Shown here: positions 1-64,000 of the stretch, one piece after another | Layout: each line of letters opens with the position of its first letter | Numbering within the stretch: the stretch's first letter is position 1 | Assembly: GCF_023022985.1 (NCBI RefSeq) | Contig: NZ_CP095461.1 | Span: 124,001-188,000 of the forward strand | DNA from: Arthrobacter gengyunqii | GTDB lineage: Bacteria; Actinomycetota; Actinomycetes; Actinomycetales; Micrococcaceae | Length of the DNA: 64,000 nucleotides | Direction: 5' to 3' | Translations under genes and position numbers: made by a program | The notes under the pieces: model-generated | Databases searched by the model: none | Told to the model about the DNA's origin: nothing | The model's input: only the letters and a program-made list of their open reading frames with translations

Positions 1-273
1 CCGGCAATGTTCCTGTATGCGGCCGACTCCCGCCATCGGAGCGACGTCCGATTCAGTGCCGGACTCATGTCCTTGGGAATGTCGCTTTTCATCGTTCACG
101 CGTTGTTGAGCCTTGCACTGTGGGATGTGCACCCCGGCGCCTGGGAACGCACGCTTCCTTATGCGGCGGTGCTGGTCATATCAATCGGCCTGGCCCTGAT
201 GTGGAACGCGCGGAGGCTGGAGAAGAAGAAACCCAAACCCAATCCCCTGGCCACGGTTTACGGTTTAAGGTAA
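1..273 (+). CDS. Small integral membrane protein, 5' end possibly outside the window
   Basis: The reading frame is open to the left edge, so the first ATG at 7 may be internal and the true start may lie outside. From that ATG it reads 88 residues with two hydrophobic segments, roughly residues 14-38 and 51-65, and a very basic lysine-rich tail (residues about 68-77), which predicts a cytoplasmic C-terminus. I do not recognise a family. The next gene on this strand is far away, so it ends its transcription unit; a strong hairpin follows at 369-403. Confidence 0.5.
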   Translation, partial: PAMFLYAADSRHRSDVRFSAGLMSLGMSLFIVHALLSLALWDVHPGAWERTLPYAAVLVISIGLALMWNARRLEKKKPKPNPLATVYGLR

Positions 274-368
274 AGAATTGACATCGTTCGTTCACAGTTT
301 CATCATCCTGTGTCAGAATTATGATTAAGTAACATCCGCTGCCTGTGGGGGGTCAGCGTGAGGTTACG

Positions 369-403
369 AGCGAAGCCAGCGGATTTCATCCGCTGGCTTC
401 GCT
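369..403. terminator. Perfect 15-bp hairpin between the small membrane protein and ptsH
   Basis: Arms 369-383 and 389-403 are exact complements with a five-base loop. It lies just beyond the ptsH stop codon on the minus strand, so it most likely ends the fructose PTS transcript, and it could also end plus-strand transcription. No clear U-tract follows on either strand. Confidence 0.6.
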
Positions 404-427
404 GCTTAAGGATTGCGGAAGGTTCGG

Positions 428-706
428 CTATGAGGCGTCGAGGTCCGTTTCCAGAATCTTGACGAGAGCGTCCAGAGCGTCTTCGGCACCCTCGCCGTCG
501 GCGCGCAGCACCACCACGTCTCCGTTGGAGGCTCCAAGACTCATCAGCGAGAGCATGCTTGCCGCGTCCATCGCTTCCTCAGCAGGCTCGCCCTCCATGG
601 CGATGGTGACGTCCACCGGCTGTTCGGCGGCAGCCTCGGCGAAGATGGACGCGGGACGAGCGTGCAGGCCCACCCGGCTGGCAATTGTCGCTTTGCGTTC
701 TGGCAT
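428..706 (-). CDS. ptsH: HPr phosphocarrier protein of the sugar PTS
   Basis: HPr accepts phosphate from enzyme I and passes it to the IIA domain of sugar permeases. The 92-residue product has the usual family length and the active-site motif GLHARPA with the phosphorylated histidine at residue 15. The regulatory serine region of Firmicute HPr is represented by SMLSLMSLG near residue 50, although HPr-kinase regulation is not expected in actinobacteria. It is the last gene of a minus-strand fruK-fruA-ptsI-ptsH unit, 58 bases after ptsI, and has its own ribosome binding site (GGAAGGAA). Confidence 0.93.
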   Translation of the reverse strand: MPERKATIASRVGLHARPASIFAEAAAEQPVDVTIAMEGEPAEEAMDAASMLSLMSLGASNGDVVVLRADGEGAEDALDALVKILETDLDAS

Positions 707-764
707 GGTGTTGTTCCTTCCGGTTGGTCTCAGTCAAGCAGGGGTAGGGGGCACGGAAACCGGG

Positions 765-2477
765 TCACAGTCCCAGCTCCTCAAGGACGGGAAGCCGGCT
801 GCGCACCGTGGACCGTGCCTCAGCTGCAGTGTGCGCGCTCAGGGCAAGCGACGCCAGATCCTGCGCCTCAGGGAGGGAGACGGTGGCCAGCACGGCTCCC
901 ACGGAAGACAGCGCCCTTGGCGTCATGGACAGTGTGTTGACTCCGAGACCCGTCAGTACGACGGCGAGGGCCGGGTCCGCCGCCGCCTCACCGCAGACCC
1001 CCACATTTTTGGTTACGGGTGCCCCCTGCCCCGGTTCGGCAGCTGCTTCCGCTGCCCGCGCGCCCTCGACGGTGCGCCTGATCAACTGCAGCACCGCCGG
1101 TTGCCACGGGTCATTGAGGGTGGCCAGGGTGCCCAGCTGCCGGTCGGCGGCCATGGTGTACTGCGTGAGGTCATTGGTGCCCAGCGACGCGAAGCGGACC
1201 CGGGAGAGGACGGCCTCGGCCATGAGCGCGGCAGCCGGGACTTCGATCATCACGCCGGGCATGGCCAGGCCGGCACCGGTGCACTGAACCGCAAAGTCTG
1301 CGGCTTCCTCGGCGGTGGAGATCATCGGCGCCATCACCCACACATCGGCCTCATGGGCGCCGGCGGCAATGGCGATCGCTTCCAGCTGGCGGCCAAGGAC
1401 GCCGGGGGAGGACCGGTCCGTGCGGAATCCCCGAACGCCAAGGGCCGGATTGGGCTCCGTGGCGTCGGTCAGGAACGGGAGCGGCTTGTCCGCGCCGGCG
1501 TCCAGCGTGCGAACCACCACTTTCCGTCCCGGGAAGGCCGCAAAAACGGCGCCGTAAGCCGTGACCTGCTCCTCCTGGGTGGGCTCCGTATCGCGGCCCA
1601 GGAAGCAGAATTCGGTGCGCAGCAGGCCAATGCCCTCGGCCCCGGCTGCCGCCGCTGCCTGTGCGTCCTTGCCGGAGCCCACATTGGAGAGGAGGGGAAC
1701 ACGGTGACCGTCCGACGTCGTTCCCGTGCCGTTGAAAGGCGGCAGGGAAACCCGCGAGGCGTATTTCTTCGCCGATTCCCGTTCGGAGGCGCCCGGATCC
1801 ACCACCACGGTGCCGGTGGCACCGTCGAGGTAGAGTTCCGCACCGTCGGCCAGCGAATCAGCTCCCGCGGCGCCCACCACTGCAGGCAGGCCCAGGGAGC
1901 GGGCCAGAATCGCGGTGTGGGACTGCGGGCCGCCGCCCGACGTGACAAGGCCGATGATTTTGGCCGGGTCCAGCGTGGCGGTGTCTGCCGGGGCCAGCTC
2001 TTCGGCGACCAGGATGAACGGAACGTCGGAAGCGGGAATGCCCGGTGCCGGCAGCCCGTCGAGCTCGGCCACGATGCGGGCGCGGACGTCCAGGACATCC
2101 TGGGTGCGCTCAGCCATGTAACCGCCCAGGCTCTGCAGCATGGCAGCCACTTCCAGCCCGGCCTCCCAGATGGCCCGGTCTGCGGCCATCCCGGCATTGA
2201 TGTGCTTGCCGGCAGCCTTGAGCAGCATGGGGTCCGTGGCCATCATGGCCGTTGCGTCCAGCACCGCCTTGGCGTCTCCGCTGGCTGTCTCCGCCCGGTG
2301 CCGCAGGTCCGCCCGGACTTCCTCGGCGGCATCTTTCAGGCGGGCCTTTTCTCCATCCACCGTGCTGCCTGCTCCGAAGGTTGCATCGGCATCGGGCTCG
2401 GGCACCGGAGGCGGCATCCGCAGTGAAGGGCCAAGCACCCGCCCGGCGCTGACTCCGATTCCCTTGATGGTCCGCAT
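765..2477 (-). CDS. ptsI: Phosphoenolpyruvate-protein phosphotransferase (PTS enzyme I)
   Basis: Enzyme I starts the PTS relay by taking phosphate from PEP and giving it to HPr. At 570 residues it matches the family. The phosphorylated histidine is in GGGPQSHTAILARS at about residue 187. The C-terminal PEP-binding barrel carries GIGLLRTEF, NPALGVRG, SLGTNDLTQY and the catalytic cysteine in NVGVCGEAA. It sits between fruA and ptsH on the same strand with short spacers, so the general PTS proteins are encoded together with the fructose-specific permease and are probably induced with it. Confidence 0.95.
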   Translation of the reverse strand: MRTIKGIGVSAGRVLGPSLRMPPPVPEPDADATFGAGSTVDGEKARLKDAAEEVRADLRHRAETASGDAKAVLDATAMMATDPMLLKAAGKHINAGMAADRAIWEAGLEVAAMLQSLGGYMAERTQDVLDVRARIVAELDGLPAPGIPASDVPFILVAEELAPADTATLDPAKIIGLVTSGGGPQSHTAILARSLGLPAVVGAAGADSLADGAELYLDGATGTVVVDPGASERESAKKYASRVSLPPFNGTGTTSDGHRVPLLSNVGSGKDAQAAAAAGAEGIGLLRTEFCFLGRDTEPTQEEQVTAYGAVFAAFPGRKVVVRTLDAGADKPLPFLTDATEPNPALGVRGFRTDRSSPGVLGRQLEAIAIAAGAHEADVWVMAPMISTAEEAADFAVQCTGAGLAMPGVMIEVPAAALMAEAVLSRVRFASLGTNDLTQYTMAADRQLGTLATLNDPWQPAVLQLIRRTVEGARAAEAAAEPGQGAPVTKNVGVCGEAAADPALAVVLTGLGVNTLSMTPRALSSVGAVLATVSLPEAQDLASLALSAHTAAEARSTVRSRLPVLEELGL

Positions 2478-2507
2478 CAGTGTGCCTCTCTGTGAATGGG
2501 CGATGGA

Positions 2508-4709
2508 TTAGGCAATGACGGGCTCCTCTGCGCGCTTGGGCGCCGTCCAACGCTTGAGTGCAACATAGATCAATCCTGATGCCACCATTCCAGCGAGGAT
2601 AGCCACAATGAACATCAGGATGTTGCCGATGGCGAAGAACACGAAGATTCCGCCGTGCGGCGCCTGTGAGGTCACGCCGGTGCCCATGCAGATGGCGCCG
2701 GCAACGGCTCCTCCCACCATGCAGGACGGAATGACTCGGAAGGGGTCTGCCGCGGCAAAGGGGATGGCGCCTTCGGAGATGAATGCGGCACCGAGCAGCC
2801 AGGCGGCCTTGCCGTTCTCCCGAAGCGCCATGGTGAACTGCTGCTTGTCCAGTACGGTTGCCAGCGCCATGCCCAGCGGCGGCACCATGCCGGCGGCCAT
2901 GACGGCTGCCATGATCTGCCAAGGCGCCTGGTTTTCGAAGCTGCCCGCTCCCAGGCCGGCAACGGCGAAAGAGTAGGCCACTTTGTTGATGGGCCCGCCA
3001 AGGTCGGAGCCCATCATGAGTCCCAGGACTATGCCCAGTACGACGGCGGCGGCCCCGCTCAGACCCGCCAGCCAGTCATTGAGGGCAAGGGTCAGGGCGG
3101 AAATGGGCCCGCCCAGGACCAGGATGAGGAGTCCGGACGCTATCAGGGAGGTGACAAGCGGGATGATCACCACCGGCATCAGCCCGCGCATCCAGCTGGG
3201 TACACTCCAGCCGCCCACCCACCGGGCAATGTAGCCGGCCAGCAGGCCGCCCACCAGGCCGCCGATGAAGCCGGTGTCCATAAACAGTGCCACCGATCCG
3301 GCCGTGAAACCGGGGGCGATGCCCGGCCGGTCGGCCAGGGCGTAGGCAATGTATCCGGCCAGCGCCGGAACCAGGAATGCCAGTGACAGATTGCCGATTT
3401 TCCAGAAGACGGCGCCCAGATAGGTCAGCAGGCCCTCTTCCCCCGGATCAAAGATGGTGCCGCCGTCCAGGATGATGTCGCCGGTGAGGGTGCCGTCGTC
3501 GTCGGACAGAGAGAGTTCGTAACCTCCGAGCAGGAAGCCCAGGGCAATGAGCAGACCGCCGCCGGCCACAAACGGAATCATGTAGCTGACACCGGTGAGC
3601 AGGGCCCGCTTGAGCTGTCCGCCGAACCCTTCACCTTCCCCGCTGCTTTGCGGATCCCGTTCTTCGCCGCCGCCTCCGCCGCCGGAAACACGGCGGGAGT
3701 TGGGGTCCTTGGCAGCAGCGAGGGCCTCGTCGATCATGACGCCCGGTTCGTCGATGCCCCGCTTCACCGGGCCGGCCACCACCGGCAGGCCGGCAAACCG
3801 GCCCTTGTCCCGCACATCGACGTCGGTGGCGAAAATGACCGCATCGGCGTTGCTGATGACCGAAGGGTCCAGGGGCGTGGAGCCGGCCGACCCCTGTGTC
3901 TCCACCTGGAGATCGATACCGCGTTCGGCGGCTGCGGCTGCCAGGGAATCAGCGGCCATATAGGTATGGGCAATGCCCGTGGGGCAGGCGGTTACTGCGA
4001 CCAAACGATGAGTTTTTCCGCCGTCGCCGGCCCCGCCGGCATTGCCGTGATCCGCGGTGGGCTCCGATGTCGGTGCTCCCGCTGAGTGGGCTCCGCCTGA
4101 ACCGGCGGACGCAGCTCCCGCTGTCGTCGAGCCGGCGGCTTGAGCGCCTGTGGTGCCTGCACCTGTGCCGCCAGTGCCTGCGGCACTGGCTCCGGTGGCC
4201 GGAGCCGCATTCGCGGCCCCCGATGCTGTTCCCGGTGCCTGTGATTCCGGTACGGGGCCCAGCCCCAGGGCTCCGTCCACGAGGTCAACGATCTCCTGTG
4301 GGGAGGCTGCTGTCCGCAAGGCGCCGGTGAAGTTCTTCTTGATCAATGACCGTGCCAGCTTTGACAGCAGCTGCAGGTGTTCCTGGTCGGCGCCCTCAGG
4401 GGCCGCGATGAAGAACACGATGTCCGCCGGACCGTCCTTGGCTCCCCAGTCCACCGGTGGGTTGATGCGGGCCATGACGAGCGTTGCCTGGGTGACTGCG
4501 GAGGACCGGCAATGCGGAATGGCGATACCCCCGGGAACGCCGGTTGCCGTTTTGGATTCCCGTGCCATTGCGTCCGAATACAGCTCGTCAAAGCCTGTGG
4601 CGCGGCCCGTTGAAACTACTTGTTGGACCAGGTGGCGGATCACCTCGGACCGTTCGTTCCCCAGATTCTGGTCAAGGGTTACCAGCTCCGGCGTAATGAG
4701 ATCCGACAT
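2508..4709 (-). CDS. fruA: PTS fructose transporter subunit IIABC
   Basis: Membrane permease that imports fructose and phosphorylates it to fructose-1-phosphate. The 733-residue protein runs IIA (residues 1-150, active histidine in IPHCRS at about 66), an Ala/Gly/Thr-rich linker of about 80 residues, IIB (from about 232, phosphorylated cysteine in TACPTGIAHTY at about 242), a glycine-rich hinge and a IIC membrane domain (about 370 to the end) with multiple membrane segments. The start ATG overlaps the fruK stop as TAATG, indicating translational coupling. The first linker is unusually low in complexity. Substrate assignment rests on the fruK neighbour. Confidence 0.94.
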   Translation of the reverse strand: MSDLITPELVTLDQNLGNERSEVIRHLVQQVVSTGRATGFDELYSDAMARESKTATGVPGGIAIPHCRSSAVTQATLVMARINPPVDWGAKDGPADIVFFIAAPEGADQEHLQLLSKLARSLIKKNFTGALRTAASPQEIVDLVDGALGLGPVPESQAPGTASGAANAAPATGASAAGTGGTGAGTTGAQAAGSTTAGAASAGSGGAHSAGAPTSEPTADHGNAGGAGDGGKTHRLVAVTACPTGIAHTYMAADSLAAAAAERGIDLQVETQGSAGSTPLDPSVISNADAVIFATDVDVRDKGRFAGLPVVAGPVKRGIDEPGVMIDEALAAAKDPNSRRVSGGGGGGEERDPQSSGEGEGFGGQLKRALLTGVSYMIPFVAGGGLLIALGFLLGGYELSLSDDDGTLTGDIILDGGTIFDPGEEGLLTYLGAVFWKIGNLSLAFLVPALAGYIAYALADRPGIAPGFTAGSVALFMDTGFIGGLVGGLLAGYIARWVGGWSVPSWMRGLMPVVIIPLVTSLIASGLLILVLGGPISALTLALNDWLAGLSGAAAVVLGIVLGLMMGSDLGGPINKVAYSFAVAGLGAGSFENQAPWQIMAAVMAAGMVPPLGMALATVLDKQQFTMALRENGKAAWLLGAAFISEGAIPFAAADPFRVIPSCMVGGAVAGAICMGTGVTSQAPHGGIFVFFAIGNILMFIVAILAGMVASGLIYVALKRWTAPKRAEEPVIA

Positions 4710-5740
4710 TAGTCTTCCTCCTTGGTGGGTGCAGCCCGAGTGAATTCGGTGCCCGATACGTTGGCAGGGACGGCTATCTCCGTCACGGTCACGGCGCCGG
4801 GGTCAGTCTGTGCAAGCGTGGGAATGGTGGTGCCCGGAAGGGATGCCGCCGCCGCGCCATGTGCCACGGCCTGGCGCAGGCAACCGGCAGGCGGGGCACC
4901 GCTGACATTGGCGAGCAAGTACCCGGCAAGCGAGGAATCGCCGGCGCCGACGGTGGACCGTGCCTCGACCGGCGGTCGGGTCGCCTGCCAGGCACCTTCC
5001 GCCGTGATGAGCAGGGCTCCTTTGGGGCCGAGGGTCGCCAGGACGGCCCCGACGCCCCTGGCAATGAGGCTTCGTGCCGCCACCACTGCGAGGACCGGAT
5101 CCGCCTCCAGCTCATCTTCCGACCCGATGCCGGTTACTTCGGCCAGTTCCTCTGCATTGGGTTTGAGCAGGTCAGGGGTGGCATCATGCATCAGTGCTCC
5201 GAGGAGCGGAGGTCCGGATGAATCGATGGCAATCCGCGGAGCCGTGCTCCCGAAGTGCCGCCGGACGGCGTGGGACACCAGCGCATACAGGTCCGGGGAG
5301 GCCCCGGGAGGAAGGGAACCGGCAAGCACCAGCCACGAAGCAGGGGCACCGCCGTCACCTGCAGCACACGTGTTGAGCAGCAGGCTGATGAGGGCCTCCT
5401 GCTCCGATGCGTCCAAAGGCGGGCCGGGAACGTTGATCTTGGTTGTGGTTCCGTCGGGTTCGGTCAGCGTAATGTTGCTCCGCAGGGCGGCCGCGATGGG
5501 AAGATTTGCGTAGCTGACACCTGCACTGCGCAACCCGGCCATCACCGGGTCATTGTCGGCGCCGGGCAGCACGGCTATCGACTCAACTCCGGACGCCGTC
5601 AGGGCGTGGGATACGTTGACGCCTTTTCCTCCGGGGTCCTGGCTGATGGCGGCGGCCCGCTGCACTGCTCCGCGGACCAGCGTCCCGGGCAGCTCGACGG
5701 TTCGGTCCAAGCTGGGATTGACGGTGAGGGTGACGATCAT
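4709..5740 (-). CDS. fruK: 1-phosphofructokinase
   Basis: Converts the fructose-1-phosphate made by FruA to fructose-1,6-bisphosphate. It has PfkB/ribokinase features: NPSLDRT at the N-terminus, the substrate motif GGKGVNVSHAL near residue 40 and the catalytic GAGDS motif near the C-terminus. I place the start at 5740 (MIVTLTVNPS), where homologues begin; an in-frame ATG at 5767 and the longest frame at 5791 are alternatives. It is the first gene of the operon. The DeoR-type regulator often found upstream in related operons is absent from the 257-base spacer to the divergent esterase. Confidence 0.93.
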   Translation of the reverse strand: MIVTLTVNPSLDRTVELPGTLVRGAVQRAAAISQDPGGKGVNVSHALTASGVESIAVLPGADNDPVMAGLRSAGVSYANLPIAAALRSNITLTEPDGTTTKINVPGPPLDASEQEALISLLLNTCAAGDGGAPASWLVLAGSLPPGASPDLYALVSHAVRRHFGSTAPRIAIDSSGPPLLGALMHDATPDLLKPNAEELAEVTGIGSEDELEADPVLAVVAARSLIARGVGAVLATLGPKGALLITAEGAWQATRPPVEARSTVGAGDSSLAGYLLANVSGAPPAGCLRQAVAHGAAAASLPGTTIPTLAQTDPGAVTVTEIAVPANVSGTEFTRAAPTKEED

Positions 5741-5997
5741 TGAACCACCATGTTCGGATCCTGACATTAGGCAGTTGCCGTTAGCGGTCAACTGTTGGGA
5801 CTCGCCCTTGCGGCGGCACGGACAGGTATGGGGATTTGAGCATTATCACCCGCAATCTGCACCACCTTTCAGATATGGCGTGCGCCACGTCCGGTGTGCT
5901 GAACCAACGCTATTTAGGTTGATCGTTGATTGCAATGGGGAGCGTTTCCAGCGCCGTCCGGAAGCCCAAACGGGCCCCTGCGCATTAGGGTGAGGGG

Positions 5998-6654
5998 ATG
6001 CAAAACGTCCTGTGGTCTGCCCCGGCCGAAGTCCGTCCGGGCACCCACCTCCTGGTGATGCTGCACGGATACGGAACCGACGAACACAGCATGGCCCGCC
6101 TCTTTCCGTCCATCCCGGCGGGAATCACTTCGGCGGCGCTGCGAGGCACCTTTCCCGTGGGGGACAGCCACGGCTGGTTCCTCCTGGATCCGTATCTGCA
6201 GTCCGACACCGGTGCAGTTTTGGAGGCCGCGGCAGGGATTTTCACCTGGCTGGACCGGGTCCGCGCTGAGGGGGCGTTCACCGGGGTCTCGATGCTCGGT
6301 TTCTCGCAGGGCATGGCGATGGCCACCACCCTGCTGCGGCTGCGGCCGCAGGGGTTCGACGCCGTCGTGGGGCTGTCCGGGTTCGTGGCTGAGAACGAAC
6401 TGCTGGCCATGGCCGAACCGCTGCCCAAGCCGGTTCCCTACTTCTGGGGGCGGGACCGGGACGACTGGGTGATCAATGAAGACGCCATTGCCGCCACGCG
6501 GAATTGGCTGGCGGAGAATACTGCGCTGACCGCCCGCACTTACCCCGGGATGGGGCATACTGTCGGGGCTGAGGAAGCGCGCGATATAGGCATCTTTCTC
6601 CGGCGCTATGTAGTGTCCAAGGCCCACGCTGACAGGGAAAACAAAGAGGGCTAA
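5998..6654 (+). CDS. Phospholipase/carboxylesterase-family alpha/beta hydrolase
   Basis: The 218-residue protein has the core of the small carboxylesterase (YpfH/Est) family: oxyanion region LVMLHGYGTDE near residue 20, nucleophile elbow GFSQGMAMA near 101 and a late histidine in GMGHTVG near 190. These predict a cytoplasmic serine esterase of unknown substrate. No Shine-Dalgarno sequence is needed: a -10-like TAGGGT at 5986-5991 lies 6 bases before the ATG, so the mRNA probably starts at or next to the start codon. It is divergent from fruK. Confidence 0.85.
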   Translation: MQNVLWSAPAEVRPGTHLLVMLHGYGTDEHSMARLFPSIPAGITSAALRGTFPVGDSHGWFLLDPYLQSDTGAVLEAAAGIFTWLDRVRAEGAFTGVSMLGFSQGMAMATTLLRLRPQGFDAVVGLSGFVAENELLAMAEPLPKPVPYFWGRDRDDWVINEDAIAATRNWLAENTALTARTYPGMGHTVGAEEARDIGIFLRRYVVSKAHADRENKEG

Positions 6655-6695
6655 CACCTCTCAGGGCGGAAGAACAATCCGAGCCGACTACTACC

Positions 6696-6707
6696 TAAGC
6701 ATGCTTA
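6696..6707. promoter_or_regulatory. Perfect 12-bp palindrome TAAGCATGCTTA upstream of the GlsB/YeaQ gene
   Basis: The palindrome lies 88 bases before the start of the stress membrane protein gene. The identical 12-mer occurs at 63743-63754, also in an intergenic promoter region. The shared sequence and placement suggest a dimeric regulator binding site. The factor is unknown to me. Confidence 0.4.
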
Positions 6708-6795
6708 TGAAGTACAGTGGAGGAAAGCGCGGCCCACAGGTCGCTCAGTAAACCAACGAAATCATCACTCGTTCACACAGCAAGGAGTAATCACA

Positions 6796-7062
6796 ATGGG
6801 TTTCATTGCTTTCCTTATTCTTGGTCTTATCGCCGGTGCAATCGCTAAGGCAATCCTTCCGGGTCGTCAGGGCGGCGGCTGGATCGCTACTCTGGTCCTC
6901 GGCGTCATCGGCGCCCTGCTTGGCGGCTGGATTGGCGGCGCCATCTTCGGTGTCGAGCTGGAAGAATTCTTCTCCATCCAGACGTGGCTTGTTGCCATCA
7001 TCGGCTCCATCATCGTTCTCGCAATCTACGGCTTCGTTACTCGCAAGAGCAGCCGCGCCTAG
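6796..7062 (+). CDS. GlsB/YeaQ/YmgE family stress-response membrane protein
   Basis: An 88-residue, very hydrophobic protein with three predicted membrane segments (about residues 2-20, 29-51, 62-82), a glycine-rich turn GRQGGGW between the first two, and a short basic C-terminus. This matches the transglycosylase-associated/YeaQ family, which is small, stress-induced and of unclear biochemical role. A clear ribosome binding site (AAGGAG) precedes the ATG. The gene is monocistronic: a long leader with a palindrome lies upstream and an intrinsic terminator directly follows. Confidence 0.9.
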   Translation: MGFIAFLILGLIAGAIAKAILPGRQGGGWIATLVLGVIGALLGGWIGGAIFGVELEEFFSIQTWLVAIIGSIIVLAIYGFVTRKSSRA

Positions 7063-7109
7063 TTTGTGAGTCTGCGCTCCGGCGCAGAGTTCTGCAGCAG
7101 ACTGCAGAT

Positions 7110-7151
7110 AAAAAGCGGGACCGGCGGATTAGTTCGCCGGTCCCGCTTTTT
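7110..7151 (+). terminator. Intrinsic terminator after the GlsB/YeaQ gene
   Basis: A long GC-rich stem (AAAAAGCGGGACCGGCG paired with its complement) closes a short loop and ends in a T-run at about 7147-7151. The A-run on the left arm makes it work in both directions. Confidence 0.85.
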
Positions 7152-7224
7152 ACGTACCTGCCTCACGTAGGCTTAAACGGGCTGGTGCCCTGCACCGGAA
7201 CATGTGTCGAAAAGGAGCGTTGCC

Positions 7225-7971
7225 GTGGGATTTTTATCCAACCGTGCCAGGAAGGCTGCCGGGGGAACCGTCTTTGAAAAGGACGGGACACCCAAACCTT
7301 CGGTGCTCCGGGCAATGGAGCGGGCCGTGGATGTCCAGCGCCCCTTGGTGCTCGCAAATATCAGACGGCTGCAGCGCAAGCATCCCCAGGCGACACCGGC
7401 GGAACTGGTGTCGATCGTGGAGAAGCACTACCTGAACACCGTGACCGGAGGCGGAGCCGCGGTGGGCGCCACCGCAGTCGTGCCCGCCATCGGCACTGTC
7501 GCAGCGTTAGGGCTCTCGGCGGCGGCAACGGTGGGTTTCCTTGAGGCAACGGCGCTCTACGCGCAGTCAGTCGCCGAACTGCACGGGGTGCACCTCTCAG
7601 ATCCGGAGCGTTCGCGGACCATGGTCATGGCCATCATGCTTGGCGAAGAGGGAACCGCCATGATGCAGTCCGTTGCCGGGCGTGGAGGCAAACCCTGGGC
7701 CAGCTCCCTGGGCAAAATGCCGTCCGGCGTGATGGGATCCGTTGGGTCATCCATTCGAAAGCAGTTCATGAAACGCGTTATAGCCCGGCAGGGAACGGCC
7801 CTGTTTGGCCGCGCGCTGCCCCTGGGGATCGGGGCGGTTGTGGGCGGAGCGGGCAACCACGCCATGGGCAAGGGTGTCATCAAGGCCGCCCGGCGTGCGT
7901 TTGGCCCGGTACCGGAAACAATCAGCGGCGAACTGGCCGAGGACCTGCGGCAGACGCCGGACAAGCCCTAG
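7225..7971 (+). CDS. EcsC-like membrane-associated protein of unknown function
   Basis: The longest frame begins at GTG 7204, but AAAGGAG at 7211-7217 lies inside it and is spaced 7 bases from the GTG at 7225, so the protein probably starts there (248 residues, MGFLSNRARK). The middle is rich in Gly/Ala (about residues 80-115, with a P-x-I-G-T turn) and looks membrane-inserting, resembling the EcsC family fold; another Gly/Ala-rich segment lies near residue 200. No catalytic motif is visible. It stands alone between two terminators. Confidence 0.75.
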   Translation: MGFLSNRARKAAGGTVFEKDGTPKPSVLRAMERAVDVQRPLVLANIRRLQRKHPQATPAELVSIVEKHYLNTVTGGGAAVGATAVVPAIGTVAALGLSAAATVGFLEATALYAQSVAELHGVHLSDPERSRTMVMAIMLGEEGTAMMQSVAGRGGKPWASSLGKMPSGVMGSVGSSIRKQFMKRVIARQGTALFGRALPLGIGAVVGGAGNHAMGKGVIKAARRAFGPVPETISGELAEDLRQTPDKP

Positions 7972-7978
7972 CGGAACA

Positions 7979-8013
7979 GGCCGGGGCGGGCGTGTGCGCC
8001 CGCTGCCCGGCCT
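7979..8013. terminator. GC-rich hairpin between convergent genes
   Basis: AGGCCGGG and its complement CCCGGCCT bracket an inner stem CGGGCG/CGCCCG with a TGTG loop. It overlaps the last bases of the DUF445 gene and probably terminates transcription from both sides. There is no U-tract. Confidence 0.55.
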
Positions 8014-9268
8014 AGCCGAAGACCGCGTGCGCGACGGTGAAGATGGCCAACCCTGCCAGGGATCCCACCACGGTGCCGTTGATCCGGATGAACTGCAGGT
8101 CCTTACCCACCTGGAGTTCGATCTTCTCCGATGTCTCCTGCGCGTCCCAGTGCTCTACGGTCTCGGTGATCACGCCGGCAATGTCGCTGCTGTAGGTCTT
8201 GACCAGATAGCCGGCGGCGTCGGAAATCCAGGTGTTGACCTTGCCCGCGAGCTCAGGTTCGGTGGCCAGCCGGTGCCCGAAGTCCTGCACCGCGGCCTTG
8301 AAGTTCCGCGTCAGCTCACTGTCCGGGTCATCCACGGCAGTGGTCAGGGCGTTCTTGATGGTGGCCCATGTCTGGGTGATGAGCTGCTGGACCCGGGGAT
8401 CATCCAGCACCTGTTCCTTGATCGCGTCAGCCTTGGCCATGACGGCGGGATCCTCCTGCAGGTCCCGGGCCAGTCCCTTGAGGTAGTTGTCCAGGGCCCG
8501 GCGCATCTCATGGTTCTCGTCTTCCTGCACGGCCCGCAGGAAGCGCCTCACTTCCACCTGCACGCGGTCGCCCACCAGGTCATCCACAAATGAGGGCACC
8601 CAGGACGGGGAGCGCTGGGCCACCAGCTCGGAGATGACATCGGGGTTCGCTTCCACCCAGTCGTTGATGCTGTCCACCACCAGATTCACGAGCTGGTGGT
8701 GGTGCCCCTCGTCGAAGACCCGTTCCGCCACCCGGCCCATGGGCGGTCCCCACGGCGGGTCCACCACGTGCCGGCGGAACATGGACTCCAAAACCGTTTT
8801 GACGGCGTCGTCGTCCAGCACCCGCAGGATTCCGCGGATGGCGGCGGAACCCTCAGTAGCCACGCGGGCGGCGCTCTCCGGCCGTTCCAGCCAGGCGCCG
8901 GCCTTCTGTGCCAGTTCCATGGAACCGAGTTTTTGGGTGATGACCTCTTCGGAGAGGAAGTTGCTCTCCACGAACTGGCCCAGCGAGGCTCCGATCTGGT
9001 CCTTCTTGCGCGGAATGATCGCCGTGTGCGGAATCTTCACGCCCATGGGGTGCTTGAAAAGCGCGGTGACCGCAAACCAGTCCGCCAAGGCGCCCACCAT
9101 GCCGCCCTCGGCGGCAGCCCGAACATACTGCAGCCAGGGATAGCGGTCCTGCAGGGCAAAGGAGATGACGAAGATGACGGCGAGCACCACCAGCAGTCCG
9201 GTCGCCACCATTTTCATTCGGCGCAGGCCTGCCGCCCGCTGGGCATCGTCCAGTACCGGAAGGCTCAT
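8012..9268 (-). CDS. DUF445 family membrane protein
   Basis: A 418-residue protein with a membrane segment at about residues 20-42 and another at the extreme C-terminus (about 398-417), enclosing a large, charged, helical domain. The early sequence with GMVGALADWFAVTALFKHPMG is typical of the DUF445/YheB-like family, whose function is not established. A ribosome binding site (GGAG) precedes the ATG. It is divergent from the GH15 gene across a spacer that holds an 18-base palindrome. Confidence 0.88.
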   Translation of the reverse strand: MSLPVLDDAQRAAGLRRMKMVATGLLVVLAVIFVISFALQDRYPWLQYVRAAAEGGMVGALADWFAVTALFKHPMGVKIPHTAIIPRKKDQIGASLGQFVESNFLSEEVITQKLGSMELAQKAGAWLERPESAARVATEGSAAIRGILRVLDDDAVKTVLESMFRRHVVDPPWGPPMGRVAERVFDEGHHHQLVNLVVDSINDWVEANPDVISELVAQRSPSWVPSFVDDLVGDRVQVEVRRFLRAVQEDENHEMRRALDNYLKGLARDLQEDPAVMAKADAIKEQVLDDPRVQQLITQTWATIKNALTTAVDDPDSELTRNFKAAVQDFGHRLATEPELAGKVNTWISDAAGYLVKTYSSDIAGVITETVEHWDAQETSEKIELQVGKDLQFIRINGTVVGSLAGLAIFTVAHAVFG

Positions 9269-9297
9269 GCCGACGCTCCGTTTCCGTCGTTACGCAT

Positions 9298-9315
9298 GTT
9301 CCCCGGCCGGGGAAC
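9298..9315. repeat. Perfect 18-bp palindrome in the DUF445/GH15 divergent spacer
   Basis: GTTCCCCGGCCGGGGAAC is its own reverse complement. It lies about 30 bases upstream of the DUF445 start and about 200 upstream of the GH15 start. It could be an operator or a cruciform or hairpin in the DUF445 leader. Confidence 0.35.
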
Positions 9316-9512
9316 CGAAGATGAAATCGAAGACAAAAGCAAAACCGCTCCTCGTGCTTGTGCCGGTTCGTGTGCCGCGGGCCGGTCGGACGCCGCGGCA
9401 GGAACCGTCCAGCCAATGTAATCAGTCTGCTGTGCAAGGTGCCGTGTCGGCAAACGCCGTCCCTTGGGGGACATGCTGGGAGCGGCGCCGGCCGTGTGGT
9501 TGAGTGGGGCTC

Positions 9513-11354
9513 ATGGCTTCCCCGATTGAGGATTATGCGCTGGTTTCAGACCTGCACACCGGTGCGCTGATTTCCCGGCGGGGAAGCATCGACTGGCTGT
9601 GTCTGCCGCGGTTCGACTCGCCGTCGGTCTTTGGTGCATTGCTGGGAACCGAAAACCACGGCCGGTGGCTGCTGGCTCCGGAGGGAGATGCCGCCGTCGT
9701 GAGCCGAAGCTATCTTGGGCCCACATTTATCCTGCAGACGCACTGGGCAACTGACAGCGGCGCTGCGCTGGTTACTGATTTCATGCCGGTGGGTGACGGT
9801 CGGGCTTCGATTGTGCGCCGGGTGGAGGGAATCAGCGGAACCGTGGATATGCGGCAGGAGCTGGAAGTTCGCTTCAACTACGGAACCGTCCTGCCGTGGA
9901 TGCGCCGTGACCCCGATCCGCACGGAGAGCGGCTGCTGGCGGTAGCTGGACCGAATGCACTGGTGCTGCGCGGGGACAACCTGCCCCGGGCGGTGGACCA
10001 CCAGCATGTTGGCCGCTTCACTGTGGCTGCCGGCGAGCGCGTGGACATGGAACTGACCTGGCATCTCTCCCACCATGAAGTGCCTCCGCTGACGGACATC
10101 GACACCGCGCTGGCGTCCACCACCGATTATTGGGAAAGGTGGGCGGACCACTGCGATCCCGCGCCGCAGTATGTTGGACCCGTCCAGCGCTCGCTGCTGG
10201 TGCTGCGCGCGCTGACGCATGAGTCCACCGGCGGCATTGTGGCGGCTCCCACCACCTCGCTTCCGGAGGTTGCGGGCGGGGAACGCAACTGGGATTACCG
10301 CTACTGCTGGCTCCGGGACGCGGCGCTGACCCTCGAAGCCATGCTGGGTCACGGCTACGCGGATGAGGCTCTGCGCTGGCGCAACTGGCTGCTGCGTGCC
10401 GTGGCCGGTGACCCGGAGGACCTGCAGATCATGTACGCGGTGGACGGTGCCCGTGAACTTCCCGAACGCATCCTGCCCCAGTTCACCGGGTATGGAGGAT
10501 CCGTTCCGGTGCGCGTGGGGAACGGGGCGGTTTCCCAGTACCAGGCCGACGTCGTCGGTGAAGTGATGGTTGCCCTGGCCAAGCTTCGGGATGCGGGTGT
10601 GGCGGAGGATCATTTCTCCTGGCCCCTGCAGCGGGCTCTGATGACCTTCCTGGAACGCCACCTCGAGGACAAGGACCACGGAATCTGGGAAATGCGGGGA
10701 GAGCCCCAGCACTTCACCCATTCGCGGGTCATGATGTGGGCGGCGTTTGACCGGGCTGCCGCCGCCGTCCGGTCCCATGGCCTGGACGGTCCCGTGGAGC
10801 TGTGGGAGGCCTTGAGGGACGGACTGCGCGAGGAGATCCTGAACCGCGGCTTTAACGAAGAACTGAATACCTTCACCCAGTATTACGGCAGCAGGGAAGT
10901 GGACGCGGCCCTGCTGCAGCTTCCCCAAGTGGGCTTCCTCGCCTACGACGACGAACGCATGCTGGGCACGGTGGCCCGGATTGAGCAGGACCTGCGCACC
11001 GACTCCGGCCTGCTGCTGCGCTACGCCACGCACAGCGGAATTGACGGCCTGGAGCCCGGCGAGAACCCCTTCCTGGCCTGCAGCTTCTGGCTCGTCGAGC
11101 AGTATGCCGCCACCGGGAGGTCAGGGGAGGCACGCACCCTCATGGATCAATTGGTGGCATACTCCAACGAGCTGGGCCTGCTCAGCGAGGAATACGATCC
11201 GGTGCACAACACCATGGCTGGAAACTTTCCACAGGCCTTTTCCCACCTTGCCCTGGTCCGCGCAGCCGACGCGCTCAACACCGCGGCGCGGCTGCCGGAG
11301 GCCGCTCCTGCCGGTCCTTCCGGCGACTTCCACCCCACCGAAAGAAGCAGATGA
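9513..11354 (+). CDS. Glycoside hydrolase family 15 protein (glucoamylase/trehalase-like)
   Basis: About 613 residues. The N-terminal beta-sandwich opens with IEDYALVSDLHTGALISRRGSIDWLCLPRFDSP, typical of bacterial GH15 proteins, and the (alpha/alpha)6 barrel carries the signature NWDYRYCWLRDA. Likely catalytic glutamates are in GIWEMRG and in the late SEEYDP segment. There is no signal peptide, so it acts in the cytoplasm on glucosidic oligosaccharides or trehalose; actinobacterial GH15 enzymes include both kinds and I cannot choose. Start at ATG 9513 is preferred over GTG 9504. It overlaps the next gene by 4 bases (ATGA). Confidence 0.9.
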   Translation: MASPIEDYALVSDLHTGALISRRGSIDWLCLPRFDSPSVFGALLGTENHGRWLLAPEGDAAVVSRSYLGPTFILQTHWATDSGAALVTDFMPVGDGRASIVRRVEGISGTVDMRQELEVRFNYGTVLPWMRRDPDPHGERLLAVAGPNALVLRGDNLPRAVDHQHVGRFTVAAGERVDMELTWHLSHHEVPPLTDIDTALASTTDYWERWADHCDPAPQYVGPVQRSLLVLRALTHESTGGIVAAPTTSLPEVAGGERNWDYRYCWLRDAALTLEAMLGHGYADEALRWRNWLLRAVAGDPEDLQIMYAVDGARELPERILPQFTGYGGSVPVRVGNGAVSQYQADVVGEVMVALAKLRDAGVAEDHFSWPLQRALMTFLERHLEDKDHGIWEMRGEPQHFTHSRVMMWAAFDRAAAAVRSHGLDGPVELWEALRDGLREEILNRGFNEELNTFTQYYGSREVDAALLQLPQVGFLAYDDERMLGTVARIEQDLRTDSGLLLRYATHSGIDGLEPGENPFLACSFWLVEQYAATGRSGEARTLMDQLVAYSNELGLLSEEYDPVHNTMAGNFPQAFSHLALVRAADALNTAARLPEAAPAGPSGDFHPTERSR

Positions 11355-11746
11355 ACCGCCAAAGTTACTCAGCGGCCGCAATGGCGGCGCTGCTGTCCGT
11401 TAGCGCCGTCAATCATTTCCGCAACCCGAAGTTCTACAACGCGGTGGTTCCCCGCAGCATCAGCACGGACACGGACGGCAAGTTCGGCGTGCTGACCCGC
11501 CGGCAGTGGACGCACTTGAGCGGGGTGCTGGAGTTTGCCGCCGCGGCCGGCCTGCTGCTGCCGGCCACCCGCCGGGCGGCCGCCACTGGAACCACGCTGA
11601 TGTACATCGCCTTCATCGCCGGACACCTCAGTGCGCTGCAGCGGGCCTTCGGCCCCCGCGGATCGGACCGGGAGAAGGCCATCCACCTGGCCCGGCTGCC
11701 CCTGCAGCTGCCCCTGATCCGCTGGGCCTGGAGCCTGCGCGGCTAG
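11351..11746 (+). CDS. DoxX-like small membrane protein
   Basis: A 131-residue protein with three to four hydrophobic segments, including a Gly/Ala/Leu-rich one near residues 55-80 followed by MYIAFIAGHL. The arrangement (early NHF motif, GVLEFAAAAGLLLP, late short helix) resembles DoxX-like or YphA-type membrane proteins of actinobacteria. No enzymatic motif. Translation is coupled to the GH15 gene through an ATGA overlap, so the two are co-expressed; their functional link is unknown. Confidence 0.7.
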   Translation: MNRQSYSAAAMAALLSVSAVNHFRNPKFYNAVVPRSISTDTDGKFGVLTRRQWTHLSGVLEFAAAAGLLLPATRRAAATGTTLMYIAFIAGHLSALQRAFGPRGSDREKAIHLARLPLQLPLIRWAWSLRG

Positions 11747-11756
11747 GAAGCGGGAC

Positions 11757-12272
11757 ATGGCAACGAATTTGCTGGTGCTGTCGGACACCCATTTGCCCAA
11801 GCGGGCGCGGGAGCTGCCCGCGCAGCTGTGGGCGGACATCGAGGCGGCTGATGCCGTGGTCCATGCCGGGGACTGGGTCAGCGAAGACGCACTGGATGAA
11901 ATGCTGCAGCGCTCTCGAAAACTGATTGCCTGCTACGGCAACAACGACGGCGGTGCGCTGCCGTCCCGGCTGCCTTTGGTTGCCACGGCCACGGTTGAGC
12001 AGGTGCGGCTGGCAGTCATTCATGAAACGGGTCCTGCCGCCGGGCGGGAAAAACGCCTGGATGAGCAGTTTCCGGACACAGATCTGCTGATTTTCGGGCA
12101 CAGCCACATTCCGTGGGACACCGTGACCCCGGCCGGGATGCGGCTGCTGAATCCCGGATCACCCACCGACCGCCGCCGTCAGCCGTTCTGCACCTATATG
12201 CACGTGAAAGTCGAGGGAAAAACCGTCGCCGTGGAAATGGTCCGGCTTCCCCCACGCCTACCCGTGGCTTAA
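11757..12272 (+). CDS. Metallophosphoesterase, YfcE/MJ0936 family
   Basis: The 171-residue protein carries calcineurin-like phosphoesterase motifs in order: LSDTH (residues 8-12), VHAGDWV (about 39), CYGNND (about 62), an H-E-T histidine (about 90) and FGHSHIP (about 118). These ligate two metal ions. Small proteins of this family hydrolyse phosphodiesters or nucleotide phosphates; the substrate here is unknown. The gene starts 10 bases after the DoxX-like gene, probably the third member of the GH15 operon, and is followed by a strong hairpin. Confidence 0.9.
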   Translation: MATNLLVLSDTHLPKRARELPAQLWADIEAADAVVHAGDWVSEDALDEMLQRSRKLIACYGNNDGGALPSRLPLVATATVEQVRLAVIHETGPAAGREKRLDEQFPDTDLLIFGHSHIPWDTVTPAGMRLLNPGSPTDRRRQPFCTYMHVKVEGKTVAVEMVRLPPRLPVA

Positions 12273-12276
12273 ACGG

Positions 12277-12318
12277 CTGCTGCCCCGCCGATCCGGAAAG
12301 CGGATGGCGGGGCAGCAG
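12277..12318. terminator. Long hairpin between convergent transcripts
   Basis: A 13-bp perfect stem (CTGCTGCCCCGCC with its complement) continues, after one bulged base, into an inner ATCCG/CGGAT stem with a GAAAG loop. It lies between the phosphoesterase stop and the alcohol dehydrogenase stop and should terminate both transcripts. No T-run. Confidence 0.75.
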
Positions 12319-12324
12319 AGGCGG

Positions 12325-13509
12325 CTAGTTGCTGCCAGGCTGGAAGACGACCTTGATGCAGCCGTCTTCCTTCTTCTGGAACTTCTTGTACAGCTCCGGC
12401 GCTTCCTCGAGGCTGGCCTGGTGGGTGACCAGGTTGGTGACGCCCAGCGGATCGGCGGGATCCTCCACCAGCGGCATCAGGTCATCGGTCCAGCGCTTGA
12501 CGTTGCACTGGCCCATCCGCAGGGTCAGCTGCTTGTCGAACATATTCATCAGCGGCATGGGGCTGGCCGTGCCGCCGTAGACACCGCTCAGGGAAACGGT
12601 GCCGCCGCGGCGGACCGCGTCGAGCGCTCCGTGAAGGGCTGAAAGCCGGTCCGTTCCGGCCGTTTCCATGGCCTTCTGGGCCAGCTTGTCCGGGAGCAGG
12701 CCAACGACGGTCTGGGCGGCCTTGCCGGCGGGGGAACCATGGGCTTCCATGCCGACGGCGTCCACCACCGAGTCGGGGCCCCGGCCGTCCGTCATCTCAC
12801 GGAGCTCGTCTGCAACGTCCTTGTGCAGGTCCAGTGTTTCCACCCCGTACTGGGAGGCCAGCTTGCGCCGTTCCGCCACGGGGTCAACACCGATCACCCG
12901 GTAGCCCAAATGGGTGCCGATGCGGGCCGCGAACTGTCCCACCGGGCCCAGGCCGTAGACGGCGAGGGTGCCGCCGTCGGGCACGTTCGCGTACTGGACT
13001 CCCTGCCAGGCGGTGGGCAGGATGTCGGAGAGGAATAGGTAGCGGTGGTCCGGGAGTTCGGTGCCCACCTTGATCGGGTTGTAGTCAGCCAGCGGAACCC
13101 GCAGGTACTCGGCCTGTCCGCCGGGAACGGAACCGTACAGCTCGGAGAACCCGAAGAGGGCGGCACCGGAGCCCTTTTCGTGGACCTGGGTGACCTCGCA
13201 CTGCGTCTGCAGTCCCTGGCGGCACATGAAGCAGCTGCCACAGGCTATCTGGAAGGGGATGACTACGCGGTCGCCCTTCTTGAGGCTCGTGACGGCGGAG
13301 CCCACCTCTTCCACAATGCCCATGGACTCATGGCCGAGGATGTCGCCTTGCTTCATGTAGGGCATCAGGACGCCGTACAGGTGAAGATCCGAACCGCAGA
13401 CTGCGGTGGAGGTTACGCGGATAATCGCATCGGTGGGTTCCTGGATCACCGGATCCGCAACCGTCTCCACGCTGACGGACTCTTTTCCCTGCCATGTAAC
13501 TGCTCTCAC
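12325..13509 (-). CDS. Zinc-dependent alcohol dehydrogenase, formaldehyde-dehydrogenase-like (MDR superfamily)
   Basis: The 394-residue enzyme has catalytic zinc motifs CGSDLH (cysteine about 38) and GHESMG (about 60), the structural zinc cluster CGSCFMCRQGLQTQC, and the nucleotide-binding GLGPVGQFA. The later insertion and overall length fit the subgroup related to FdhA and YjmD-like dehydrogenases rather than short ADHs. The likely reaction is NAD(P)-dependent oxidation of an alcohol or aldehyde adduct; the substrate is unknown. It starts with GTG 8 bases after a near-perfect AGGAGG ribosome binding site and appears monocistronic. Confidence 0.9.
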   Translation of the reverse strand: MRAVTWQGKESVSVETVADPVIQEPTDAIIRVTSTAVCGSDLHLYGVLMPYMKQGDILGHESMGIVEEVGSAVTSLKKGDRVVIPFQIACGSCFMCRQGLQTQCEVTQVHEKGSGAALFGFSELYGSVPGGQAEYLRVPLADYNPIKVGTELPDHRYLFLSDILPTAWQGVQYANVPDGGTLAVYGLGPVGQFAARIGTHLGYRVIGVDPVAERRKLASQYGVETLDLHKDVADELREMTDGRGPDSVVDAVGMEAHGSPAGKAAQTVVGLLPDKLAQKAMETAGTDRLSALHGALDAVRRGGTVSLSGVYGGTASPMPLMNMFDKQLTLRMGQCNVKRWTDDLMPLVEDPADPLGVTNLVTHQASLEEAPELYKKFQKKEDGCIKVVFQPGSN

Positions 13510-13694
13510 GTGCCAACCTCCTGCTAATTGCTGCGGATGCTTGAAGTGCGTTCACCCATTGTGACAAATAGTAAGGGTGCTGACAAAACGTTCGTCTGCG
13601 GCATGCAGGATCCGGCGGAGCGGGCAGGTGCGCCTGCGCAGCGGAAACCAACGGGCGGATCTTCTAATCAGCGCCCGGTCAGCGGAAGAAAGGA

Positions 13695-14216
13695 TTAGGT
13701 GGTGCGGCTGCCGGGCCGCGTTGGCTGCGGCCGACCATTGGCAGGTTCCACCAGGGCTCGCGGGTCCCGCCGGAGGAAGGCCATTTCCAGGGCTTCCTCA
13801 TTGGTGAGTGCAGGTCCCGGGGGCTGGAAAGATGGTGCGGGCGTCTCCGGCCCCAGCCGGCACACCGGAAGGGCGGGCGGCACGATGATCTCCACCGGTT
13901 TTTCAAATGTCCGGCCGGCCGCAGGCCGCGTACCATCGGCGGGAAGGAAGCCAATGCCGGCACGGACGGCGGCGTCAGCGCCGTCGTACAGACGCGCCAG
14001 CGCGCCACTTTCCACGTGTTCTGCCCGGGTGAGATTAACCCGGACGGCGGCACCGAGCGCTCCGGTGTGGGTCAGGATGTTTGCCAACGTCGCGTAAGTC
14101 GAAGCGGTGAGGCAGCCCCGGACTTCCAGGCAGGCCAGACGCAGCTGCGTATCGATCCGGACCAGGACACGCAGTCCGTGGTCCGTTGAGGACTGTTCCC
14201 GTGATTCGTCGAGCAT
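13695..14216 (-). CDS. STAS-like domain protein of unknown function
   Basis: 173 residues. The N-terminal 100 residues (VLVRIDTQLRLACLEVRGCLTASTYATLA onward) have the alternating pattern of a STAS/anti-sigma-antagonist-like fold, but I see no conserved phosphoserine motif. The rest is proline-rich and probably disordered. A GGAGA ribosome binding site precedes the ATG. It stands alone between the alcohol dehydrogenase and ackA. Function not known. Confidence 0.55.
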   Translation of the reverse strand: MLDESREQSSTDHGLRVLVRIDTQLRLACLEVRGCLTASTYATLANILTHTGALGAAVRVNLTRAEHVESGALARLYDGADAAVRAGIGFLPADGTRPAAGRTFEKPVEIIVPPALPVCRLGPETPAPSFQPPGPALTNEEALEMAFLRRDPRALVEPANGRPQPTRPGSRTT

Positions 14217-14327
14217 GGAATTCTCCGCACGCGTGTGACAGTGGCCTCTGCTTAACCGAGTAATCGACGTTAGCCCACGTGGGAGGAGTCTGTCTGCACC
14301 TGACGGTGGTTGCGGGCCTACTACTCG

Positions 14328-15485
14328 CTAAACGGCGGTTGTGCCTGTCGGAGCAGCATTGTTCCGGGTCACGGTTTCAGCTGTAGCTTCGGCAATTGCT
14401 TCCTCTTCGTCGGTGGGCACCACCAGGACAGGAATGGCAGACGCGGCGCTGCTGATCAGCCGCGCCCCCGATTCCCGCCGCCGGTTTGCATCCTGGTCCA
14501 GTTCGATCCCCAGGGCGCCAAGCTTGTCCACGGTCAGCTCGCGGAAGTCCCAGGAGTTCTCTCCGATGCCGGCCGTGAACACCACCGCCTGGGCTCCGCC
14601 GACCGCCACATGGTAGGCGCCGATGTACTTGGCGAGCCGGTACGCGGCAACGTCAAGGGCGGTGGCTGCGGCTGTGTTCCCGGCTGCCGCCGCCTCCTCC
14701 AGCGTCCGCATGTCCGAGGCTCCGCCCAGGGCCAGAAGGCCCGATTCTCGGTTCAACAGGTTGTCGAGCGTGTCGGCGTCGTAGCCTTCCCGGAGCAGGA
14801 ACACCAGGATGGACGGGTCAACGTCGCCGCTCCGCGTGCCCATCACCAGTCCCTCCAGGGGGGTAAAACCCATGGAGGTGTCGATGCTCCGGCCGTCCTT
14901 GATGGCCGCCACCGAGGCGCCGTTGCCCAGGTGCGCAATGACGGCGTCGAACTCTCCCGGGTTGATGCCCAGGAAACGTGCCGCCGCCGGAGCCACAAAG
15001 CCGTAGCTGGTTCCATGAAAGCCGTACCGGCGGATCCCGTACCTGCGGTACAGGCTGTTGGGCAGGGCGTAGCGCCAGGCGTGCTCAGGCAGGGTGCGGT
15101 GGAAGGCGGTGTCGAAGACGGCCACCTGAGGGATTTCGGGCCACTTGTCATGCACGGCGCGGATCCCGCGGGCGCTGGCCGGATTGTGCAGGGGCGCCAG
15201 CGGGCTCAGGCGCTCAATGGACCGGACAATTTCATTGTCGATCAGGACCGGCTCACTGAAGCGCTCGCCGCCGTGCACCACCCGGTGCCCGACGGCGTCA
15301 ACCTCCCGCCCGCCGAGTGCCTCGGGCAGGCGGCGGGCAAGTTCCTCCAGCGCAGCGCCGTGGTCCGGCACCGCCTCTTCGCCGATCCGGTCGATGATGC
15401 CCTTGACCAAGAGCTCACCGTTTGCGGTGTCCCGCACCTGGTATTTCAGGGATGAGGAACCGGAATTGATGACGAGTACCAGCAT
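14328..15485 (-). CDS. ackA: Acetate kinase
   Basis: Transfers phosphate between acetyl-phosphate and ADP. The 385-residue protein has the ASKHA-fold signatures: VINSGSSSLKYQ at the N-terminus, VGHRVVHGGE, the DTAFHRTLPEHA loop, GFHGTSY and the adenosine-region segment FTAGIGENS. The length is standard. Its ATG overlaps the pta stop as TAATG, so the two enzymes of acetate overflow and activation are translationally coupled. A longer, poorly conserved C-terminal tail is present. Together with acs at 48-50 kb it gives the cell both acetate activation routes. Confidence 0.96.
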   Translation of the reverse strand: MLVLVINSGSSSLKYQVRDTANGELLVKGIIDRIGEEAVPDHGAALEELARRLPEALGGREVDAVGHRVVHGGERFSEPVLIDNEIVRSIERLSPLAPLHNPASARGIRAVHDKWPEIPQVAVFDTAFHRTLPEHAWRYALPNSLYRRYGIRRYGFHGTSYGFVAPAAARFLGINPGEFDAVIAHLGNGASVAAIKDGRSIDTSMGFTPLEGLVMGTRSGDVDPSILVFLLREGYDADTLDNLLNRESGLLALGGASDMRTLEEAAAAGNTAAATALDVAAYRLAKYIGAYHVAVGGAQAVVFTAGIGENSWDFRELTVDKLGALGIELDQDANRRRESGARLISSAASAIPVLVVPTDEEEAIAEATAETVTRNNAAPTGTTAV

Positions 15486-17557
15486 TAGACCTCCTGGGCC
15501 TGAACGGCGGTGATGGCCACGGTGTTGACAATGTCTTCGACCGTGCAGCCGCGGGAAAGGTCATTGACCGGTTTCCGCAGTCCCTGCAGGATCGGCCCGA
15601 CAGCCACCGCTCCGGCCGACTGCTGCACGGCCTTGTAGGTGTTGTTGCCGGTATTGAGGTCAGGAAAGATGAACACCGTGGCCTGCCCGGCCACGCTGGA
15701 ACCGGGCAGTTTCGAGGCGGCAGTGGTCGCGTCCACTGCGGCGTCGTACTGGATGGGTCCTTCCACCGGCAGATCCGGCCGGCGGCTGCGGACCAGCTCG
15801 GTGGCCTCGCGGACCATTTCCACCGACTCTCCGTGCCCCGAGGCTCCGGTGGAATAGGACAGCATGGCCACCCGGGGTGTCACGCCGAACCGGGCGGCAG
15901 TGTCCGCGGAGGCCAGGGCGATGTCCGCCAGCTGCTTGGCATCCGGCTCCGGGTTGACGGCGCAGTCCCCATACACCAGCACCCGGTCCTGCAGCAGCAT
16001 GAGGAAGACCGAGGAGACGATCTCCACCCCCTCCTTGGTGCGGATGAACTCCAGCGCCGGCCGGATGGTGTTGGCAGTGGTGTGGGCCGCTCCGGAGACC
16101 ATCCCGTCCACCCGTCCCAGCTGGACCATCATGGTGCCAAAGTATGCCCCATGAAGCATACGTTCGCGGGCATCGTCTAGGGTCACGCCTTTCTTGGCCC
16201 GCAGGGCCGCGTATTCGCGGGCAAAGTCGTCCCGCAGTCCACTGGTTGCCGGGTTGATGATGGTGGTGCCGCTGAGGTCAACGCCCTCGCTGGCCGCCAG
16301 TTCCCTCACCTGGCCTTCGGGCCCCAGGATGGTCAAGGCGCAAACGTCCCGGCGCTGCAGGATTTCCGCGGCGCGGAGCACCCGTGCGTCAAGGCCCTCC
16401 GGCAGGACAATGTGCTTACGCTGCGCACGGGCCCGCACGATCAGTTGGTTCAGGAACCGCAGCGGCGTGGTTTTCTCCGGTCGCGGCAGCTCCAGTCGCT
16501 CCAGGAGCTCATGCTCGTCCACGTGCCGGGTCCATACGCCGAGGGCGGCGGCGACCTTTCGGCGCTGGCCGGAGGCAATCTCGCCGCGCACCCGGCTGAC
16601 CTTCCGCGCGGCCGTGTACGTGTCGTCGTCGACGGCGAACACGGGGAACGGCGCCTGCGACAGCAGCGCCAGGATCCCCGCATCGATGGGGAGGCCGCCG
16701 GTCAGGACCATGCCGCTGGGGACCGGAAACTCCGGTGACACGGCGGAGGCCAGCGCGGCCACCATGACATCGGCCCGGTCGCTGGGCGCGATGACCAGGT
16801 TGCCGTGCTCCAACTGGGAAACGAAATTTCCCACGGTCATGGCGGCCACTTTGATGCCCACGACGTCGCGCTCCAGTGACGAGCTCCCGGCCACCTGACG
16901 TGCGTCAAGCGCTTTGGCCACCTCCGACATGGACGGCTGGGAAATCTCGTTCAGCTCAGGCATCACGTACACGGGCCGCCCGGATGCACCGGGCCGCACT
17001 GCGGTGCGGACCTCATCTACGTCGTCCGGCTCCGCCCGGTTGACCATCATGGCAAGGAGGTCACAGCGTGCGTCGTGCAGCTCGCGCCTGGCCACGTCCA
17101 CCGCATCGGCCGTTTCCGGCACTGTCATCTCCCGCCCGTTGACAACCGCCAGCACCACGGCGCCCAGGTTGTTCGCAAGGCGGGCGTTCAGGACAAACTC
17201 AAGGGCGACGTCGTGCCCGGAAAGGTCGGTGCCCTCGATGATCACCACGTCGCAGTGGGCTGCAACTTCGTTGTAGATCGTCAGGCACCGGGAATCCACT
17301 TCACCGCGTTCGCCGGCCACAAGCAGGGAACGGACCTCGCGGCGGGTGAGCCCGCCCCGGCTCGTCTCGGCGGTCAGGTTGAACTTGCGCTGCATCAGCC
17401 GCACCATGGGATCCTGTGCTGGTTCGGAGCCTTCCACGATTGGCCGGAAAAACCCTACGCGGTCGGCATGGCGCAGCAGCATGTCGGCAAGGCCGAGGGT
17501 GACAAGGGACTTGCCGGACCCCGGGGTCATGGCACTGACATAGATTCCGCGGGCCAT
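15485..17557 (-). CDS. pta: Phosphate acetyltransferase, long form with N-terminal P-loop domain
   Basis: Interconverts acetyl-CoA and acetyl-phosphate. At 690 residues this is the long form: residues 1-200 form a BioD-like P-loop domain (TPGSGKSLVTLGLA near residue 10), the middle about 210-320 a DRTGG domain, and the C-terminus from about 370 the catalytic PTA_PTB domain (KHIVLPEGLDARVLRAA, and GAAHTTANTIRPAL). The N-terminal parts are regulatory in E. coli Pta. It is the first gene of a pta-ackA pair. The 267-base spacer upstream is shared with the divergent permease. Confidence 0.95.
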   Translation of the reverse strand: MARGIYVSAMTPGSGKSLVTLGLADMLLRHADRVGFFRPIVEGSEPAQDPMVRLMQRKFNLTAETSRGGLTRREVRSLLVAGERGEVDSRCLTIYNEVAAHCDVVIIEGTDLSGHDVALEFVLNARLANNLGAVVLAVVNGREMTVPETADAVDVARRELHDARCDLLAMMVNRAEPDDVDEVRTAVRPGASGRPVYVMPELNEISQPSMSEVAKALDARQVAGSSSLERDVVGIKVAAMTVGNFVSQLEHGNLVIAPSDRADVMVAALASAVSPEFPVPSGMVLTGGLPIDAGILALLSQAPFPVFAVDDDTYTAARKVSRVRGEIASGQRRKVAAALGVWTRHVDEHELLERLELPRPEKTTPLRFLNQLIVRARAQRKHIVLPEGLDARVLRAAEILQRRDVCALTILGPEGQVRELAASEGVDLSGTTIINPATSGLRDDFAREYAALRAKKGVTLDDARERMLHGAYFGTMMVQLGRVDGMVSGAAHTTANTIRPALEFIRTKEGVEIVSSVFLMLLQDRVLVYGDCAVNPEPDAKQLADIALASADTAARFGVTPRVAMLSYSTGASGHGESVEMVREATELVRSRRPDLPVEGPIQYDAAVDATTAASKLPGSSVAGQATVFIFPDLNTGNNTYKAVQQSAGAVAVGPILQGLRKPVNDLSRGCTVEDIVNTVAITAVQAQEV

Positions 17558-17824
17558 GGTTGTTGTCCGATCTGTGGGCTTCAGGGCCGTGCCGCTGCGT
17601 CAGTCACCGGAAGCGCACGAGGTGTGATAAGCGACACTACTTTATCCTCCCAAAAGCACCGGGCAGTGGCTAGCGGGCAGGCCGCCGGAGCCCGCCGAGT
17701 ACCGTTTCCGCTGTCCTGCTTGGACTGGGACGTCTCACCATGTGGGATTAAACTGGAGACTATTGGCCGGCGGCCTACGATTGATCGGTCAGTTTTACCG
17801 AATACCCCGAGTACAAGGACCACC

Positions 17825-19375
17825 GTGAGTCTCTTCCGAACCAAACCCATTGAGGATTCCCTAGCGGATGCCGACGAACCGGGACGGAGACTAAAACGTT
17901 CGCTGACCACCTGGGATCTGATGATCATGGGCGTGGCAGTGGCCGTGGGTGCCGGCATTTTCTCGGTTGGCGCCAAGGCGGCCGCCGACTTCTCCGGCCC
18001 GGCAGTGACCCTGTCTTTCGTCCTCGCCGCACTCACCTGTGCACTGGCCATCATGTGCTACGCAGAATTCGCCACGGCCATCCCGGTAGCCGGATCCGCC
18101 TATGTGTTCACCTACGCCACCATGGGCGAACTGGTGGCCTGGATCATCGGCTGGAACCTGATCCTGGAACTGTTCACCGCCGCGGCGGTGATTGCCAAGT
18201 ACTGGGGCATCTACCTCAGCGAGGTGTTCCGCCTGCTCGGATTGGATATCCCGGCCACCATCGACCTTGGCCCGGTGGATCTCACCTGGGGGCCGCTGCT
18301 GATCGTCGCGCTGTTCACTGTGCTGCTGGTGATGGGCACCAAGCTGTCCGCGCAGGTCAGCAACGTCTTCACGCTGATCAAGATCGGGGTGGTGCTCTTC
18401 GTCATTGTCGCCGGTTTCTTCTATGTCAAGGCTGAGAACTACACGCCCTTCATTCCGGATTCGGTACCGACCGGGGGCACCGGAGCTGAAGACGTGATGC
18501 AGCAGTCCCTGTTCTCCTTCCTGACCGGCGCGGCGCCGGCCCAGTACGGCGCCCTCGGTGTCTTCGCCGGCGCGGCAATTGTGTTCTTCGCCTTCATCGG
18601 GTTCGACGTCGTTGCCACCTCCGCCGAGGAAGTGAAGGATCCGGGCAAGACCCTTCCGCGGGGCATCTTCGCCGGGCTGGCAGTGGTCACCCTGCTCTAC
18701 ATCGGCGTATCGCTGGCCCTGACGGGCATGGTCCCCTACACCGATCTGGCTGCCGCCGAAGCCCCGAACCTCGCGACGGCGTTCAGCCTGGTGGGCAACA
18801 CATGGGCGGCGCAGGTGATTGCCATCGGCTCGCTGATCGGGCTCACCACGGTGATCATGGTGCTCCTTATGGGACTGGCCCGCGTGGTGCTGGCCATGAG
18901 CCGCGACGGCCTGCTGCCGCGTTCCCTCTCCCGCACCAGCGACAAGCACGCCACGCCGGCCCGCCTGCAGATAATCTGCGGCACTTTGGTTGCCCTGGTG
19001 GCAGGGTTCACGCAGGTGGACGTGCTGGAGGAAATGATCAACATCGGCACGCTGTCCGCATTTGTGGTGGTCAGCCTCGGCGTTCTGGTGCTGCGCCGCA
19101 AGCGCCCGGATCTCAAGCCCGCCTTCCGTGTGCCTTTCGGCCCGGTGCTGCCCGTTCTCTCGGCTTTGCTGTGCCTGTATCTGATGGCCAACCTGGCCGT
19201 GGAAACCTGGCTCTACTTCGCCGGTTGGCTCCTGATCGGCTTCCTGCTCTACTTCGCGTACGGCCAGCGGAATTCGCGGATGAATGAGAAGTTTGCCGAC
19301 ATCCGGCAGGCGGAGCGGGACGAGCGCGCCGACCGGCTGGAACGCGAAGCGCGTTCCGCCGCACCGGAGGCCTGA
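17825..19375 (+). CDS. APC-family amino-acid permease (cationic-type)
   Basis: Integral membrane transporter of about 516 residues with around 12 membrane segments and a charged C-terminal tail. The first segments (WDLMIMGVAVAVGAGIFSVG and the CYAEFA motif) match the APC/CAT group (YfnA-like) that moves amino acids with protons. The frame is open far upstream (from 17075) inside the pta region, but the real start is GTG 17825, which follows AAGGA at 17815-17819 and is where family similarity begins. Substrate is not determinable. Divergent from pta. Confidence 0.9.
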   Translation: MSLFRTKPIEDSLADADEPGRRLKRSLTTWDLMIMGVAVAVGAGIFSVGAKAAADFSGPAVTLSFVLAALTCALAIMCYAEFATAIPVAGSAYVFTYATMGELVAWIIGWNLILELFTAAAVIAKYWGIYLSEVFRLLGLDIPATIDLGPVDLTWGPLLIVALFTVLLVMGTKLSAQVSNVFTLIKIGVVLFVIVAGFFYVKAENYTPFIPDSVPTGGTGAEDVMQQSLFSFLTGAAPAQYGALGVFAGAAIVFFAFIGFDVVATSAEEVKDPGKTLPRGIFAGLAVVTLLYIGVSLALTGMVPYTDLAAAEAPNLATAFSLVGNTWAAQVIAIGSLIGLTTVIMVLLMGLARVVLAMSRDGLLPRSLSRTSDKHATPARLQIICGTLVALVAGFTQVDVLEEMINIGTLSAFVVVSLGVLVLRRKRPDLKPAFRVPFGPVLPVLSALLCLYLMANLAVETWLYFAGWLLIGFLLYFAYGQRNSRMNEKFADIRQAERDERADRLEREARSAAPEA

Positions 19376-19479
19376 GCAACTCCGGCCTGAGGGTTGGCCC
19401 CTTTTCGAGGGAGTCCGCCCGATGACGGGCCGGGACCCGCGGGCTTGCGTTCCGGCGCGCCGGTGGCAGACTGGGTGGC

Positions 19480-19845
19480 ATGTTAGTTGCCTTCTCAGTA
19501 GCCCCGTCCGGCGTCGGTCCGGAAACGCCCGCGGGTCCCGCAGCGGCCGATGCCTCAGTGCACGACGCCGTTGCCGCGGCAGTCCGAATTGTGCGCGAGT
19601 CCGGCCTGCCCAACCGGACCGACGCCATGTTCACCACCCTTGAGGGGGAGTGGGACGAGGTGATGGAGGTGATCCGCCGTGCCACGGAGGCGGTGGGCCG
19701 CTACGGCAGCCGCGTGTCCCTGGTGCTCAAAGCGGACATCCGGCCCGGCCACACCGGTGAACTCGTTGGCAAGGTCGAGCGGCTGGAAGCGGCACTGGAA
19801 CGCTCTCCGGGAACGGATTCCGGGAGCGGCAGCCCGCTTTCCTGA
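19480..19845 (+). CDS. Thiamine-binding/MTH1187 family small protein
   Basis: The 121-residue protein opens MLVAFSVAPSG and contains the family features VHDAVAAAVRIVRESGLPNRTDAMFTTLEGEWDEVMEVI, matching the MTH1187/YkoF-like ferredoxin-fold family that binds thiamine. It is cytoplasmic and forms multimers in characterised members. The C-terminal 15 residues are Ser/Gly-rich extra sequence. The promoter is probably TTGCGT (19445) with CAGACT (19467-19472), 7 bases before the ATG, so the mRNA may be leaderless. Confidence 0.87.
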   Translation: MLVAFSVAPSGVGPETPAGPAAADASVHDAVAAAVRIVRESGLPNRTDAMFTTLEGEWDEVMEVIRRATEAVGRYGSRVSLVLKADIRPGHTGELVGKVERLEAALERSPGTDSGSGSPLS

Positions 19846-19896
19846 GGTTCCTTTCCTCCGTCGGTCGGCATCGCTGCGGGGACTTAAACTGGGAGC

Positions 19897-19971
19897 ATGC
19901 TCCTTACCCCCAGCGAGACGACGTCGACCGGCCGTCTCCGGACCATCCCGGCTCTCCGGACGACTGACTGA
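19897..19971 (+). CDS. Candidate 24-residue leader ORF coupled to the spermidine-synthase-like gene
   Basis: ATG 19897 opens a 24-codon frame (MLLTPSETTS...) whose TGA stop overlaps the next gene's ATG as TGATG. The -10-like TAAACT at 19885-19890 lies 6 bases before the ATG, so a transcript would begin at this start codon. The following gene has no ribosome binding site of its own, which makes reinitiation from this ORF the simplest way to translate it. No coding conservation can be tested here. Confidence 0.4.
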   Translation: MLLTPSETTSTGRLRTIPALRTTD

Positions 19972-20840
19972 TGGGCCGCCAGCGGCCCGGAAAGACTCCC
20001 GCCAACTCTGCAGAAACAAGTAATGCGCCTGCCGGCGGGCCGGTGGCCGGAACCTATCCGGTGGACACCGGAACCTGTGAACTGATCCCGGACCAGTTCA
20101 ACCCCCACGGCTGGATCCTGAAGGTCAACGGAGCGCACAGCTCCCACATCGACGTCGCCGATCCGCGCCTGCTGGACTTTGAATACATGCGCTGGATCGC
20201 TGCGCTTGTGGACACGCACTGGGAAGCCGACGCGAAGCTGCGCGCCCTGCACCTTGGTGGCGCCGCCTGCTCCATGGCCCGCTACTTTGCCGCCGGTTTT
20301 CCCAACGCCCGCCAGGTGGTGGTGGAACTGGACGGCCGGCTCGCCGAGCTGGTGCGTGCCTGGTTTGACCTGCCGCGCGCGCCCCTGATGCGGCTGCGCG
20401 TGGGTGAAGCCCGCGAAGTCACGGAAACCCTGCACGACGACAGCCGTGACCTGGTGATACGTGATGTCTTCGCCGGTGCCAAAACTCCGGAGCGTCTCAC
20501 CACCCTCGAATTCACGGCCGAGGCGGCGCGGGTGCTGGCCCCGGGAGGGCTCTACATCATCAACTGCGGTGATACTCCGGATCTGCGCGGAGCCCGCCGC
20601 GAAGCCGCCGCGGTGTGCCGCGTGTTTGCGCACACCGCCGTCGTCGCGGATCCCGCGATGCTCAAGGGCCGGCGCTACGGCAACATGATTATTGCCGGCA
20701 GCGACGCACCGTTTGCCGGGCACCCGTCCCTGCCGCGGACCCTGCTGGGCGGCGGCGTTCCTGCCCATCTGTGGGATGACACCCAAGTGCGCGCCTTTGC
20801 CGCGGGCACGCGTCCGCTGACGGACGAAGAGGCGTCCTGA
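19971..20840 (+). CDS. Spermidine-synthase-like methyltransferase-fold protein
   Basis: The 289-residue protein has a class I methyltransferase/polyamine synthase core: ALHLGGAACSMARYF (nucleotide-binding loop, about residue 87), VVVELDG (acidic residue after strand 2), GEAREV and LVIRDVFAG. Actinobacterial proteins of this type are often labelled spermidine synthase, but the catalytic GGGDG and D-x-x-DP segments of true SpeE are not present, so amine transfer is doubtful. The first 25 residues are low complexity. No Shine-Dalgarno; translation is probably coupled to the short ORF overlapping its start. An intrinsic terminator follows. Confidence 0.75.
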   Translation: MGRQRPGKTPANSAETSNAPAGGPVAGTYPVDTGTCELIPDQFNPHGWILKVNGAHSSHIDVADPRLLDFEYMRWIAALVDTHWEADAKLRALHLGGAACSMARYFAAGFPNARQVVVELDGRLAELVRAWFDLPRAPLMRLRVGEAREVTETLHDDSRDLVIRDVFAGAKTPERLTTLEFTAEAARVLAPGGLYIINCGDTPDLRGARREAAAVCRVFAHTAVVADPAMLKGRRYGNMIIAGSDAPFAGHPSLPRTLLGGGVPAHLWDDTQVRAFAAGTRPLTDEEAS

Positions 20841-20855
20841 CGGATTTTTGGCAGC

Positions 20856-20900
20856 AAAAAGGCCGTCCGTGATGCACAGTGCACCACGGCCGGCCTTTTT
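20856..20900. terminator. Bidirectional intrinsic terminator
   Basis: AAAAAGGCCG at 20856-20865 pairs with CGGCCTTTTT at 20891-20900 and encloses a further partial stem. The A-run and T-run make it work for the plus-strand gene and for the convergent purine permease gene. Confidence 0.85.
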
Positions 20901-20939
20901 TCATGCCCTTCGAAACCCGGCTGCTTCGGGAACGGGGAC

Positions 20940-22370
20940 TTAGACCCCGAGGGCTGAGGAAATTGCCCCCACGGAGAAGAACACCACGAAGGCTGCGGCC
21001 ACCACATACATCAGCGGGTGGACTTCCTTGCCGCGGCCTTGGAAGAGGCGGATCACGGCGAAAGTCACGAACCCGGCACCCAGGCCGGTGGCGATGGAGT
21101 ACGTGAACGGCATCAGGACAATCGTCAGGAACGAGGGAATGGCCAACCCAATGTCGCTCCAGTCGATCTTGCCAACCTGGGAAACCATGAGAAAACCCAC
21201 CACCACCAGTGCGGGGGCGACAGCCTCAAACGGCACCAGATAAATCAGCGGCGTCAGGAACATGGCGACAATGAAGAGCAGGCCGGTCACCACGGAGGCC
21301 AGCCCGGTGCGGGCACCTTCAGCGATGCCGGAGCCGGATTCCACGAAGATCTGATTGGAGGAAACACCCGCGGCACCGCCTGCAACTGCACCGGCTGCAT
21401 CGACCAGGAGGACGCGGTCCACGTTCGGGATGTGACCGTCTTTGTCGACGGATCCGGCGGCGGACGCCAGGCCCACCATGGTGCCCATCGCGTCAAAGAA
21501 GATGCTCAGCAGGATCACGAAGGTCAGCAGGGACGCAGCGACGACACCAAGCGTCTGGAAGGAACCAAAGACGCTGACTTCGCCCAGCAGGGAAAGATCC
21601 GGGGCCGCCCACTGCGGCATGCTCGGGGTGACCAGCGACCAGCCGGTTTCGATGCCGGCGCCCTGGGAGCCGGGGGCAGCGACCATCTCGATGATCACGG
21701 CGAGGACGGTGGAGGACACGATGCCAATGAGGATGGCGCCCCTGACGTTGCGGGACATCAGGATGATCGTCACGAGCAGGCCAAAGACGAAGACCAGGCT
21801 CGGCCAGCCCAGCAACTGGCCCCCGGTGCCCAATTCCAGCGGAACGGTGGTGCCGGCCGCGTCGGGGATGCGGCGGACAAAGCCCGCGTTCACAAAGCCC
21901 AACAGTGCAATGAACATGCCGATGCCGACGACGATCGCCGTTTTCAGGCTGGCCGGAACGGCCCTGAAGACCGCGGTCCGGAAACCGGTCAGGACCAGGA
22001 TGAACATGGTCACGCCGGAAAGCAGGACCAGGCCCATGACGTCGGGCCAGGTCAGGCCCGGATTGGTTGCCACCGTTGCGGCGACGAAGGCGTTGACGCC
22101 CAGCCCGGTAGCGAGCGCAAACGGATGCTTGGCCCAGGCACCCATGATGATGGTCAGAACGCCGGCCACGAGGGCGGTGGCAGCAGCGACAGCAGGCCCG
22201 GACAGTGTGTTGCCTACGCCGTCCTGGCCGCCGAGGATCAGCGGGTTAAGGACCACGATGTAGCTCATGGCGAAAAATGTGGCCAAACCACCCCGGACTT
22301 CGCGGGAGACGGACGAACCCCGTTTGGAGATCTCGAAATACCGGTCCAGTTTTGAACCTTGTTTGAGCAT
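20940..22370 (-). CDS. NCS2 family nucleobase permease (AzgA-like, guanine/hypoxanthine type)
   Basis: Membrane permease of 476 residues with about 12-14 segments. The start MLKQGSKLDRYFEISKRGSSVSREVRGGL and FFAMSYIVVLNP are diagnostic of the AzgA/PbuG subgroup that imports hypoxanthine, guanine and adenine with protons. An upstream frame runs to 22799, but AGAGGAAG just before ATG 22370 and family alignment fix the start there. No purine riboswitch is visible in the 140-base upstream spacer. Purine salvage would complement purA and purSQL in this window. Confidence 0.9.
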   Translation of the reverse strand: MLKQGSKLDRYFEISKRGSSVSREVRGGLATFFAMSYIVVLNPLILGGQDGVGNTLSGPAVAAATALVAGVLTIIMGAWAKHPFALATGLGVNAFVAATVATNPGLTWPDVMGLVLLSGVTMFILVLTGFRTAVFRAVPASLKTAIVVGIGMFIALLGFVNAGFVRRIPDAAGTTVPLELGTGGQLLGWPSLVFVFGLLVTIILMSRNVRGAILIGIVSSTVLAVIIEMVAAPGSQGAGIETGWSLVTPSMPQWAAPDLSLLGEVSVFGSFQTLGVVAASLLTFVILLSIFFDAMGTMVGLASAAGSVDKDGHIPNVDRVLLVDAAGAVAGGAAGVSSNQIFVESGSGIAEGARTGLASVVTGLLFIVAMFLTPLIYLVPFEAVAPALVVVGFLMVSQVGKIDWSDIGLAIPSFLTIVLMPFTYSIATGLGAGFVTFAVIRLFQGRGKEVHPLMYVVAAAFVVFFSVGAISSALGV

Positions 22371-22513
22371 GACGCTTCCTCTGGATGGTGATGGCTGGTA
22401 GGGGAAATCCCGCCATTCGATCTTATCGCGCACCATTGGCCGGATGAGGGGGGAGGACGCATTGGGGCGGAGAGCTCGTAACGTGAGATCCGTCGCGTCC
22501 GTCCGATTCGGAA

Positions 22514-23167
22514 CTAAGCGCTGCCGGCCCGAACCCCGGAACCAGAGTCGAAAGCCGCGCCGCGCTGAGCCACTTCCTGTCCCGCGCGCTTGGCCTGACG
22601 GACCAGTTCGCGGGTGGGCGAAGTAACTGCTTCCCCCGCGCCCACCAGATAGAGCCCCGCACTGCGCAGGGCCCTGCGCCGTTCCGTTCCGGCAGTAAAT
22701 CCGAGTGAGCGGAGCAGCTTCAGCACTGCCGGGCGCCCGCATCCGGCCAGCACCACGGCGTCGGCCAGCAGCAGGCCGCCGGGGGTGTGAACCGCCCACT
22801 TGACGGCCGCCCGGGTCACCGGCGCGGGAATCTTGGAACCCCGCAGCAAGCCCACCGCCTGGACAGCAGTGCCGCGGCGGATGTCCAAAGAGTGGCCCGT
22901 CGCGTAACCGTGCAGCAGACGGAGCAGTTCGGCCCGCTCCGGCAGGCCTGCGGCATCCGGAACCGGCACATGGACCGGTTGGCTGTCATGCTGGAGGCCG
23001 TCCAGGACAACGGACTCAACACCCCGGCGGTTCAATTCACTCACTACGGCAAGGCCTGTCAATCCGCTGCCAATCACGACGGCGGTGGTCACTTCCGTGT
23101 GGATTCCCGCCTCCGGGAGAACTGTATTTGCCGTGCCGTTGACCCTGCGGGCCGCTGTTTCAACCAC
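22514..23167 (-). CDS. Short FAD/NAD(P)-binding oxidoreductase-like protein, possibly a truncated flavoprotein
   Basis: From GTG 23167, which follows a weak AGGGGG site, the product is about 217 residues. It has one Rossmann motif, VVIGSGLTGLAVVSELNRRG with an acidic residue at the end of strand 2, and a late GLYLVGAGEAV segment resembling the FAD-binding end of thioredoxin-reductase-like enzymes. The NAD-binding domain and redox cysteines of those enzymes are missing, so it is either a compact flavin-binding protein or a remnant. The frame is open up to 23356. Function unknown. Confidence 0.6.
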   Translation of the reverse strand: MVETAARRVNGTANTVLPEAGIHTEVTTAVVIGSGLTGLAVVSELNRRGVESVVLDGLQHDSQPVHVPVPDAAGLPERAELLRLLHGYATGHSLDIRRGTAVQAVGLLRGSKIPAPVTRAAVKWAVHTPGGLLLADAVVLAGCGRPAVLKLLRSLGFTAGTERRRALRSAGLYLVGAGEAVTSPTRELVRQAKRAGQEVAQRGAAFDSGSGVRAGSA

Positions 23168-23441
23168 CGAGGCAACCCCCTGACGTAGATCAAGGCTGCG
23201 GGTCCGGCGCCTCTTCCGGTTCCGCAGATGCCCGCCCCGGACGGATGCGGGCAGGTTTTCGGGCTGTGATGCCCCGAAGCATATCCGCCTTTCGCGGTGC
23301 CGTGTAGTGCCTCTTACGGTGTGTTCCGGAAGCCGTCTCGCTCCGGGCCGAGGCACTGTAGGCTACCCACTAAAGCCGTGTTTGGCGGCGTTCCTTTGGG
23401 GACGCCGGCGGCCGTGGGCGGAGCGAGAGGGGTGCGGCATT

Positions 23442-24446
23442 GTGAGCAGTTCAATGTGGAGCGAAGACAGCGGACTTGAGGCGTCACCGGGCATTGTCGT
23501 GGGGGTGGACGGCTCGGACCAGAGCCTCTGCGCCCTCGTGTGGGCGGCGAAGGAAGCGCAGCGCCGCAGGAGTCCGCTGCATGTGGTCACCGCGTACACC
23601 GTCCCGATCTTTGCGGCCTCCTCCATGGATGCCGGCTACACGACGATGGATGACGCCATCATCCGTGAAGGCGCCCAGTCAGTGCTGAACAAGGCCCTGG
23701 AACGCATCAGCCAGTACAACATTGAGGTCTTTCCGCGGGTGGAAACCGGAGACGCATCAGCTGTTTTGCTGGAATTGTCGGAGGAAGCAGAGCTGATGGT
23801 GGTGGGTTCCCGCGGCCGGGGCGGCTTCGTGGGGCGCCTGCTGGGTTCCGTCTCCAGCGCGCTGCCGGCACATGCCAAATGCCCCACGGTGGTGGTGCCT
23901 CTGCGCACTGCAGGAAGACTACCCGAGGCCGGAGTCCGGCCTCCGTCCGGAGCACCCACCGTGCAGACAGTCGAAGACGTGGTGGTGGTGGGCGTGGACG
24001 GCTCCGAACAGGGGCGTGCGGCGTCACTCGTCGCCGCTGAGCAAGCCGCGAGCCGAGGATTGCCGCTGCAGATTCTGTGCGCACTGCCGCCCTTCAGCGG
24101 CTCCCTTGCCTGGGTGCCGGCACCGCTGGATCTCGAGGCCCTGCATGAGGAAATTGCCGAGCAGCTGCGCGCGGGCCAAGCCTGGCTGCAGAGCCATTTT
24201 CCGGAACTGCCCATGTCCGTTCAGCTGCTCGACGGACCTCCCGCGGAGATCATGATCGACCGGACCGCGGACGTGGAGCTGCTCGTCCTGGGCACGCGCG
24301 GACGAGGCGGCTTCACCGGCATGCTGATGGGCTCCACCAGCCAAAGCGTTCTGCACCACGCCAAGGGTCCGGTGATGGTGGTTCCCGATCACGAGGATCC
24401 TCGCCTGGCGGACCGGGCGGCTTTCGGCTCCCTTCCCCAGGAGTGA
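23442..24446 (+). CDS. Universal stress protein with two UspA domains
   Basis: About 334 residues in two UspA domains, roughly 15-160 and 180-325. Each has the opening VVGVDGS and the ATP-binding loop (GSRGRGGFVGRLLGSVS in the first, GTRGRGGFTGMLMGSTS in the second), so both should bind ATP. Tandem UspA proteins in actinobacteria respond to stress, hypoxia or stationary phase. The frame is open from 23307, but GTG 23442 preceded by GAGAGGGG and just before the domain start is preferred. Monocistronic. Confidence 0.93.
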   Translation: MSSSMWSEDSGLEASPGIVVGVDGSDQSLCALVWAAKEAQRRRSPLHVVTAYTVPIFAASSMDAGYTTMDDAIIREGAQSVLNKALERISQYNIEVFPRVETGDASAVLLELSEEAELMVVGSRGRGGFVGRLLGSVSSALPAHAKCPTVVVPLRTAGRLPEAGVRPPSGAPTVQTVEDVVVVGVDGSEQGRAASLVAAEQAASRGLPLQILCALPPFSGSLAWVPAPLDLEALHEEIAEQLRAGQAWLQSHFPELPMSVQLLDGPPAEIMIDRTADVELLVLGTRGRGGFTGMLMGSTSQSVLHHAKGPVMVVPDHEDPRLADRAAFGSLPQE

Positions 24447-24464
24447 AGCCGGCCGGCTGCAGGG

Positions 24465-25394
24465 TCAGGCGTGGTGCTGCCCCTCGTGGATGGCGTGTGT
24501 GGCGGGTTCCAGCTGGAAAGTGCAGTGCTCCGTGTCGAAGTGCTCGCTGAGGCATGCCGTGAGACGGTCCAGCAGCTGGTCCATCCGCTCGGAGGTGAGG
24601 TGGTCGTCGTCGACCACCACGTGGGCGGAGAACACGGGGACCCCTGAGGTGATGGTCCAGATGTGGATGTCATGCGCGTCCGAGATGCCGTCCACCCGGA
24701 CAATGTGGTCGCGAATCATCTCGGCGTCCACTCCCTGCGGTGTGGCTTCGAGGAGGACATCGATGACTTCCTTCAGCAGTGACCACGCGCGGGGCAGGAT
24801 CATCAGGGCTATCAGGATGGAAGCCCAGGTGTCCGCCTGCTGGTAACCCGTGAGCATGATGACGACGGCTGACACAACGACGGCGGCGGATCCCAGCAGG
24901 TCGCCCAGGACTTCCAGATAGGCGCCGCGTACGTTCAGGCTTTCCTTGCGGCCGCTTTGCAGCACCAGCAGCGATGCGAGGTTGGCCAGTCCGCCCACAA
25001 TTGCGGCACCGAGCATGAGGCCGGTGTGCACTTCGGGTTCAGTTCCGAAGCGGCGGATGGCCTCAACGAAAATGACGGTGGCAATGACGATCAGCAGCAT
25101 CGCATTTGCCAGCGCGGCAAGCACTTCGGCGCGTTGATAGCCGTAGGTGCGGCGCTTGGTGGCTGGCCGGGTCGCAATCCAGGCGGCCACCAGCGCTATG
25201 GAAACGCCGGCGGCGTCGGAGAGCATGTGCCCTGCATCGGCCAGCAGCGCCAGCGAGCCGGAGAGCAGGGCGCCCACCACCTGCAGGAAAACCACGCTGA
25301 TGGTGATGAGGAAAACGATCAGCAGTTTGCGTCGGTGCTTGCCGGTTGCGGTTCCTGCGGGCAGTCCGTGACTGTGGCCGTGATGATCTCCCAT
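24465..25394 (-). CDS. Cation diffusion facilitator (CzcD-like metal exporter)
   Basis: The 309-residue protein has a histidine-containing N-terminus (HHGHSHGLPAG), six membrane segments, the metal-site motif HMLSD in the second segment and a second site near the fifth, and a cytoplasmic ferredoxin-like C-terminal domain with DAHDIHIW. This predicts proton-coupled efflux of zinc or a similar divalent metal from the cytoplasm. A -10-like TAGCCT at 25401-25406 on the minus strand lies 6 bases before the ATG, indicating a leaderless message. Confidence 0.93.
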   Translation of the reverse strand: MGDHHGHSHGLPAGTATGKHRRKLLIVFLITISVVFLQVVGALLSGSLALLADAGHMLSDAAGVSIALVAAWIATRPATKRRTYGYQRAEVLAALANAMLLIVIATVIFVEAIRRFGTEPEVHTGLMLGAAIVGGLANLASLLVLQSGRKESLNVRGAYLEVLGDLLGSAAVVVSAVVIMLTGYQQADTWASILIALMILPRAWSLLKEVIDVLLEATPQGVDAEMIRDHIVRVDGISDAHDIHIWTITSGVPVFSAHVVVDDDHLTSERMDQLLDRLTACLSEHFDTEHCTFQLEPATHAIHEGQHHA

Positions 25395-25407
25395 GACTTA
25401 AGGCTAA

Positions 25408-25779
25408 CTATCCCCAGCCAAGTTCATGCAGGCGCTCGTCGTCGATCCCGAAATGGTGGGCCACCTCGTGGATGACCGTGATGCGGATTTCATCCACCAG
25501 TTCATCCCGGGTGGAACACATCCGCATCAGCGGTCCGCGGAAAATGACAATGCGGTCCGGCAGCGAACCGGCGTCCCACCAGGAATCGCGTTCTGTCAGC
25601 GGGGTGCCGTCGTACAGGCCAAGCAGTTCGGTCTCAGGATCCTCGCCGGGGAGAGGCACGTACTCGTCCTCGATGAAGATGGCGACGTTGTTCATGGCAG
25701 CGGCCAGATCCGCGGGGATGGAGTCCAGAGCGTCATCCACCGCGGTTTCGAAGTCTTCGGGAAGCATGTCTATGGGCAC
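25408..25779 (-). CDS. Zincin-like metallopeptidase family protein (DUF1025-type)
   Basis: The 123-residue protein ends in VIHEVAHHFGIDDERLHELGW, carrying the HExxH zinc site plus a downstream acidic/histidine residue, as in the small zincin-like (DUF1025/TTHA0227) family. Proteolysis has not been shown for this family as far as I know. Start is GTG 25779: a TAGAGT -10 element at 25787-25792 on the minus strand lies 7 bases upstream, so the mRNA is probably leaderless. It is 13 bases upstream of the metal exporter gene, which has its own -10 element. Confidence 0.88.
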   Translation of the reverse strand: MPIDMLPEDFETAVDDALDSIPADLAAAMNNVAIFIEDEYVPLPGEDPETELLGLYDGTPLTERDSWWDAGSLPDRIVIFRGPLMRMCSTRDELVDEIRITVIHEVAHHFGIDDERLHELGWG

Positions 25780-25828
25780 CTAAGCCACTCTAACGGGACA
25801 GTGTGTCGGGGCCGCCGCCGCAGCCGTT

Positions 25829-25857
25829 TTGCTGTTTGCCCCAACAGGCCCTATAGT
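25829..25857 (+). promoter_or_regulatory. Promoter of the tRNA-Glu gene
   Basis: TTGCTG at 25829-25834 and TATAGT at 25852-25857 are separated by 17 bases, a good sigma-70-type promoter. Transcription would start near 25864, about 62 bases before the mature tRNA-Glu. Confidence 0.65.
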
Positions 25858-25925
25858 TTTATGAGTCCACAGGGGCGCAAACGAACGGAAACTTCCGCTT
25901 CAAAGCGTTCCCGTGTGTTCTAAAG

Positions 25926-25998
25926 GCCCCCATCGTCTAGCGGCCTAGGACACCGCCCTTTCACGGCGGCGGCACGGGTTCGAATCCCGTTGGGGGTA
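25926..25998 (+). tRNA. tRNA-Glu (anticodon TTC)
   Basis: A 73-base cloverleaf. Acceptor arms GCCCCCA and TGGGGGT pair (first pair G-U), the anticodon stem CCGCC/GGCGG encloses CTTTCAC with anticodon TTC, and the T-arm has the canonical GGTTCGAATCC. The CCA end is not encoded. It is the first of three closely spaced tRNA genes. Confidence 0.97.
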
Positions 25999-26057
25999 CT
26001 CAGGAGTGGTAATCGGACCGGCGAAATGCTGGTAGAGTTTACACTCGTGAAAAGCAA

Positions 26058-26131
26058 GGCCCTGTAGCGCAGTTGGTTAGCGCGCCGCCCTGTCACGGCG
26101 GAGGTCGCGGGTTCGAGTCCCGTCAGGGTCG
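26058..26131 (+). tRNA. tRNA-Asp (anticodon GTC)
   Basis: A 74-base cloverleaf. Acceptor GGCCCTG pairs with CAGGGTC, the anticodon loop CTGTCAC reads GTC and the T-arm is canonical (GGTTCGAGTCC). CCA is not encoded. It lies 59 bases after tRNA-Glu; -10-like TAGAGT and TACACT sequences at 26033-26045 may give it its own promoter. Confidence 0.97.
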
Positions 26132-26189
26132 CTCAGATTTTCTGAAGCGATTTGGAAGATCTCGGTGATCATCGGTAGCGATGATGCCC

Positions 26190-26265
26190 GGCTCTGTAGC
26201 TCAGTTGGTAGAGCGTTCGACTGAAAATCGAAAGGTCACCGGATCGACGCCGGTCGGAGCCACCA
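26190..26265 (+). tRNA. tRNA-Phe (anticodon GAA), CCA encoded
   Basis: Acceptor GGCTCTG pairs with CGGAGCC, anticodon loop CTGAAAA reads GAA, discriminator base A, and CCA is encoded at 26263-26265. The T-loop reads ATCGACG rather than TTCGANN, so the normally invariant T54 is replaced by A. All stems are intact, so it should still fold. A terminator follows. Confidence 0.96.
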
Positions 26266-26268
26266 GCT

Positions 26269-26300
26269 AAAACCCCGGACTTACGAGTCCGGGGTTTTTC
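26269..26300 (+). terminator. Intrinsic terminator after the tRNA cluster
   Basis: AAAACCCCGGACT pairs with AGTCCGGGGTTTTT around a TACG loop, followed by further T residues. A textbook intrinsic terminator. Confidence 0.92.
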
Positions 26301-26469
26301 TTTTAACTGCCCTCGCCTCCGGTCCGGGTCGCGGCCCCGGAGCCTTTGCAATGATGAGCCAGAGAATATCCTTCATCAAATAGGTCAGTTTATCGGCGTC
26401 GCGGTCTCAGCCGTCCAAACCCGCCCCGACGCGGAAAAAGCGCTCTGCTCTCTTCCCAAAATCCGTACG

Positions 26470-26498
26470 TTGACGCTTGACTGGTCCCTGAATCTACT
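26470..26498 (+). promoter_or_regulatory. Promoter of the flavin-binding protein gene
   Basis: TTGACG at 26470-26475 and TCTACT at 26493-26498 are separated by 17 bases. The predicted start site at about 26505 falls within six bases of the two possible ATG codons, so the leader is absent or nearly so even though GGAGG lies just there. Confidence 0.55.
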
Positions 26499-26510
26499 TC
26501 GGAGGCAATG

Positions 26511-26957
26511 ATGGCGACGGAAGATACACAGGGTTTTGCGTGGGAAAGTGCTGCCACGCACCAGAGCGAGGACCTGACGGAAGCGCAGTGCTGGACGCTG
26601 TTGTCCGGCAGGGGGACCGGGCGGGTGGCATATCTGGACAACGGCCGGGTGCTGGTTTATCCGGTCAACTACGTTGTCCACGACCAAGGTGTTTATTTCC
26701 GGACCGCACACGACGGGTTCCTGGGCGGCGGACCGGAGCACCAAAGCGCGTCCTTCCAGATTGACCACCATGATCCCGGCCGCATGGACGGCTGGTCCGT
26801 CCTGCTCAGCGGAAGGGCCGAGCCCGTCACGGACGCCGACCTGCTGACCGAACTCTGGGGGCGCCGCATGGATGAGCCGTGGGGCGGCGGGCAGCGTGAT
26901 GTCTTCATCGGCATTGAGCCCGGGCTCCTTACCGGGCGCAGGGTGGGACGGCATTGA
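26511..26957 (+). CDS. Pyridoxamine 5'-phosphate oxidase-family flavin-binding protein
   Basis: A 148-residue single-domain protein with the split-barrel pattern of the PNPOx-like family: a helix LTEAQCWTLL, then GRGTGRVAYLDNGRVLVYPVNYVVHDQGVYFRTA. Members bind FMN, F420 or haem and act as small reductases or sensors; I cannot assign the ligand. Two adjacent ATGs (26508, 26511) are possible; 26511 gives better spacing to GGAGG. It stands alone, just upstream of the alkaline-shock cluster but with its own promoter. Confidence 0.82.
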   Translation: MATEDTQGFAWESAATHQSEDLTEAQCWTLLSGRGTGRVAYLDNGRVLVYPVNYVVHDQGVYFRTAHDGFLGGGPEHQSASFQIDHHDPGRMDGWSVLLSGRAEPVTDADLLTELWGRRMDEPWGGGQRDVFIGIEPGLLTGRRVGRH

Positions 26958-27014
26958 GTGCCGCCCGCTGCCCTGCCTGCCCAAAGGACAGAGCCGCAGG
27001 ATACGCTTTGCAGC

Positions 27015-27560
27015 ATGGATGACGCCCAGAACCAGTTCCTGTCCGCAGCCCAGGGCGGCCCCGCCCGGCCGGAATCGGTGGATGCAGCAGCCCGCCGGGC
27101 CCCCGTGCACGCACCTGTTCCCCCGCAGGCGCCGTCAGCGGCCTCCGCCGCGGTCCCAGCAGAAGTTCCCCCCACCGTGATCGGCGGCAAAACTGCCATC
27201 AGCGAGCAGGCAGTGGCGAAAGTTGCCGCCATTGCCGCCCGATCCGTGGCAGGGGTTTACGCACTGGGCACCGGTTCCGGGCGTGCGCTCGGCGCCGTCC
27301 GCGACGCGGTGGGAGGTTCCAGCGCCACCCAGGGAGTCCACGTTGAAGTGGGCGAGACCGAAGTGGCGGTTGACGTCACCCTCGTGGCTGTTTACGGGAC
27401 CCCGCTGACCCGGATTGCCGACAACGTTCGTGCCGCCGTCTACGCCGCGGTGGAATCGCTGGTGGGACTGCGGGTGGTGGAAGTGAACGTAGACGTGAAT
27501 GACGTCCAGATTCCGGGCGCGGCCGAAGGCAAGCCCGGCTCCGCGCCCGAATCCGCGTAG
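27015..27560 (+). CDS. Asp23/Gls24 family envelope stress protein
   Basis: About 181 residues. A disordered Ala/Pro-rich N-terminus (residues 1-50) precedes the Asp23 domain: ISEQAVAKVAAIAARSVAGVYALG, then GVHVEVGETEVAVDVTLVAVYG and a helix. In Firmicutes Asp23 is anchored at the membrane by AmaP. A TACGCT -10 element at 27002-27007 sits 7 bases before the ATG, so the message is probably leaderless. It heads a five-gene cluster with DUF2273, a second Asp23-like protein, a DUF6286-type protein and an AmaP-like protein. Confidence 0.88.
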   Translation: MDDAQNQFLSAAQGGPARPESVDAAARRAPVHAPVPPQAPSAASAAVPAEVPPTVIGGKTAISEQAVAKVAAIAARSVAGVYALGTGSGRALGAVRDAVGGSSATQGVHVEVGETEVAVDVTLVAVYGTPLTRIADNVRAAVYAAVESLVGLRVVEVNVDVNDVQIPGAAEGKPGSAPESA

Positions 27561-27631
27561 CGGAAGGGCTGCGGCAGTATCCGTTATAGGGTCGAAGAAG
27601 AGTTCGGGATCACCGTCATGAGGCAGGAACT

Positions 27632-27823
27632 ATGAAACCAACCGTTACGGGCATGGCGATCGGAGCCGTTCTGGCCTTCACCGCCCTGATTTTCGATTTT
27701 TGGGGCTTCCTGCTGATGGCACTGTTCATTGCCGTGGGAGCCCTGTGCGGACGCGCCGCGGAGGGCAAGGTCGATTTCCGCACGGTCCGCGATGCGCTGA
27801 CCGGACGCCGTTCATCCTCGTGA
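27632..27823 (+). CDS. DUF2273-type small membrane protein
   Basis: A 63-residue protein with two membrane segments (about residues 5-22 and 25-43) and a short basic tail. Small DUF2273 proteins accompany Asp23/Gls24 genes in many Gram-positive bacteria, and the position here agrees. Its TGA stop overlaps the next gene's GTG. The molecular role is unknown; membrane anchoring of the Asp23 complex is a reasonable guess. Confidence 0.82.
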   Translation: MKPTVTGMAIGAVLAFTALIFDFWGFLLMALFIAVGALCGRAAEGKVDFRTVRDALTGRRSSS

Positions 27824-28215
27824 GCTCCGCAGTCCTGCCCGCAGCACCGTTCGCTGAACCCGGAACCGGCCTCGCCGGACATAACCGGATCAGCACCCAG
27901 GCACTGACCTCCACGGCCAAAGCGGCCGCCGCCGAATTCTTTCGGGTTCCGCCGGCACAGATCAGGGTTACCTGGTCCGATGACCAGGGCATGCTTGCAA
28001 TGTCCCTGGCCCTGCCGGTCGCCCTTCCGCCGCTGAACCGCATTGCGGCTGACCCGGGCCTGGTCAGCCGGGCGGGCGGATCGGTCTGGGACCGCGCCCA
28101 CGCGGCCAAACCCCTGCTCAGGGACAGGGTCACGGAACTTACCGGATCATTGGTTTCAAGGGTGGACGTGCGCATCACCGGCGTCCAGCTTGAGGAAGGA
28201 AGCAGGGTCCGGTGA
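27820..28215 (+). CDS. Second Asp23-like/alkaline-shock-associated soluble protein
   Basis: Starting at GTG 27820 (GTGA overlap with the previous stop), the product has about 131 residues. The pattern ISTQALTSTAKAAAAEFFRVPPAQIRVTWSDDQGMLAMSLALPV and a late VSRVDVRITGVQLEE resembles the strand-helix arrangement of the Asp23 domain, but similarity is weak. An upstream frame to 27700 is a shadow of the previous gene. It is translationally coupled on both sides. Confidence 0.7.
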   Translation: MSSAVLPAAPFAEPGTGLAGHNRISTQALTSTAKAAAAEFFRVPPAQIRVTWSDDQGMLAMSLALPVALPPLNRIAADPGLVSRAGGSVWDRAHAAKPLLRDRVTELTGSLVSRVDVRITGVQLEEGSRVR

Positions 28216-28796
28216 GCAGCAACGACGTCCGCACGCGCCAGATCGTGCGCCGCGAAACCCACGCCAGCCGGGCGGCCGCCTCCGTGGTGGCCGTGATCCT
28301 GGGCATTCTCTTCTGCCTTTATGTCCTGCTGGAAGCAACCCTTCAAACCCTGGGCCAGGATGCTTGGCTCACTGACCCTGCCGCCCTGGGCGCCTGGTTG
28401 TCACGGCTGCCGGAGAATGCCGACTCAGCCATTCTGGGACTGAGCGGACTGCTCATCCTCCTGGCGGGCCTCGTGCTGTTCCTGCAGGCGGTTCTGCCGG
28501 GCCGGCGCCCGCGTTACGCCCTGCCCAACCCGCGCGCCGCCGTCGTGGTGGATGCCGAAGTGCTGGCGTCGTCACTGGCCCGGCGGGCGCGTCTCACCGC
28601 CGGTGTTACTTCCGAGCAGGTGCTGGTGACCGTTGGCCGCACCCGCGTCGACGTCCGCATCCGCCCCACCTCGGGCGTCCCGGTCGATGAGGATGCGGTG
28701 CGGAACGCCGTGGCCGAGGAGCTGGAGCTGACCGGACTGGAACCGCGGCCCGAGGTCCGTGTGCAGGTCTCCCAGATGGGGGTGATCGGACAGTGA
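28212..28796 (+). CDS. DUF6286-type membrane protein of the alkaline-shock cluster
   Basis: 194 residues with two membrane segments (about 22-46 and 73-96) and a C-terminal soluble domain, SSLARRARLTAGVTSEQVLVTVGRTRVDVRIRPTSG, of Asp23/AmaP-like alternating pattern. It starts at GTG 28212, overlapping the previous stop as GTGA, and its own TGA overlaps the next start. The family label is from memory of the actinobacterial cluster; function unknown. Confidence 0.75.
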   Translation: MSSNDVRTRQIVRRETHASRAAASVVAVILGILFCLYVLLEATLQTLGQDAWLTDPAALGAWLSRLPENADSAILGLSGLLILLAGLVLFLQAVLPGRRPRYALPNPRAAVVVDAEVLASSLARRARLTAGVTSEQVLVTVGRTRVDVRIRPTSGVPVDEDAVRNAVAEELELTGLEPRPEVRVQVSQMGVIGQ

Positions 28797-29404
28797 ACCG
28801 CACGCCCCGCGCACTGAACCGCTTCCTGCTGGGCCTTCTTGGGCTGATCCTCATCGGGCTCGGCGGCGGCTTGCTCTGGCTCAGCCTCGACAGCGGCGCC
28901 GCCCGCCGCTGGCAGGGCTTCGCGCCCGGACTGTTGGAGAGGGTCGAGGCTTTTGGGGCTGACACTGCCCTGCCGGGGCAGTCGCAGAGCTGGATCTGGC
29001 CCCTGCTGGTGGTGGCCATGGTCGTGGCGATCGTGTTCCTGGTCCTTTGGGCGGCAGCGCAGGGCCGCGGACGAACCGGCACCCTGATCTCGGAATACGA
29101 CGACGACGGCGCACCGGGCCGTGTGGCGATCAGCGGCGCGGTGGCGGAGCAGGCGCTCCGGTCGGCCCTGCAGGAAAACCCCGATGTGGCAGCTGCCGCC
29201 GTCAGCACCTATGACGTGCGGGGCAGTTCTGCGCTTCGGATCCGGATCAATCCCCGGCAGGGAGCGGCACCGCACTTGATTGCCGCCGACGCCACGCACC
29301 TGGTGGAAGCACTCGACGCTGCCCTGGGCCGGGAACCGGCGGTGCTGATCAGCATCGATGCCGGCCGCAAACTGCGCTTCAACCGCGAGGACCGGGTCCG
29401 CTAG
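28793..29404 (+). CDS. AmaP-like alkaline-shock membrane anchor protein
   Basis: 203 residues with two membrane segments (about residues 11-31 and 67-87) linked by about 35 residues, then a cytoplasmic domain. Topology and position match AmaP, the membrane anchor of Asp23 in Firmicutes, though identity is probably low. The start overlaps the previous stop (GTGA). It closes a block of four overlapping genes, so these proteins are probably made in fixed ratio. Confidence 0.75.
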   Translation: MNRTPRALNRFLLGLLGLILIGLGGGLLWLSLDSGAARRWQGFAPGLLERVEAFGADTALPGQSQSWIWPLLVVAMVVAIVFLVLWAAAQGRGRTGTLISEYDDDGAPGRVAISGAVAEQALRSALQENPDVAAAAVSTYDVRGSSALRIRINPRQGAAPHLIAADATHLVEALDAALGREPAVLISIDAGRKLRFNREDRVR

Positions 29405-29416
29405 GTCCGCGCTCCG

Positions 29417-30271
29417 TCAGCTGGCGCGGGCCAGCTGACGGATGGGAATCCATCGGTTGGCCAGCCTGCGGTAGGAGGCGGCGGCCCCGGTCATGTCACC
29501 TTCCGCCAGTGATTCGATGCCCAACCGGACATCCGACGGGGAATCGTCGGGGAACACCAGGTCCGCCACCGGACCGTAGTCCAGCTCCAGCACTGCGTCC
29601 TCGGAGAAAACCTCCAGCCAATTCGTCAGCTCGTCCAGTTCATCCAGCAGATCCAGCTCAGGCGCCACGAGCGCCAGGGAAGCCATGGCGCCGCGTGCCC
29701 GTTCCAGGGACTGGCCCACCGGTGCCGCGAGCCGGACGGTCTGCACCTTGCCGTCATCCTCCACCACCTCGCTGTGGTCATCCTCGTGCAGCAGCACAAA
29801 CCAACCGAACGGGACGCCCCAGGTCGCCGAGCGCGTGTGCAGCCGTGCCAGCGAGTCGGCAAACGAATCAGGATCTATCCGGGCGGCGTGCGCCTCGCGG
29901 GCCACTTCCGGCACCAGGACATCGACCAGGGGGCCGCGGATGCTTTCGCCCAGTGATTCGGCGGCCAGTGAGGCCCTGACCGCCAGCTGGTTGGGGCAGT
30001 ACAGTCTGCGGGTGGACCCTTCATGGCCCGGGTAATGCAGTACCCTCACCAGGTCGGAGGAACCGTGCGGAAAGGGATCCGAAACAGCACGGACCAGCCG
30101 GCGCACGGCGTCACTGCGTTCCAGGACCTCGGTCTCATGGCGTCCCCGGGACCGCTGATCCAAGATGGCCAGTTGCTGGCCATCGTCAAACACGTCCAGC
30201 GGCTCATAGACACGCAGATGCGACACGTAGGGGAACGTGCGGTGCAGGGGCTGCTGAGGCCGCGGGCTCAT
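29417..30271 (-). CDS. Conserved hypothetical protein, soluble
   Basis: A 284-residue soluble protein with no membrane segment. I do not recognise a family. It has an N-terminal segment RTFPYVSHLRVYEPLDVF and the phrases YCPNQLAVRASLAAESLGE and WGVPFGWFVLL, suggesting an ordered alpha/beta core, and a very acidic second half. It begins only 2 bases after xthA ends, so it is probably the second gene of that operon. Proteins of this sort seem confined to actinobacteria, but I cannot verify that. Confidence 0.7.
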   Translation of the reverse strand: MSPRPQQPLHRTFPYVSHLRVYEPLDVFDDGQQLAILDQRSRGRHETEVLERSDAVRRLVRAVSDPFPHGSSDLVRVLHYPGHEGSTRRLYCPNQLAVRASLAAESLGESIRGPLVDVLVPEVAREAHAARIDPDSFADSLARLHTRSATWGVPFGWFVLLHEDDHSEVVEDDGKVQTVRLAAPVGQSLERARGAMASLALVAPELDLLDELDELTNWLEVFSEDAVLELDYGPVADLVFPDDSPSDVRLGIESLAEGDMTGAAASYRRLANRWIPIRQLARAS

Positions 30272-30273
30272 GG

Positions 30274-31077
30274 TCAGTCCAGCTCCACGATGACGGGAGC
30301 GTGGTCAGAGGCACCCTTGCCCTTGCGCTCCTCGCGGTCAATGGAGGCGCCGGTGACCCGGGCGGCAAGAGCGGGGGAACCGAGGACGAAGTCGATGCGC
30401 ATGCCTTCCTTCTTCGGGAAACGCAGCTGCGTGTAGTCCCAGTACGTGTACACGCCGGGTCCCGGCGTGTACGGCCGGACGACGTCGGTGAGCCCGGCGT
30501 CGAGGAAAGCTTGGAATGCCGCTCGCTCCGGTTCGGTGACGTGGGTGGCATTCTGGGCGCGGAACCAGTCGATGTCCCACACATCGTCATCCTGCGGGGC
30601 GATGTTCCAGTCACCCATCAGTGCCAGCGGCAGGTCCGGGTTCTCCTTCATCCAGCCTGCGGCCTGATCCTTAAGGATGTCCAGCCACTGCAGCTTGTAC
30701 GGCATGTGGGGATCGCCCACGGCGCGGCCGTTGGGGACGTACAGGCTCCACACCCGCACGCCGTTGCAGGTGGCACCGATGGCGCGGGCCTCGGTGGCGG
30801 TGGTGGCCTCGGTCTTGCCGAACGCCGGCTGGCCCGGGAAGGTGCGCTCGACGTCGTCGAGCCCCACCCGGGAGGCGATGGCCACGCCGTTCCACTGGCT
30901 CAGGCCGAAGTGGGCAACTTCGTAGCCGTTGTTCTCAAAGATTTCCCACGGAAAATTTTCGTCCTTGGCTTTGGTTTCCTGAATGGCCAGGACATCGACG
31001 TCGGAGCGCTGCAGCCACGCCTCAACGCGGTCGGCACGGGCACGGATGGAGTTCACATTCCACGTAGCAATCTTCAC
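30274..31077 (-). CDS. xth: Exodeoxyribonuclease III / AP endonuclease
   Basis: DNA repair enzyme of the ExoIII/APE family that cuts at abasic sites and degrades 3' ends. The 267-residue product has WNVNSIRAR at the N-terminus, the metal ligand in AIQETKAKDENFP, GDWNIAPQDDDVWD and the closing SDHAPVIVEL. It starts at GTG 31077; TAACGT at 31085-31090 on the minus strand lies 7 bases upstream, so the transcript is probably leaderless. It is downstream of nadE on the same strand. Confidence 0.94.
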   Translation of the reverse strand: MKIATWNVNSIRARADRVEAWLQRSDVDVLAIQETKAKDENFPWEIFENNGYEVAHFGLSQWNGVAIASRVGLDDVERTFPGQPAFGKTEATTATEARAIGATCNGVRVWSLYVPNGRAVGDPHMPYKLQWLDILKDQAAGWMKENPDLPLALMGDWNIAPQDDDVWDIDWFRAQNATHVTEPERAAFQAFLDAGLTDVVRPYTPGPGVYTYWDYTQLRFPKKEGMRIDFVLGSPALAARVTGASIDREERKGKGASDHAPVIVELD

Positions 31078-31107
31078 CCTTGCTACGTTACCGAATGTCC
31101 GCCCGGT

Positions 31108-31944
31108 TCACGGCATGACTTCCGGCTTCCACCATGTGTCCAGAATGCTCACCGGCACGGTCCGCTTGTGCCGGGTCATCAGGAATCTGCGCTCGATCTT
31201 CTCAGCCGCTTCGTCCGGGACCTCGCGTCCTTCAAGGTAGTCGTCAATGGTGTCGTAGGAGATGCCCAGCTCCGTCTCATCGGTCTGGCCCGGGGCATTA
31301 TCCAACAGGTCCGCGGTGGGAGCCTTGTGCACCAGGGATTCCGGGGCGCCGAGTTCGGCCAGCAGCTGCCGGTTCTGGCGCTTGTTCAGGCCGAACAGCG
31401 GCAGGACGTCAGCGCCGCCGTCGCCGTATTTCGTGAAGAACCCGGTGACGGATTCAGCGCCGTGGTCCGTGCCAATGACCAGCAGGTTGTGCTGGCCGGC
31501 CACCGCGTACTGGGCCGTCATCCGGGCCCGTGCCTTGATGTTGCCCTTGTTGAAGTCGCTGATCCGCTCGCCGGTCATCTTGACGTACTCGTCTTCGTAG
31601 CCGTCCACGGCCGGCGCCACGTTGTAGACCCAGGAGACGTCGGGACGGATGAACTCGAGGGCGGCCTGCGCGTCCGCTTCGTCATGCTGGACCTGGTAGG
31701 GCAGGCGGAGGGCAATGAACTGCGCCTCGGTGCCTTCAGCAGTGAGCTCATCCACCGCCAGCTGGGCCAGACGGCCGGCCAGGGTGGAGTCGATCCCTCC
31801 GCTGATGCCCAGGACAAACCCGCCGGTATGGGAAGCGGCGCGATAGGCCTTCAGGAAGTCCACGCGCCGGCGGATTTCCGCACCGGCATCAATGGTGGGC
31901 TGCACGCCCATTTCCGCGATGATTTCAGCTTGTAATTGGCGCAT
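31108..31944 (-). CDS. nadE: Ammonia-dependent NAD+ synthetase
   Basis: Last step of NAD synthesis: ATP-dependent amidation of nicotinate adenine dinucleotide. The 278-residue protein has the PP-loop [14 protein letters not shown] near residue 44, and the later [27 protein letters not shown] segment. There is no glutaminase domain, so it uses ammonia. The frame extends to 32061, but the ATG at 31944 matches the family and has TAGGCT 7 bases upstream, suggesting a leaderless message. Divergent from pyrE. Confidence 0.95.
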
Positions 31945-32011
31945 GTATCCCAGCCTATATCCCCCGTCACATCCGTGTGTGGGAAAGGGGCCCTCGGCTA
32001 GGATGGAGGCC

Positions 32012-32581
32012 ATGACTGCGCCCGCTTTGCCTGCTGCCCGTGCCCGCCTTTTGGATCTCATCAGTGACCTGGCCGTGGTCCGGGGAAAGGTGACACTGTC
32101 TTCCGGCGCCGAGGCCGACTACTACATTGACCTTCGCCGCATTACCCTCCACCACGAGGCCTCCCAGCTGGTGGGCGATGTGATGCTGGACCTGATTGAC
32201 GGAGCCGGCCTTTCCTTTGAGAGCGCCGGCGGGCTGACCATGGGCGCCGATCCGGTGGCCACCGCTGTGATGAATGCCGGTGCCCGTGCCGGCCGGCCGA
32301 TCGACGCCTTCGTGGTGCGCAAGGCGCAGAAGTCCTACGGCATGGGCCGGCAGGTTGAGGGCCCCGATGTTGCCGGCCGCAACGTGGTGGTCCTGGAAGA
32401 CACCTCCACCACGGGCGGATCGGCGCTGGCCGCCGTGGAAGGCGTCCGGCGGGCCGGCGGAAACGTGGTGGCCGTTGCCGTCATCGTGGACCGGAACACG
32501 GGATCGAAGGAACGCATTGAAGCTGAAGCCGGAGTGCCGTATCTCTATGCATTCGGCAAGGATGAGCTGGGTCTGGACTAA
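32012..32581 (+). CDS. pyrE: Orotate phosphoribosyltransferase
   Basis: Adds PRPP to orotate to form OMP in pyrimidine synthesis. The protein is 189 residues, slightly short but normal for actinobacteria, with the PRPP motif [17 protein letters not shown] near residue 125 and the [11 protein letters not shown] loop. Start at ATG 32012: a TAGGAT -10 element (31999-32004) lies 7 bases before it, while the overlapping GGAGG would be only 2 bases away, so leaderless initiation fits better than a Shine-Dalgarno. ATG 32003 is the alternative. It is not in a pyrimidine operon here. Confidence 0.94.
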
Positions 32582-32635
32582 GGCCGCGGCGGCAACGGCG
32601 GGACCTGCATTGCCGGGCGCGGGACCCGGGCTGCC

Positions 32636-33637
32636 GTGACCGGGGATCCGGCAGAGTTCCTGCGGTCCGCAGAAAACCTCAAACGGTACTCCCGGCGCCG
32701 TTTTCTGGCCGGCAGCGCACTGGGGTTGACCCTGGCCGCGGATTTGTTGGTGACCCGCCAAATCCAGCGGTACCGGGAAGATCTGGAAATCCTTCGGGTC
32801 CGGGACGAGACCGCGGAACGGCGGTTCCCCACGGCTTCCTGGTTCCTGTTTCCGGGCTACAAGACCAGCTGGGAAGAGACGGTCTGGCTCCTCAATTCCC
32901 TGCGCCCGGCGCTGGCTTCACGCGGCCAGCTTGCCGGGGTGGGTTATTCCAACCGGGGCCTGGACGTCGATGACATCGTGGCCGCCGTGTACCGCTACAT
33001 CCGAAATCATCAGCTGCGGCGCATCTACTTTTACGGCCACAGTTTCGGCGGGATGCTCGCCGTCGAGGTGGCGGCCAGGCTGCTGGAGCGCGGCGTCGCC
33101 GTCGAACTCATCATCCTGGACTCCAGCCCGGCCGGCCCGCAGGACGTCCTGGACCGGGCGATGTTTGAGGGCGTCGTGGCCCTGTACGACGCCGGCTACC
33201 GGATTCCCAGCGTGGTCCGCGGCGGGTATGAACTGGGGGAGCGGGTGCTGCACAAGGACGAACGGACCTGGCGGACGGTGGTGGACCAGACCCTGGAGCA
33301 GCTTTCGCCGCTGGCGCCGTCGACCACCCTGATCCAGTCCGAAGCGTCCTACATCTTCCACTACGAGGCGACGCGCTATGCCGGTGCCCTGGGCGGCACC
33401 TCGCTGGCGTTCATCGGTAATCCGGACGACAAGACGGTCAATTACTTCGGCGCCAAGTATGAATGGGCCGCAGTGTTCCCGCGCAACCTCGTCTCCAACG
33501 ACCTGGTGACCGAAGGAGCCAGCCCGGCGCATGCCAGCCCGCAGTGGAATCCCGGCGTTTACCAGCGGGTGGTGCGCGACGTGCTGCGGCAATACTCTCC
33601 TCCGGAACAGGGCGGCGGCCTGAAATCCGTGTTCTGA
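32636..33637 (+). CDS. Alpha/beta hydrolase with a Tat-type N-terminus
   Basis: 333 residues. Residues about 19-40 hold YSRRRFLAG followed by a hydrophobic stretch, matching the twin-arginine consensus S-R-R-x-F-L, so it is probably exported folded, perhaps staying anchored because no clear A-x-A cleavage site follows. The nucleophile elbow is GHSFGGM near residue 137; the FFPGYKTSWEE region supplies the oxyanion loop. Substrate unknown. It begins at GTG 32636, 54 bases after pyrE; no obvious functional link. Confidence 0.75.
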   Translation: MTGDPAEFLRSAENLKRYSRRRFLAGSALGLTLAADLLVTRQIQRYREDLEILRVRDETAERRFPTASWFLFPGYKTSWEETVWLLNSLRPALASRGQLAGVGYSNRGLDVDDIVAAVYRYIRNHQLRRIYFYGHSFGGMLAVEVAARLLERGVAVELIILDSSPAGPQDVLDRAMFEGVVALYDAGYRIPSVVRGGYELGERVLHKDERTWRTVVDQTLEQLSPLAPSTTLIQSEASYIFHYEATRYAGALGGTSLAFIGNPDDKTVNYFGAKYEWAAVFPRNLVSNDLVTEGASPAHASPQWNPGVYQRVVRDVLRQYSPPEQGGGLKSVF

Positions 33638-33643
33638 CCCAGG

Positions 33644-33658
33644 CGCCCGAACCGGGCG
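33644..33658. terminator. Short hairpin between convergent genes
   Basis: CGCCCG and CGGGCG pair around AAC in the spacer between the Tat-type hydrolase and the NagD-like gene. Small and without a U-tract, so termination is only probable. Confidence 0.35.
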
Positions 33659-33664
33659 ACAGCC

Positions 33665-34456
33665 TTAAACCGTGCTGATCAGGTCCGAGACCGAGTTGAC
33701 GATCTGGGTGGGACGGAACGGATAGGAATTGATGTCCTCGCGCTGCGTGATGCCGCTGAGGACCAGGACCGTGGTCAGCCCGGCCTCGATGCCGGCAATG
33801 ATGTCCGTGTCCATCCGGTCACCGATCATGGCGGTGGTTTCCGAATGGGCGTCGATCTTACGCATCGCGGAGCGGAACATCATGGGATTGGGTTTGCCCA
33901 CAATGTAGGGCTTCATGTTGGTGGCGGCGGTGATCAGGGCCGCGATCGCGCCGGTTGCGGGCAGGGGGCCCTCCGGCGACGGGCCGGTGACGTCCGGGTT
34001 GGTGGCAATGAAGCGTGCCCCGCCCATGATCAGGCGGATGGCCTTGGTGATGGTGCCGAAGGAGTACGTGCGGGTTTCGCCCAACACCACGTAGTCCGGA
34101 TTGGTGTCCGTGAGGATCATTCCGGCCTCATGCAGCGCCGTCGTAAGCCCGGCCTCTCCCACCACGAAGCAGCGTCCCGGTACGCCGGCGTTTTTGACCT
34201 GGTCCTTCAGGAATTCGGCCGTGGCCAGCGCGGACGTCCACAGGTTTTCTTCGGGAATTTCCAGTCCGGAGGCGTGCAGCCGTGCGGCGAGGTCCCGCGG
34301 GGTGTAGATCGAGTTGTTGGTCAGGACCAGGAACCGCTTGGACGTGGCCACCCAGCGGTCAATGAGCTCGGCTGCGCCCGGAATGGGATTATTCTCGTGG
34401 ACCAGGACACCGTCCATGTCCGTCAGCCAGCACTCAATGTTCTCGTTTTCGCCCAC
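33665..34456 (-). CDS. HAD-IIA family sugar-phosphatase-like hydrolase (NagD-like)
   Basis: 263 residues with HAD motif I LTDMDGVLVH (nucleophile Asp about residue 13), motif II LVLTNNS near 45, and the late IGDRMDTDIIAGIEAGL metal-binding motif. The insertion between them is the C2 cap of the HAD-IIA group. Such enzymes hydrolyse small phosphate esters such as nucleotides or phosphoglycolate. It begins at GTG 34456 with AAGGAA upstream. Divergent from the TrmH gene. Confidence 0.92.
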   Translation of the reverse strand: MGENENIECWLTDMDGVLVHENNPIPGAAELIDRWVATSKRFLVLTNNSIYTPRDLAARLHASGLEIPEENLWTSALATAEFLKDQVKNAGVPGRCFVVGEAGLTTALHEAGMILTDTNPDYVVLGETRTYSFGTITKAIRLIMGGARFIATNPDVTGPSPEGPLPATGAIAALITAATNMKPYIVGKPNPMMFRSAMRKIDAHSETTAMIGDRMDTDIIAGIEAGLTTVLVLSGITQREDINSYPFRPTQIVNSVSDLISTV

Positions 34457-34555
34457 GCTGTTCCTTTTCTTGCCGTGCGGGGCCCCAGGTGTGCCCGGTT
34501 CCGCCGCCGCTCGCCCGTGATCTTCCGGGCCAGTCTTTCACCTTAAGCTTGAAGG

Positions 34556-35230
34556 GTGAAAGACAGCGCTGAACAATTGCCGGACCTGCCCGTTGAAACA
34601 CCCGACACCGCACCGTTGCATCAGGTGGGCGTCGGCCCGTGGGAAGGACCGCTCCCGGAGGGCGACCACTGGGATCCGGAACTGCTGGCCAACGGCGATG
34701 TCCGCAACGTCGTGGATGAGTACCGCTACTGGAAACACGACGCAATCGTGGCGGATCTGGACACCAAGCGGCATCCGTTCCATGTCGCCATTGAAAACTG
34801 GCAGCACGACTTCAACATAGGCACCGTGGTCCGCACGGCCAACGCGTTCATGGCCAAGGAAGTGCACATCATTGGACGACGGCGCTGGAACCGCCGCGGC
34901 GCGATGGTCACCGACCGGTACCAGCATGTGCGGCACCACCCCACCGTCGAGGACTTCGTGCAGTGGGCTCACGGTGAAGGCCTGCGCATTATCGGGATCG
35001 ACAACTTTCCGGATTCCGTGCCCCTGGAAACCTACGAGCTGCCTCAGAACTGTGTCCTGGTGTTCGGCCAGGAAGGACCCGGGCTCAGCCCGGAGGTGCA
35101 TGCCGCCGCCGATGCCACCCTGTCCATTGCCCAGTTCGGCTCCACCCGGTCCATCAATGCAGGCTCCGCGGCGGCCATTGCCATGCATGGATGGATCAGG
35201 CGGCATGTGTTCGGCCAGACGGTGAACTGA
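34556..35230 (+). CDS. TrmH/SpoU family RNA 2'-O-ribose methyltransferase
   Basis: 224 residues with the SPOUT knot motifs: NIGTVVRTANAF near residue 83, VLVFGQEGPGLSPE near 168 and a final IAQFGSTRSINAGSAAAIAMH segment that forms the SAM-binding knot. An N-terminal extension of about 75 residues precedes the domain. It methylates a tRNA or rRNA ribose; the target is unknown. It starts at GTG 34556, 6 bases after a TAAGCT -10 element (34544-34549), so the message is probably leaderless. Confidence 0.92.
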   Translation: MKDSAEQLPDLPVETPDTAPLHQVGVGPWEGPLPEGDHWDPELLANGDVRNVVDEYRYWKHDAIVADLDTKRHPFHVAIENWQHDFNIGTVVRTANAFMAKEVHIIGRRRWNRRGAMVTDRYQHVRHHPTVEDFVQWAHGEGLRIIGIDNFPDSVPLETYELPQNCVLVFGQEGPGLSPEVHAAADATLSIAQFGSTRSINAGSAAAIAMHGWIRRHVFGQTVN

Positions 35231-35381
35231 CCAATAACCGGAAAGGACCCGGCTCGTTGCGGCTCCTCGGTGCGTGATGCAGTGACACGGCCTGCTGCCG
35301 GAAGGATACTTATGGCTAGGATGTAGGAAGCCAATGAGGGCCCTGGCCCTGCCGTAGATCGACCTTTCACGAGGAGTCAGC

Positions 35382-36400
<1,019 letters not shown>

Positions 36401-36401
<1 letters not shown>

Positions 36402-36829
36402 TGTCAGATGAATTCCGCAAGAACCTGCTCGGCCCCGAGCCCACGTACCTGCCCGAGGAGTCCGACGTCGTCGCCCGCCTTGAAGCCGGAGACGAAGCCG
36501 TGGACCTGGCAGCGAAGCACCCCACCTCCTCGCAGGTCTGGGCCATCTTGGCCGATGAGGCGTTCGATGAGGGACGGACCATTGAGTCCTACGCCTATGC
36601 GCGGGTTGGCTACCACCGCGGTCTGGACGCCCTGAGGCGCTCGGGCTGGCGCGGTGCCGGTCCCATCCCGTGGGAGCATGTGCCGAACCAGGGTTTCCTG
36701 CGTTCGCTGTACGCCCTGGGCCGGGCGGCGGCGGCCATTGGCGAGGCCGAGGAAGTGGACCGGATCACCAAGTTCCTGAATGAGTCGGATCCGCAGGCCA
36801 AGATTGCCATTGAGGGACGCGAGTCCTGA
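36401..36829 (+). CDS. DUF3151 domain protein
   Basis: 142 residues starting MSDEFRKNLLGPEPTYLP, a characteristic actinobacterial family found next to fbaA. The rest is helical, with repeated A-x-x-A patterns and YAYARVGYHRGLDALRRSGWRG. No catalytic motif; function unknown. The ATG overlaps the aldolase stop (TAATG), so it is translated in step with FbaA. A good terminator follows. Confidence 0.9.
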
Positions 36830-36852
36830 TCCTGCGGTGATCTGCGGCAAGG

Positions 36853-36887
36853 GGCCGGGTGCCAGCTTCGGCTGGTGCCCGGCCTTT
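36853..36887 (+). terminator. Intrinsic terminator with a TTCG tetraloop after the fbaA operon
   Basis: A 14-bp stem (36853-36866 with 36871-36884, two G-U pairs) closes a TTCG loop and is followed by TTT. Confidence 0.8.
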
Positions 36888-36925
36888 GGCGTGTCCGAGA
36901 GTATTGGGAGTCCCGGCAGGTCGGG

Positions 36926-37426
36926 TCACCAGCCGCCGGTGCCCGGTGCCCCCTTGAATGGGCCGGTGATGCGTCCGGTTATCCAGCCGCCGTAGAAGTC
37001 TCCGTCCTGCGCCTGGACCTCTTCGCCGTTCACCGTGCAGCGCTCCATCTTCCCCGGATACACCGCTGCCCGGGTTGCCAGCTGACCGTACCCGGAAACG
37101 GGATCGGGATAGGTCCACGCGGCCCGGTCTGCCCGTGCCTTTCCGCCGGTGACGTCGAAGTACGCCGCCTTGCCCTTGTACTCGCACCAGGTGGATCCGC
37201 TGACCGGAACCAACGCGTCCGGCGCAAAGTCCTCCAGGGGGATGTAGTACACCGGGGGATGGCTGGTTTCGAGCACGCGGACGGCTGACGTGGTGTCCGC
37301 GATCAGCTGCCCGCCCAGAAGAATCTGAATGTGCTCCGACGTCGGTTCAACCCGCGGTGGCCGGGGATAGTCCCACACGGATTCCGTGGTGCGCTCCGGC
37401 TCCCGATGCAGAGGGTGGTGTTCCAT
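36926..37426 (-). CDS. DUF427 domain protein
   Basis: 166 residues. The core ISLLGGQ-like start, LETSHPPVYYIPLEDF, GSTWCEYKGKAAYFDV and the final VYPGKMERCTVNGE are typical of DUF427, a small beta-tent fold found across actinobacteria and cyanobacteria. The conserved C, Y and D residues line a pocket but no activity is established. The gene stands alone on the minus strand, downstream of the sortase gene. Confidence 0.88.
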   Translation of the reverse strand: MEHHPLHREPERTTESVWDYPRPPRVEPTSEHIQILLGGQLIADTTSAVRVLETSHPPVYYIPLEDFAPDALVPVSGSTWCEYKGKAAYFDVTGGKARADRAAWTYPDPVSGYGQLATRAAVYPGKMERCTVNGEEVQAQDGDFYGGWITGRITGPFKGAPGTGGW

Positions 37427-37534
37427 GATCGACCTTTCGTCTGCCGGCTGCAGCCGGCTCCGCCCGGGCTCGGATGTTCCGGGTTATCCCTTGCTTCGAA
37501 GCTGTGGATGTTCGGGATGGGTGCTTCGGCAAGC

Positions 37535-38227
37535 TCAGGAGGCAATCCGCGCATAGACAACGTAGTTGTCACCGAAGGTTCCGTTCTGGGGATCGTAACC
37601 GTCGCAGGTGATCAGACGGAGTTCAGGCCCGTCAGTGTTGCCGTAGACCTTCTCGGTGGGGAAGGTGTCCTTGGGATACTGCTCTCCGTACAGCACTGTG
37701 AAAACCGCGGTGGAACCGTCCTCACGCTGAACCTGAATCTCATCATTTGGCTGCAGTTCGCGCAGGTTCGCGAAGACCCCCGGTCCGCCATCGTCGGCGT
37801 TGACGTGCCCCAGGATCACTGCCGGTCCGGGGTCTCCGGGTTTTGGTGAATCTCGGTACCAGGCAGCGGGTGCTCCGGGGTTGCCGGGAGGCACTTCCAA
37901 TGTGCCGTCTTCCCTCAGCCCCACCTGCATCAGGTCCGAACCTGCGGCAACGGACGGAAGCGTCAGGGTTCTGGGTCGTGCCGTGATCTCGCGGGCCGAC
38001 TCAGGGCTTGGTGTTTCTGTTGGCTCGGAGGTGACGGTGCCACCGGTGGTCTGAGCGGGCGACGGCGGCAGCTGCCAGGACGACGCCGAGGGTTCCGGCG
38101 GCAACGCTTCGGCGCCGGGGCTGGTTCCGCATCCCGGGAGCAGCAAGCCGGCTGTAATGAACAGGCAGGCGGCGGCAGTTGCCCGAAGACTCCTGCCGCC
38201 GCCGATCTCAGGTGTCAGTCGGCTCAT
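37535..38227 (-). CDS. Class F sortase, lipoprotein-type N-terminus
   Basis: A 230-residue exported protein. Residues 1-33 form a signal sequence ending in a lipobox-like LLPGC, followed by a Pro/Ser/Thr-rich linker to about residue 85. The transpeptidase domain has the catalytic histidine in VILGHVNADDG, the cysteine in LRLITCDG and an arginine in NYVVYAR near the C-terminus, which is the class F pattern. Class F sortases in actinobacteria have uncertain substrates. The small membrane-anchored protein 42 bases upstream is the natural candidate partner. Confidence 0.88.
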   Translation of the reverse strand: MSRLTPEIGGGRSLRATAAACLFITAGLLLPGCGTSPGAEALPPEPSASSWQLPPSPAQTTGGTVTSEPTETPSPESAREITARPRTLTLPSVAAGSDLMQVGLREDGTLEVPPGNPGAPAAWYRDSPKPGDPGPAVILGHVNADDGGPGVFANLRELQPNDEIQVQREDGSTAVFTVLYGEQYPKDTFPTEKVYGNTDGPELRLITCDGYDPQNGTFGDNYVVYARIAS

Positions 38228-38269
38228 GAGTGATGGAACCTTATTCCGGCTGATCCTGGTCGCTCGGAA

Positions 38270-38566
38270 CTAGGCATGGTTTTCGCTGCGGCGCCGAATG
38301 ACGTAGGTTCCGGCCCCGGCGGCGGCCAGGATGAAGCCTCCGGCCAGGGCGACTGAACCGAAGTCCGTCCCCTTCTCCGTCGCCACACCGGCATCGACGC
38401 CGCCCTCGGGCATTGGCATCCCGGTGTCTGTCGGTGTGGGTGGCTGGGTTGGTTGCGTTTCGGGAACAGGTTTGCTGGGTGACGGTAGTTTTGTCACCCG
38501 GGTAGCCGGTGTTTTTACCTCCGCGGCACGCACATTAAATCGGGACAAAAGCCCGTCACGAAACAA
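38270..38566 (-). CDS. Small Pro/Thr-rich membrane-anchored protein, possible 5'-truncated sortase partner
   Basis: The 98-residue frame has a Pro/Thr/Ser/Val-rich segment (about 20-60), one membrane segment near 70-88 and a terminal RRRSENHA tail, the layout of a cell-wall sorting signal, but no LPxTG or LAxTG motif; the nearest is MPEGG. The only starts are TTG 38566 or internal TTG/GTG codons, none with a ribosome binding site, and no signal peptide is present. It may be a remnant of a longer surface protein. It overlaps the end of the upstream gene by 11 bases. Confidence 0.5.
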   Translation of the reverse strand: MFRDGLLSRFNVRAAEVKTPATRVTKLPSPSKPVPETQPTQPPTPTDTGMPMPEGGVDAGVATEKGTDFGSVALAGGFILAAAGAGTYVIRRRSENHA

Positions 38567-39149
38567 TGCTGGTAGTCACAGCCACTATTTGCGGTTTCGG
38601 CGGCACCGAGCTGAATCCGAAGCGAACCGGCGGATCAATGGGTGACAATCCGCCCAGATCCCGTCCATCCCAGCTGGCCAGGGCTCCGGTGAGGGACCGG
38701 ATGGACCGGACGCCGTAGTACTCACGGCGTCCGCCGCCTGCCGATCCGGACGTCCGGACACCGCGCATCAGCAAGCCGGCCAAGGGACTGACGGCACCCA
38801 GCCAGCGCGGGTGCACGGCAACAGCGGGCGGAACACGCTCCAGCAGCTGACCAAGCAGCGTGCGCGGACCCAGATCCGCCCTCAGCCGAAGCGGCCCCGC
38901 ACTGACAAGGAGTTGGTGTGCGGTGAGCCGGGCTTCGACGTCTGCCACGTCCACCGCATCAAAGGAATAGGTGCCGGACACGTAGTCCGCAATCTCCTGG
39001 CTGGGGGCCAGCAGCAGGCGTGACCCGGCGGCGTTCTCCGTCATGACATCCGTGAACGCACCAAACGGTGACTCCAGCCAATGGCCCACCACCATCCGGG
39101 TGCCGGAGGATGTTCCAATGCCGGCAATGAAGCCCCGAAAACGGTCCAT
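38556..39149 (-). CDS. Conserved hypothetical protein
   Basis: A 197-residue protein of no family I recognise. It begins MDRFRGFIAGIGTSSGTRMVVGHWLESPFGAFTDVM, which reads like a specific functional N-terminus, and later has a basic stretch near RTSGSAGGGRREYYGVRS. No membrane segment or known motif. A TAGCGT -10 element (39156-39161) lies 6 bases before the ATG on the minus strand, so it is likely leaderless. It may share a transcript with the membrane-anchored protein and sortase. Confidence 0.7.
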   Translation of the reverse strand: MDRFRGFIAGIGTSSGTRMVVGHWLESPFGAFTDVMTENAAGSRLLLAPSQEIADYVSGTYSFDAVDVADVEARLTAHQLLVSAGPLRLRADLGPRTLLGQLLERVPPAVAVHPRWLGAVSPLAGLLMRGVRTSGSAGGGRREYYGVRSIRSLTGALASWDGRDLGGLSPIDPPVRFGFSSVPPKPQIVAVTTSIVS

Positions 39150-39379
39150 CCGGTCACGCTACCCGGGTATCACCCGGCAGAATACCTCTTGTGGCGCCTT
39201 CAAAAGAGCAGAAGACCCACAATCGGCTAAACTTGGTAGGTAAGAGCCCCGCGACTCCGGCCAGACCCGGCGCACAGCCATTTCCGGTCCGGCTTGGGAG
39301 TTTAGGGGCGTTCTCATGCACGGAAGCGGATCGCGCCGTCGGCGTTTTCTCCCTTTCGTAACTAATGGGGGAGGATCCC

Positions 39380-40669
39380 ATGCCCGCAATTGTCATCGTC
39401 GGCGCCCAGTGGGGCGACGAAGGTAAAGGTAAGGCCACTGACCTGCTCGGGGGCCGTGTCGACTACGTCGTCAAGCCCAACGGCGGAAACAACGCCGGCC
39501 ACACCGTCGTCGTCGGCGGTGAAAAATACGAACTCAAGCTTCTGCCGGCCGGCATCCTGAGCCCCAACGCCATTCCGGTGATCGGCAACGGCTGCGTGGT
39601 GAACCTCGAGGCCCTCTTCACTGAAATTGACGGGCTGGAAGCACGCGGCGCGGACACCTCCAAGCTGCGCATCTCCGCCAACGCCCACCTGGTGGCCCCG
39701 TTCCACCAGGTGATGGACAAGGTCACCGAACGCTTCCTGGGCAAGCGTGCGATCGGCACCACCGGCCGCGGCATCGGCCCGGCCTACATGGACAAGGTGG
39801 CCCGCCTCGGCATCCGCGTCCAGGACATCTTCGACGAGTCCATCCTGCGCCAGAAGGTTGAAGGCTCCCTGCGCCAGAAGAACCAGCTGCTGGTCAAGGT
39901 CTACAACCGCCGCGACGTCGACGTCGAAGAGGTTGTCGAATACTTCCTGTCCTACGCGGACCGGCTGCGCCCCATGGTCATTGATTCCACCTTCGAACTG
40001 AACCGGGCGCTGGACGAGAACAAGGTTGTCCTGATGGAAGGCGGCCAGGCGACGTTCCTGGACGTGGACCACGGCACCTACCCGTTCGTGACGTCCTCCA
40101 ATCCGACCGCCGGCGGCGCGTCAGTGGGTTCGGGCATCGGCCCCACCCGCATCACCCGCTCCGTGGGCATTATCAAGGCCTACACCACCCGCGTGGGTGC
40201 CGGTCCGTTCCCCACCGAGCTCTTCGACGACATGGGCCTGTACCTGCAGAAGACCGGCGGCGAGTTTGGCGTGAACACCGGCCGTCCCCGCCGCTGCGGC
40301 TGGTACGACGCCGTGCTGGCGCGCCACGCCTCGCGCGTGAACGGCTTCACGGACTACTTCGTCACGAAGCTGGATGTCCTCACCGGCATTGAGCAGATCC
40401 CCGTGTGCGTGGCCTACGACGTCGACGGCGTGCGTTTCGATGAAATGCCGATGACGCAGACCGACTTCCACCACGCGAAGCCGATCTTCGAGTACTTCGA
40501 CGGCTGGACCGAGGACATCACCGGCGCCCGGACGCTGGATGACCTGCCCAAGAACGCCCGCGATTACGTGCTGGCCCTGGAAAAGATGTCCGGCACCCGG
40601 TTCTCGGCCATCGGCGTCGGCCCCGACCGCGACCAGACCATCGTGGTGCGGGACCTGATTTCCGAATAG
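39380..40669 (+). CDS. purA: Adenylosuccinate synthetase
   Basis: GTP-dependent conversion of IMP and aspartate to adenylosuccinate, first step to AMP. The 429-residue protein has the GTP/IMP loop [11 protein letters not shown] at residue 8, NAGHTVV, the IMP-contact [10 protein letters not shown], and [10 protein letters not shown]. The preceding frame allows ATG 39365, but GGGGAGGA at 39367-39374 spaced five bases from ATG 39380 decides for the latter, which is also the family start. A TAAACT -10 candidate lies at 39228-39233, giving a leader of about 140 bases. A terminator follows. Confidence 0.97.
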
Positions 40670-40681
40670 TCCTGCCCGGAG

Positions 40682-40716
40682 GGAAAGCCCCGCAGCCCAC
40701 GGCCGCGGGGCTTTCC
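40682..40716. terminator. Terminator hairpin after purA
   Basis: GGAAAGCCCCGC pairs with GCGGGGCTTTCC around an 11-base loop. Placed directly after the purA stop. Confidence 0.75.
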
Positions 40717-40831
40717 TGCGCCCGGAGGCACTTTTGCCGCGGCGCCCCGGCCGGCCAGTACCGTGTGCCGCACCGCGACAGCCGCGACGGATCCCGCGAA
40801 GGCTAAAGCAGAGCCGCTGGTTTTCCCGGCG

Positions 40832-41197
40832 CTAGTCCCGGGCAGAGAGAATGCAGAACTCGTTGCCCTCCGGATCAGCGAGCACCACCCAGGACACATC
40901 AGGACCTTGCCCAACGTCGGCGCGGACAGCGCCCAGCGCGAGCAGGCGCTCCACTTCCTCCTCCTGGGTACAGCCATCAGGCACCAGGTCCATGTGCAGC
41001 GGGTTCTTGGCCTGCTTCTTCTCCGCAACGGGGACTATGTCCATGGGCGGGCCCGCCACTCCGTCCGCAGGGGCGATGGTAAGGCAGCCGTCCCACTCCT
41101 CGGCAACCTGCTCATAGCCAAGGGCTGAGGCCCAAAACCGCGCCGAAGCGGGGACGTCGACGGCGTCGAGAACCAGCGAAGAAAACCTGTTGGCCAT
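40832..41197 (-). CDS. Glyoxalase/bleomycin resistance (VOC) superfamily protein
   Basis: 121 residues with one vicinal-oxygen-chelate fold: opening SSLVLDAVDVPASARFWASALGY and closing VVLADPEGNEFCIL, plus an internal HMDLVP histidine. The usual metal ligands H, H/Q and E are partly present. The AAGGAG ribosome binding site and family alignment fix the start at ATG 41197; the longer frame to 41437 is a shadow. Function not assignable beyond the superfamily. Confidence 0.87.
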   Translation of the reverse strand: MANRFSSLVLDAVDVPASARFWASALGYEQVAEEWDGCLTIAPADGVAGPPMDIVPVAEKKQAKNPLHMDLVPDGCTQEEEVERLLALGAVRADVGQGPDVSWVVLADPEGNEFCILSARD

Positions 41198-41309
41198 TGG
41201 GATGCTCCTTCGGAAGCGACGAGTTTGGAAAGACCCTAGCAGTCCCCAAAAAGCAGTACACAGGGCACGGCGGCGGGAACGGGGCGAATCCGGCCGGGCG
41301 GGAACACGC

Positions 41310-42302
41310 CTACCAGCGGTGCCGGGCCTCCTCGATCCAGCCGCCCAGTCCGTCCAGGGAGTAGCTGGTGCCGTCCGGCGTGCGCGCCGTGCCCGTCCAA
41401 CTGCCAAAGGCCTGCCAGATCTCCGAGGTAATGACACCCAGCTTGGTGGCGGACTCCCTGCGGTGGAAGGGCGTGAGCACGGCGTCGATCCACGGGCCGT
41501 GCACCGTCCACGTGGACGCCGGGTCCGAGAGGTCGTAAGTGAACTCCAGCTCGCCGTCGTAATGGTGGAGCCGGCCGTCCACGATCAGGGCGTTCTCGGT
41601 GGCCGGGGTGCCGGCCGTCCATTGACCGCCGATCTGCAGGCCAATCCGGGTGCCGTCCACAACGCCGGATCCGGCGCCCCAGGTCCAGGTGGTCCGGTAC
41701 GGCCACCTGCCGCGGCCGCGGTCCAGCACGGCAAAGGCGCCCTCGCCCACGGTGAAGGTCTTGCCGTCCACGGTGACGGTGCCGGAAACGCTGCGGGCCA
41801 CGTCCTTGAGCGTGTACTGGAAGCGGTTCTCGGACCAGGGCACCACCACGCCCAGCACATCGCCCTCGGCCGGTGCATAGAGGTCCACCTCCACCCGCGG
41901 GGAACGGGCACGCAGGTGGGTGCCGCCGTCGTCGTCGTGGAAGCGCAGCGAGACACCGCCCGCCGACCCCAGCGCCGTCAGCGGCGGGAGGGTGTCCGGC
42001 AGCTGGATGTCGGCCGCGGAGGGCAGGATCTTCAGCGGCTCAATGCTGATTTCCTTGCCGGTGGCCCGGTCCAGGACGTAGATCTGCAGGCTGGCGGCGT
42101 AGCCGAGGTTCACGATGGTCATGCCCAGTGCCAGCTCGGGCGTGAGCACGCCCCAGTATTCCCAGCGCTTGGTCCGCAGCCGGGACGCAGGGCCGCCCGG
42201 CAGTGGAGTGCGGTGCAGGGGAGAGCGTGAGTAGCCCACAGCGCCGGGGTTGAGGGTTCCGCGGGCGGTGGTGAGGTCCGTCGGCAGCGTGAGTTCATCC
42301 AT
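41310..42302 (-). CDS. DUF2804 domain protein
   Basis: About 330 residues of mainly beta-structure, soluble, beginning MDELTLPTDLTTARGTLNPGAVGYSRSPLH. The characteristic segments are RTKRWEYWGVLTPELALGMTI, WGRGRWPY-type AVLDRGRGRWPYRTTW and GGQWTAGTPATENALIVDG, which recall DUF2804, a lipocalin-like family of unknown role. The start ATG 42302 follows TAGACT by 8 bases, a leaderless-like arrangement. The gene is monocistronic and divergent from the alcohol dehydrogenase. Confidence 0.85.
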   Translation of the reverse strand: MDELTLPTDLTTARGTLNPGAVGYSRSPLHRTPLPGGPASRLRTKRWEYWGVLTPELALGMTIVNLGYAASLQIYVLDRATGKEISIEPLKILPSAADIQLPDTLPPLTALGSAGGVSLRFHDDDGGTHLRARSPRVEVDLYAPAEGDVLGVVVPWSENRFQYTLKDVARSVSGTVTVDGKTFTVGEGAFAVLDRGRGRWPYRTTWTWGAGSGVVDGTRIGLQIGGQWTAGTPATENALIVDGRLHHYDGELEFTYDLSDPASTWTVHGPWIDAVLTPFHRRESATKLGVITSEIWQAFGSWTGTARTPDGTSYSLDGLGGWIEEARHRW

Positions 42303-42410
42303 GCGGCCCAAGTCTAGGCGGCTGCAGCGGAGCCTGTTGCAGATCTACCCGGGCGCGTCCCGCGATCCGGGCGTAGCGTGGGTGGTGTTCCGGAGAGAAA
42401 GGCAATGATC

Positions 42411-43529
42411 ATGAGCACCACCGCCACCGCCGCAGTCCTGCGCGGCACCAATCAGCCGTTTGAACTCACTGAAGTGACACTCGACGATCCCCGGCCTGAT
42501 GAAGTCCTGGTGCGCGTTGTCGCCAGCGGCGTCTGCGGCACCGATCTGGGCGTGCAGGCAGGTCACATCCCGTTTCCCTTGCCCGGAGTGCTGGGCCACG
42601 AAGGGGCAGGCATCGTGGAAGCGGTGGGAGAAGCGGTGACCTCCGTCCAGCCCGGAGACCATGTGCTGCTGACGTTCACCAGTTGCGGGATCTGCCGCAA
42701 CTGCCGCAGCGGGCACCCTGCCTACTGCGTGGAGTTCCTGCCCCGGAACCTGCTCGGCGGCGAACGCGCGGACGGCAGCACCACCATCACCGAAAACGGC
42801 GCCGACCTGCACGGGCATTTTTTCGCGCAGTCATCCTTTGCGAACCTGGTGCTGGCCGACGAGCGCGGTGTCACGAAGGTGGATCCGGCGGCAGACCTCT
42901 CCCTGCTGGCACCGCTGGGCTGCGGCATCCAAACCGGTGCCGGAGCGGTGCTGAATGTCCTGAAGCCCGAACCCGGATCGGTTCTGGCGGTCTTCGGAGC
43001 CGGACCCGTGGGCCTGGCGGCAGTCATGGCGGCAGCACTGTCTCCGGCCACCAGGATTGTGGTCATGGATCTGGTGGACTCCCGCCTGGAACTGGCAAAG
43101 GAACTGGGTGCCACTGACGTAGTGAATTCCGGCAGCACTGACGCGGCGGAGATGCTGATGGAACTGACCGGGGGGCTGGGTGTGACGCATGCACTGGAGA
43201 CCACCGGCAGCGTCCGGGTGGCTGAAACCGCTGCGTCGGTGCTGGCGCCCATGGGCAAGCTCGGCCTGATCGGAGCGCCGGCAGCGGGCAGCACCATGAG
43301 CCTGGACGTGAATTTCATGCTCAACGGCCGGCAGGTTCTGGGCATCACCGAAGGCGACTCGAACCCGCAGCTCTTTCTCCCGGCGCTGGTGGACCTGGTG
43401 CAGCAGGGCCGGTTTCCGCTCGACAAGATGATCACCCGGTACTCGTTCAAGGACATCAATGACGCCGCGGCTGCAGCCAAAAGCGGCAGCGTCTTGAAGC
43501 CCGTGCTGCACTTCGAAGACCTGGTCTAG
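42411..43529 (+). CDS. Zinc-dependent alcohol dehydrogenase, aryl-alcohol-dehydrogenase-like (MDR)
   Basis: 372 residues with catalytic zinc motif CGTDLG (cysteine about 42), GHEGAGIV, the four-cysteine structural cluster CGICRNCRSGHPAYC, and the Rossmann GAGPVGLAAVM. The loop following the cluster (FLPRNLLGGERADGS) is typical of aryl-alcohol or benzyl-alcohol type dehydrogenases. ATG 42411 is chosen because AAAGG lies 8 bases before it; ATG 42405 is only 2 bases away. It probably leads a two-gene unit with the amidase 43 bases downstream. Confidence 0.9.
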   Translation: MSTTATAAVLRGTNQPFELTEVTLDDPRPDEVLVRVVASGVCGTDLGVQAGHIPFPLPGVLGHEGAGIVEAVGEAVTSVQPGDHVLLTFTSCGICRNCRSGHPAYCVEFLPRNLLGGERADGSTTITENGADLHGHFFAQSSFANLVLADERGVTKVDPAADLSLLAPLGCGIQTGAGAVLNVLKPEPGSVLAVFGAGPVGLAAVMAAALSPATRIVVMDLVDSRLELAKELGATDVVNSGSTDAAEMLMELTGGLGVTHALETTGSVRVAETAASVLAPMGKLGLIGAPAAGSTMSLDVNFMLNGRQVLGITEGDSNPQLFLPALVDLVQQGRFPLDKMITRYSFKDINDAAAAAKSGSVLKPVLHFEDLV

Positions 43530-43572
43530 GCTGGGGGAGAAACTTCAGCCCAGAAAAAGGCGGTGCCGCACA

Positions 43573-44379
43573 ATGTTGGTGAGCGTAGGTCAGTTCAGTC
43601 CCGCGGGCGACGTCGGGACGAACCTCGCGGTGATGCGCTCGCTGGCCGCTACGGCCAAGGAGGACGGTTCCGAGCTGATTGTCTTTCCCGAGGAATCCAT
43701 GTTCAGCGTGGGCAAGGTGGACGGTCCGCTGGCCGCGGCCGTGGACGCCGGCTGGTCCACCTTCGTCCAGCAGCTGTCGCTGCTGGCAGCGGAACTGGGC
43801 ATCGCCGTCGTTGCCGGCGGTTATGAGTCCAGCGGCGAAGAGCGTCCCTACAACACCCTCGTGCTGATCGATTCCACCGGCCGGATCGTGGACACCTACC
43901 GCAAGCTGCACCTCTACGACGCGTTCAGCTACTCCGAATCCACCCGGATCAAACCGGGCGACGGCGGCGTCAAGGTGGTTGACCTCAACGGCATCAAGGT
44001 GGGCCTTATGACCTGCTATGACATCCGCTTTCCCGAGCTGGCCCGCGCCCTGACCGACAAAGGCGCGGACTTGCTGGCCGTTCCGGCCGCGTGGTTCAAG
44101 GGTGAGCACAAGATCGAACACTGGGAAACCCTGCTCAAGGCCCGCGCCATTGAAAACACGGTGTGGGTGGCTGCCGCGGGCACTTCCAGCCGCCACACGG
44201 TGGGGCATTCGGTGATCCTCGACCCCATGGGAGTGCCGCAGGCCTTCCTCGATGACGAACCCGAGGCCGTGGTCACCGCGGAAATCACCCGAAAACGAAT
44301 AGATGACGTGCGTGAGTTCCTGCCGGTGTTGAAGAACCGCCGGTTTGCCGCCAACGAACAGATAAATTCCGCCGGGTAG
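43573..44379 (+). CDS. Carbon-nitrogen hydrolase (nitrilase superfamily amidase)
   Basis: 268 residues with the catalytic triad in three conserved motifs: glutamate in IVFPEESMF (about residue 40), lysine in DTYRKLHLYDAF, and cysteine in GLMTCYDIRFPELAR. The short length and final motif place it with omega-amidase/Nit2-like or deaminated-glutathione amidases rather than true nitrilases. Substrate is unknown. It follows the alcohol dehydrogenase on the same strand; a hairpin lies beyond its stop. Confidence 0.92.
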   Translation: MLVSVGQFSPAGDVGTNLAVMRSLAATAKEDGSELIVFPEESMFSVGKVDGPLAAAVDAGWSTFVQQLSLLAAELGIAVVAGGYESSGEERPYNTLVLIDSTGRIVDTYRKLHLYDAFSYSESTRIKPGDGGVKVVDLNGIKVGLMTCYDIRFPELARALTDKGADLLAVPAAWFKGEHKIEHWETLLKARAIENTVWVAAAGTSSRHTVGHSVILDPMGVPQAFLDDEPEAVVTAEITRKRIDDVREFLPVLKNRRFAANEQINSAG

Positions 44380-44454
44380 GTACGCCGAAAAGAAATAAAG
44401 AAAGTTTCGAGTGGGGCGTAACCTTTTGTCGCTCCGTTGCGATTACTCTCTTGG

Positions 44455-44503
44455 AACGGCCGCACCGAGGCTTATCCCCCCAACGAGCCCCGGTGCGGCC
44501 GTT
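44455..44503 (+). terminator. Long hairpin between the amidase and the sigma-factor gene
   Basis: AACGGCCGCACCG at 44455-44467 pairs exactly with its complement at 44491-44503 around a 23-base, C-rich loop. It lies about 75 bases after the amidase and 60 before the sigma-factor start, so it could terminate the first or sit in the leader of the second. No T-run follows. Confidence 0.5.
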
Positions 44504-44564
44504 TCGCTGTGCCTGCAGGATAGGATGTGATACGCCCATCCTTCCGCGAGGGAAAGACCGAGCC

Positions 44565-45125
44565 TTGGCCACAACCCTGACAGAGGAGATCCTTTCCGCT
44601 GCGCGTGGGGGAGAGCCTCAGTCGCTGAGAGAGGTTTACGAGTCACTCGCGCCTTCGATTCTGGCGTATCTCACCGGCAAGGGCTGTGACGATCCGGAAG
44701 CGCTTTGCCAAGAGGTCTTTCTGACCCTATTCGGCAAGTTGAAGAATCTCACTGGCGGAATCAGCGGATTGCGGACCTTTGCTTTTTCCGTCGCCCATGC
44801 CCGCATGGTCGACGATGTCCGGCGGCGGGAGCGGCAACCCGTGTTGGCGCAGTTCGATCCCCAGGCCGATGCCCGGTTGAGTTCATCCGCTGAAGAAACC
44901 GTCCTGGGATCAGGCCCCGGCGTGGCAGCGATGCTCGACGGCCTGCCTGCCCGTCAAAAAGAAGTGCTGCTGCTGCGCGTCGTGGCGGACCTTTCGATTG
45001 AAGAAGCGGCCAAAATCATGGGCAGCACCGCCGGGGCCGTCAAGCAATTGCAGACCCGGGCTTTGAGAACCCTGAAGGACCGGATGGAACGAGAGGAGGT
45101 GCCCGATCATGAACGAATTGCCTGA
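44565..45125 (+). CDS. ECF-type RNA polymerase sigma factor
   Basis: About 186 residues. Region 2 includes ESLAPSILAYLTGKGCDDPEALCQEVFLTLF and RTFAFSVAHARMVDDVRRRER; region 4 is LDGLPARQKEVLLLRVVADLSIEEAAKIMGSTAGAVKQLQTRAL with a helix-turn-helix. No ATG is available before the domain; TTG 44565 preceded by GAGGGAAAG is the best start. It directs transcription of an unknown set of genes. The downstream gene overlaps it and encodes a single-span membrane protein that probably restrains it. A GGCGTAACC-like -35 element at about 44414-44422 may be an autoregulated ECF promoter. Confidence 0.88.
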   Translation: MATTLTEEILSAARGGEPQSLREVYESLAPSILAYLTGKGCDDPEALCQEVFLTLFGKLKNLTGGISGLRTFAFSVAHARMVDDVRRRERQPVLAQFDPQADARLSSSAEETVLGSGPGVAAMLDGLPARQKEVLLLRVVADLSIEEAAKIMGSTAGAVKQLQTRALRTLKDRMEREEVPDHERIA

Positions 45126-45987
45126 GCATGACGACGTCATGATCCGGCGGCTCCTGAAGGAATCGGGAGTCGACGAAAGCCCTGAACTGTTGGAGGGGCT
45201 GCGGAGGCTGCGGTCCTTCACCGCCACCCCGGCGCCGGTTCCAGTCGGAGAGCTGGCCGAGCTGCTGTCGGAAACAGCGCAGGACCTGTCCAAGCGGCCG
45301 CCGCACCGCCATCGGGGCCTCATCCTGAGCTTTACGCTGGCTGCTGCCATGGCTGCGGGAGCAACGGGGGTGGCTGCCAGCACCGCCACCGGCCTGCGCC
45401 TGACCAGCGAATCCCCCGCCCCGGCCGAGGTGCGTGAAGCAGCTCCGGTGCAGGAAGACAACGGAACGGACGCGGAATCGGACATGATTCCCGGCTCCGA
45501 AACTCCGGCCGCTCCGGAGGTTGCTTCCCCGGAAACAGTGTCTCCCGAGGAGACGGCCGCCGCGTCGGAACCCCAGACTGAAGCGGACACTGCGCCGGAT
45601 AACGCGGACGCCAACCTCCCGGCTCCGCCCGCGCCGCCCGCTGACCTCTCCGGTCCGGCAGCTCCGGACGGCAGCGTCCCGGCCCCGTCCGCCGGCGCTG
45701 CGCCCGATCCTGTGCCTCAGCCAGTCCACCCGGAGGAAGCCGACTGCGAGCACGGCGACGGGGAGCCTGGTGCTCCAGCACACCGCGGAAAGCCCGAACT
45801 TCCGGAAAGTCCCGGCCGGGACCGTGGAGCCGGCGACACCAACCGCAGTCACGCTGGAGAATTTGGTCGCGGAGGAGAACCAGGTCGTGACACCGGGGAC
45901 GACCCCCGTCACGGCGGTGGCGAGAACGCCGGCAACCACCCCCGCCAGGAGTTCTCAGAAGGAAACCGTGCGTCCGGCAGGCCCTAA
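45109..45987 (+). CDS. Sigma-factor-partner membrane protein with a Pro/Ala/Thr-rich exterior; probable frameshift
   Basis: Overlaps the sigma gene by 17 bases. Residues 1-65 are cytoplasmic and acidic, residues 70-92 form one membrane segment, and the rest is Pro/Ala/Glu-rich, the layout of an anti-sigma factor, but with no zinc-binding HxxxCxxC motif. After about position 45720 the annotated frame turns into charged Gly/Arg/Asp-rich sequence with a drop in GC at third positions. The next frame (stop at 46015) keeps the Pro/Thr/Ala composition and high third-position GC, so one extra base near 45715-45760 seems likely. Confidence 0.65.
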   Translation: MNELPEHDDVMIRRLLKESGVDESPELLEGLRRLRSFTATPAPVPVGELAELLSETAQDLSKRPPHRHRGLILSFTLAAAMAAGATGVAASTATGLRLTSESPAPAEVREAAPVQEDNGTDAESDMIPGSETPAAPEVASPETVSPEETAAASEPQTEADTAPDNADANLPAPPAPPADLSGPAAPDGSVPAPSAGAAPDPVPQPVHPEEADCEHGDGEPGAPAHRGKPELPESPGRDRGAGDTNRSHAGEFGRGGEPGRDTGDDPRHGGGENAGNHPRQEFSEGNRASGRP

Positions 45988-46487
45988 ACGGTCAGCTGAC
46001 GCTTCGAGGAGATGACTCCGGTGTTGAATCCGGCCAGATTCAATCCGCCATGGAAGCGGGCGTGCTCGATTTTCACGCAACGGTCCATCACCACGTCCAG
46101 CCCGGCGGCTTCCGCGTCGCGGGCCACTTCCTCGTGCCAGGACCCCAGCTGCAGCCACAGCGTTTTCGCTCCAACGGCAATGCTCTCCTGCAGCACGGAG
46201 GGCAGGTCATCATGGCGGCGGAACACATCCACGATGTCCGGGACTTCCGGCAGGTCAGCCAGCGACGCGTAGACGGGCCGACCCAGGATCTCCTTGGCCA
46301 CCGGATTCACAAAGTACACCGTGTACGGCGACGATGAGAGCAGATAGGTTGCCACGAAATAGGACGCCCGTGACGGTTTATCCGAGGCACCCACAATCGC
46401 AATCGACCTTGCCCGGCGCAGCAGCGCCAGCCTCTCCGGAGCGCTCGGGCTCTCCCAGGTGCGCGGTGCGGCAGCTTCAGCGGACAT
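45984..46487 (-). CDS. CoA-binding domain protein
   Basis: 167 residues. The Rossmann-like CoA-binding fold is shown by ARSIAIVGASDKPSRASYFVATYL, VNPVAKEILGRPVYASLADLPEVPDIVDVF and TLWLQLGSWHEEVARDAEAAGLDVVMDRCVKIEHARF. Related proteins bind CoA through a conserved pocket and a late cysteine; the reaction is unknown. The start ATG 46487 has GAGGAG upstream and overlaps the end of metY by 11 bases, so it is probably co-translated with MetY. A second, shorter relative lies at 55738-56157. Confidence 0.88.
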   Translation of the reverse strand: MSAEAAAPRTWESPSAPERLALLRRARSIAIVGASDKPSRASYFVATYLLSSSPYTVYFVNPVAKEILGRPVYASLADLPEVPDIVDVFRRHDDLPSVLQESIAVGAKTLWLQLGSWHEEVARDAEAAGLDVVMDRCVKIEHARFHGGLNLAGFNTGVISSKRQLTV

Positions 46488-47805
46488 GTTCGGACTCCTC
46501 AAGTTCACGGACAGAATCGGGTACAACGGCAATCGAAAGGGCCTGGTCCAGGTCCCAGAGAATGTCCTCCAGGTCCTCGAGGCCAACCGAAATCCGGACT
46601 AGATCTTCAGCCACTCCGGCGGCGGTGAGCTGCTCCGAAGAGAGCTGTCCGTGCGTGGTGGATCCTGGATGAATGACCAGGGTCCGTGAATCGCCCACGT
46701 TGGCCAGATGCGAGGCCAGCTGCAGGGCCTCAATGAAGGTCTTGCCGGCCTCCCGGCCGCCGCGCACACCGAAGCTGAAGACCGAGCCCGGGCCCTTGGG
46801 CAGGTACTTCCGGGCACGGTCAAAGTGCGGATGGGAGGGCAGGCCCGCATAGCTGACCCAGGACACCCGCTCATCGGCTTCGAGCCATTCAGCCACGGCC
46901 TGCGCGTTTTTGAGGTGCTCGTCCAGGCGCTGCGGGAGGGTTTCCACCCCCTGCAGCAGTGCAAATGCCGAGGTTGCGCTCAGGGAGGGACCGATGTCCC
47001 GGAGCTGTTCCGAGCGCAGCTTCGTCAGGAACCCGTATTCGCCGAAGTTCCCCCACCAGGAGATGTTGCCGTAGCTGGCCACCGGTTCGGTCATCGCCGG
47101 GAACTTTCCGTTGCCCCAGTTGAACTTTCCGGATTCGACGACGACGCCGCCCAGAGTGGTGCCATGCCCGCCCAGGAACTTGGTGGCGGAGTGGATCACA
47201 ATGTCCGCGCCGTGCTCAAACGGCCGCACCAGGTACGGCGTGCTTAGGGTGGCGTCCAGGATCAGCGGCACACCGGCGTCGTGCGCCACTTTGGCCAGCC
47301 CGGCAATGTCGGTGACCTCGCCGCTGGGGTTGGCGACCACCTCGGCGTAGACGGCCTTGGTATTCTCCCGAATGGCCGCGGCATAGTCGGCCGGATCGGT
47401 GCCGGCCACGAAGGTGGTGTCGATCCCGAACCGTCGCAGGGTCACGTCCAGCTGGGTGACGGTGCCGCCGTAGAGCTGCGCGGCCGCCACAATGTGGTCA
47501 CCGGCGCCGCACAGCGCGGCGAAGGTGACAAATTCCGCGGACATGCCCGACGCCGTCGCCACCGCTCCGATGCCGCCCTCCAGAGACGCGATGCGCTCCT
47601 CGAAGGCCGCCACCGTGGGGTTGCCGATCCGGGAATAGATGTTGCCGTACTTCTGCAGCGAGAACAGGTTTGCGGCGTCGTCGGTGTCCTTGAAAACAAA
47701 GGACGTGGACTGGTAGATGGGCACGGCACGGGCGCCGTGCGTGGCGTCGGGGGTGCCGCCGGCGTGCAGGGCACGGGTACGGAAGCCGAACTGGCGATCA
47801 CTCAT
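46477..47805 (-). CDS. metY: O-acetylhomoserine aminocarboxypropyltransferase (sulfhydrylase)
   Basis: PLP enzyme that makes homocysteine or methionine from O-acetylhomoserine and sulfide or methanethiol. The 442-residue protein has FGFRTRALHAGGTPD at the start, YSRIGNPTVAAFEERIASLEGG, and the PLP lysine in IHSATKFLGGHGTTLGG. Length exceeds that of MetB-type enzymes and matches MetY. The frame extends to 47976, but AAGGAG and family alignment put the start at ATG 47805. Unlike the ssu-like genes at 52 kb, I see no SAM riboswitch in its leader, only a short hairpin. Confidence 0.94.
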   Translation of the reverse strand: MSDRQFGFRTRALHAGGTPDATHGARAVPIYQSTSFVFKDTDDAANLFSLQKYGNIYSRIGNPTVAAFEERIASLEGGIGAVATASGMSAEFVTFAALCGAGDHIVAAAQLYGGTVTQLDVTLRRFGIDTTFVAGTDPADYAAAIRENTKAVYAEVVANPSGEVTDIAGLAKVAHDAGVPLILDATLSTPYLVRPFEHGADIVIHSATKFLGGHGTTLGGVVVESGKFNWGNGKFPAMTEPVASYGNISWWGNFGEYGFLTKLRSEQLRDIGPSLSATSAFALLQGVETLPQRLDEHLKNAQAVAEWLEADERVSWVSYAGLPSHPHFDRARKYLPKGPGSVFSFGVRGGREAGKTFIEALQLASHLANVGDSRTLVIHPGSTTHGQLSSEQLTAAGVAEDLVRISVGLEDLEDILWDLDQALSIAVVPDSVRELEESEHVR

Positions 47806-47830
47806 GAAATGAGTGCTCCTTCCTGGTGTG

Positions 47831-47847
47831 CCGCCGCAAAGCGGCGG
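47831..47847 (-). promoter_or_regulatory. Short hairpin in the metY leader
   Basis: CCGCCGC pairs with GCGGCGG around a three-base loop, about 10 bases upstream of the metY ribosome binding site. It could influence translation, but nothing identifies it as a known riboswitch. Confidence 0.3.
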
Positions 47848-47975
47848 GTGGATCGTTGCAAGTAGAGGGCGGCGGACGAACAATGGGGAACAGGACTGCA
47901 AGGCTGGGCAGGACCGCAGATCCGAGACGGACAGCGGCGGGGGAGCCGGACGGCACGACGAAGGGCAAGATCCCA

Positions 47976-48236
47976 ATGGACCAATACGTGGTTGTCATCG
48001 AGACCGGCTACAAAGTTGCCGCCGCAACACACAAGGTCACCGCAACAGATCCGATGCCGCAGGTGGAGGCGAACCGGCTGTTCCTGGAACTGCTGGAGGG
48101 CATGCACGCTGACCTGCTGCCGGCCAAGGCGGACACCACCATGCTGGAGGTTTCCGCCACGGAATTTGTGCGCATCCACCGCCTGATGGGCGGAGTGGTG
48201 GTGCTGGACCGGGTGACTCTGGCCCGCGTTCACTGA
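47976..48236 (+). CDS. Small conserved hypothetical protein
   Basis: 86 residues, MDQYVVVIETGYKVAAATHKVTATDP onward, soluble, alternating strand and helix pattern (VVVIETG, MLEVSATEFVRIHRL, VVVLDRVTL). I do not recognise a family. It is divergent from metY and converges on acs, overlapping the acs 3' end by 7 bases. No good ribosome binding site is visible; an upstream GGGCAAGATC is weak. It may be a real small actinobacterial protein. Confidence 0.55.
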   Translation: MDQYVVVIETGYKVAAATHKVTATDPMPQVEANRLFLELLEGMHADLLPAKADTTMLEVSATEFVRIHRLMGGVVVLDRVTLARVH

Positions 48237-50248
48237 CCCGCCCCGCGGCGGCGCGCTTCGCACACATTCTCGATGTCCGCGATGCACGGTTCATTCTGCA
48301 GGCTGGTGGTGTCGCCCAGTTGCGTGCCCTCGAAGAGCTGGGTCAGCAGCCGGCGCATGATTTTCCCGGACCGGGTCTTGGGAACATCAGGAACCACGAC
48401 GACGGCGGCCGGCTTGGCGATCGGTCCGATCTGGCGGGCGATATGTTGCCGAAGCTCCGCCGTGACCAGCCGGGCGAAATCCGGGTCAGGTGCGGTCGTC
48501 GGTTCAGTTCCCGCGGCGGGCGCCGCGGAGGACAGCACGACAAACGCGGCAATGGCATGTCCGGTCTTCGGATCCGCGACCGGGCAGACACCGGCTTCGG
48601 TGACCCAGGGGTGGGACACCAGGGCTGACTCGATCTCGATTGTGGAGAGCCGGTGCCCGGAGACGTTGAGGACGTCGTCGGTGCGCCCCAGGATCCAAGT
48701 GTCGCCGTCGTCGTCGTATTTGGCGCCGTCCCCGGCGAGGAACCAGCCCTGCCGCGCGTACTGCCGCCAGTAGGAAGCCAGGTAGCGCTGCTGATCGCCC
48801 CAGACGGTGCGGGCCATGGCCGGACCGGTCTTGTCCACCACGATGAACCCCTGGGTGTTTGGGGGCACGGGGTTTCCACCCTCGTCCACAATCCGGGTGG
48901 ACACCCCGGGCAGGGCGCGGGAGGCGCAGCCGGGTTTGAAACCGGTGTCGGTGGGACGCGGGGAGAGGATGGTGGCGCCGGTTTCGGACTGCCACCAGGT
49001 GTCAATCACGGGCACTTCACCGCGGCCGAGCTGCTCGCGCATCCACCGCCACGCCTCGGGATTCACCGCCTCGCCCACGGTGCCAAGCAGCCGGATGGAG
49101 GAGAGATCCCAGGTGTCCGGCACGCCGTCCGGGAACCAGCCCATCAGCGACCGGACCAGCGTGGGAGCGGTGTAGTAGCTGGTGACTTTGTAGCGTTCGA
49201 TGATTTCGAAGTGGCGTCCCGGATGCGGGGTGTTCGGGGTGCCTTCGAAGATCACCTGTGTGGCACCGTTGGAGAGCGGCCCGTAGATTTCGTAGGTGTG
49301 CGCGGTGACCCAGGCCAGGTCCGCGGTGCACCAGTGAACGTCCGCTTCCCGTGCACGTTCGTCCGGGTTCGCGAAAAGGAACTCGTAGCTCCAGGACGCC
49401 TGGGTCAGGTAACCGCCCATGGTGTGTACGAGGCCTTTGGGACGTCCGGTGGTTCCGGACGTGTACATGATGAACAGCGGCGTTTCGGCGTCGAAGGCCT
49501 CGGCTGCGTGGACGTCGGAGGCGGTGTCCACGGTCTCGTGCCACCAGAGGTCGCGGCCCTCGGTCCAGGCGATGTCGCACCCGGTGCGGCGGACCACCAG
49601 GACGTGTTCGACGGCGTTGGTCCCGGCGACCGCGGCATCGGCGTTGTCCTTGACCGGCACGGCGGTGCCGCGGCGGAACTGGCCGTCGGTGGTGACCAGC
49701 AGCTTGGCGCCGGTGTCCTCGACCCGGAATTTCAGGGCTTCGGCGGAGAAGCCGCCGAACACCAGGGAGTGGACGGCGCCGATCCGGGCACACGCCAGCG
49801 TGATGACGATGGTTTCCACGATGACCGGCAGGTAGATGACCACGCGGTCACCTTTGCCGATGCCCAGGTTCAGCAGTGCGTTCGCGGCGCGGCAGACCTC
49901 GCGCTGCAGATCCGCATAGGTGACGGTGCGCCGGTCACCGGGCTCGCCCTCAAAGTGCAGGGCCACCTTGTCCCCGCGGCCGGCGGCAACGTGGCGGTCC
50001 ACGCAGTTCACGGCCACGTTCAGGGTTCCGCCGGCGAACCACTCGATGGCCGGGACGCTGTAGTCGGCGTCGGACTCCGGGATCTCCGGTCCGCTCAGCC
50101 GCTGCGGCGGGGTAAACGTATGCGCGGTGTGCCAGGGCTGCTCCCACTGCAGCTGCCTGGCTGCGGCTTCCCAGAACGCGATCCGCTCGGTTTCGGCGGT
50201 TGGGTCCGCAGTAAGAGTGGATGTCAGGCCCATTTTGCCACCGCCCAT
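48230..50248 (-). CDS. acs: Acetyl-CoA synthetase (AMP-forming)
   Basis: Activates acetate to acetyl-CoA through acetyl-AMP. The 672-residue protein carries the ANL-superfamily motifs YTSGTTGRPKGLVHT, GRTDDVLNVSGHR and the regulatory lysine in KTRSGKIMRR near residue 625, the site acetylated in other Acs proteins. Start may be ATG 50248 or ATG 50233; neither has a strong ribosome binding site. Either overlaps the permease stop (50224-50226), so acs is translationally coupled to the sulfonate-type transporter operon. A second acetate route (pta-ackA) lies at 14-17 kb. Confidence 0.95.
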   Translation of the reverse strand: MGGGKMGLTSTLTADPTAETERIAFWEAAARQLQWEQPWHTAHTFTPPQRLSGPEIPESDADYSVPAIEWFAGGTLNVAVNCVDRHVAAGRGDKVALHFEGEPGDRRTVTYADLQREVCRAANALLNLGIGKGDRVVIYLPVIVETIVITLACARIGAVHSLVFGGFSAEALKFRVEDTGAKLLVTTDGQFRRGTAVPVKDNADAAVAGTNAVEHVLVVRRTGCDIAWTEGRDLWWHETVDTASDVHAAEAFDAETPLFIMYTSGTTGRPKGLVHTMGGYLTQASWSYEFLFANPDERAREADVHWCTADLAWVTAHTYEIYGPLSNGATQVIFEGTPNTPHPGRHFEIIERYKVTSYYTAPTLVRSLMGWFPDGVPDTWDLSSIRLLGTVGEAVNPEAWRWMREQLGRGEVPVIDTWWQSETGATILSPRPTDTGFKPGCASRALPGVSTRIVDEGGNPVPPNTQGFIVVDKTGPAMARTVWGDQQRYLASYWRQYARQGWFLAGDGAKYDDDGDTWILGRTDDVLNVSGHRLSTIEIESALVSHPWVTEAGVCPVADPKTGHAIAAFVVLSSAAPAAGTEPTTAPDPDFARLVTAELRQHIARQIGPIAKPAAVVVVPDVPKTRSGKIMRRLLTQLFEGTQLGDTTSLQNEPCIADIENVCEARRRGAGQ

Positions 50249-51051
50249 TTTTCCGCCAGGCCGAGCAAAGCATCGGTGATCTTGCCGATGACGGCCAGCA
50301 GCACGATGGCCAGCAGCAGACGGTCCGTGCGCCCGTTGTTCTGCGAATCGATCAGCAGGAATCCCAGACCCATGGACGATGCAATAAGTTCAGCGGCAAC
50401 CAGGAACAGCCAGGCCTGTGCCAGTGCCAACCGCAGGCCGGAGAACACCGCCGGCACGACGGCGGGCAGCTGCACCGTTCTCAGTAGCTTCAGCCCGTTG
50501 AGTCCAAAGGCGCGGGCAGCCTCCACCAGGTTCCGGTCCACGTGGCGCAGCGCCAGGGACACGGTGGTGAACACGGGAAAAAACGCGCCGATGGCAATCA
50601 GGGTGATCTTCGAATCCTCGCCGATCTTCAGCCACAGGATCAGCAGCGGCACCCAGGCCAGGGACGGCACCGCGCGCAGCGCGCCGATCATCGGACCCAG
50701 CAGGACTTCCGCCAGCCGGGACAGCCCCAGCACCGCGCCCAGCGCTAGGCCCAGCAGGGCGCCGATGGCAAAGCCGACCAGCACCCGCTGGGTGGAAATG
50801 GCAACGTGCAGGCCAAGCTGTCCACGGCCGATCAGGTCAACCGCCGCGGTGTAGACGGCCGACGGCGAAGGCAGCTGGACCGGGCTGAAGATCCCGGCCG
50901 CCGTGGTGATCTGCCAGGCGGCCAGTACCAGGGCGGGAACCACCAGGCCCAGACCCGCGCGGGTCCAGCGACTGGTCAGGATGGTGCCGGCCGGCGCTGT
51001 ATTCCCGGCACCGGCGCTCGCGGATGCCGGGGTCTTCAGGACCGAACTCAT
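50224..51051 (-). CDS. ABC transporter permease, SsuC/TauC/NrtB family
   Basis: 275 residues with six membrane segments. The cytoplasmic EAA loop is AARAFGLNGLKLLRTVQLPAVVPAVFSGLRLALAQAW, which contacts the ATPase. This is the permease of an aliphatic sulfonate, taurine or nitrate type importer. The ATG overlaps the lipoprotein stop as ATGA and the stop overlaps the acs start. The SAM riboswitch upstream of the operon makes a sulfur compound the likely substrate. Confidence 0.9.
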   Translation of the reverse strand: MSSVLKTPASASAGAGNTAPAGTILTSRWTRAGLGLVVPALVLAAWQITTAAGIFSPVQLPSPSAVYTAAVDLIGRGQLGLHVAISTQRVLVGFAIGALLGLALGAVLGLSRLAEVLLGPMIGALRAVPSLAWVPLLILWLKIGEDSKITLIAIGAFFPVFTTVSLALRHVDRNLVEAARAFGLNGLKLLRTVQLPAVVPAVFSGLRLALAQAWLFLVAAELIASSMGLGFLLIDSQNNGRTDRLLLAIVLLAVIGKITDALLGLAEKWAVAKWA

Positions 51052-52106
51052 TGTGCATCCGAAATGGACTCGGGATCAGCGGACTTCACGAAGGAGTCAT
51101 CGAACAGGCCGTCCAGTGCCTTGTCCACGGCGTCCTGGCCGGCCACGTCTCCGGTTTCCACCAGTGTGGGGCCGATTTTCTCCAGCACGCTGCGCTGGGC
51201 CTCACCCGGGGCGGGGTCCACGTCGAGGTTGCTGCGTTCCAGCACCACGGTCTGGGCCACTGCCAGGTCCAGGCCGGCAACATCGGCCAGGATCTGCGCC
51301 GTTTCCTCCGGGTTTTCAGCAGCCCACGCGCGGGCCTTCTCATATGCGTTGACCACGGCCTGGGCCAGTTCCGGATCCTCTGTCAGGAAGGATTCGTTGG
51401 CGGCAAGGATGCCGTAGGTGTTGAAGTCCAGGTTGCGGTGGATCAACCGGGCACCGTTTTGTTCGGCACCCGCCATGATCGGGTCCAGCCCTGCCCAGGC
51501 ATCCACTGATCCGTTTTCCAGGGCGCTCCGGCCATCCGCGTGCTGCAGTTGCTCAACGGTGACGTCCTCCAGAGTCAGGCCGGCCTCCTCCAGCGCCTGC
51601 ACCAGGAAGAAGTAGGGGTCGGTGCCCTTGGTTGCGGCGACCGACTTGCCCTTGAGGTCCGCTACCGAGGTGATGGCGGAGTCGGCGCCCACCGCCAGGG
51701 CCGCCCATTCCGGCTGGGAGAAAATGTCGATGGCCTTGATCGGGGATCCGTTGGCGCGGTTCAGCAGGGCTGCGGACCCTGCGGTGGAACCGACATCGAT
51801 TGCCCCGGAGCGCAGGTTCTCATTGGCCTTGTTGGAGCCGGCGGACTGCACCCACTCCACCGTGACGCCGTCGTCGGCCAGGGCGGATTCCAGCCAACCC
51901 TGGTCCTTGATGATCAGGCTCAGCGGGTTGTAGGTGGCGAAATCGAGCGTGAGGGTTCCGCCGTCGGCTGCGCCTGCGTTGGCGGCGGCATCGGAATCCT
52001 CGCCTGCCACGCACCCGGTCAGCAGCAGGGAAGCCGCGGCGGCAACGGCGGCCAGGGTTCTAAGGGTGGTGCGGGCGGGGCGGGAACTGTGGGAACGGCT
52101 GTTCAT
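51048..52106 (-). CDS. Periplasmic-binding lipoprotein of a sulfonate-type ABC importer
   Basis: 352 residues. A positively charged N-terminus and hydrophobic stretch end in the lipobox LLTGC (cysteine 32), so it is lipid-anchored outside the membrane. The mature domain, LTLDFATYNPLSLIIKDQGWLESAL and SAGSNKANENLRSGAIDVGSTAGSAAL, matches SsuA/TauA/NrtA-like binding proteins. The frame extends to 52190 but the signal peptide places the start at ATG 52106. Ligand unknown; operon control indicates an organosulfur compound. Confidence 0.9.
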   Translation of the reverse strand: MNSRSHSSRPARTTLRTLAAVAAAASLLLTGCVAGEDSDAAANAGAADGGTLTLDFATYNPLSLIIKDQGWLESALADDGVTVEWVQSAGSNKANENLRSGAIDVGSTAGSAALLNRANGSPIKAIDIFSQPEWAALAVGADSAITSVADLKGKSVAATKGTDPYFFLVQALEEAGLTLEDVTVEQLQHADGRSALENGSVDAWAGLDPIMAGAEQNGARLIHRNLDFNTYGILAANESFLTEDPELAQAVVNAYEKARAWAAENPEETAQILADVAGLDLAVAQTVVLERSNLDVDPAPGEAQRSVLEKIGPTLVETGDVAGQDAVDKALDGLFDDSFVKSADPESISDAQ

Positions 52107-52222
52107 GGGAGTTCTTTCTGAAGAGTTGGCTGCGAATAGTCGCGGTTCAGGCGCAAAAGGGGCGCAGAACTGCTGATGGAGCGGCCCCAAGCAAGGAGGG
52201 GGCGACGCCGGGGAGGAGCGGC

Positions 52223-53047
52223 TTAGTGGCGATCGACGCCGAGGCGGGCCAGGAGTTCGCCGCGCATTCGGGCCAGCTCCGCCGAGGCGCGGTCTCGTGG
52301 ACGCGGGCCGGGCACGGTGATGGTCTCGGTGATGGCGGCCCCGGTAACACCGGGTTCCTTGCCCAGGATGATGATGCGGTCGGCCAGTTGGAGGGCCTCA
52401 TCCACGTCATGGGTCACCAGCAGTACCGTGGTGGGGCTGGCGCGGTGCACCGCGAGCAGCAGGTCCTGCATCTTGAGTCGGGTCAAAGCATCGAGCGCGC
52501 CGAACGGCTCATCCAGCAGCAGCACCCCGGGGGTTCGTGCCAGGGCCCGAGCCAGGGAAGCGCGCTGCGCCATACCTCCGGAGACTGCCCGCGGCCGGTG
52601 CTTGGCAAACGCCGCCAGTTCCACCAGCTCCAGGAGTTCGGCCACTTTGGCCTTACCGTTTTTAGCGCTCATGCTCTTGGGCAGGCCCATGGCAATGTTG
52701 GCCTGCAGAGTTTGCCAAGGCAACAGCCGCGGTTCCTGGAACGCGACGGCGCACCGGTCATCGATGCCGCGGACCGGTGTTCCGTCGATGCGGACTTCTC
52801 CGGTCGTTGGAGCATCCAGGCCGGCGGCGGCGCGCAGGAGCGTGGACTTTCCGCAGCCGCTGGAGCCCAGAATGGCCAGGACCTCACCGGCGTGAATGTC
52901 AAAGGTTATGTCCCGCAGCACCTGATGAGTTTCACTGCCGGAGCCGAAGGCGCGGCCCAGCGAGGAAAAGGTGACGGGCAGTGCGGAGCCGGCGGTGCGC
53001 CCGTGGGGCGGCGCGGCGGCAGGGGACTGTGAAGCCAGAGCGGTCAT
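52223..53047 (-). CDS. ABC transporter ATP-binding protein, SsuB/TauB/NrtD family
   Basis: 274 residues with Walker A GSSGCGKST (about residue 78), Q-loop VAFQEPRLLPWQ, signature VSGGMAQR, Walker B VLLLDEPFGALD and the switch histidine THDVDEA. This energises the importer encoded downstream on the same strand. ATG 53047 is preceded by GGAGAG at 53053-53058, which partly overlaps the closing helix of the SAM-I riboswitch. It is the first gene of the operon ATPase, binding protein, permease, acs. Confidence 0.93.
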   Translation of the reverse strand: MTALASQSPAAAPPHGRTAGSALPVTFSSLGRAFGSGSETHQVLRDITFDIHAGEVLAILGSSGCGKSTLLRAAAGLDAPTTGEVRIDGTPVRGIDDRCAVAFQEPRLLPWQTLQANIAMGLPKSMSAKNGKAKVAELLELVELAAFAKHRPRAVSGGMAQRASLARALARTPGVLLLDEPFGALDALTRLKMQDLLLAVHRASPTTVLLVTHDVDEALQLADRIIILGKEPGVTGAAITETITVPGPRPRDRASAELARMRGELLARLGVDRH

Positions 53048-53056
53048 GTTAACTCT

Positions 53057-53213
53057 CCATCGGTCCTGGCAGTAGCACCCTACGGATAACACCTTGGGCC
53101 GTTGCGGGCCTCCTGCGGTGCTGTCCTCGCTATTGCCGTTCCTCAAGGAGGAGGGACGGCAACCAGGGTTGCTGCGGCTTCACTGATCCAGGTCTCTCAG
53201 CCGCTCGGGATGG
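53057..53213 (-). ncRNA. SAM-I (S-box) riboswitch upstream of the sulfonate-type ABC transporter operon
   Basis: On the minus strand P1 is CCATC (53209-53213) paired with GATGG (53057-53061). Between them lie S-box core elements in order: GGCTGAGAGACCTGG, TGAAGCCGCAGCAACC and, before P1 closes, GGTGCTACTGCCAGG. These are the actinobacterial variants of the conserved SAM-I strings. A long variable arm separates the last two. P1's 3' arm runs into the ribosome binding site GGAGAG, so SAM binding should block translation of the ATPase gene. Confidence rests on recognising the core; an Infernal search against RF00162 would decide. Confidence 0.82.
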
Positions 53214-53222
53214 TCAAGTGCA

Positions 53223-53251
53223 ACTAAACGCTCGATTGCGGAAAGCGGCAA
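53223..53251 (-). promoter_or_regulatory. Promoter of the ABC transporter operon
   Basis: On the minus strand TTGCCG (53246-53251) and TTTAGT (53223-53228) are 17 bases apart. Transcription would start near 53216, just three bases before the first paired base of the SAM-I riboswitch, which supports both assignments. Confidence 0.6.
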
Positions 53252-53334
53252 GTCCCCTGCGTAATATTTCGACGCCGCCTTCACCGCAGGCACCTGGGCC
53301 GCCGTCTGCCGTTACGCTCCGTGACGGCTACGGC

Positions 53335-53364
53335 TTGCCCGCTGATCAGCGCTGTGCGAATACT
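53335..53364 (+). promoter_or_regulatory. Promoter of the monooxygenase gene
   Basis: TTGCCC at 53335-53340 and AATACT at 53359-53364 are 18 bases apart. The start site near 53371 lies three bases before the SAM-IV riboswitch. Confidence 0.5.
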
Positions 53365-53373
53365 GGAGCCGAA

Positions 53374-53487
53374 GGATCATGAGTCCCAACGCAAAGCTCT
53401 GGCTGGTTGGGCGGCAACCCTCTTTCCGTAGCGGGGTGCCCCAGATGAGGATCCGGCCGTGTCGCGTCCGCGAACGGCAAGTACGGC
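53374..53487 (+). ncRNA. SAM-IV riboswitch upstream of the FMNH2-dependent monooxygenase gene
   Basis: P1 is GGATC (53374-53378) with GATCC (53450-53454). The characteristic strings follow in order: ATCATGAGTCCCAAC, GGCTGGTTGGGCGGCAACCC, GCGGGGTGCCCC and GATGAGGATCC, then a hairpin TCGCG-TC-CGCGA (53462-53473) and CGGCAAGTACGG. This order, with the second hairpin and GGCAAG-containing tail after P1, is that of SAM-IV RNAs known from Actinobacteria, not SAM-I. About 40 bases separate it from the GTG start, which has GAAGGA. Search against RF00634 would confirm. Confidence 0.85.
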
Positions 53488-53527
53488 GCTCCTTCGCAGG
53501 TGCGTCCCGTTTCCGAAGGATGTCCCC

Positions 53528-54988
53528 GTGGCCAGCCTGCCCAGCCAATCCGACCAGTCCAGCCAGTCCGAGCCGGTCGAACAGCTCGACCAGCGCACCC
53601 CGCGGCAGATCCGGTTCAACGCCTTCGACATGAACTGCGTGGGCCACCAGTCGCCCGGACTCTGGCGCCACCCTGAAGACCGCTCGGCTGACTACACCAA
53701 GCTCAGCTACTGGACGCATCTGGCCCGGACCTGCGAACGCGGCCTGTTCGACGGAATCTTCATTGCCGATGTCCTGGGCACCTATGACGTCTACGGGTCC
53801 TCCAACGATGCCACCCTTCGCCAGGGCACCCAGGTGCCGGTGAATGACCCGCTGCTGCTGGTCTCCGCCATGGCCCTGGTCACCGAACACCTCGGCTTCG
53901 GCGTCACGGCCGGCACCGCGTATGAGCACCCCTACCCGTTTGCCCGGCGCCTCTCCACCCTGGACCACCTCACCAACGGCCGGGTCGGCTGGAACGTGGT
54001 GACCGGGTATCTGCCCTCGGCGGCACGCAACATGGGTGCCGAAGACCAACTGGAGCACGACGAGCGCTACAACCACGCCGATGAATATCTTGAGGTGGTT
54101 TACAAGCTGCTTGAAGGATCCTGGGAGGACGACGCCGTTGTCCGGGACCGGGAGACCGGCGTGTTCACCGATCCGGCGAAGGTCCACGACATCAACCACG
54201 AGGGCAAGTACTTCAAGGTCCCGGGCATTCACATCAGCGAGCCCTCGCCGCAGCGCACTCCGGTGATCTACCAGGCCGGTGCCTCACCGAGGGGCATCGC
54301 CTTTGCTGCCGGGAACGCCGAAGCAGTGTTTGTCGGCGCGTCCACGGTGGAGAAGCTCAAGGAAACCGTCACCAAAATCCGCGACGCCGCCGAGGCCGCC
54401 GGCCGGGACCGGCACTCCATCCGGATTTACACCCTGCTGACCATCATCACGGCCGCAACAACGGAGGAAGCCGAAGCCAAGCACCTGGACTACCAGAGCT
54501 ACATCAGCGACGAGGGCGCCCTCGCCCTGATGTCCGGCTGGATGGGAGTTGATCTCTCCACCTACGAACTCGACCAGCCGCTGGGCGCCGTGAAATCCAA
54601 TGCCATCCAGTCCGCGGCCGCCAACTTCCAGAAAGTAAAGGACGACGGCGAACCCTGGACGGTGCGGGACATCGCCGAGAGCGCCGGCATTGGGGGCCTG
54701 GGCCCGAGGCTGGTCGGATCCGGTGCGGAGGTGGCCGAGGAGCTGATCCGTTGGGTGGAGGAGACCGACGTCGACGGCTTTAACCTGGCCTACGCCGTTA
54801 CTCCGGGCACGTTCGAGGATGTGGTGGAATTCGTGGTTCCCGAGCTGCAGAAGCGCGGGGCATATCCCACGGAGTACGCTCCCGGGACCCTGCGGAATAA
54901 GCTCTTCGGTGCCGGGGACAAGCTGCCGGAAAACCACCGCGGCGCGTCCTTCCGGCTGCAGAAGGCTGGTTCGGTGCGGAGCCATTGA
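53528..54988 (+). CDS. FMNH2-dependent monooxygenase of the NtaA/SnaA/DszA group (luciferase-like family)
   Basis: A 486-residue two-component flavin monooxygenase of the bacterial luciferase fold. Diagnostic segments are DMNCVGHQSPGLWRHPED, ARTCERGLFDGIFIADVLG, HPYPFARRLSTLDHLTNGRVGWNVVTG and VIYQAGASPRGIAFA. Relatives oxidise nitrilotriacetate or open organosulfur rings and sulfones, using FMNH2 from a separate reductase not seen here. The frame opens at 53459 inside the riboswitch, but GTG 53528, 7 bases after GAAGGA, is the start. The SAM-IV riboswitch upstream implies a role in scavenging sulfur when SAM is low. Confidence 0.92.
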   Translation: MASLPSQSDQSSQSEPVEQLDQRTPRQIRFNAFDMNCVGHQSPGLWRHPEDRSADYTKLSYWTHLARTCERGLFDGIFIADVLGTYDVYGSSNDATLRQGTQVPVNDPLLLVSAMALVTEHLGFGVTAGTAYEHPYPFARRLSTLDHLTNGRVGWNVVTGYLPSAARNMGAEDQLEHDERYNHADEYLEVVYKLLEGSWEDDAVVRDRETGVFTDPAKVHDINHEGKYFKVPGIHISEPSPQRTPVIYQAGASPRGIAFAAGNAEAVFVGASTVEKLKETVTKIRDAAEAAGRDRHSIRIYTLLTIITAATTEEAEAKHLDYQSYISDEGALALMSGWMGVDLSTYELDQPLGAVKSNAIQSAAANFQKVKDDGEPWTVRDIAESAGIGGLGPRLVGSGAEVAEELIRWVEETDVDGFNLAYAVTPGTFEDVVEFVVPELQKRGAYPTEYAPGTLRNKLFGAGDKLPENHRGASFRLQKAGSVRSH

Positions 54989-55057
54989 CCGGGGACGGAC
55001 CGCCTCTTTACGTTTGAAGGGTCCGCGCAGCGCCCCTTCAGCGAGCAGGAGTCCGCC

Positions 55058-55675
55058 ATGGAACCCTCACCCAGTGCCACCGGCATGGCCCTTTCCGCAG
55101 ACGGCACCCGCATTGCCTGGTCCCGGCAGGGTGACGGACCGCCGCTGGTGATCGTGGATCCGTTGACCGCCGACCGCAACAGCTCCAGCACCCGTGCGCT
55201 GGCCGAGCTGCTTTCGAGCAATCACACCGTCTACACCTATGACCGCCGGGGGCTGGGTGAAAGCGGCGTCGGTGAGGAGTACACGGCGGAATCCGACGTC
55301 GATGACCTGCTGGCGGTGGTGCAGGTGGCCGGTGGAACCGCTGACCTTTACGGCTTCGCTTCGGGTGCCTTCCTGGCGCTGCGCGCTGCCGAGGAATCCG
55401 CGGTGATTACGCGCGTCGTTGCCCTGGAACCGACGCTGGCCCTGAACGAGGGCGACGACGAGATGCTGGTCCTGCAGACTGAACTGGAAGGACTCGGCGG
55501 CGTCCAGGTTCCGGTGCTGGTGCTGGCCGGGAACGCCAGCGGCGACGAGACGCAGGACCTCGCACGCCAGGCCGCCGATGCCTTGGAAGAAGGAGAGTTC
55601 CAGCTGCTGGAAGGAAGCAGTGTCAGTGTGCCGGAGGAAGCCCTTGCTGAGGCAATCGAGTCTTTCCTGAGCTGA
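55058..55675 (+). CDS. Alpha/beta-hydrolase fold protein lacking the catalytic serine and histidine
   Basis: 205 residues, shorter than the usual 250-280. The fold is recognisable from GTRIAWSRQGDGPPLVIVDP, the DRRGLGESG motif and ADLYGFASGAFLALRAAE. The nucleophile elbow G-x-S-x-G reads GFASG, putting alanine where the nucleophilic serine should be, and the expected C-terminal catalytic histidine segment reads LEGSSVSVPEEAL, with no histidine. It is therefore probably inactive as a hydrolase. It follows the monooxygenase by 69 bases on the same strand. Confidence 0.78.
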   Translation: MEPSPSATGMALSADGTRIAWSRQGDGPPLVIVDPLTADRNSSSTRALAELLSSNHTVYTYDRRGLGESGVGEEYTAESDVDDLLAVVQVAGGTADLYGFASGAFLALRAAEESAVITRVVALEPTLALNEGDDEMLVLQTELEGLGGVQVPVLVLAGNASGDETQDLARQAADALEEGEFQLLEGSSVSVPEEALAEAIESFLS

Positions 55676-55737
55676 GCCGAGGCACAGCGGCGGGCGTAAG
55701 CTGGAGCCCGATCCAGCACCCCACCAAAGGACGGCCG

Positions 55738-56157
55738 ATGCCACACGTCAATGACTCCGCAGTTGTCGAATCCCTCCTGAGCAACAGGGGTGCCCGCTGG
55801 GCGGTGGTGGGACTGTCCAACAATCCGCGCCGCACCGCCGTCGGGGTGTCCCGCTACATCCAGGACCACCTGGGCATGGAAATCATTCCGGTCAGCCTCA
55901 AGGGCGACGACGTCCACGGCAACACGGGTTACCGGCGGCTCAGCGAGGTTCCCGGGCAGATCGACGTGGTCGACTGCTTTGTAAACTCGTCCCGTGTCGG
56001 GGACATCGTGGACCAGGCCATCGAAGCGGGCGCCAAAGCCGTCTGGCTGCAGCTGGGCGTCATCGACGAGGCGGCTGCGCAGCGTGCGGCCGACGCCGGA
56101 TTGGACGTGGTCATGGACACCTGTCCGGTCATCGAGGCGCCCGGCTTCGGCCTGTAA
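55738..56157 (+). CDS. CoA-binding domain protein, short form
   Basis: 139 residues with one CoA-binding Rossmann-like domain: RWAVVGLSNNPRRTAVGVSRYIQ, PVSLKGDDVHGNTGYRRLSEVPGQIDVVDCFV and AVWLQLGVIDEAAAQRAADAGLDVVMDTCPVIEA. It corresponds to the YccU family. AAAGGA precedes the ATG. The function is unknown; a longer paralogue overlaps metY at 45984-46487. Confidence 0.9.
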   Translation: MPHVNDSAVVESLLSNRGARWAVVGLSNNPRRTAVGVSRYIQDHLGMEIIPVSLKGDDVHGNTGYRRLSEVPGQIDVVDCFVNSSRVGDIVDQAIEAGAKAVWLQLGVIDEAAAQRAADAGLDVVMDTCPVIEAPGFGL

Positions 56158-56161
56158 CCGG

Positions 56162-56989
56162 CTACAGCTTGGCGAACCGGGCGCGCAGGATCCCGGTGTA
56201 CAACCCGTAACAGATCATTCCCGCGCCCACGGCTCCCAGCGCCAGCCCGCCGAAGGGCTGCTCGCGCAGGGCGTGGAGTGCGCCGTCGAGCCCGGTGGAC
56301 TTCTCCGGGGCGGCCGTGAAAGCGGCCACCATCACCAGGATGCCCAGGATAGCCAGGGACACTCCCTTGGCGACAAAGCCCAGCGTGCCGGTAATGGTGA
56401 CGGCGCGGTCCCAGGTGCCCGCCGGGATCGCCGACAAATCCTTGCGGAAACGTCCGGTGGCGCCCTTGAAAATGAAATATCCGCCAACAACGACGATGCC
56501 GAGTCCCACCAGGCCCAGCAGGACGGCGCCCGCCGGCTGAGCCATCAGCTTGGCGCTCCAGCCTGCGGAACTCTCGCCGCTGTCCGTGCCGCCGCCCAAG
56601 GCAACGGTGCCGAAGGATACGCCGATCGCACCGTAGGTGATGGCCTGGGTGGCCGCGGAGCCGCGCACTTTCCAGGCGTCTTTGCCCTGCAGTCCGCGGC
56701 CGTCCAGCCAGACGCGCGATGCCTGGAATAATGCGAGGGCAAGGCAGCCCAGGAAACAGATCCAGAGCAGGATCAGTCCGCCGGGCTGGGCAGCCAGGGC
56801 AGCGACGGCTCCGGAGGAATCCGCACTGCCGCCGCTGCCGGAGGCGATCTGCAGGGCAATCACGCCGATCAGCAGGTGCAGCACTCCGCTGGCGACGTAT
56901 CCAACGCGCGCGGCCCGCTCAAATCCCTGTGAATCCGCCGCTTTTTCTGCGGCCGAAGCGAGCCGGTCCCCATGTCCTGTGTGAGCCAA
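56162..56989 (-). CDS. DUF1206 membrane protein
   Basis: 275 residues with six membrane segments arranged as three internal repeats of two, the DUF1206 layout: RAARVGYVASGVLHLLIGVIALQIASG, GSAATQAITYGAIGVSFGTVAL and the GTLGFVAKGVSLAILGILVMVAAF block, each with a conserved G-x-x-x-x-G-V-x-H/S pattern. Function unknown. The start is TTG 56989 (GGAGG 7 bases upstream); no ATG or GTG gives as good a site. Confidence 0.88.
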   Translation of the reverse strand: MAHTGHGDRLASAAEKAADSQGFERAARVGYVASGVLHLLIGVIALQIASGSGGSADSSGAVAALAAQPGGLILLWICFLGCLALALFQASRVWLDGRGLQGKDAWKVRGSAATQAITYGAIGVSFGTVALGGGTDSGESSAGWSAKLMAQPAGAVLLGLVGLGIVVVGGYFIFKGATGRFRKDLSAIPAGTWDRAVTITGTLGFVAKGVSLAILGILVMVAAFTAAPEKSTGLDGALHALREQPFGGLALGAVGAGMICYGLYTGILRARFAKL

Positions 56990-57101
56990 AACTGTCCTCC
57001 GTCAGGTGAGCACACGTGCGGTGTGTGCCGGGTTGCTGCTGGTCTGGTTTCCATTTTGTCACCTGTGGCGCTGCGGCGTGGCAGCGGACTACGCTCGAAT
57101 G

Positions 57102-57488
57102 ATGGACGCGGCAGAAGTGAGGCGGGTATGCCTGGGGTTCCCGGGCGCTTACGAGGATTTCCCGTTTGGCCCGGAATCGTCTGTGTTCAAGGTGCAGGCA
57201 ACCGGTGGCAAAGCGAAAATGTTTGCCCTGTGTGCGTTGGCCGGCATGCCCCTGACGATCAGCCTGAAGTGTGAGCCGGAGCTGGCCCAGCAGCTGCGGG
57301 CCGCCCATCCGCAGATCAACGGAGCCTGGCACATGAACAAGAAACACTGGAATTCCGTGGTGCTGGATGACGGACTGGAGGACGGGCTGGTGCGTGACTT
57401 GGTGGAGGATTCCTACGATTTGGTAGTGGCGTCGCTGCCGGCCCGGGACCGGGAGTCGCTGGCCTGGAAAGGGCTGGCGGGCGGATGA
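57102..57488 (+). CDS. MmcQ/YjbR family protein
   Basis: 128 residues. The sequence begins MDAAEVRRVCLGFPGAYEDFPFGPESSVFKV and has KCEPELAQQLRAAHPQINGAWHMNKKHWNSVVL, the pattern of the MmcQ/YjbR double-wing fold sometimes described as DNA-binding-like. The frame is open from 57006; ATG 57102 is preferred because TACGCT (57090-57095) lies 6 bases upstream, suggesting leaderless translation. Its TGA overlaps the next start (ATGA). Confidence 0.87.
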   Translation: MDAAEVRRVCLGFPGAYEDFPFGPESSVFKVQATGGKAKMFALCALAGMPLTISLKCEPELAQQLRAAHPQINGAWHMNKKHWNSVVLDDGLEDGLVRDLVEDSYDLVVASLPARDRESLAWKGLAGG

Positions 57489-58054
57489 GCCGGGAACTGA
57501 CTTATTCGGAAAGCGGCTACACGCGCCGGCCCTATCCGAGGCCGCTGACTGACCGGTGGCCTGAGGGCTACCGGCTGGTGCTGCGCCGGGAGAGCCTGGA
57601 TGTCCCGGATCCGGCGGCCGGGTACCTGCGGCTGGCGAACGGGATCCTGAACTGGGATCTGCACCGGAAGGCCGGACTGTGGGTGGTGCCGGGCACGCCG
57701 CGTGCGGCTCCGGGAGTGGAGGTGGCCTCGGGCATCGGCGTGGGCCCGCTGCGCTACTACGCTCCCTGCCGGGTGCTGTGGGCTGAGGAACCGGCAGTGG
57801 ACGACGACGGCATGCCGGTTCCCGGCCAGCGGGCAGGTTTTGGCTACGGCACGCTTCGCGGCCATCCGGAACGGGGAGAAGAGGGTTTTTATGCGGAGCT
57901 GGACGGCGACGGAAAACTCATCTTCCGGATCGCCGCCTACAGCCGCCCCGCCAACCGGGTGATGGCTGCCGGGGACTTCGCGAACCGCGGTGCGCAGGCG
58001 TTCTTCACCCGGCGCTACTTGGCCGCGGCCTCCGTGCTGGCTGCCGGCAGCTGA
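57485..58054 (+). CDS. DUF1990 domain protein
   Basis: 189 residues, soluble, beginning MSRELTYSESGYTRRPYPRPLTDRWPEGYR. The body WDLHRKAGLWVVPGTPRAAPGVEV and YYAPCRVLWAEEPAVDDDG then FGYGTLRGHPERGEEGFYAELD is characteristic of DUF1990, an actinobacterial START-like family with no known function. It is translationally coupled to the MmcQ gene (ATGA) and overlaps the convergent GNAT gene by 40 bases at the 3' end. Confidence 0.88.
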   Translation: MSRELTYSESGYTRRPYPRPLTDRWPEGYRLVLRRESLDVPDPAAGYLRLANGILNWDLHRKAGLWVVPGTPRAAPGVEVASGIGVGPLRYYAPCRVLWAEEPAVDDDGMPVPGQRAGFGYGTLRGHPERGEEGFYAELDGDGKLIFRIAAYSRPANRVMAAGDFANRGAQAFFTRRYLAAASVLAAGS

Positions 58055-58608
58055 TCGCGGAGCAGGACAAACGCCAGTCCCAAACCGGGAACTTCCTCCG
58101 GCATAAAACCGGCGGTGAGCAGGAGTTCCTGCGAGGCGGTGTTCTCCTCCTCCGTGTGGGCAATGACCCGGGAGACTACGGGCTCGTCCAGGGCCACCCG
58201 GGCGAGCGAAATCAGTGCCTCAGTGGCGTAGCCACGGTTCCTGCGGGAAGGAACCACGCTGTAACTCACTTCCACGTCACCGTCTTCGGGCAGCAGCAGG
58301 AAACCGACGGTCCCCACCACCTCACCCGTCTCTTGCTCGCGGATAAGTCGCGTCGCCAGAGCAGCAGGCGCAGCGGTGTGAATTCCCTGCTCAAAAAACT
58401 GGCGGGCGGCGTCGAGGTCGGTGGGCTGGGGAAAGTCCTCAGCCCAGCCGGGCAGTCGGGAGTGGGAGATGAGGGCATCCATCTCCGCTGGGGACACGGG
58501 GTCCAGGCTCAGGCGGTCAGTGATGACGCCGGAAGCCGGTGCCGGGAGGTCGGGAGTTAGAGTCACAGCACAATTGTGCACGGTCGGCGGCGATTTCCCC
58601 CATTTCAT
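58015..58608 (-). CDS. GNAT family N-acetyltransferase
   Basis: 197 residues with the RimJ/RimL-like pattern: ITDRLSLDPVSPAEMDALI, VVGTVGFLLLPEDGDVEVSYSVVPSRRNRGYATEAL (acetyl-CoA P-loop R-x-x-G-Y/A-x-x-E/A) and VIAHTEEENTASQELLLTAGF. It probably acetylates an amine or peptide N-terminus; substrate unknown. ATG 58608 is used; a GTG at 58566 is an alternative with no better ribosome binding site. It is divergent from the AbiEi-type gene. Confidence 0.88.
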   Translation of the reverse strand: MKWGKSPPTVHNCAVTLTPDLPAPASGVITDRLSLDPVSPAEMDALISHSRLPGWAEDFPQPTDLDAARQFFEQGIHTAAPAALATRLIREQETGEVVGTVGFLLLPEDGDVEVSYSVVPSRRNRGYATEALISLARVALDEPVVSRVIAHTEEENTASQELLLTAGFMPEEVPGLGLAFVLLRDQLPAASTEAAAK

Positions 58609-58636
58609 GGGACACCTACCCCTACTCGCGAACTAG

Positions 58637-58670
58637 CAGAAGGTGTCCTTCCCAGCGCTGAGACGTGCAT
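58637..58670 (+). repeat. Left copy of a 34-base direct repeat flanking the AbiEi/DUF559 gene
   Basis: This 34-base stretch begins CAGAAGGTG and ends GCTGAGACGTGCA. It matches 27 of 34 bases of the copy at 59716-59749. It is a degenerate version: the right copy continues into a long inverted repeat that this one has lost. Confidence 0.55.
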
Positions 58671-58703
58671 CGTTTGTCATCTCGGCGGGACTGTGGATAT
58701 CTT

Positions 58704-58732
58704 TTGCAGCGGCACGGGGAAAGGGCCATTCT
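58704..58732 (+). promoter_or_regulatory. Promoter of the AbiEi/DUF559 gene
   Basis: TTGCAG at 58704-58709 and CATTCT at 58727-58732 are 17 bases apart. Only 6 bases separate the -10 element from ATG 58739, so transcription should start at the initiator codon. Confidence 0.55.
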
Positions 58733-58738
58733 TGCCGC

Positions 58739-59701
58739 ATGCGAATCCCCGAGCCGTTGCCTGCTCCCTTAAGCTTCGAACCGTTCACCGTCGACGAGGC
58801 CGATGCCTACGGTGTCAGCCGCGGCCGGCTCCGGCACGGCCGGATTGTTCGGTTGAGCCGGTCCATCAAGTGCGTGGACGCCCTGGACCTGGCGGATCAG
58901 CAGCAGTTGCCGCCGCACCGCCGCTACCGGGCCTACACCCGCGTGACTCTGTATTCGGTGGCCTCCCACCGCACGGCCGCCGAGGTGTGGGGTTTCCCCC
59001 TGCCGGCCGCGCAGAACGATGGGCTGCTGCACATCCTTCGTCCGGCCGGGATGGCACCACAGCGGCGCGAGGGGGTATGCGGGCATACCGGCCGACTGTT
59101 CAGCGGCGAGGTCTGCGTTGTGGACGGGCTTGCCCTCACCTCAAGGGAAAAGACTTGGCTGGATCTGGCCCACCGGCTCAGCATTGTCGACTTGACGGTG
59201 ATTGCCGATTTCCTGATCCGGGTGCCCCGGCCCGAATACGACCAGAGGGTGGCGCCTTATGCCACGAAGTCGTCACTGCAGGCCATAATCTCCCGGCACG
59301 GCGGAAAACGGGGGATTCGCAAGGCCCGGCTGGCGCTGGAGCTGAGCCGGGTTGGCGCGGACTCACCGCCGGAAACCCGGCTTCGGCTCGCCCTGGCGGA
59401 GGCGAGCCTGCCTGAGCCGCAGGTGAACGAGCCAATTCAGGATGACGACGGCGGCCTCCACCACCAGCCCGATCTCTCCTATCCGCTGTACCGGGTTGCG
59501 GTGGAATATGAGGGCGCCGGGCACAGTCGAACAGATCAGGTGGAGCGGGACATCGGACGGGAGGAGCGGATCCGCGGCCTCGGCTGGACGGAGGTCCGGA
59601 TCTCGCGCCGGCACATGCTGGGGGACGCCCGTGCCGCGGTCAACAAAGTCCGGGCAGCGCTAGCCGCCGCTGGCTGGCGGCCCGGTCCTTCCCCCGCCTA
59701 A
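58739..59701 (+). CDS. AbiEi-like N-terminus with C-terminal DUF559/PD-(D/E)xK nuclease-like domain
   Basis: 320 residues. The N-terminal part (FTVDEADAYGVSRGRLRHGRIVRLSRSIKC) resembles the winged-helix of type IV AbiEi antitoxins, followed by an AbiEi-like middle with TSREKTWLDLAHRL. The C-terminus has HHQPDLSYPLYRVAVEYEGAGHSRTDQVERDIGREERIRGLGW, a restriction-endonuclease-like DUF559/Vsr core with acidic and E-x-E/D residues. No AbiEii toxin gene is adjacent, so it is solitary. Related repeats lie on both sides, and promoter and leaderless start are clear. Whether it cuts DNA is untested. Confidence 0.82.
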   Translation: MRIPEPLPAPLSFEPFTVDEADAYGVSRGRLRHGRIVRLSRSIKCVDALDLADQQQLPPHRRYRAYTRVTLYSVASHRTAAEVWGFPLPAAQNDGLLHILRPAGMAPQRREGVCGHTGRLFSGEVCVVDGLALTSREKTWLDLAHRLSIVDLTVIADFLIRVPRPEYDQRVAPYATKSSLQAIISRHGGKRGIRKARLALELSRVGADSPPETRLRLALAEASLPEPQVNEPIQDDDGGLHHQPDLSYPLYRVAVEYEGAGHSRTDQVERDIGREERIRGLGWTEVRISRRHMLGDARAAVNKVRAALAAAGWRPGPSPA

Positions 59702-59715
59702 ACGCCGCGAGATGA

Positions 59716-59755
59716 CAGAAGGTGCACGTCTCAGGGCTGAGACATGCACCTTCTG
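59716..59755. repeat. Right copy of the flanking repeat, forming a long inverted repeat
   Basis: CAGAAGGTGCA pairs with TGCACCTTCTG, and inside it GTCTCAG pairs with CTGAGAC around a GG loop, with one mismatch between the two stems. The first 34 bases are a 27/34 match to 58637-58670. It also serves as the only hairpin between the convergent AbiEi-type and purL genes and may terminate both. Confidence 0.65.
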
Positions 59756-59776
59756 CTATTTCGAGGGTGGGGGGCC

Positions 59777-62086
59777 TTAGCCGAAGTGCTTCGGCAGGGT
59801 TCCCTCGTAGGCTTCCTTCAGTTCCGACAACGGCAGCGAGAAGCGGCCCTGGAAGTCCAGCGCCTCAATCTCGGTGTCCACCACGCCAATGCGCATGTGC
59901 GCGTAACCGCGCGCCGAGCACATGTCCTTGAACCGGACCTCTTCGCTGCGGGCCACGGCCACCAGGGCACGGGACTGGGATTCGGAGAACAGCATCGTGA
60001 ACAGGTCCACACCGTCCCGCTCGCAGACTTCGTCCAGCCCAATCCGGGCTCCGACGCCGAAGCGCAGCGCCATTTCGGACAGCGCGGCTGCCAGTCCGCC
60101 CTCGGACAAGTCATGCGCGGCGTCGATCATGCCGTCGCGGGAGGCATTGACCAGCAGTTCGCCGAGCAGTTTCTCCGTCTTCAGGTCCACCGCGGGCGGC
60201 TGTCCGCCGAGGTGGCCGTGCAGGTTCGCGAATTCCGAGCCGTCCAACTCGTCCTTCGTGACGCCCATCAGGTAGATGGCTTGGCCGTCCTCGCGCCAGC
60301 CCGACGGCGTGCGGCGGGCGACGTCGTCGAACACGCCCAGGACACCCACCACGGGGGTGGGGTGGATGGCAACGCCGCCGGTCTGGTTGTACAGCGAGAC
60401 GTTGCCTCCGGTGACCGGAATGCCCAACTCCCGGCAGCCGTCAGCCAGGCCGCGGACGGCCTCGGCAAACTGCCACATGACCTCGGGATCCTCGGGGGAA
60501 CCGAAGTTCAGGCAGTCGGTGACTGCCAGCGGGGTGGCCCCGGAGGTGGCCACGTTGCGGTAGGACTCGGCCAAGGCCAGGCGGGCACCCTCATACGGAT
60601 TGAGGTAGGCGTACCGGCCGTTGGCGTCGGTGGAGATGGCCACACCCAGACCGGTGGTTTCATCCACGCGGATGACGCCGGCGTCGTCGGGCATCGCCAG
60701 CGCGGTGTTGCCCTGCACGTAGCGGTCAAACTGGTTGGTGACCCAGGACTTGTCGCACATGTTCGGCGAAGCCATCAGTTCCAGGATGGACTTCTTGATG
60801 GCTTCGGCTCCGAACGGGCGCTCCGCCGCGAAGGAATCCGACTGCAGCTGATCCTGCCACTCGGGGCGGTGGAAGGGGCGGTTGTACACCGGTCCCTCGT
60901 GCGCCACGGTCTTCGGATCGACGTCGACGATCGTTTCGCCGTCCCAGTCGATGATCAGCCGGCCGGTGCCGGTGACCTCGCCGAGCCAGGAGTATTCCAC
61001 GTTCCACTTGTCCATGATGGCTTCGAACGCCTCAACGTTCTCCGGCGTGACCACGGCCATCATGCGTTCCTGCGACTCGGACATCAGGATTTCGCCCGGG
61101 GTCAGGGTGGGATCGCGCAGCAGCACCTTGGTCAGTTCTACGTGCATGCCGCCGTCGCCGTTGGATGCCAGTTCCGACGTCGCGCAGGAGATGCCGGCCG
61201 CACCCAGGTCCTGGATGCCCTCCACCACTGAGGACTTGAACAGTTCCAGACAGCACTCAATGAGCACCTTTTCGGCGAACGGATCGCCCACCTGGACGGC
61301 GGGCCGCTTCGAGGGCTTGTCCGCGTCGAAGGATTCCGAGGCCAGCACTGAGGCGCCGCCGATGCCGTCGCCGCCGGTGCGGGCTCCGAAGAGCACCACC
61401 TTGTTACCGGCGCCGGAGGCGTTGGCCAGCCGGATGTCCTCGTGCCGCATGACGCCCACGGCCAGGGCGTTGACCAGCGGGTTGCCCTGGTAGACGGAGT
61501 CGAAAACGAGTTCCCCGCCGATGTTCGGCAGGCCCAGGGAGTTGCCGTAGCCGCCGATGCCGGAGACGATGCCGTGCACCAGGCGGGCGGTGTCGGGGTG
61601 GTCGATGGCGCCGAAGCGCAGCGGGTCCATCACGGCCACCGGGCGGGCGCCCATGGAAATGATGTCGCGGACAATGCCGCCGACGCCGGTCGCGGCACCC
61701 TGGTAGGGCTCCACGAAGGAGGGGTGGTTGTGGGATTCCACCTTGAAGGTCACGGCCCAGCCCTCGCCGATGTCGACGACGCCGGCGTTTTCGCCGATGC
61801 CGACCAGCAGGTGTTCCTTCATTTTCTCGGTGACCTTCTCGCCGAACTGCGAGAGGTGCACCTTGGAGGACTTGTAGGAGCAGTGCTCGGACCACATGAC
61901 CGAGTACATGGCCAGTTCTGCGGCGGTGGGGCGGCGGCCCAGGATCTCAACGACGCGGTTGAATTCGTCTTCCTTCAGGCCGAGTTCGGCCCAGGGAAGG
62001 TCGGTGTCCGGGGTGGCGGCGGCGTGCTCGACGGTGTCGATGCGGAATTTCTTCGCGCCGGCGGTGGAGTCTGCGGACACTGTCAT
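59777..62086 (-). CDS. purL: Phosphoribosylformylglycinamidine synthase, synthetase subunit
   Basis: Catalyses the ATP-dependent fourth step of purine synthesis with PurQ and PurS. The 769-residue protein is the small PurL form. It contains [37 protein letters not shown] near the N-terminus, [12 protein letters not shown], and the late ATP-binding [10 protein letters not shown] segment. Its ATG overlaps the purQ stop as TAATG. It is the last gene of a minus-strand purS-purQ-purL operon, ending just before the AbiEi repeat hairpin. Confidence 0.97.
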
Positions 62087-62859
62087 TATTTGCCTCCGGC
62101 AACGAGCGAGGTGAGAACTGAGGTGAAGATGCCCAGGCCGTCGGTGCCGTAGCCCAGCCCGACCTCGCCGTAGGCGGAGGAGTCCGGGCCGAAACCCGGC
62201 TCCACTGCGTGTTCGGGGTGCGGCATGAGGCCGACGACGTTGCCGGCGGCGTTGGTGATGCCGGCAATGTTCCGGCGGGAACCGTTGGGGTTGGCGCCGT
62301 CGTAGCGGAACACCACGCGGCCTTCACCCTCGAGCTCGTCCAGTGTCTTTTCATCGGCGACGTACTGGCCGTCCTGGTTTTTCAGGGGAATGACCATGCC
62401 GGAGTTCTTTTCGTAGGAACCGGTCCAGGCCGTGGTGTTGTTTTCCACGCGCAGCAGCTGGTCCGCGCAGGAGAACTTGAGGTGGTTGTTTTTGATCATG
62501 GAGCCGGGCAGCAGATGTGCCTCGGTGAGGATCTGGAAACCGTTGCAGATGCCCAGCACGGGCATGCCGCCCTTGGAAGCATCCACCACTTTGTCCATCA
62601 GCGGCGCGAAGCGGGCAATGGCGCCGGCGCGGAGGTAGTCCCCGTAGGAGAAACCGCCGGGAATAATGACGGCGTCAACGCTTTGCAGGTTCGCTTCGTT
62701 GTGCCAGAGGCCGACGGCGGTGCCGCCGGCGAGGGTGACCGCACGGGCGGCGTCGCGGTCGTCGAGGGTGCCGGGGAAGGTGATGATGCCGATCCGGACG
62801 GCCCGCAGGGCATCATTTTCGGGGGCGACTGAGAAGTCGCCAATCAGGGGAGTACTCAA
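62086..62859 (-). CDS. purQ: Phosphoribosylformylglycinamidine synthase, glutaminase subunit
   Basis: Supplies ammonia from glutamine to PurL. The 257-residue class I glutaminase has [18 protein letters not shown], the nucleophile cysteine in [11 protein letters not shown], and the His/Glu pair in [10 protein letters not shown] near the C-terminus. Start is TTG 62859, 7 bases after GGAGG; ATG or GTG starts inside would cut into the N-terminal strand or lack a good site. It is 2 bases from purS and overlaps purL (TAATG). Confidence 0.96.
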
Positions 62860-62861
62860 AA

Positions 62862-63116
62862 TCAGGCCTCCGGGATTACTTCAACGCGGGTGACGTCCTC
62901 GATGACGGGGTTGGACAGCAGCGTGGCGGCTGCCGTGCGGGCCTGCTCGAGGACTTCTTCAGTCACGTCGCCGTCCACGGTCAGTTCGAAGCGCTTGCCC
63001 TGGCGGACGCCGGTAAATCCGGTCAGGCCCAGGCGCGGGAGGGCGCCGGCGATGGCCTTTCCCTGCGGATCGAGGATTTCGGGTTTGGGCATAACGTCAA
63101 CAACGATCCGGGGCAT
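62862..63116 (-). CDS. purS: Phosphoribosylformylglycinamidine synthase subunit PurS
   Basis: An 84-residue protein that bridges PurL and PurQ. It has the family opening MPRIVVDVMPKPEILDPQGKAI and GFTGVRQGKRFEL. AGGAG upstream fixes the start at ATG 63116 rather than the frame edge at 63197. It is the first gene of the purSQL operon; a -10 element TAGACT lies about 87 bases upstream. Confidence 0.95.
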   Translation of the reverse strand: MPRIVVDVMPKPEILDPQGKAIAGALPRLGLTGFTGVRQGKRFELTVDGDVTEEVLEQARTAAATLLSNPVIEDVTRVEVIPEA

Positions 63117-63202
63117 CCGGGCAACTCCTGTGAGAGAAAAATGGGTGGCCGCGGACCCTGCCGTCTCACGCTGATTCAGCGCTCCGCGAGCTTGCACTGT
63201 TC

Positions 63203-63208
63203 AGTCTA
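63203..63208 (-). promoter_or_regulatory. -10 element upstream of purSQL
   Basis: TAGACT on the minus strand, giving a transcript with a leader of about 80 bases before purS. No clear -35 is visible at the usual distance. I see no known riboswitch in the leader. Confidence 0.4.
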
Positions 63209-63280
63209 GCGGCGTTTTTCGCGCCCGTCCTTTCGTGTCTTTTGCGGACGGTGAAGAGCCACGGGGGAGAGCTGGCCGGG

Positions 63281-63691
63281 TCAGGCCGGAACGCTGATCT
63301 GGAAGCCGCACCGGCACCGCAGCACTGTGGTGTCGATCTGGACTTCCGGAACGGGTGCTCCGTCCGGATCGGTAAAGACCGGTTCATAAATGGACGATGT
63401 GGAAGTGTCCTTCGGCTGCATCGGCTCTCCGCAGTGCAGGTACTGGGCGGTGGTGCTTTCCGCATTCAGTTGCCGTGCCCGAACGGAGGAGTGCCGCACC
63501 GGATGCCCGTAGAAACGGTCGCATTCCGAGCAGGTGTAGCTGATTTCCAGGAACTCCGCAGCATCTTCGCCGATGGCCGGTTCCACGGATTCAATGATGA
63601 GGTAGTCATCCGTTCCGCAGTACGTGCACCACGGAACGAAGGGTTCCTGGGCAGGGTCGGCTTCGTCTTCGGGTCTGGCCTGCGTTGACAA
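63281..63691 (-). CDS. Small zinc-ribbon-like protein
   Basis: About 136 residues with four cysteine pairs or knuckles: CTYCG, CSEC, HCGE and CRCG, suggesting two zinc sites. The rest is acidic and weakly structured (EPAIGEDAAEFLEISY). No enzymatic motif; a protein or nucleic-acid adaptor is a guess. The start is TTG 63691, six bases after GGAGG; a further in-frame TTG at 63703 lies inside that site. The 12-base palindrome lies about 50 bases upstream. Confidence 0.72.
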   Translation of the reverse strand: MSTQARPEDEADPAQEPFVPWCTYCGTDDYLIIESVEPAIGEDAAEFLEISYTCSECDRFYGHPVRHSSVRARQLNAESTTAQYLHCGEPMQPKDTSTSSIYEPVFTDPDGAPVPEVQIDTTVLRCRCGFQISVPA

Positions 63692-63742
63692 TTGTGCCTC
63701 CAAAGAAGGTCCGGGCCGGAAGTCACCGCCCGGAGAGGATAC

Positions 63743-63754
63743 TAAGCATGCTTA
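63743..63754. promoter_or_regulatory. Second copy of the 12-bp palindrome TAAGCATGCTTA
   Basis: Identical to 6696-6707. It lies between the zinc-ribbon gene (minus strand) and the DUF4442 gene (plus strand). On the minus strand the palindrome merges with a -10-like TAGTAT, so a bound regulator would affect that promoter. Confidence 0.4.
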
Positions 63755-63843
63755 ATGATTTTACGTAGCGAAGGGGCAGGCAACAAGTCTCCGGAGGTAG
63801 GCGGGCGGAAGGTGGGCTGCGTCACAGTCGTTAGAGTGGGTGC

Positions 63844-64000
63844 GTGAAAGCTCTTACCGTGAAGCCGGGCGTGATGCGCCGGTGCATAAATCTCTGGCCG
63901 CCCTTTGTTTTCGCCGGCATTCACATCACGCATCTGGGCGCCGACTCCCTGTCCGCAGAGGTGCGGCTGCGGTTGCACTGGTGGAACCGCAATGTGGCGG
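63844..64000 (+). CDS. DUF4442 domain protein, 3' part outside the window
   Basis: The visible 52 residues read MKALTVKPGVMRRCINLWPPF and then FAGIHITHLGADSLSAEVRL, the start of the DUF4442 hot-dog-fold family, related to thioesterases. It starts at GTG 63844; TAGAGT at 63832-63837 lies 6 bases upstream, so the mRNA is probably leaderless. The rest lies beyond the window. Confidence 0.8.
   Translation, partial: MKALTVKPGVMRRCINLWPPFVFAGIHITHLGADSLSAEVRLRLHWWNRNVA

Follow-up and report, generated by a model that had tools for sequence, protein, structure and literature searches.

Why do two SAM riboswitches of different classes stand back to back between two divergently transcribed sets of genes, and does the mixing of classes matter? 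The question is raised by a spacer in Arthrobacter gengyunqii (contig NZ_CP095461.1). A first-pass annotation made from the letters alone had placed there a SAM-I RNA on the minus strand, before an SsuABC-like transporter operon, and a SAM-IV RNA on the plus strand, before a DszA/NtaA-type monooxygenase. Positions below refer to the window, i.e., the whole 64,000-nt stretch of DNA that was analysed.

Two SAM riboswitches in one divergent spacer

Scanning both strands of positions 52000-54600 with the Rfam covariance models (cmscan, E up to 1) gave two matches, on opposite strands and belonging to one Rfam clan, SAM-IV and SAM-I, both where the annotation had put them. The SAM-IV match (RF00634) scores 97.0 bits against a curated cut-off of 38 bits, with model positions 1-116 of 116 aligned. 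The SAM-I match (RF00162) is the top clan match at its site with 41.8 bits, i.e., 2.6 bits short of the curated cut-off of 44.4 bits. Its alignment leaves out 75 letters at a place in P3 that takes up 5 in the model, and this insertion accompanies the low score. In the whole genome (3.69 Mb, one contig), which has five SAM-IV and three SAM-I matches, the two other SAM-I are without it and score 58.8 and 45.1 bits, while the ssu leader of Arthrobacter mobilis (L235), with a very similar core and a short P3 hairpin, scores 53.7 bits. The features of the locus are as follows.

48230..50248, minus strand: acetate--CoA ligase gene (acs), downstream of the ssu genes on the same strand (TIGR02188, 773.3 bits against a cut-off of 724.95)
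50224..51051, minus strand: ssuC-like permease gene (PF00528; PRK11365 SsuC, under its cut-off)
51048..52190, minus strand: ssuA-like binding-protein gene (TIGR01728 SsuA_fam, 213.6 bits against a cut-off of 163.5)
52223..53047, minus strand: ssuB-like ABC ATPase gene (PF00005; top NCBIfam match PRK11247, aliphatic sulfonates, under its cut-off)
53054..53216, minus strand: SAM-I-type aptamer with P3 insertion, leader of ssuB-ssuA-ssuC (RF00162, E 1.7e-7)
53055..53061, minus strand: 3′ strand GAUGG of SAM-I P1, overlapping the Shine-Dalgarno GGAG (53058-53055)
53223..53251, minus strand: putative SAM-I promoter TTGCCG-17-TTTAGT, read by eye
53335..53364, plus strand: putative SAM-IV promoter TTGCCC-18-AATACT, read by eye
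53375..53489, plus strand: SAM-IV aptamer, monooxygenase leader (RF00634, E 7.6e-18)
53426-53430 and 53482-53486, plus strand: SAM-IV PK-2 strands CCGUA and UACGG
53485..53506, plus strand: hairpin GGCGCUCC/GGUGCGUC, candidate switching element
53515..53520, plus strand: monooxygenase Shine-Dalgarno GAAGGA (GTG start at 53528)
53528..54988, plus strand: NtaA/DmoA-family FMN-dependent monooxygenase gene (TIGR03860, 568.3 bits against a cut-off of 279.7)

The TIGR03860 match agrees with the annotated type of monooxygenase. Among the ssuB-, ssuA-, and ssuC-like products only SsuA exceeds a curated cut-off, that of TIGR01728. An alpha/beta hydrolase gene and then a gene for a CoA-binding protein lie 3′ of the monooxygenase on the plus strand. 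From their family assignments, SsuABC and the monooxygenase are predicted to act on an organosulfur compound, their substrates being putative. Beyond the ssu and acs genes lies an O-acetylhomoserine sulfhydrylase-type gene (46477-47976, minus strand). A second copy of this type in the genome (L001) has as its leader the strongest SAM-IV, at 125.2 bits.

The layout is not a matter of chance, because a SAM-I with the insertion precedes ssuB in 28 of 29 genomes of the genus and, of the 17 genus loci whose fetched stretch includes the monooxygenase gene, 16 have SAM-IV as its leader. Promoters with 17-18-base spacing had also been proposed before each RNA. Both can be made out by eye and have conserved -10-like elements (TTTAGT in 28/28 SAM-I leaders, ATACTG in 16/16 SAM-IV leaders of the genus), but a scan of 52980-53560 gave no sigma-70 consensus promoter. 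Promoters before both RNAs are therefore best called plausible. The same scan gave no intrinsic-terminator-like site. Upstream of the putative SAM-I promoter, a motif (A/G)AAT(A/G)TTAC (53261-53269 on the minus strand of the window) is present 53-54 nt 5′ of SAM-I in 16 of the 28 genus leaders. It is possibly an activator site or an UP element. At two other loci, c-di-AMP riboswitches (RF00379, over cut-off; L160:9051-9231 and L167:9049-9230, both minus strand) lie ~4 kb from the ssu leader.

A SAM-I-type core without P4

The minus-strand RNA has the P1, P2, and P3 core of SAM-I, with GCAACC and GGUGC, which we take to be the ligand-contact bases. The same core is present in the 28 genus leaders. 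The L2-J3/4 pseudoknot (PK-1) is formed by CCUGG and CCAGG, and is compensated to CCUGCC/GGCAGG in L007 and L054. Over 27 distinct pairs, its mean run is 5.37 against 5.04 with shuffled partners (p 0.0015). P1 pairs CCAUC with GAUGG, its outer two pairs not being formed in the cmscan alignment, and the Shine-Dalgarno GGAG lies inside GAUGGAG. This overlap of the closing helix with the ribosome-binding site had been noted in the first-pass annotation and holds throughout the genus, GATGGAG followed within 2-10 nt by a start codon being kept in 28/28 genus leaders; the same is true of 22 of 25 other leaders. A ribosome-binding site within the 3′ strand of SAM-I P1 has been described, as has translation control outside Firmicutes (PMC2258182). 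Folding of the leader as a single strand gives a z of only -1.76.

SAM-I has a P4 helix and SAM-IV does not (PMC6890682). In the window RNA, 13 nt, including the pseudoknot strand, join P3 to the 3′ strand of P1, and P4 is missing. The same 13-nt form is seen in 20 of the 27 distinct pairs parsed from the family. Six further pairs (three with 9 nt and three with 19 nt) appear by eye to have this form with a shifted parse, and only L115, with 29 nt, has room for a P4 hairpin. Judged from these parsed sequences, the window RNA and most SAM-I of the Micrococcaceae are without P4. Since P4 is absent, we refer to the RNA as SAM-I-type and not as canonical SAM-I.

The SAM-IV leader

In the plus-strand RNA, CCGUA in the P3 loop can pair with UACGG in the 3′ tail, as expected for PK-2. 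Over 23 SAM-IV leaders, the Watson-Crick run of PK-2 is 5 in nine, 4 in four, and 3 in ten; in these counts the wrong tail was taken for G004, G006, G010, and G014, where CCGUA and UACGG are present by eye. In L182-L189 the pairing requires G-U pairs (by eye). Just 3′ of the PK-2 strand, the hairpin GGCGCUCC/GGUGCGUC keeps at least six of eight pairs in 23/23 leaders (mean 7.04 against 5.75 shuffled). PK-2 and this hairpin have a GG in common, and therefore the two may exclude each other. Pairing between the Shine-Dalgarno and an anti-Shine-Dalgarno strand is weak (mean z -0.79, with z below -1 in 9 of the 23 leaders), and, folded as a single strand, the leader does no better than shuffled sequences (z -0.44). 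Such single-sequence folding is uninformative for this RNA, presumably owing to its pseudoknots. Because no terminator is seen, translation control is the likelier mode of action of the SAM-IV expression platform. The 5′ CCGAAGGAU of the transcript repeats the Shine-Dalgarno and was considered as an anti-anti-Shine-Dalgarno strand; this role was rejected, as GCAGGAUC stands there in many other genus leaders.

A conserved three-way-junction domain inside P3

Two points had escaped the first reading of the minus-strand RNA, the missing P4 and the nature of the insertion. The insertion in P3, of ~77 nt, folds into a conserved three-way-junction domain, with the following parts, all on the minus strand.

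53075..53175: P3 with the nested three-way-junction domain, the stretch modelled as R1 and R2 (covariation, alignment A3)
53086..53162: inserted stretch of 77 nt (parsed here; family-wide alignments)
53162-53134: P3a hairpin
53133-53125: junction AUAGCGAGG
53124-53086: arm P3b
53145..53150: P3a hexaloop CUCCUU, one partner of a proposed kissing pair (covariation suggestive)
53111..53116: P3b internal loop GCAGGA, the other partner

Within the genus this plan is fixed: a P3a hairpin, a junction that mostly reads AUA(A/G)CGAGG, and the arm P3b with its internal loop. The secondary structure has the support of covariation. Two-sided changes are seen in 10 of 32 pairs with 23 sequences and in 19 of 32 with 47 distinct sequences, where the covariation score is 0.417 against 0.045-0.094 for slid controls. 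With 82 distinct sequences (A3), 94.4% of cells are paired, 19 of 32 pairs change on both sides (454 cells), and the score is 0.426 against 0.047-0.072, in an alignment that, like A2, was made to structure-carrying models and so leans toward that structure. Alignment A1 was made by MAFFT, and the structure supplied came from folds of the same sequences. For the 23-, 47-, and 82-sequence sets, respectively, the count of two-sided pairs was matched or exceeded in 5, 1, and 16 of 500 shuffles, and the number of further pair types was as high in 500, 198, and 0 of 500. Pairing is poorest in the apical helix of P3b (64.4, 77.7, and 86.9% in the three sets), and the outer P3 helix is nearly invariant and thus carries little covariation information. 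Of the 85 members, 19 have CUGAC in the apical loop of P3b, and these all belong to genus g10 (L156, L172, L177, L275, L276, L285, L291-L293, L295-L301, and L303-L305). In 16 of them it reads exactly CUGACCA, and the stem varies.

Model R1 identified the domain in 38 of 245 genomes of the family and model R2 in 85 of 395, in both cases in five of 32 genera. In a sample of the order, R2 gave 9 of 396 genomes, all Micrococcaceae, and in a sample of the phylum 1 of 396, the source genome itself. Hence no domain was seen outside Micrococcaceae in these 396 order and 396 phylum genomes, in searches whose strict filters lose weak matches. The next gene is ssuB in 28/28 genus loci, in 22 of 25 others, and in 33 of 36 further leaders with the domain. 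Among the remaining cases, the L155b leader heads a binding-protein gene (TIGR04028, under its cut-off), L157b and L175 are followed by ORFs of comparable length, the neighbours of L287 have no match to the window's genes, and in L301 and L303, where ssuB has no match, the domain stands before acs. In genus g8, the domain is present in a second SAM-I leader (L155:5211-5312, L157:4873-4974, and L175:5059-5158 on the minus strand; L164:8866-8970 and L287:1439-1543 on the plus strand). The source genome's domain-free SAM-I at L006 heads a TIGR04028-family gene like that of L155, both proteins being under the cut-off. In a quick tree of 56 SsuB proteins, 50 from leaders with a long P3 and 6 with a short one, five of the P3-short rows fall outside the P3-long clade (support 100), and A. 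mobilis (L235) falls inside it with modest support. The simplest reading of this tree would be one gain and at least one loss of the domain.

Several roles for the insertion were considered and rejected. A known RNA family hidden in it was set aside, as an Rfam search with E up to 10 returned only SAM-I itself and a 13.7-bit miRNA match. A ribosome-binding site with a small ORF was rejected by eye, no start codon being fittingly spaced after GCAGGAG. For the CUCCUU loop of P3a, an anti-Shine-Dalgarno decoy was rejected as a general role, since other genera have CCCC or ACCC.

The P3a loop and the P3b internal loop may contact each other. In most other members the P3a loop contains CCC and the P3b loop GGG, and at least three contiguous Watson-Crick pairs between the two are possible in 49/49 and 81/85 sequences; a parallel-strand control also gives 47/49. 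With shuffled partners, p is 0.0002 over all 49 rows, 0.22 over the 22 distinct combinations, and 0.50 over the 20 outside the genus, and in the larger set 0.09 over 47 distinct combinations. With shuffled loop letters, p is 0.002. CCCA goes with UGGG (Fisher p 0.014, relatedness uncorrected) in a table that lost six rows to a pattern and leaves out 8 of 48 distinct combinations without CCC or GGG. Taken together, the data are suggestive of a kissing pair, which we regard as likely. In L304-L306, which are weak and distant members, the GGG side of this putative pair is lost; they may represent decay or another variant of the P3 domain.

The conservation of the domain raises the possibility that it is a second sensor, for a small molecule, an ion, an RNA, or a protein, set into the SAM-I aptamer. 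In this scenario, the Micrococcaceae ssu leader would be a nested two-input riboswitch, integrating SAM with a second sulfur or nutrient cue at sulfonate uptake. A few features point this way: the unpaired A48, C50, A52, A122, U132, and G136 and the CC/GG loops are conserved in at least 94% of 47 distinct rows, the gene context is nearly fixed, genus g8 has its extra copy before a binding-protein gene (L155), and the CUGAC loop of genus g10 is kept on varying stems. There is also a precedent in the tRNA-fMet input to a Xanthomonas SAM-I leader, which acts on the expression platform and not on the aptamer (PMC7270179). However, the conserved unpaired positions are few for a ligand pocket, the Rfam search of the insertion returned nothing beyond SAM-I and the 13.7-bit miRNA match, the A. 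mobilis leader manages without the domain, and L304-L306 lose the GGG side. We therefore think a second sensor rather unlikely, and structural tuning of the aptamer the likeliest role of the P3 domain. The A. mobilis leader, a natural RNA of very similar core without the domain, makes this role directly testable.

Distribution of the mixed pair and a probable class exchange on the monooxygenase leader

Searching the genus for the same pair recovered it in 16 of 29 genomes. A divergent SAM-I/SAM-IV pair 136-260 nt apart is present in nine (G000, G024, G018, G022, G001, G004, G006, G010, and G014), the two RNAs are 1.0-1.1 kb apart in six (G023, G007, G002, G003, G005, and G012), with a hydrolase-like gene between them in G007, G002, and G003, and 8.6 kb apart in one (G011). 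The mixed pair is absent from 13 of the 29. The monooxygenase is missing from the stretch fetched in 11 genomes, no SAM-I match was found in one (G017), and G013 has SAM-I on both sides. The mixed pair is thus real and inherited, yet not universal in the genus.

A wider view came from the best 80 of 578 monooxygenase loci in named genomes, to which the leader counts that follow refer. They were classed by a pattern scan that detects 34/34 SAM-IV and 55/61 SAM-I, so that the label "none" can miss a SAM-I; for 11 of these loci cmscan was run as well, and next to the gene it gave the same result as the pattern in 11/11. Some Arthrobacter and Pseudarthrobacter have SAM-IV before the monooxygenase (L182-L186, L188, and L189), and others have SAM-I (L193, L199, L201, L224, L225, L235, and L243). 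Moreover, two divergent SAM-I leaders lie between the ssu operon and the monooxygenase in L235, L238, L247, L250, L251, and L254, the hosts being Glutamicibacter, Paeniglutamicibacter, Arthrobacter, and a Micrococcaceae MAG. In L235, a CoA-binding gene separates the two leaders. The plus-strand SAM-I of L238 is the leader of an SfnB-like gene, and some monooxygenase genes labelled "none", the one of this locus included, stand second behind a SAM-I. A pattern-found SAM-IV heads an SfnB-like gene in L164. Both SfnB-like proteins are under the SfnB equivalog cut-off, and their place behind SAM leaders is in keeping with the sulfur-scavenging module proposed earlier.

The Micrococcaceae monooxygenases are 71-96% identical to the window's protein, and their genes are likely orthologues. 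A quick tree was made of 94 monooxygenases, 23 labelled IV, 8 labelled I, and 63 labelled none (54 of the latter being one clade, mostly Microbacteriaceae), with L180 and L181 (which duplicate genomes G012 and G005) and L205 (incomplete translation) left out. On this tree the three labels require five changes, and the riboswitch-bearing rows alone require two; by parsimony, the monooxygenase leader would have changed riboswitch class at least twice. As either class stands before related monooxygenase genes and the tree requires these changes, SAM-I and SAM-IV seem to have replaced each other before one gene, and the mixed pair seems to be one version of a common divergent arrangement. The annotated layout, two SAM classes back to back, is accordingly retained as described and becomes one variant of a wider theme, in which SAM-I/SAM-I pairs occupy the same spacer in related genera. 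This apparent class swapping on the same gene, and side-by-side use in one regulon, would make the interchangeability of SAM classes testable.

Could the pairing of two classes itself have been selected, so that differences in affinity or kinetics between SAM-I and SAM-IV stagger transport and oxidation? Its recurrence in 16 of the 29 genomes, with <300 nt between the RNAs in nine, speaks for this proposal. Against it, closely related monooxygenase genes bear either class (two changes by parsimony), SAM-I/SAM-I fills the same position elsewhere and in G013 of the same genus, and 11 of the 29 genomes lack the monooxygenase gene there. We consider selection for the mixture improbable; class switching and the SAM-I/SAM-I relatives lend no support to a special purpose for it.

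A model for the locus

We favour, with good but not full confidence, a model of two independent SAM-repressed leaders in a common divergent spacer. When SAM is plentiful, the P4-less SAM-I-type aptamer on the minus strand would bind it and fold, and P1 would capture the ssuB Shine-Dalgarno, blocking translation of the sulfonate-type transporter operon. SAM-IV on the plus strand would do likewise for the NtaA/DmoA-type monooxygenase, PK-2 probably competing with the adjacent conserved hairpin and thereby altering access to the Shine-Dalgarno. Both leaders thus probably repress translation when SAM is plentiful, a reading that is clear for SAM-I and less certain for SAM-IV. Falling levels of SAM and methionine would switch on the uptake of an organosulfur compound together with its oxidation. 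The mixed pair would have originated when a SAM-IV/monooxygenase cassette was gained or lost next to the ssu operon, and through class exchange on the monooxygenase leader. The P3 domain would have been gained on the ssu SAM-I leader within Micrococcaceae and kept as a structured module, probably stabilised by tertiary contacts, that tunes the aptamer.

Two further readings of the minus-strand RNA were weighed against this model. Variable insertions are common in riboswitches (PMC2258182) and A. mobilis, whose ssu leader is nested among those with the domain, does without it, so the insertion might be an ordinary one, tolerated and functionless. The same source calls such insertions nonconserved, whereas the P3 domain keeps its structure and junction sequence over five genera and has a covariation score of 0.426 against at most 0.072 in slid controls; we give this reading little credence. 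That the RNA is a decayed SAM-I which no longer binds SAM, as its score under the Rfam cut-off and its missing P4 might suggest, is highly improbable, given that it is kept in 28 of the 29 genus genomes and in four other genera, that GCAACC, GGUGC, PK-1, and the P1/Shine-Dalgarno overlap are all retained, and that the two over-cut-off SAM-I copies of the same genome also lack P4.

Comparison with known SAM riboswitch systems

No description of a divergent SAM-I/SAM-IV pair or of such a P3 domain was found in the open-licence papers searched, and the main text of a survey of contiguous riboswitches (PMC12452182) contains neither "divergent" nor "opposite strand". Compared with SAM-I (RF00162), the window RNA shares the P1-P2-P3 core, GCAACC/GGUGC, the L2-J3/4 pseudoknot, and a ribosome-binding site in the 3′ strand of P1 (PMC2258182). 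It differs in having no P4, a 77-nt conserved three-way-junction domain in P3, and a score under the curated cut-off. A conserved domain within a SAM-I-type aptamer is thereby exposed, and Rfam's SAM model under-scores such RNAs; the domain is the part of the system for riboswitch specialists to follow. The SAM-IV aptamer (RF00634) has nothing unusual, with a full-length match, P5, the PK-2 strands, and an architecture as in PMC6890682. What sets it apart here is its setting, before a monooxygenase gene and opposite a SAM-I.

Mixed SAM riboswitches are known in tandem, SAM-II with SAM-V and SAM-II with SAM-I/IV (PMC9481103). These systems likewise combine two SAM classes in one leader region, but they are arranged in series before one gene, whereas the pair in the window is divergent and serves two transcripts. 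Close relatives are also the divergent SAM-I/SAM-I leaders of the six loci listed above, which likewise lie between the ssu operon and the monooxygenase. They differ in that SAM-I stands on both sides, with a short P3 in the ssu leader. The layout in the window is therefore the mixed-class version of a family habit, and it is real, conserved, and functionally coherent.
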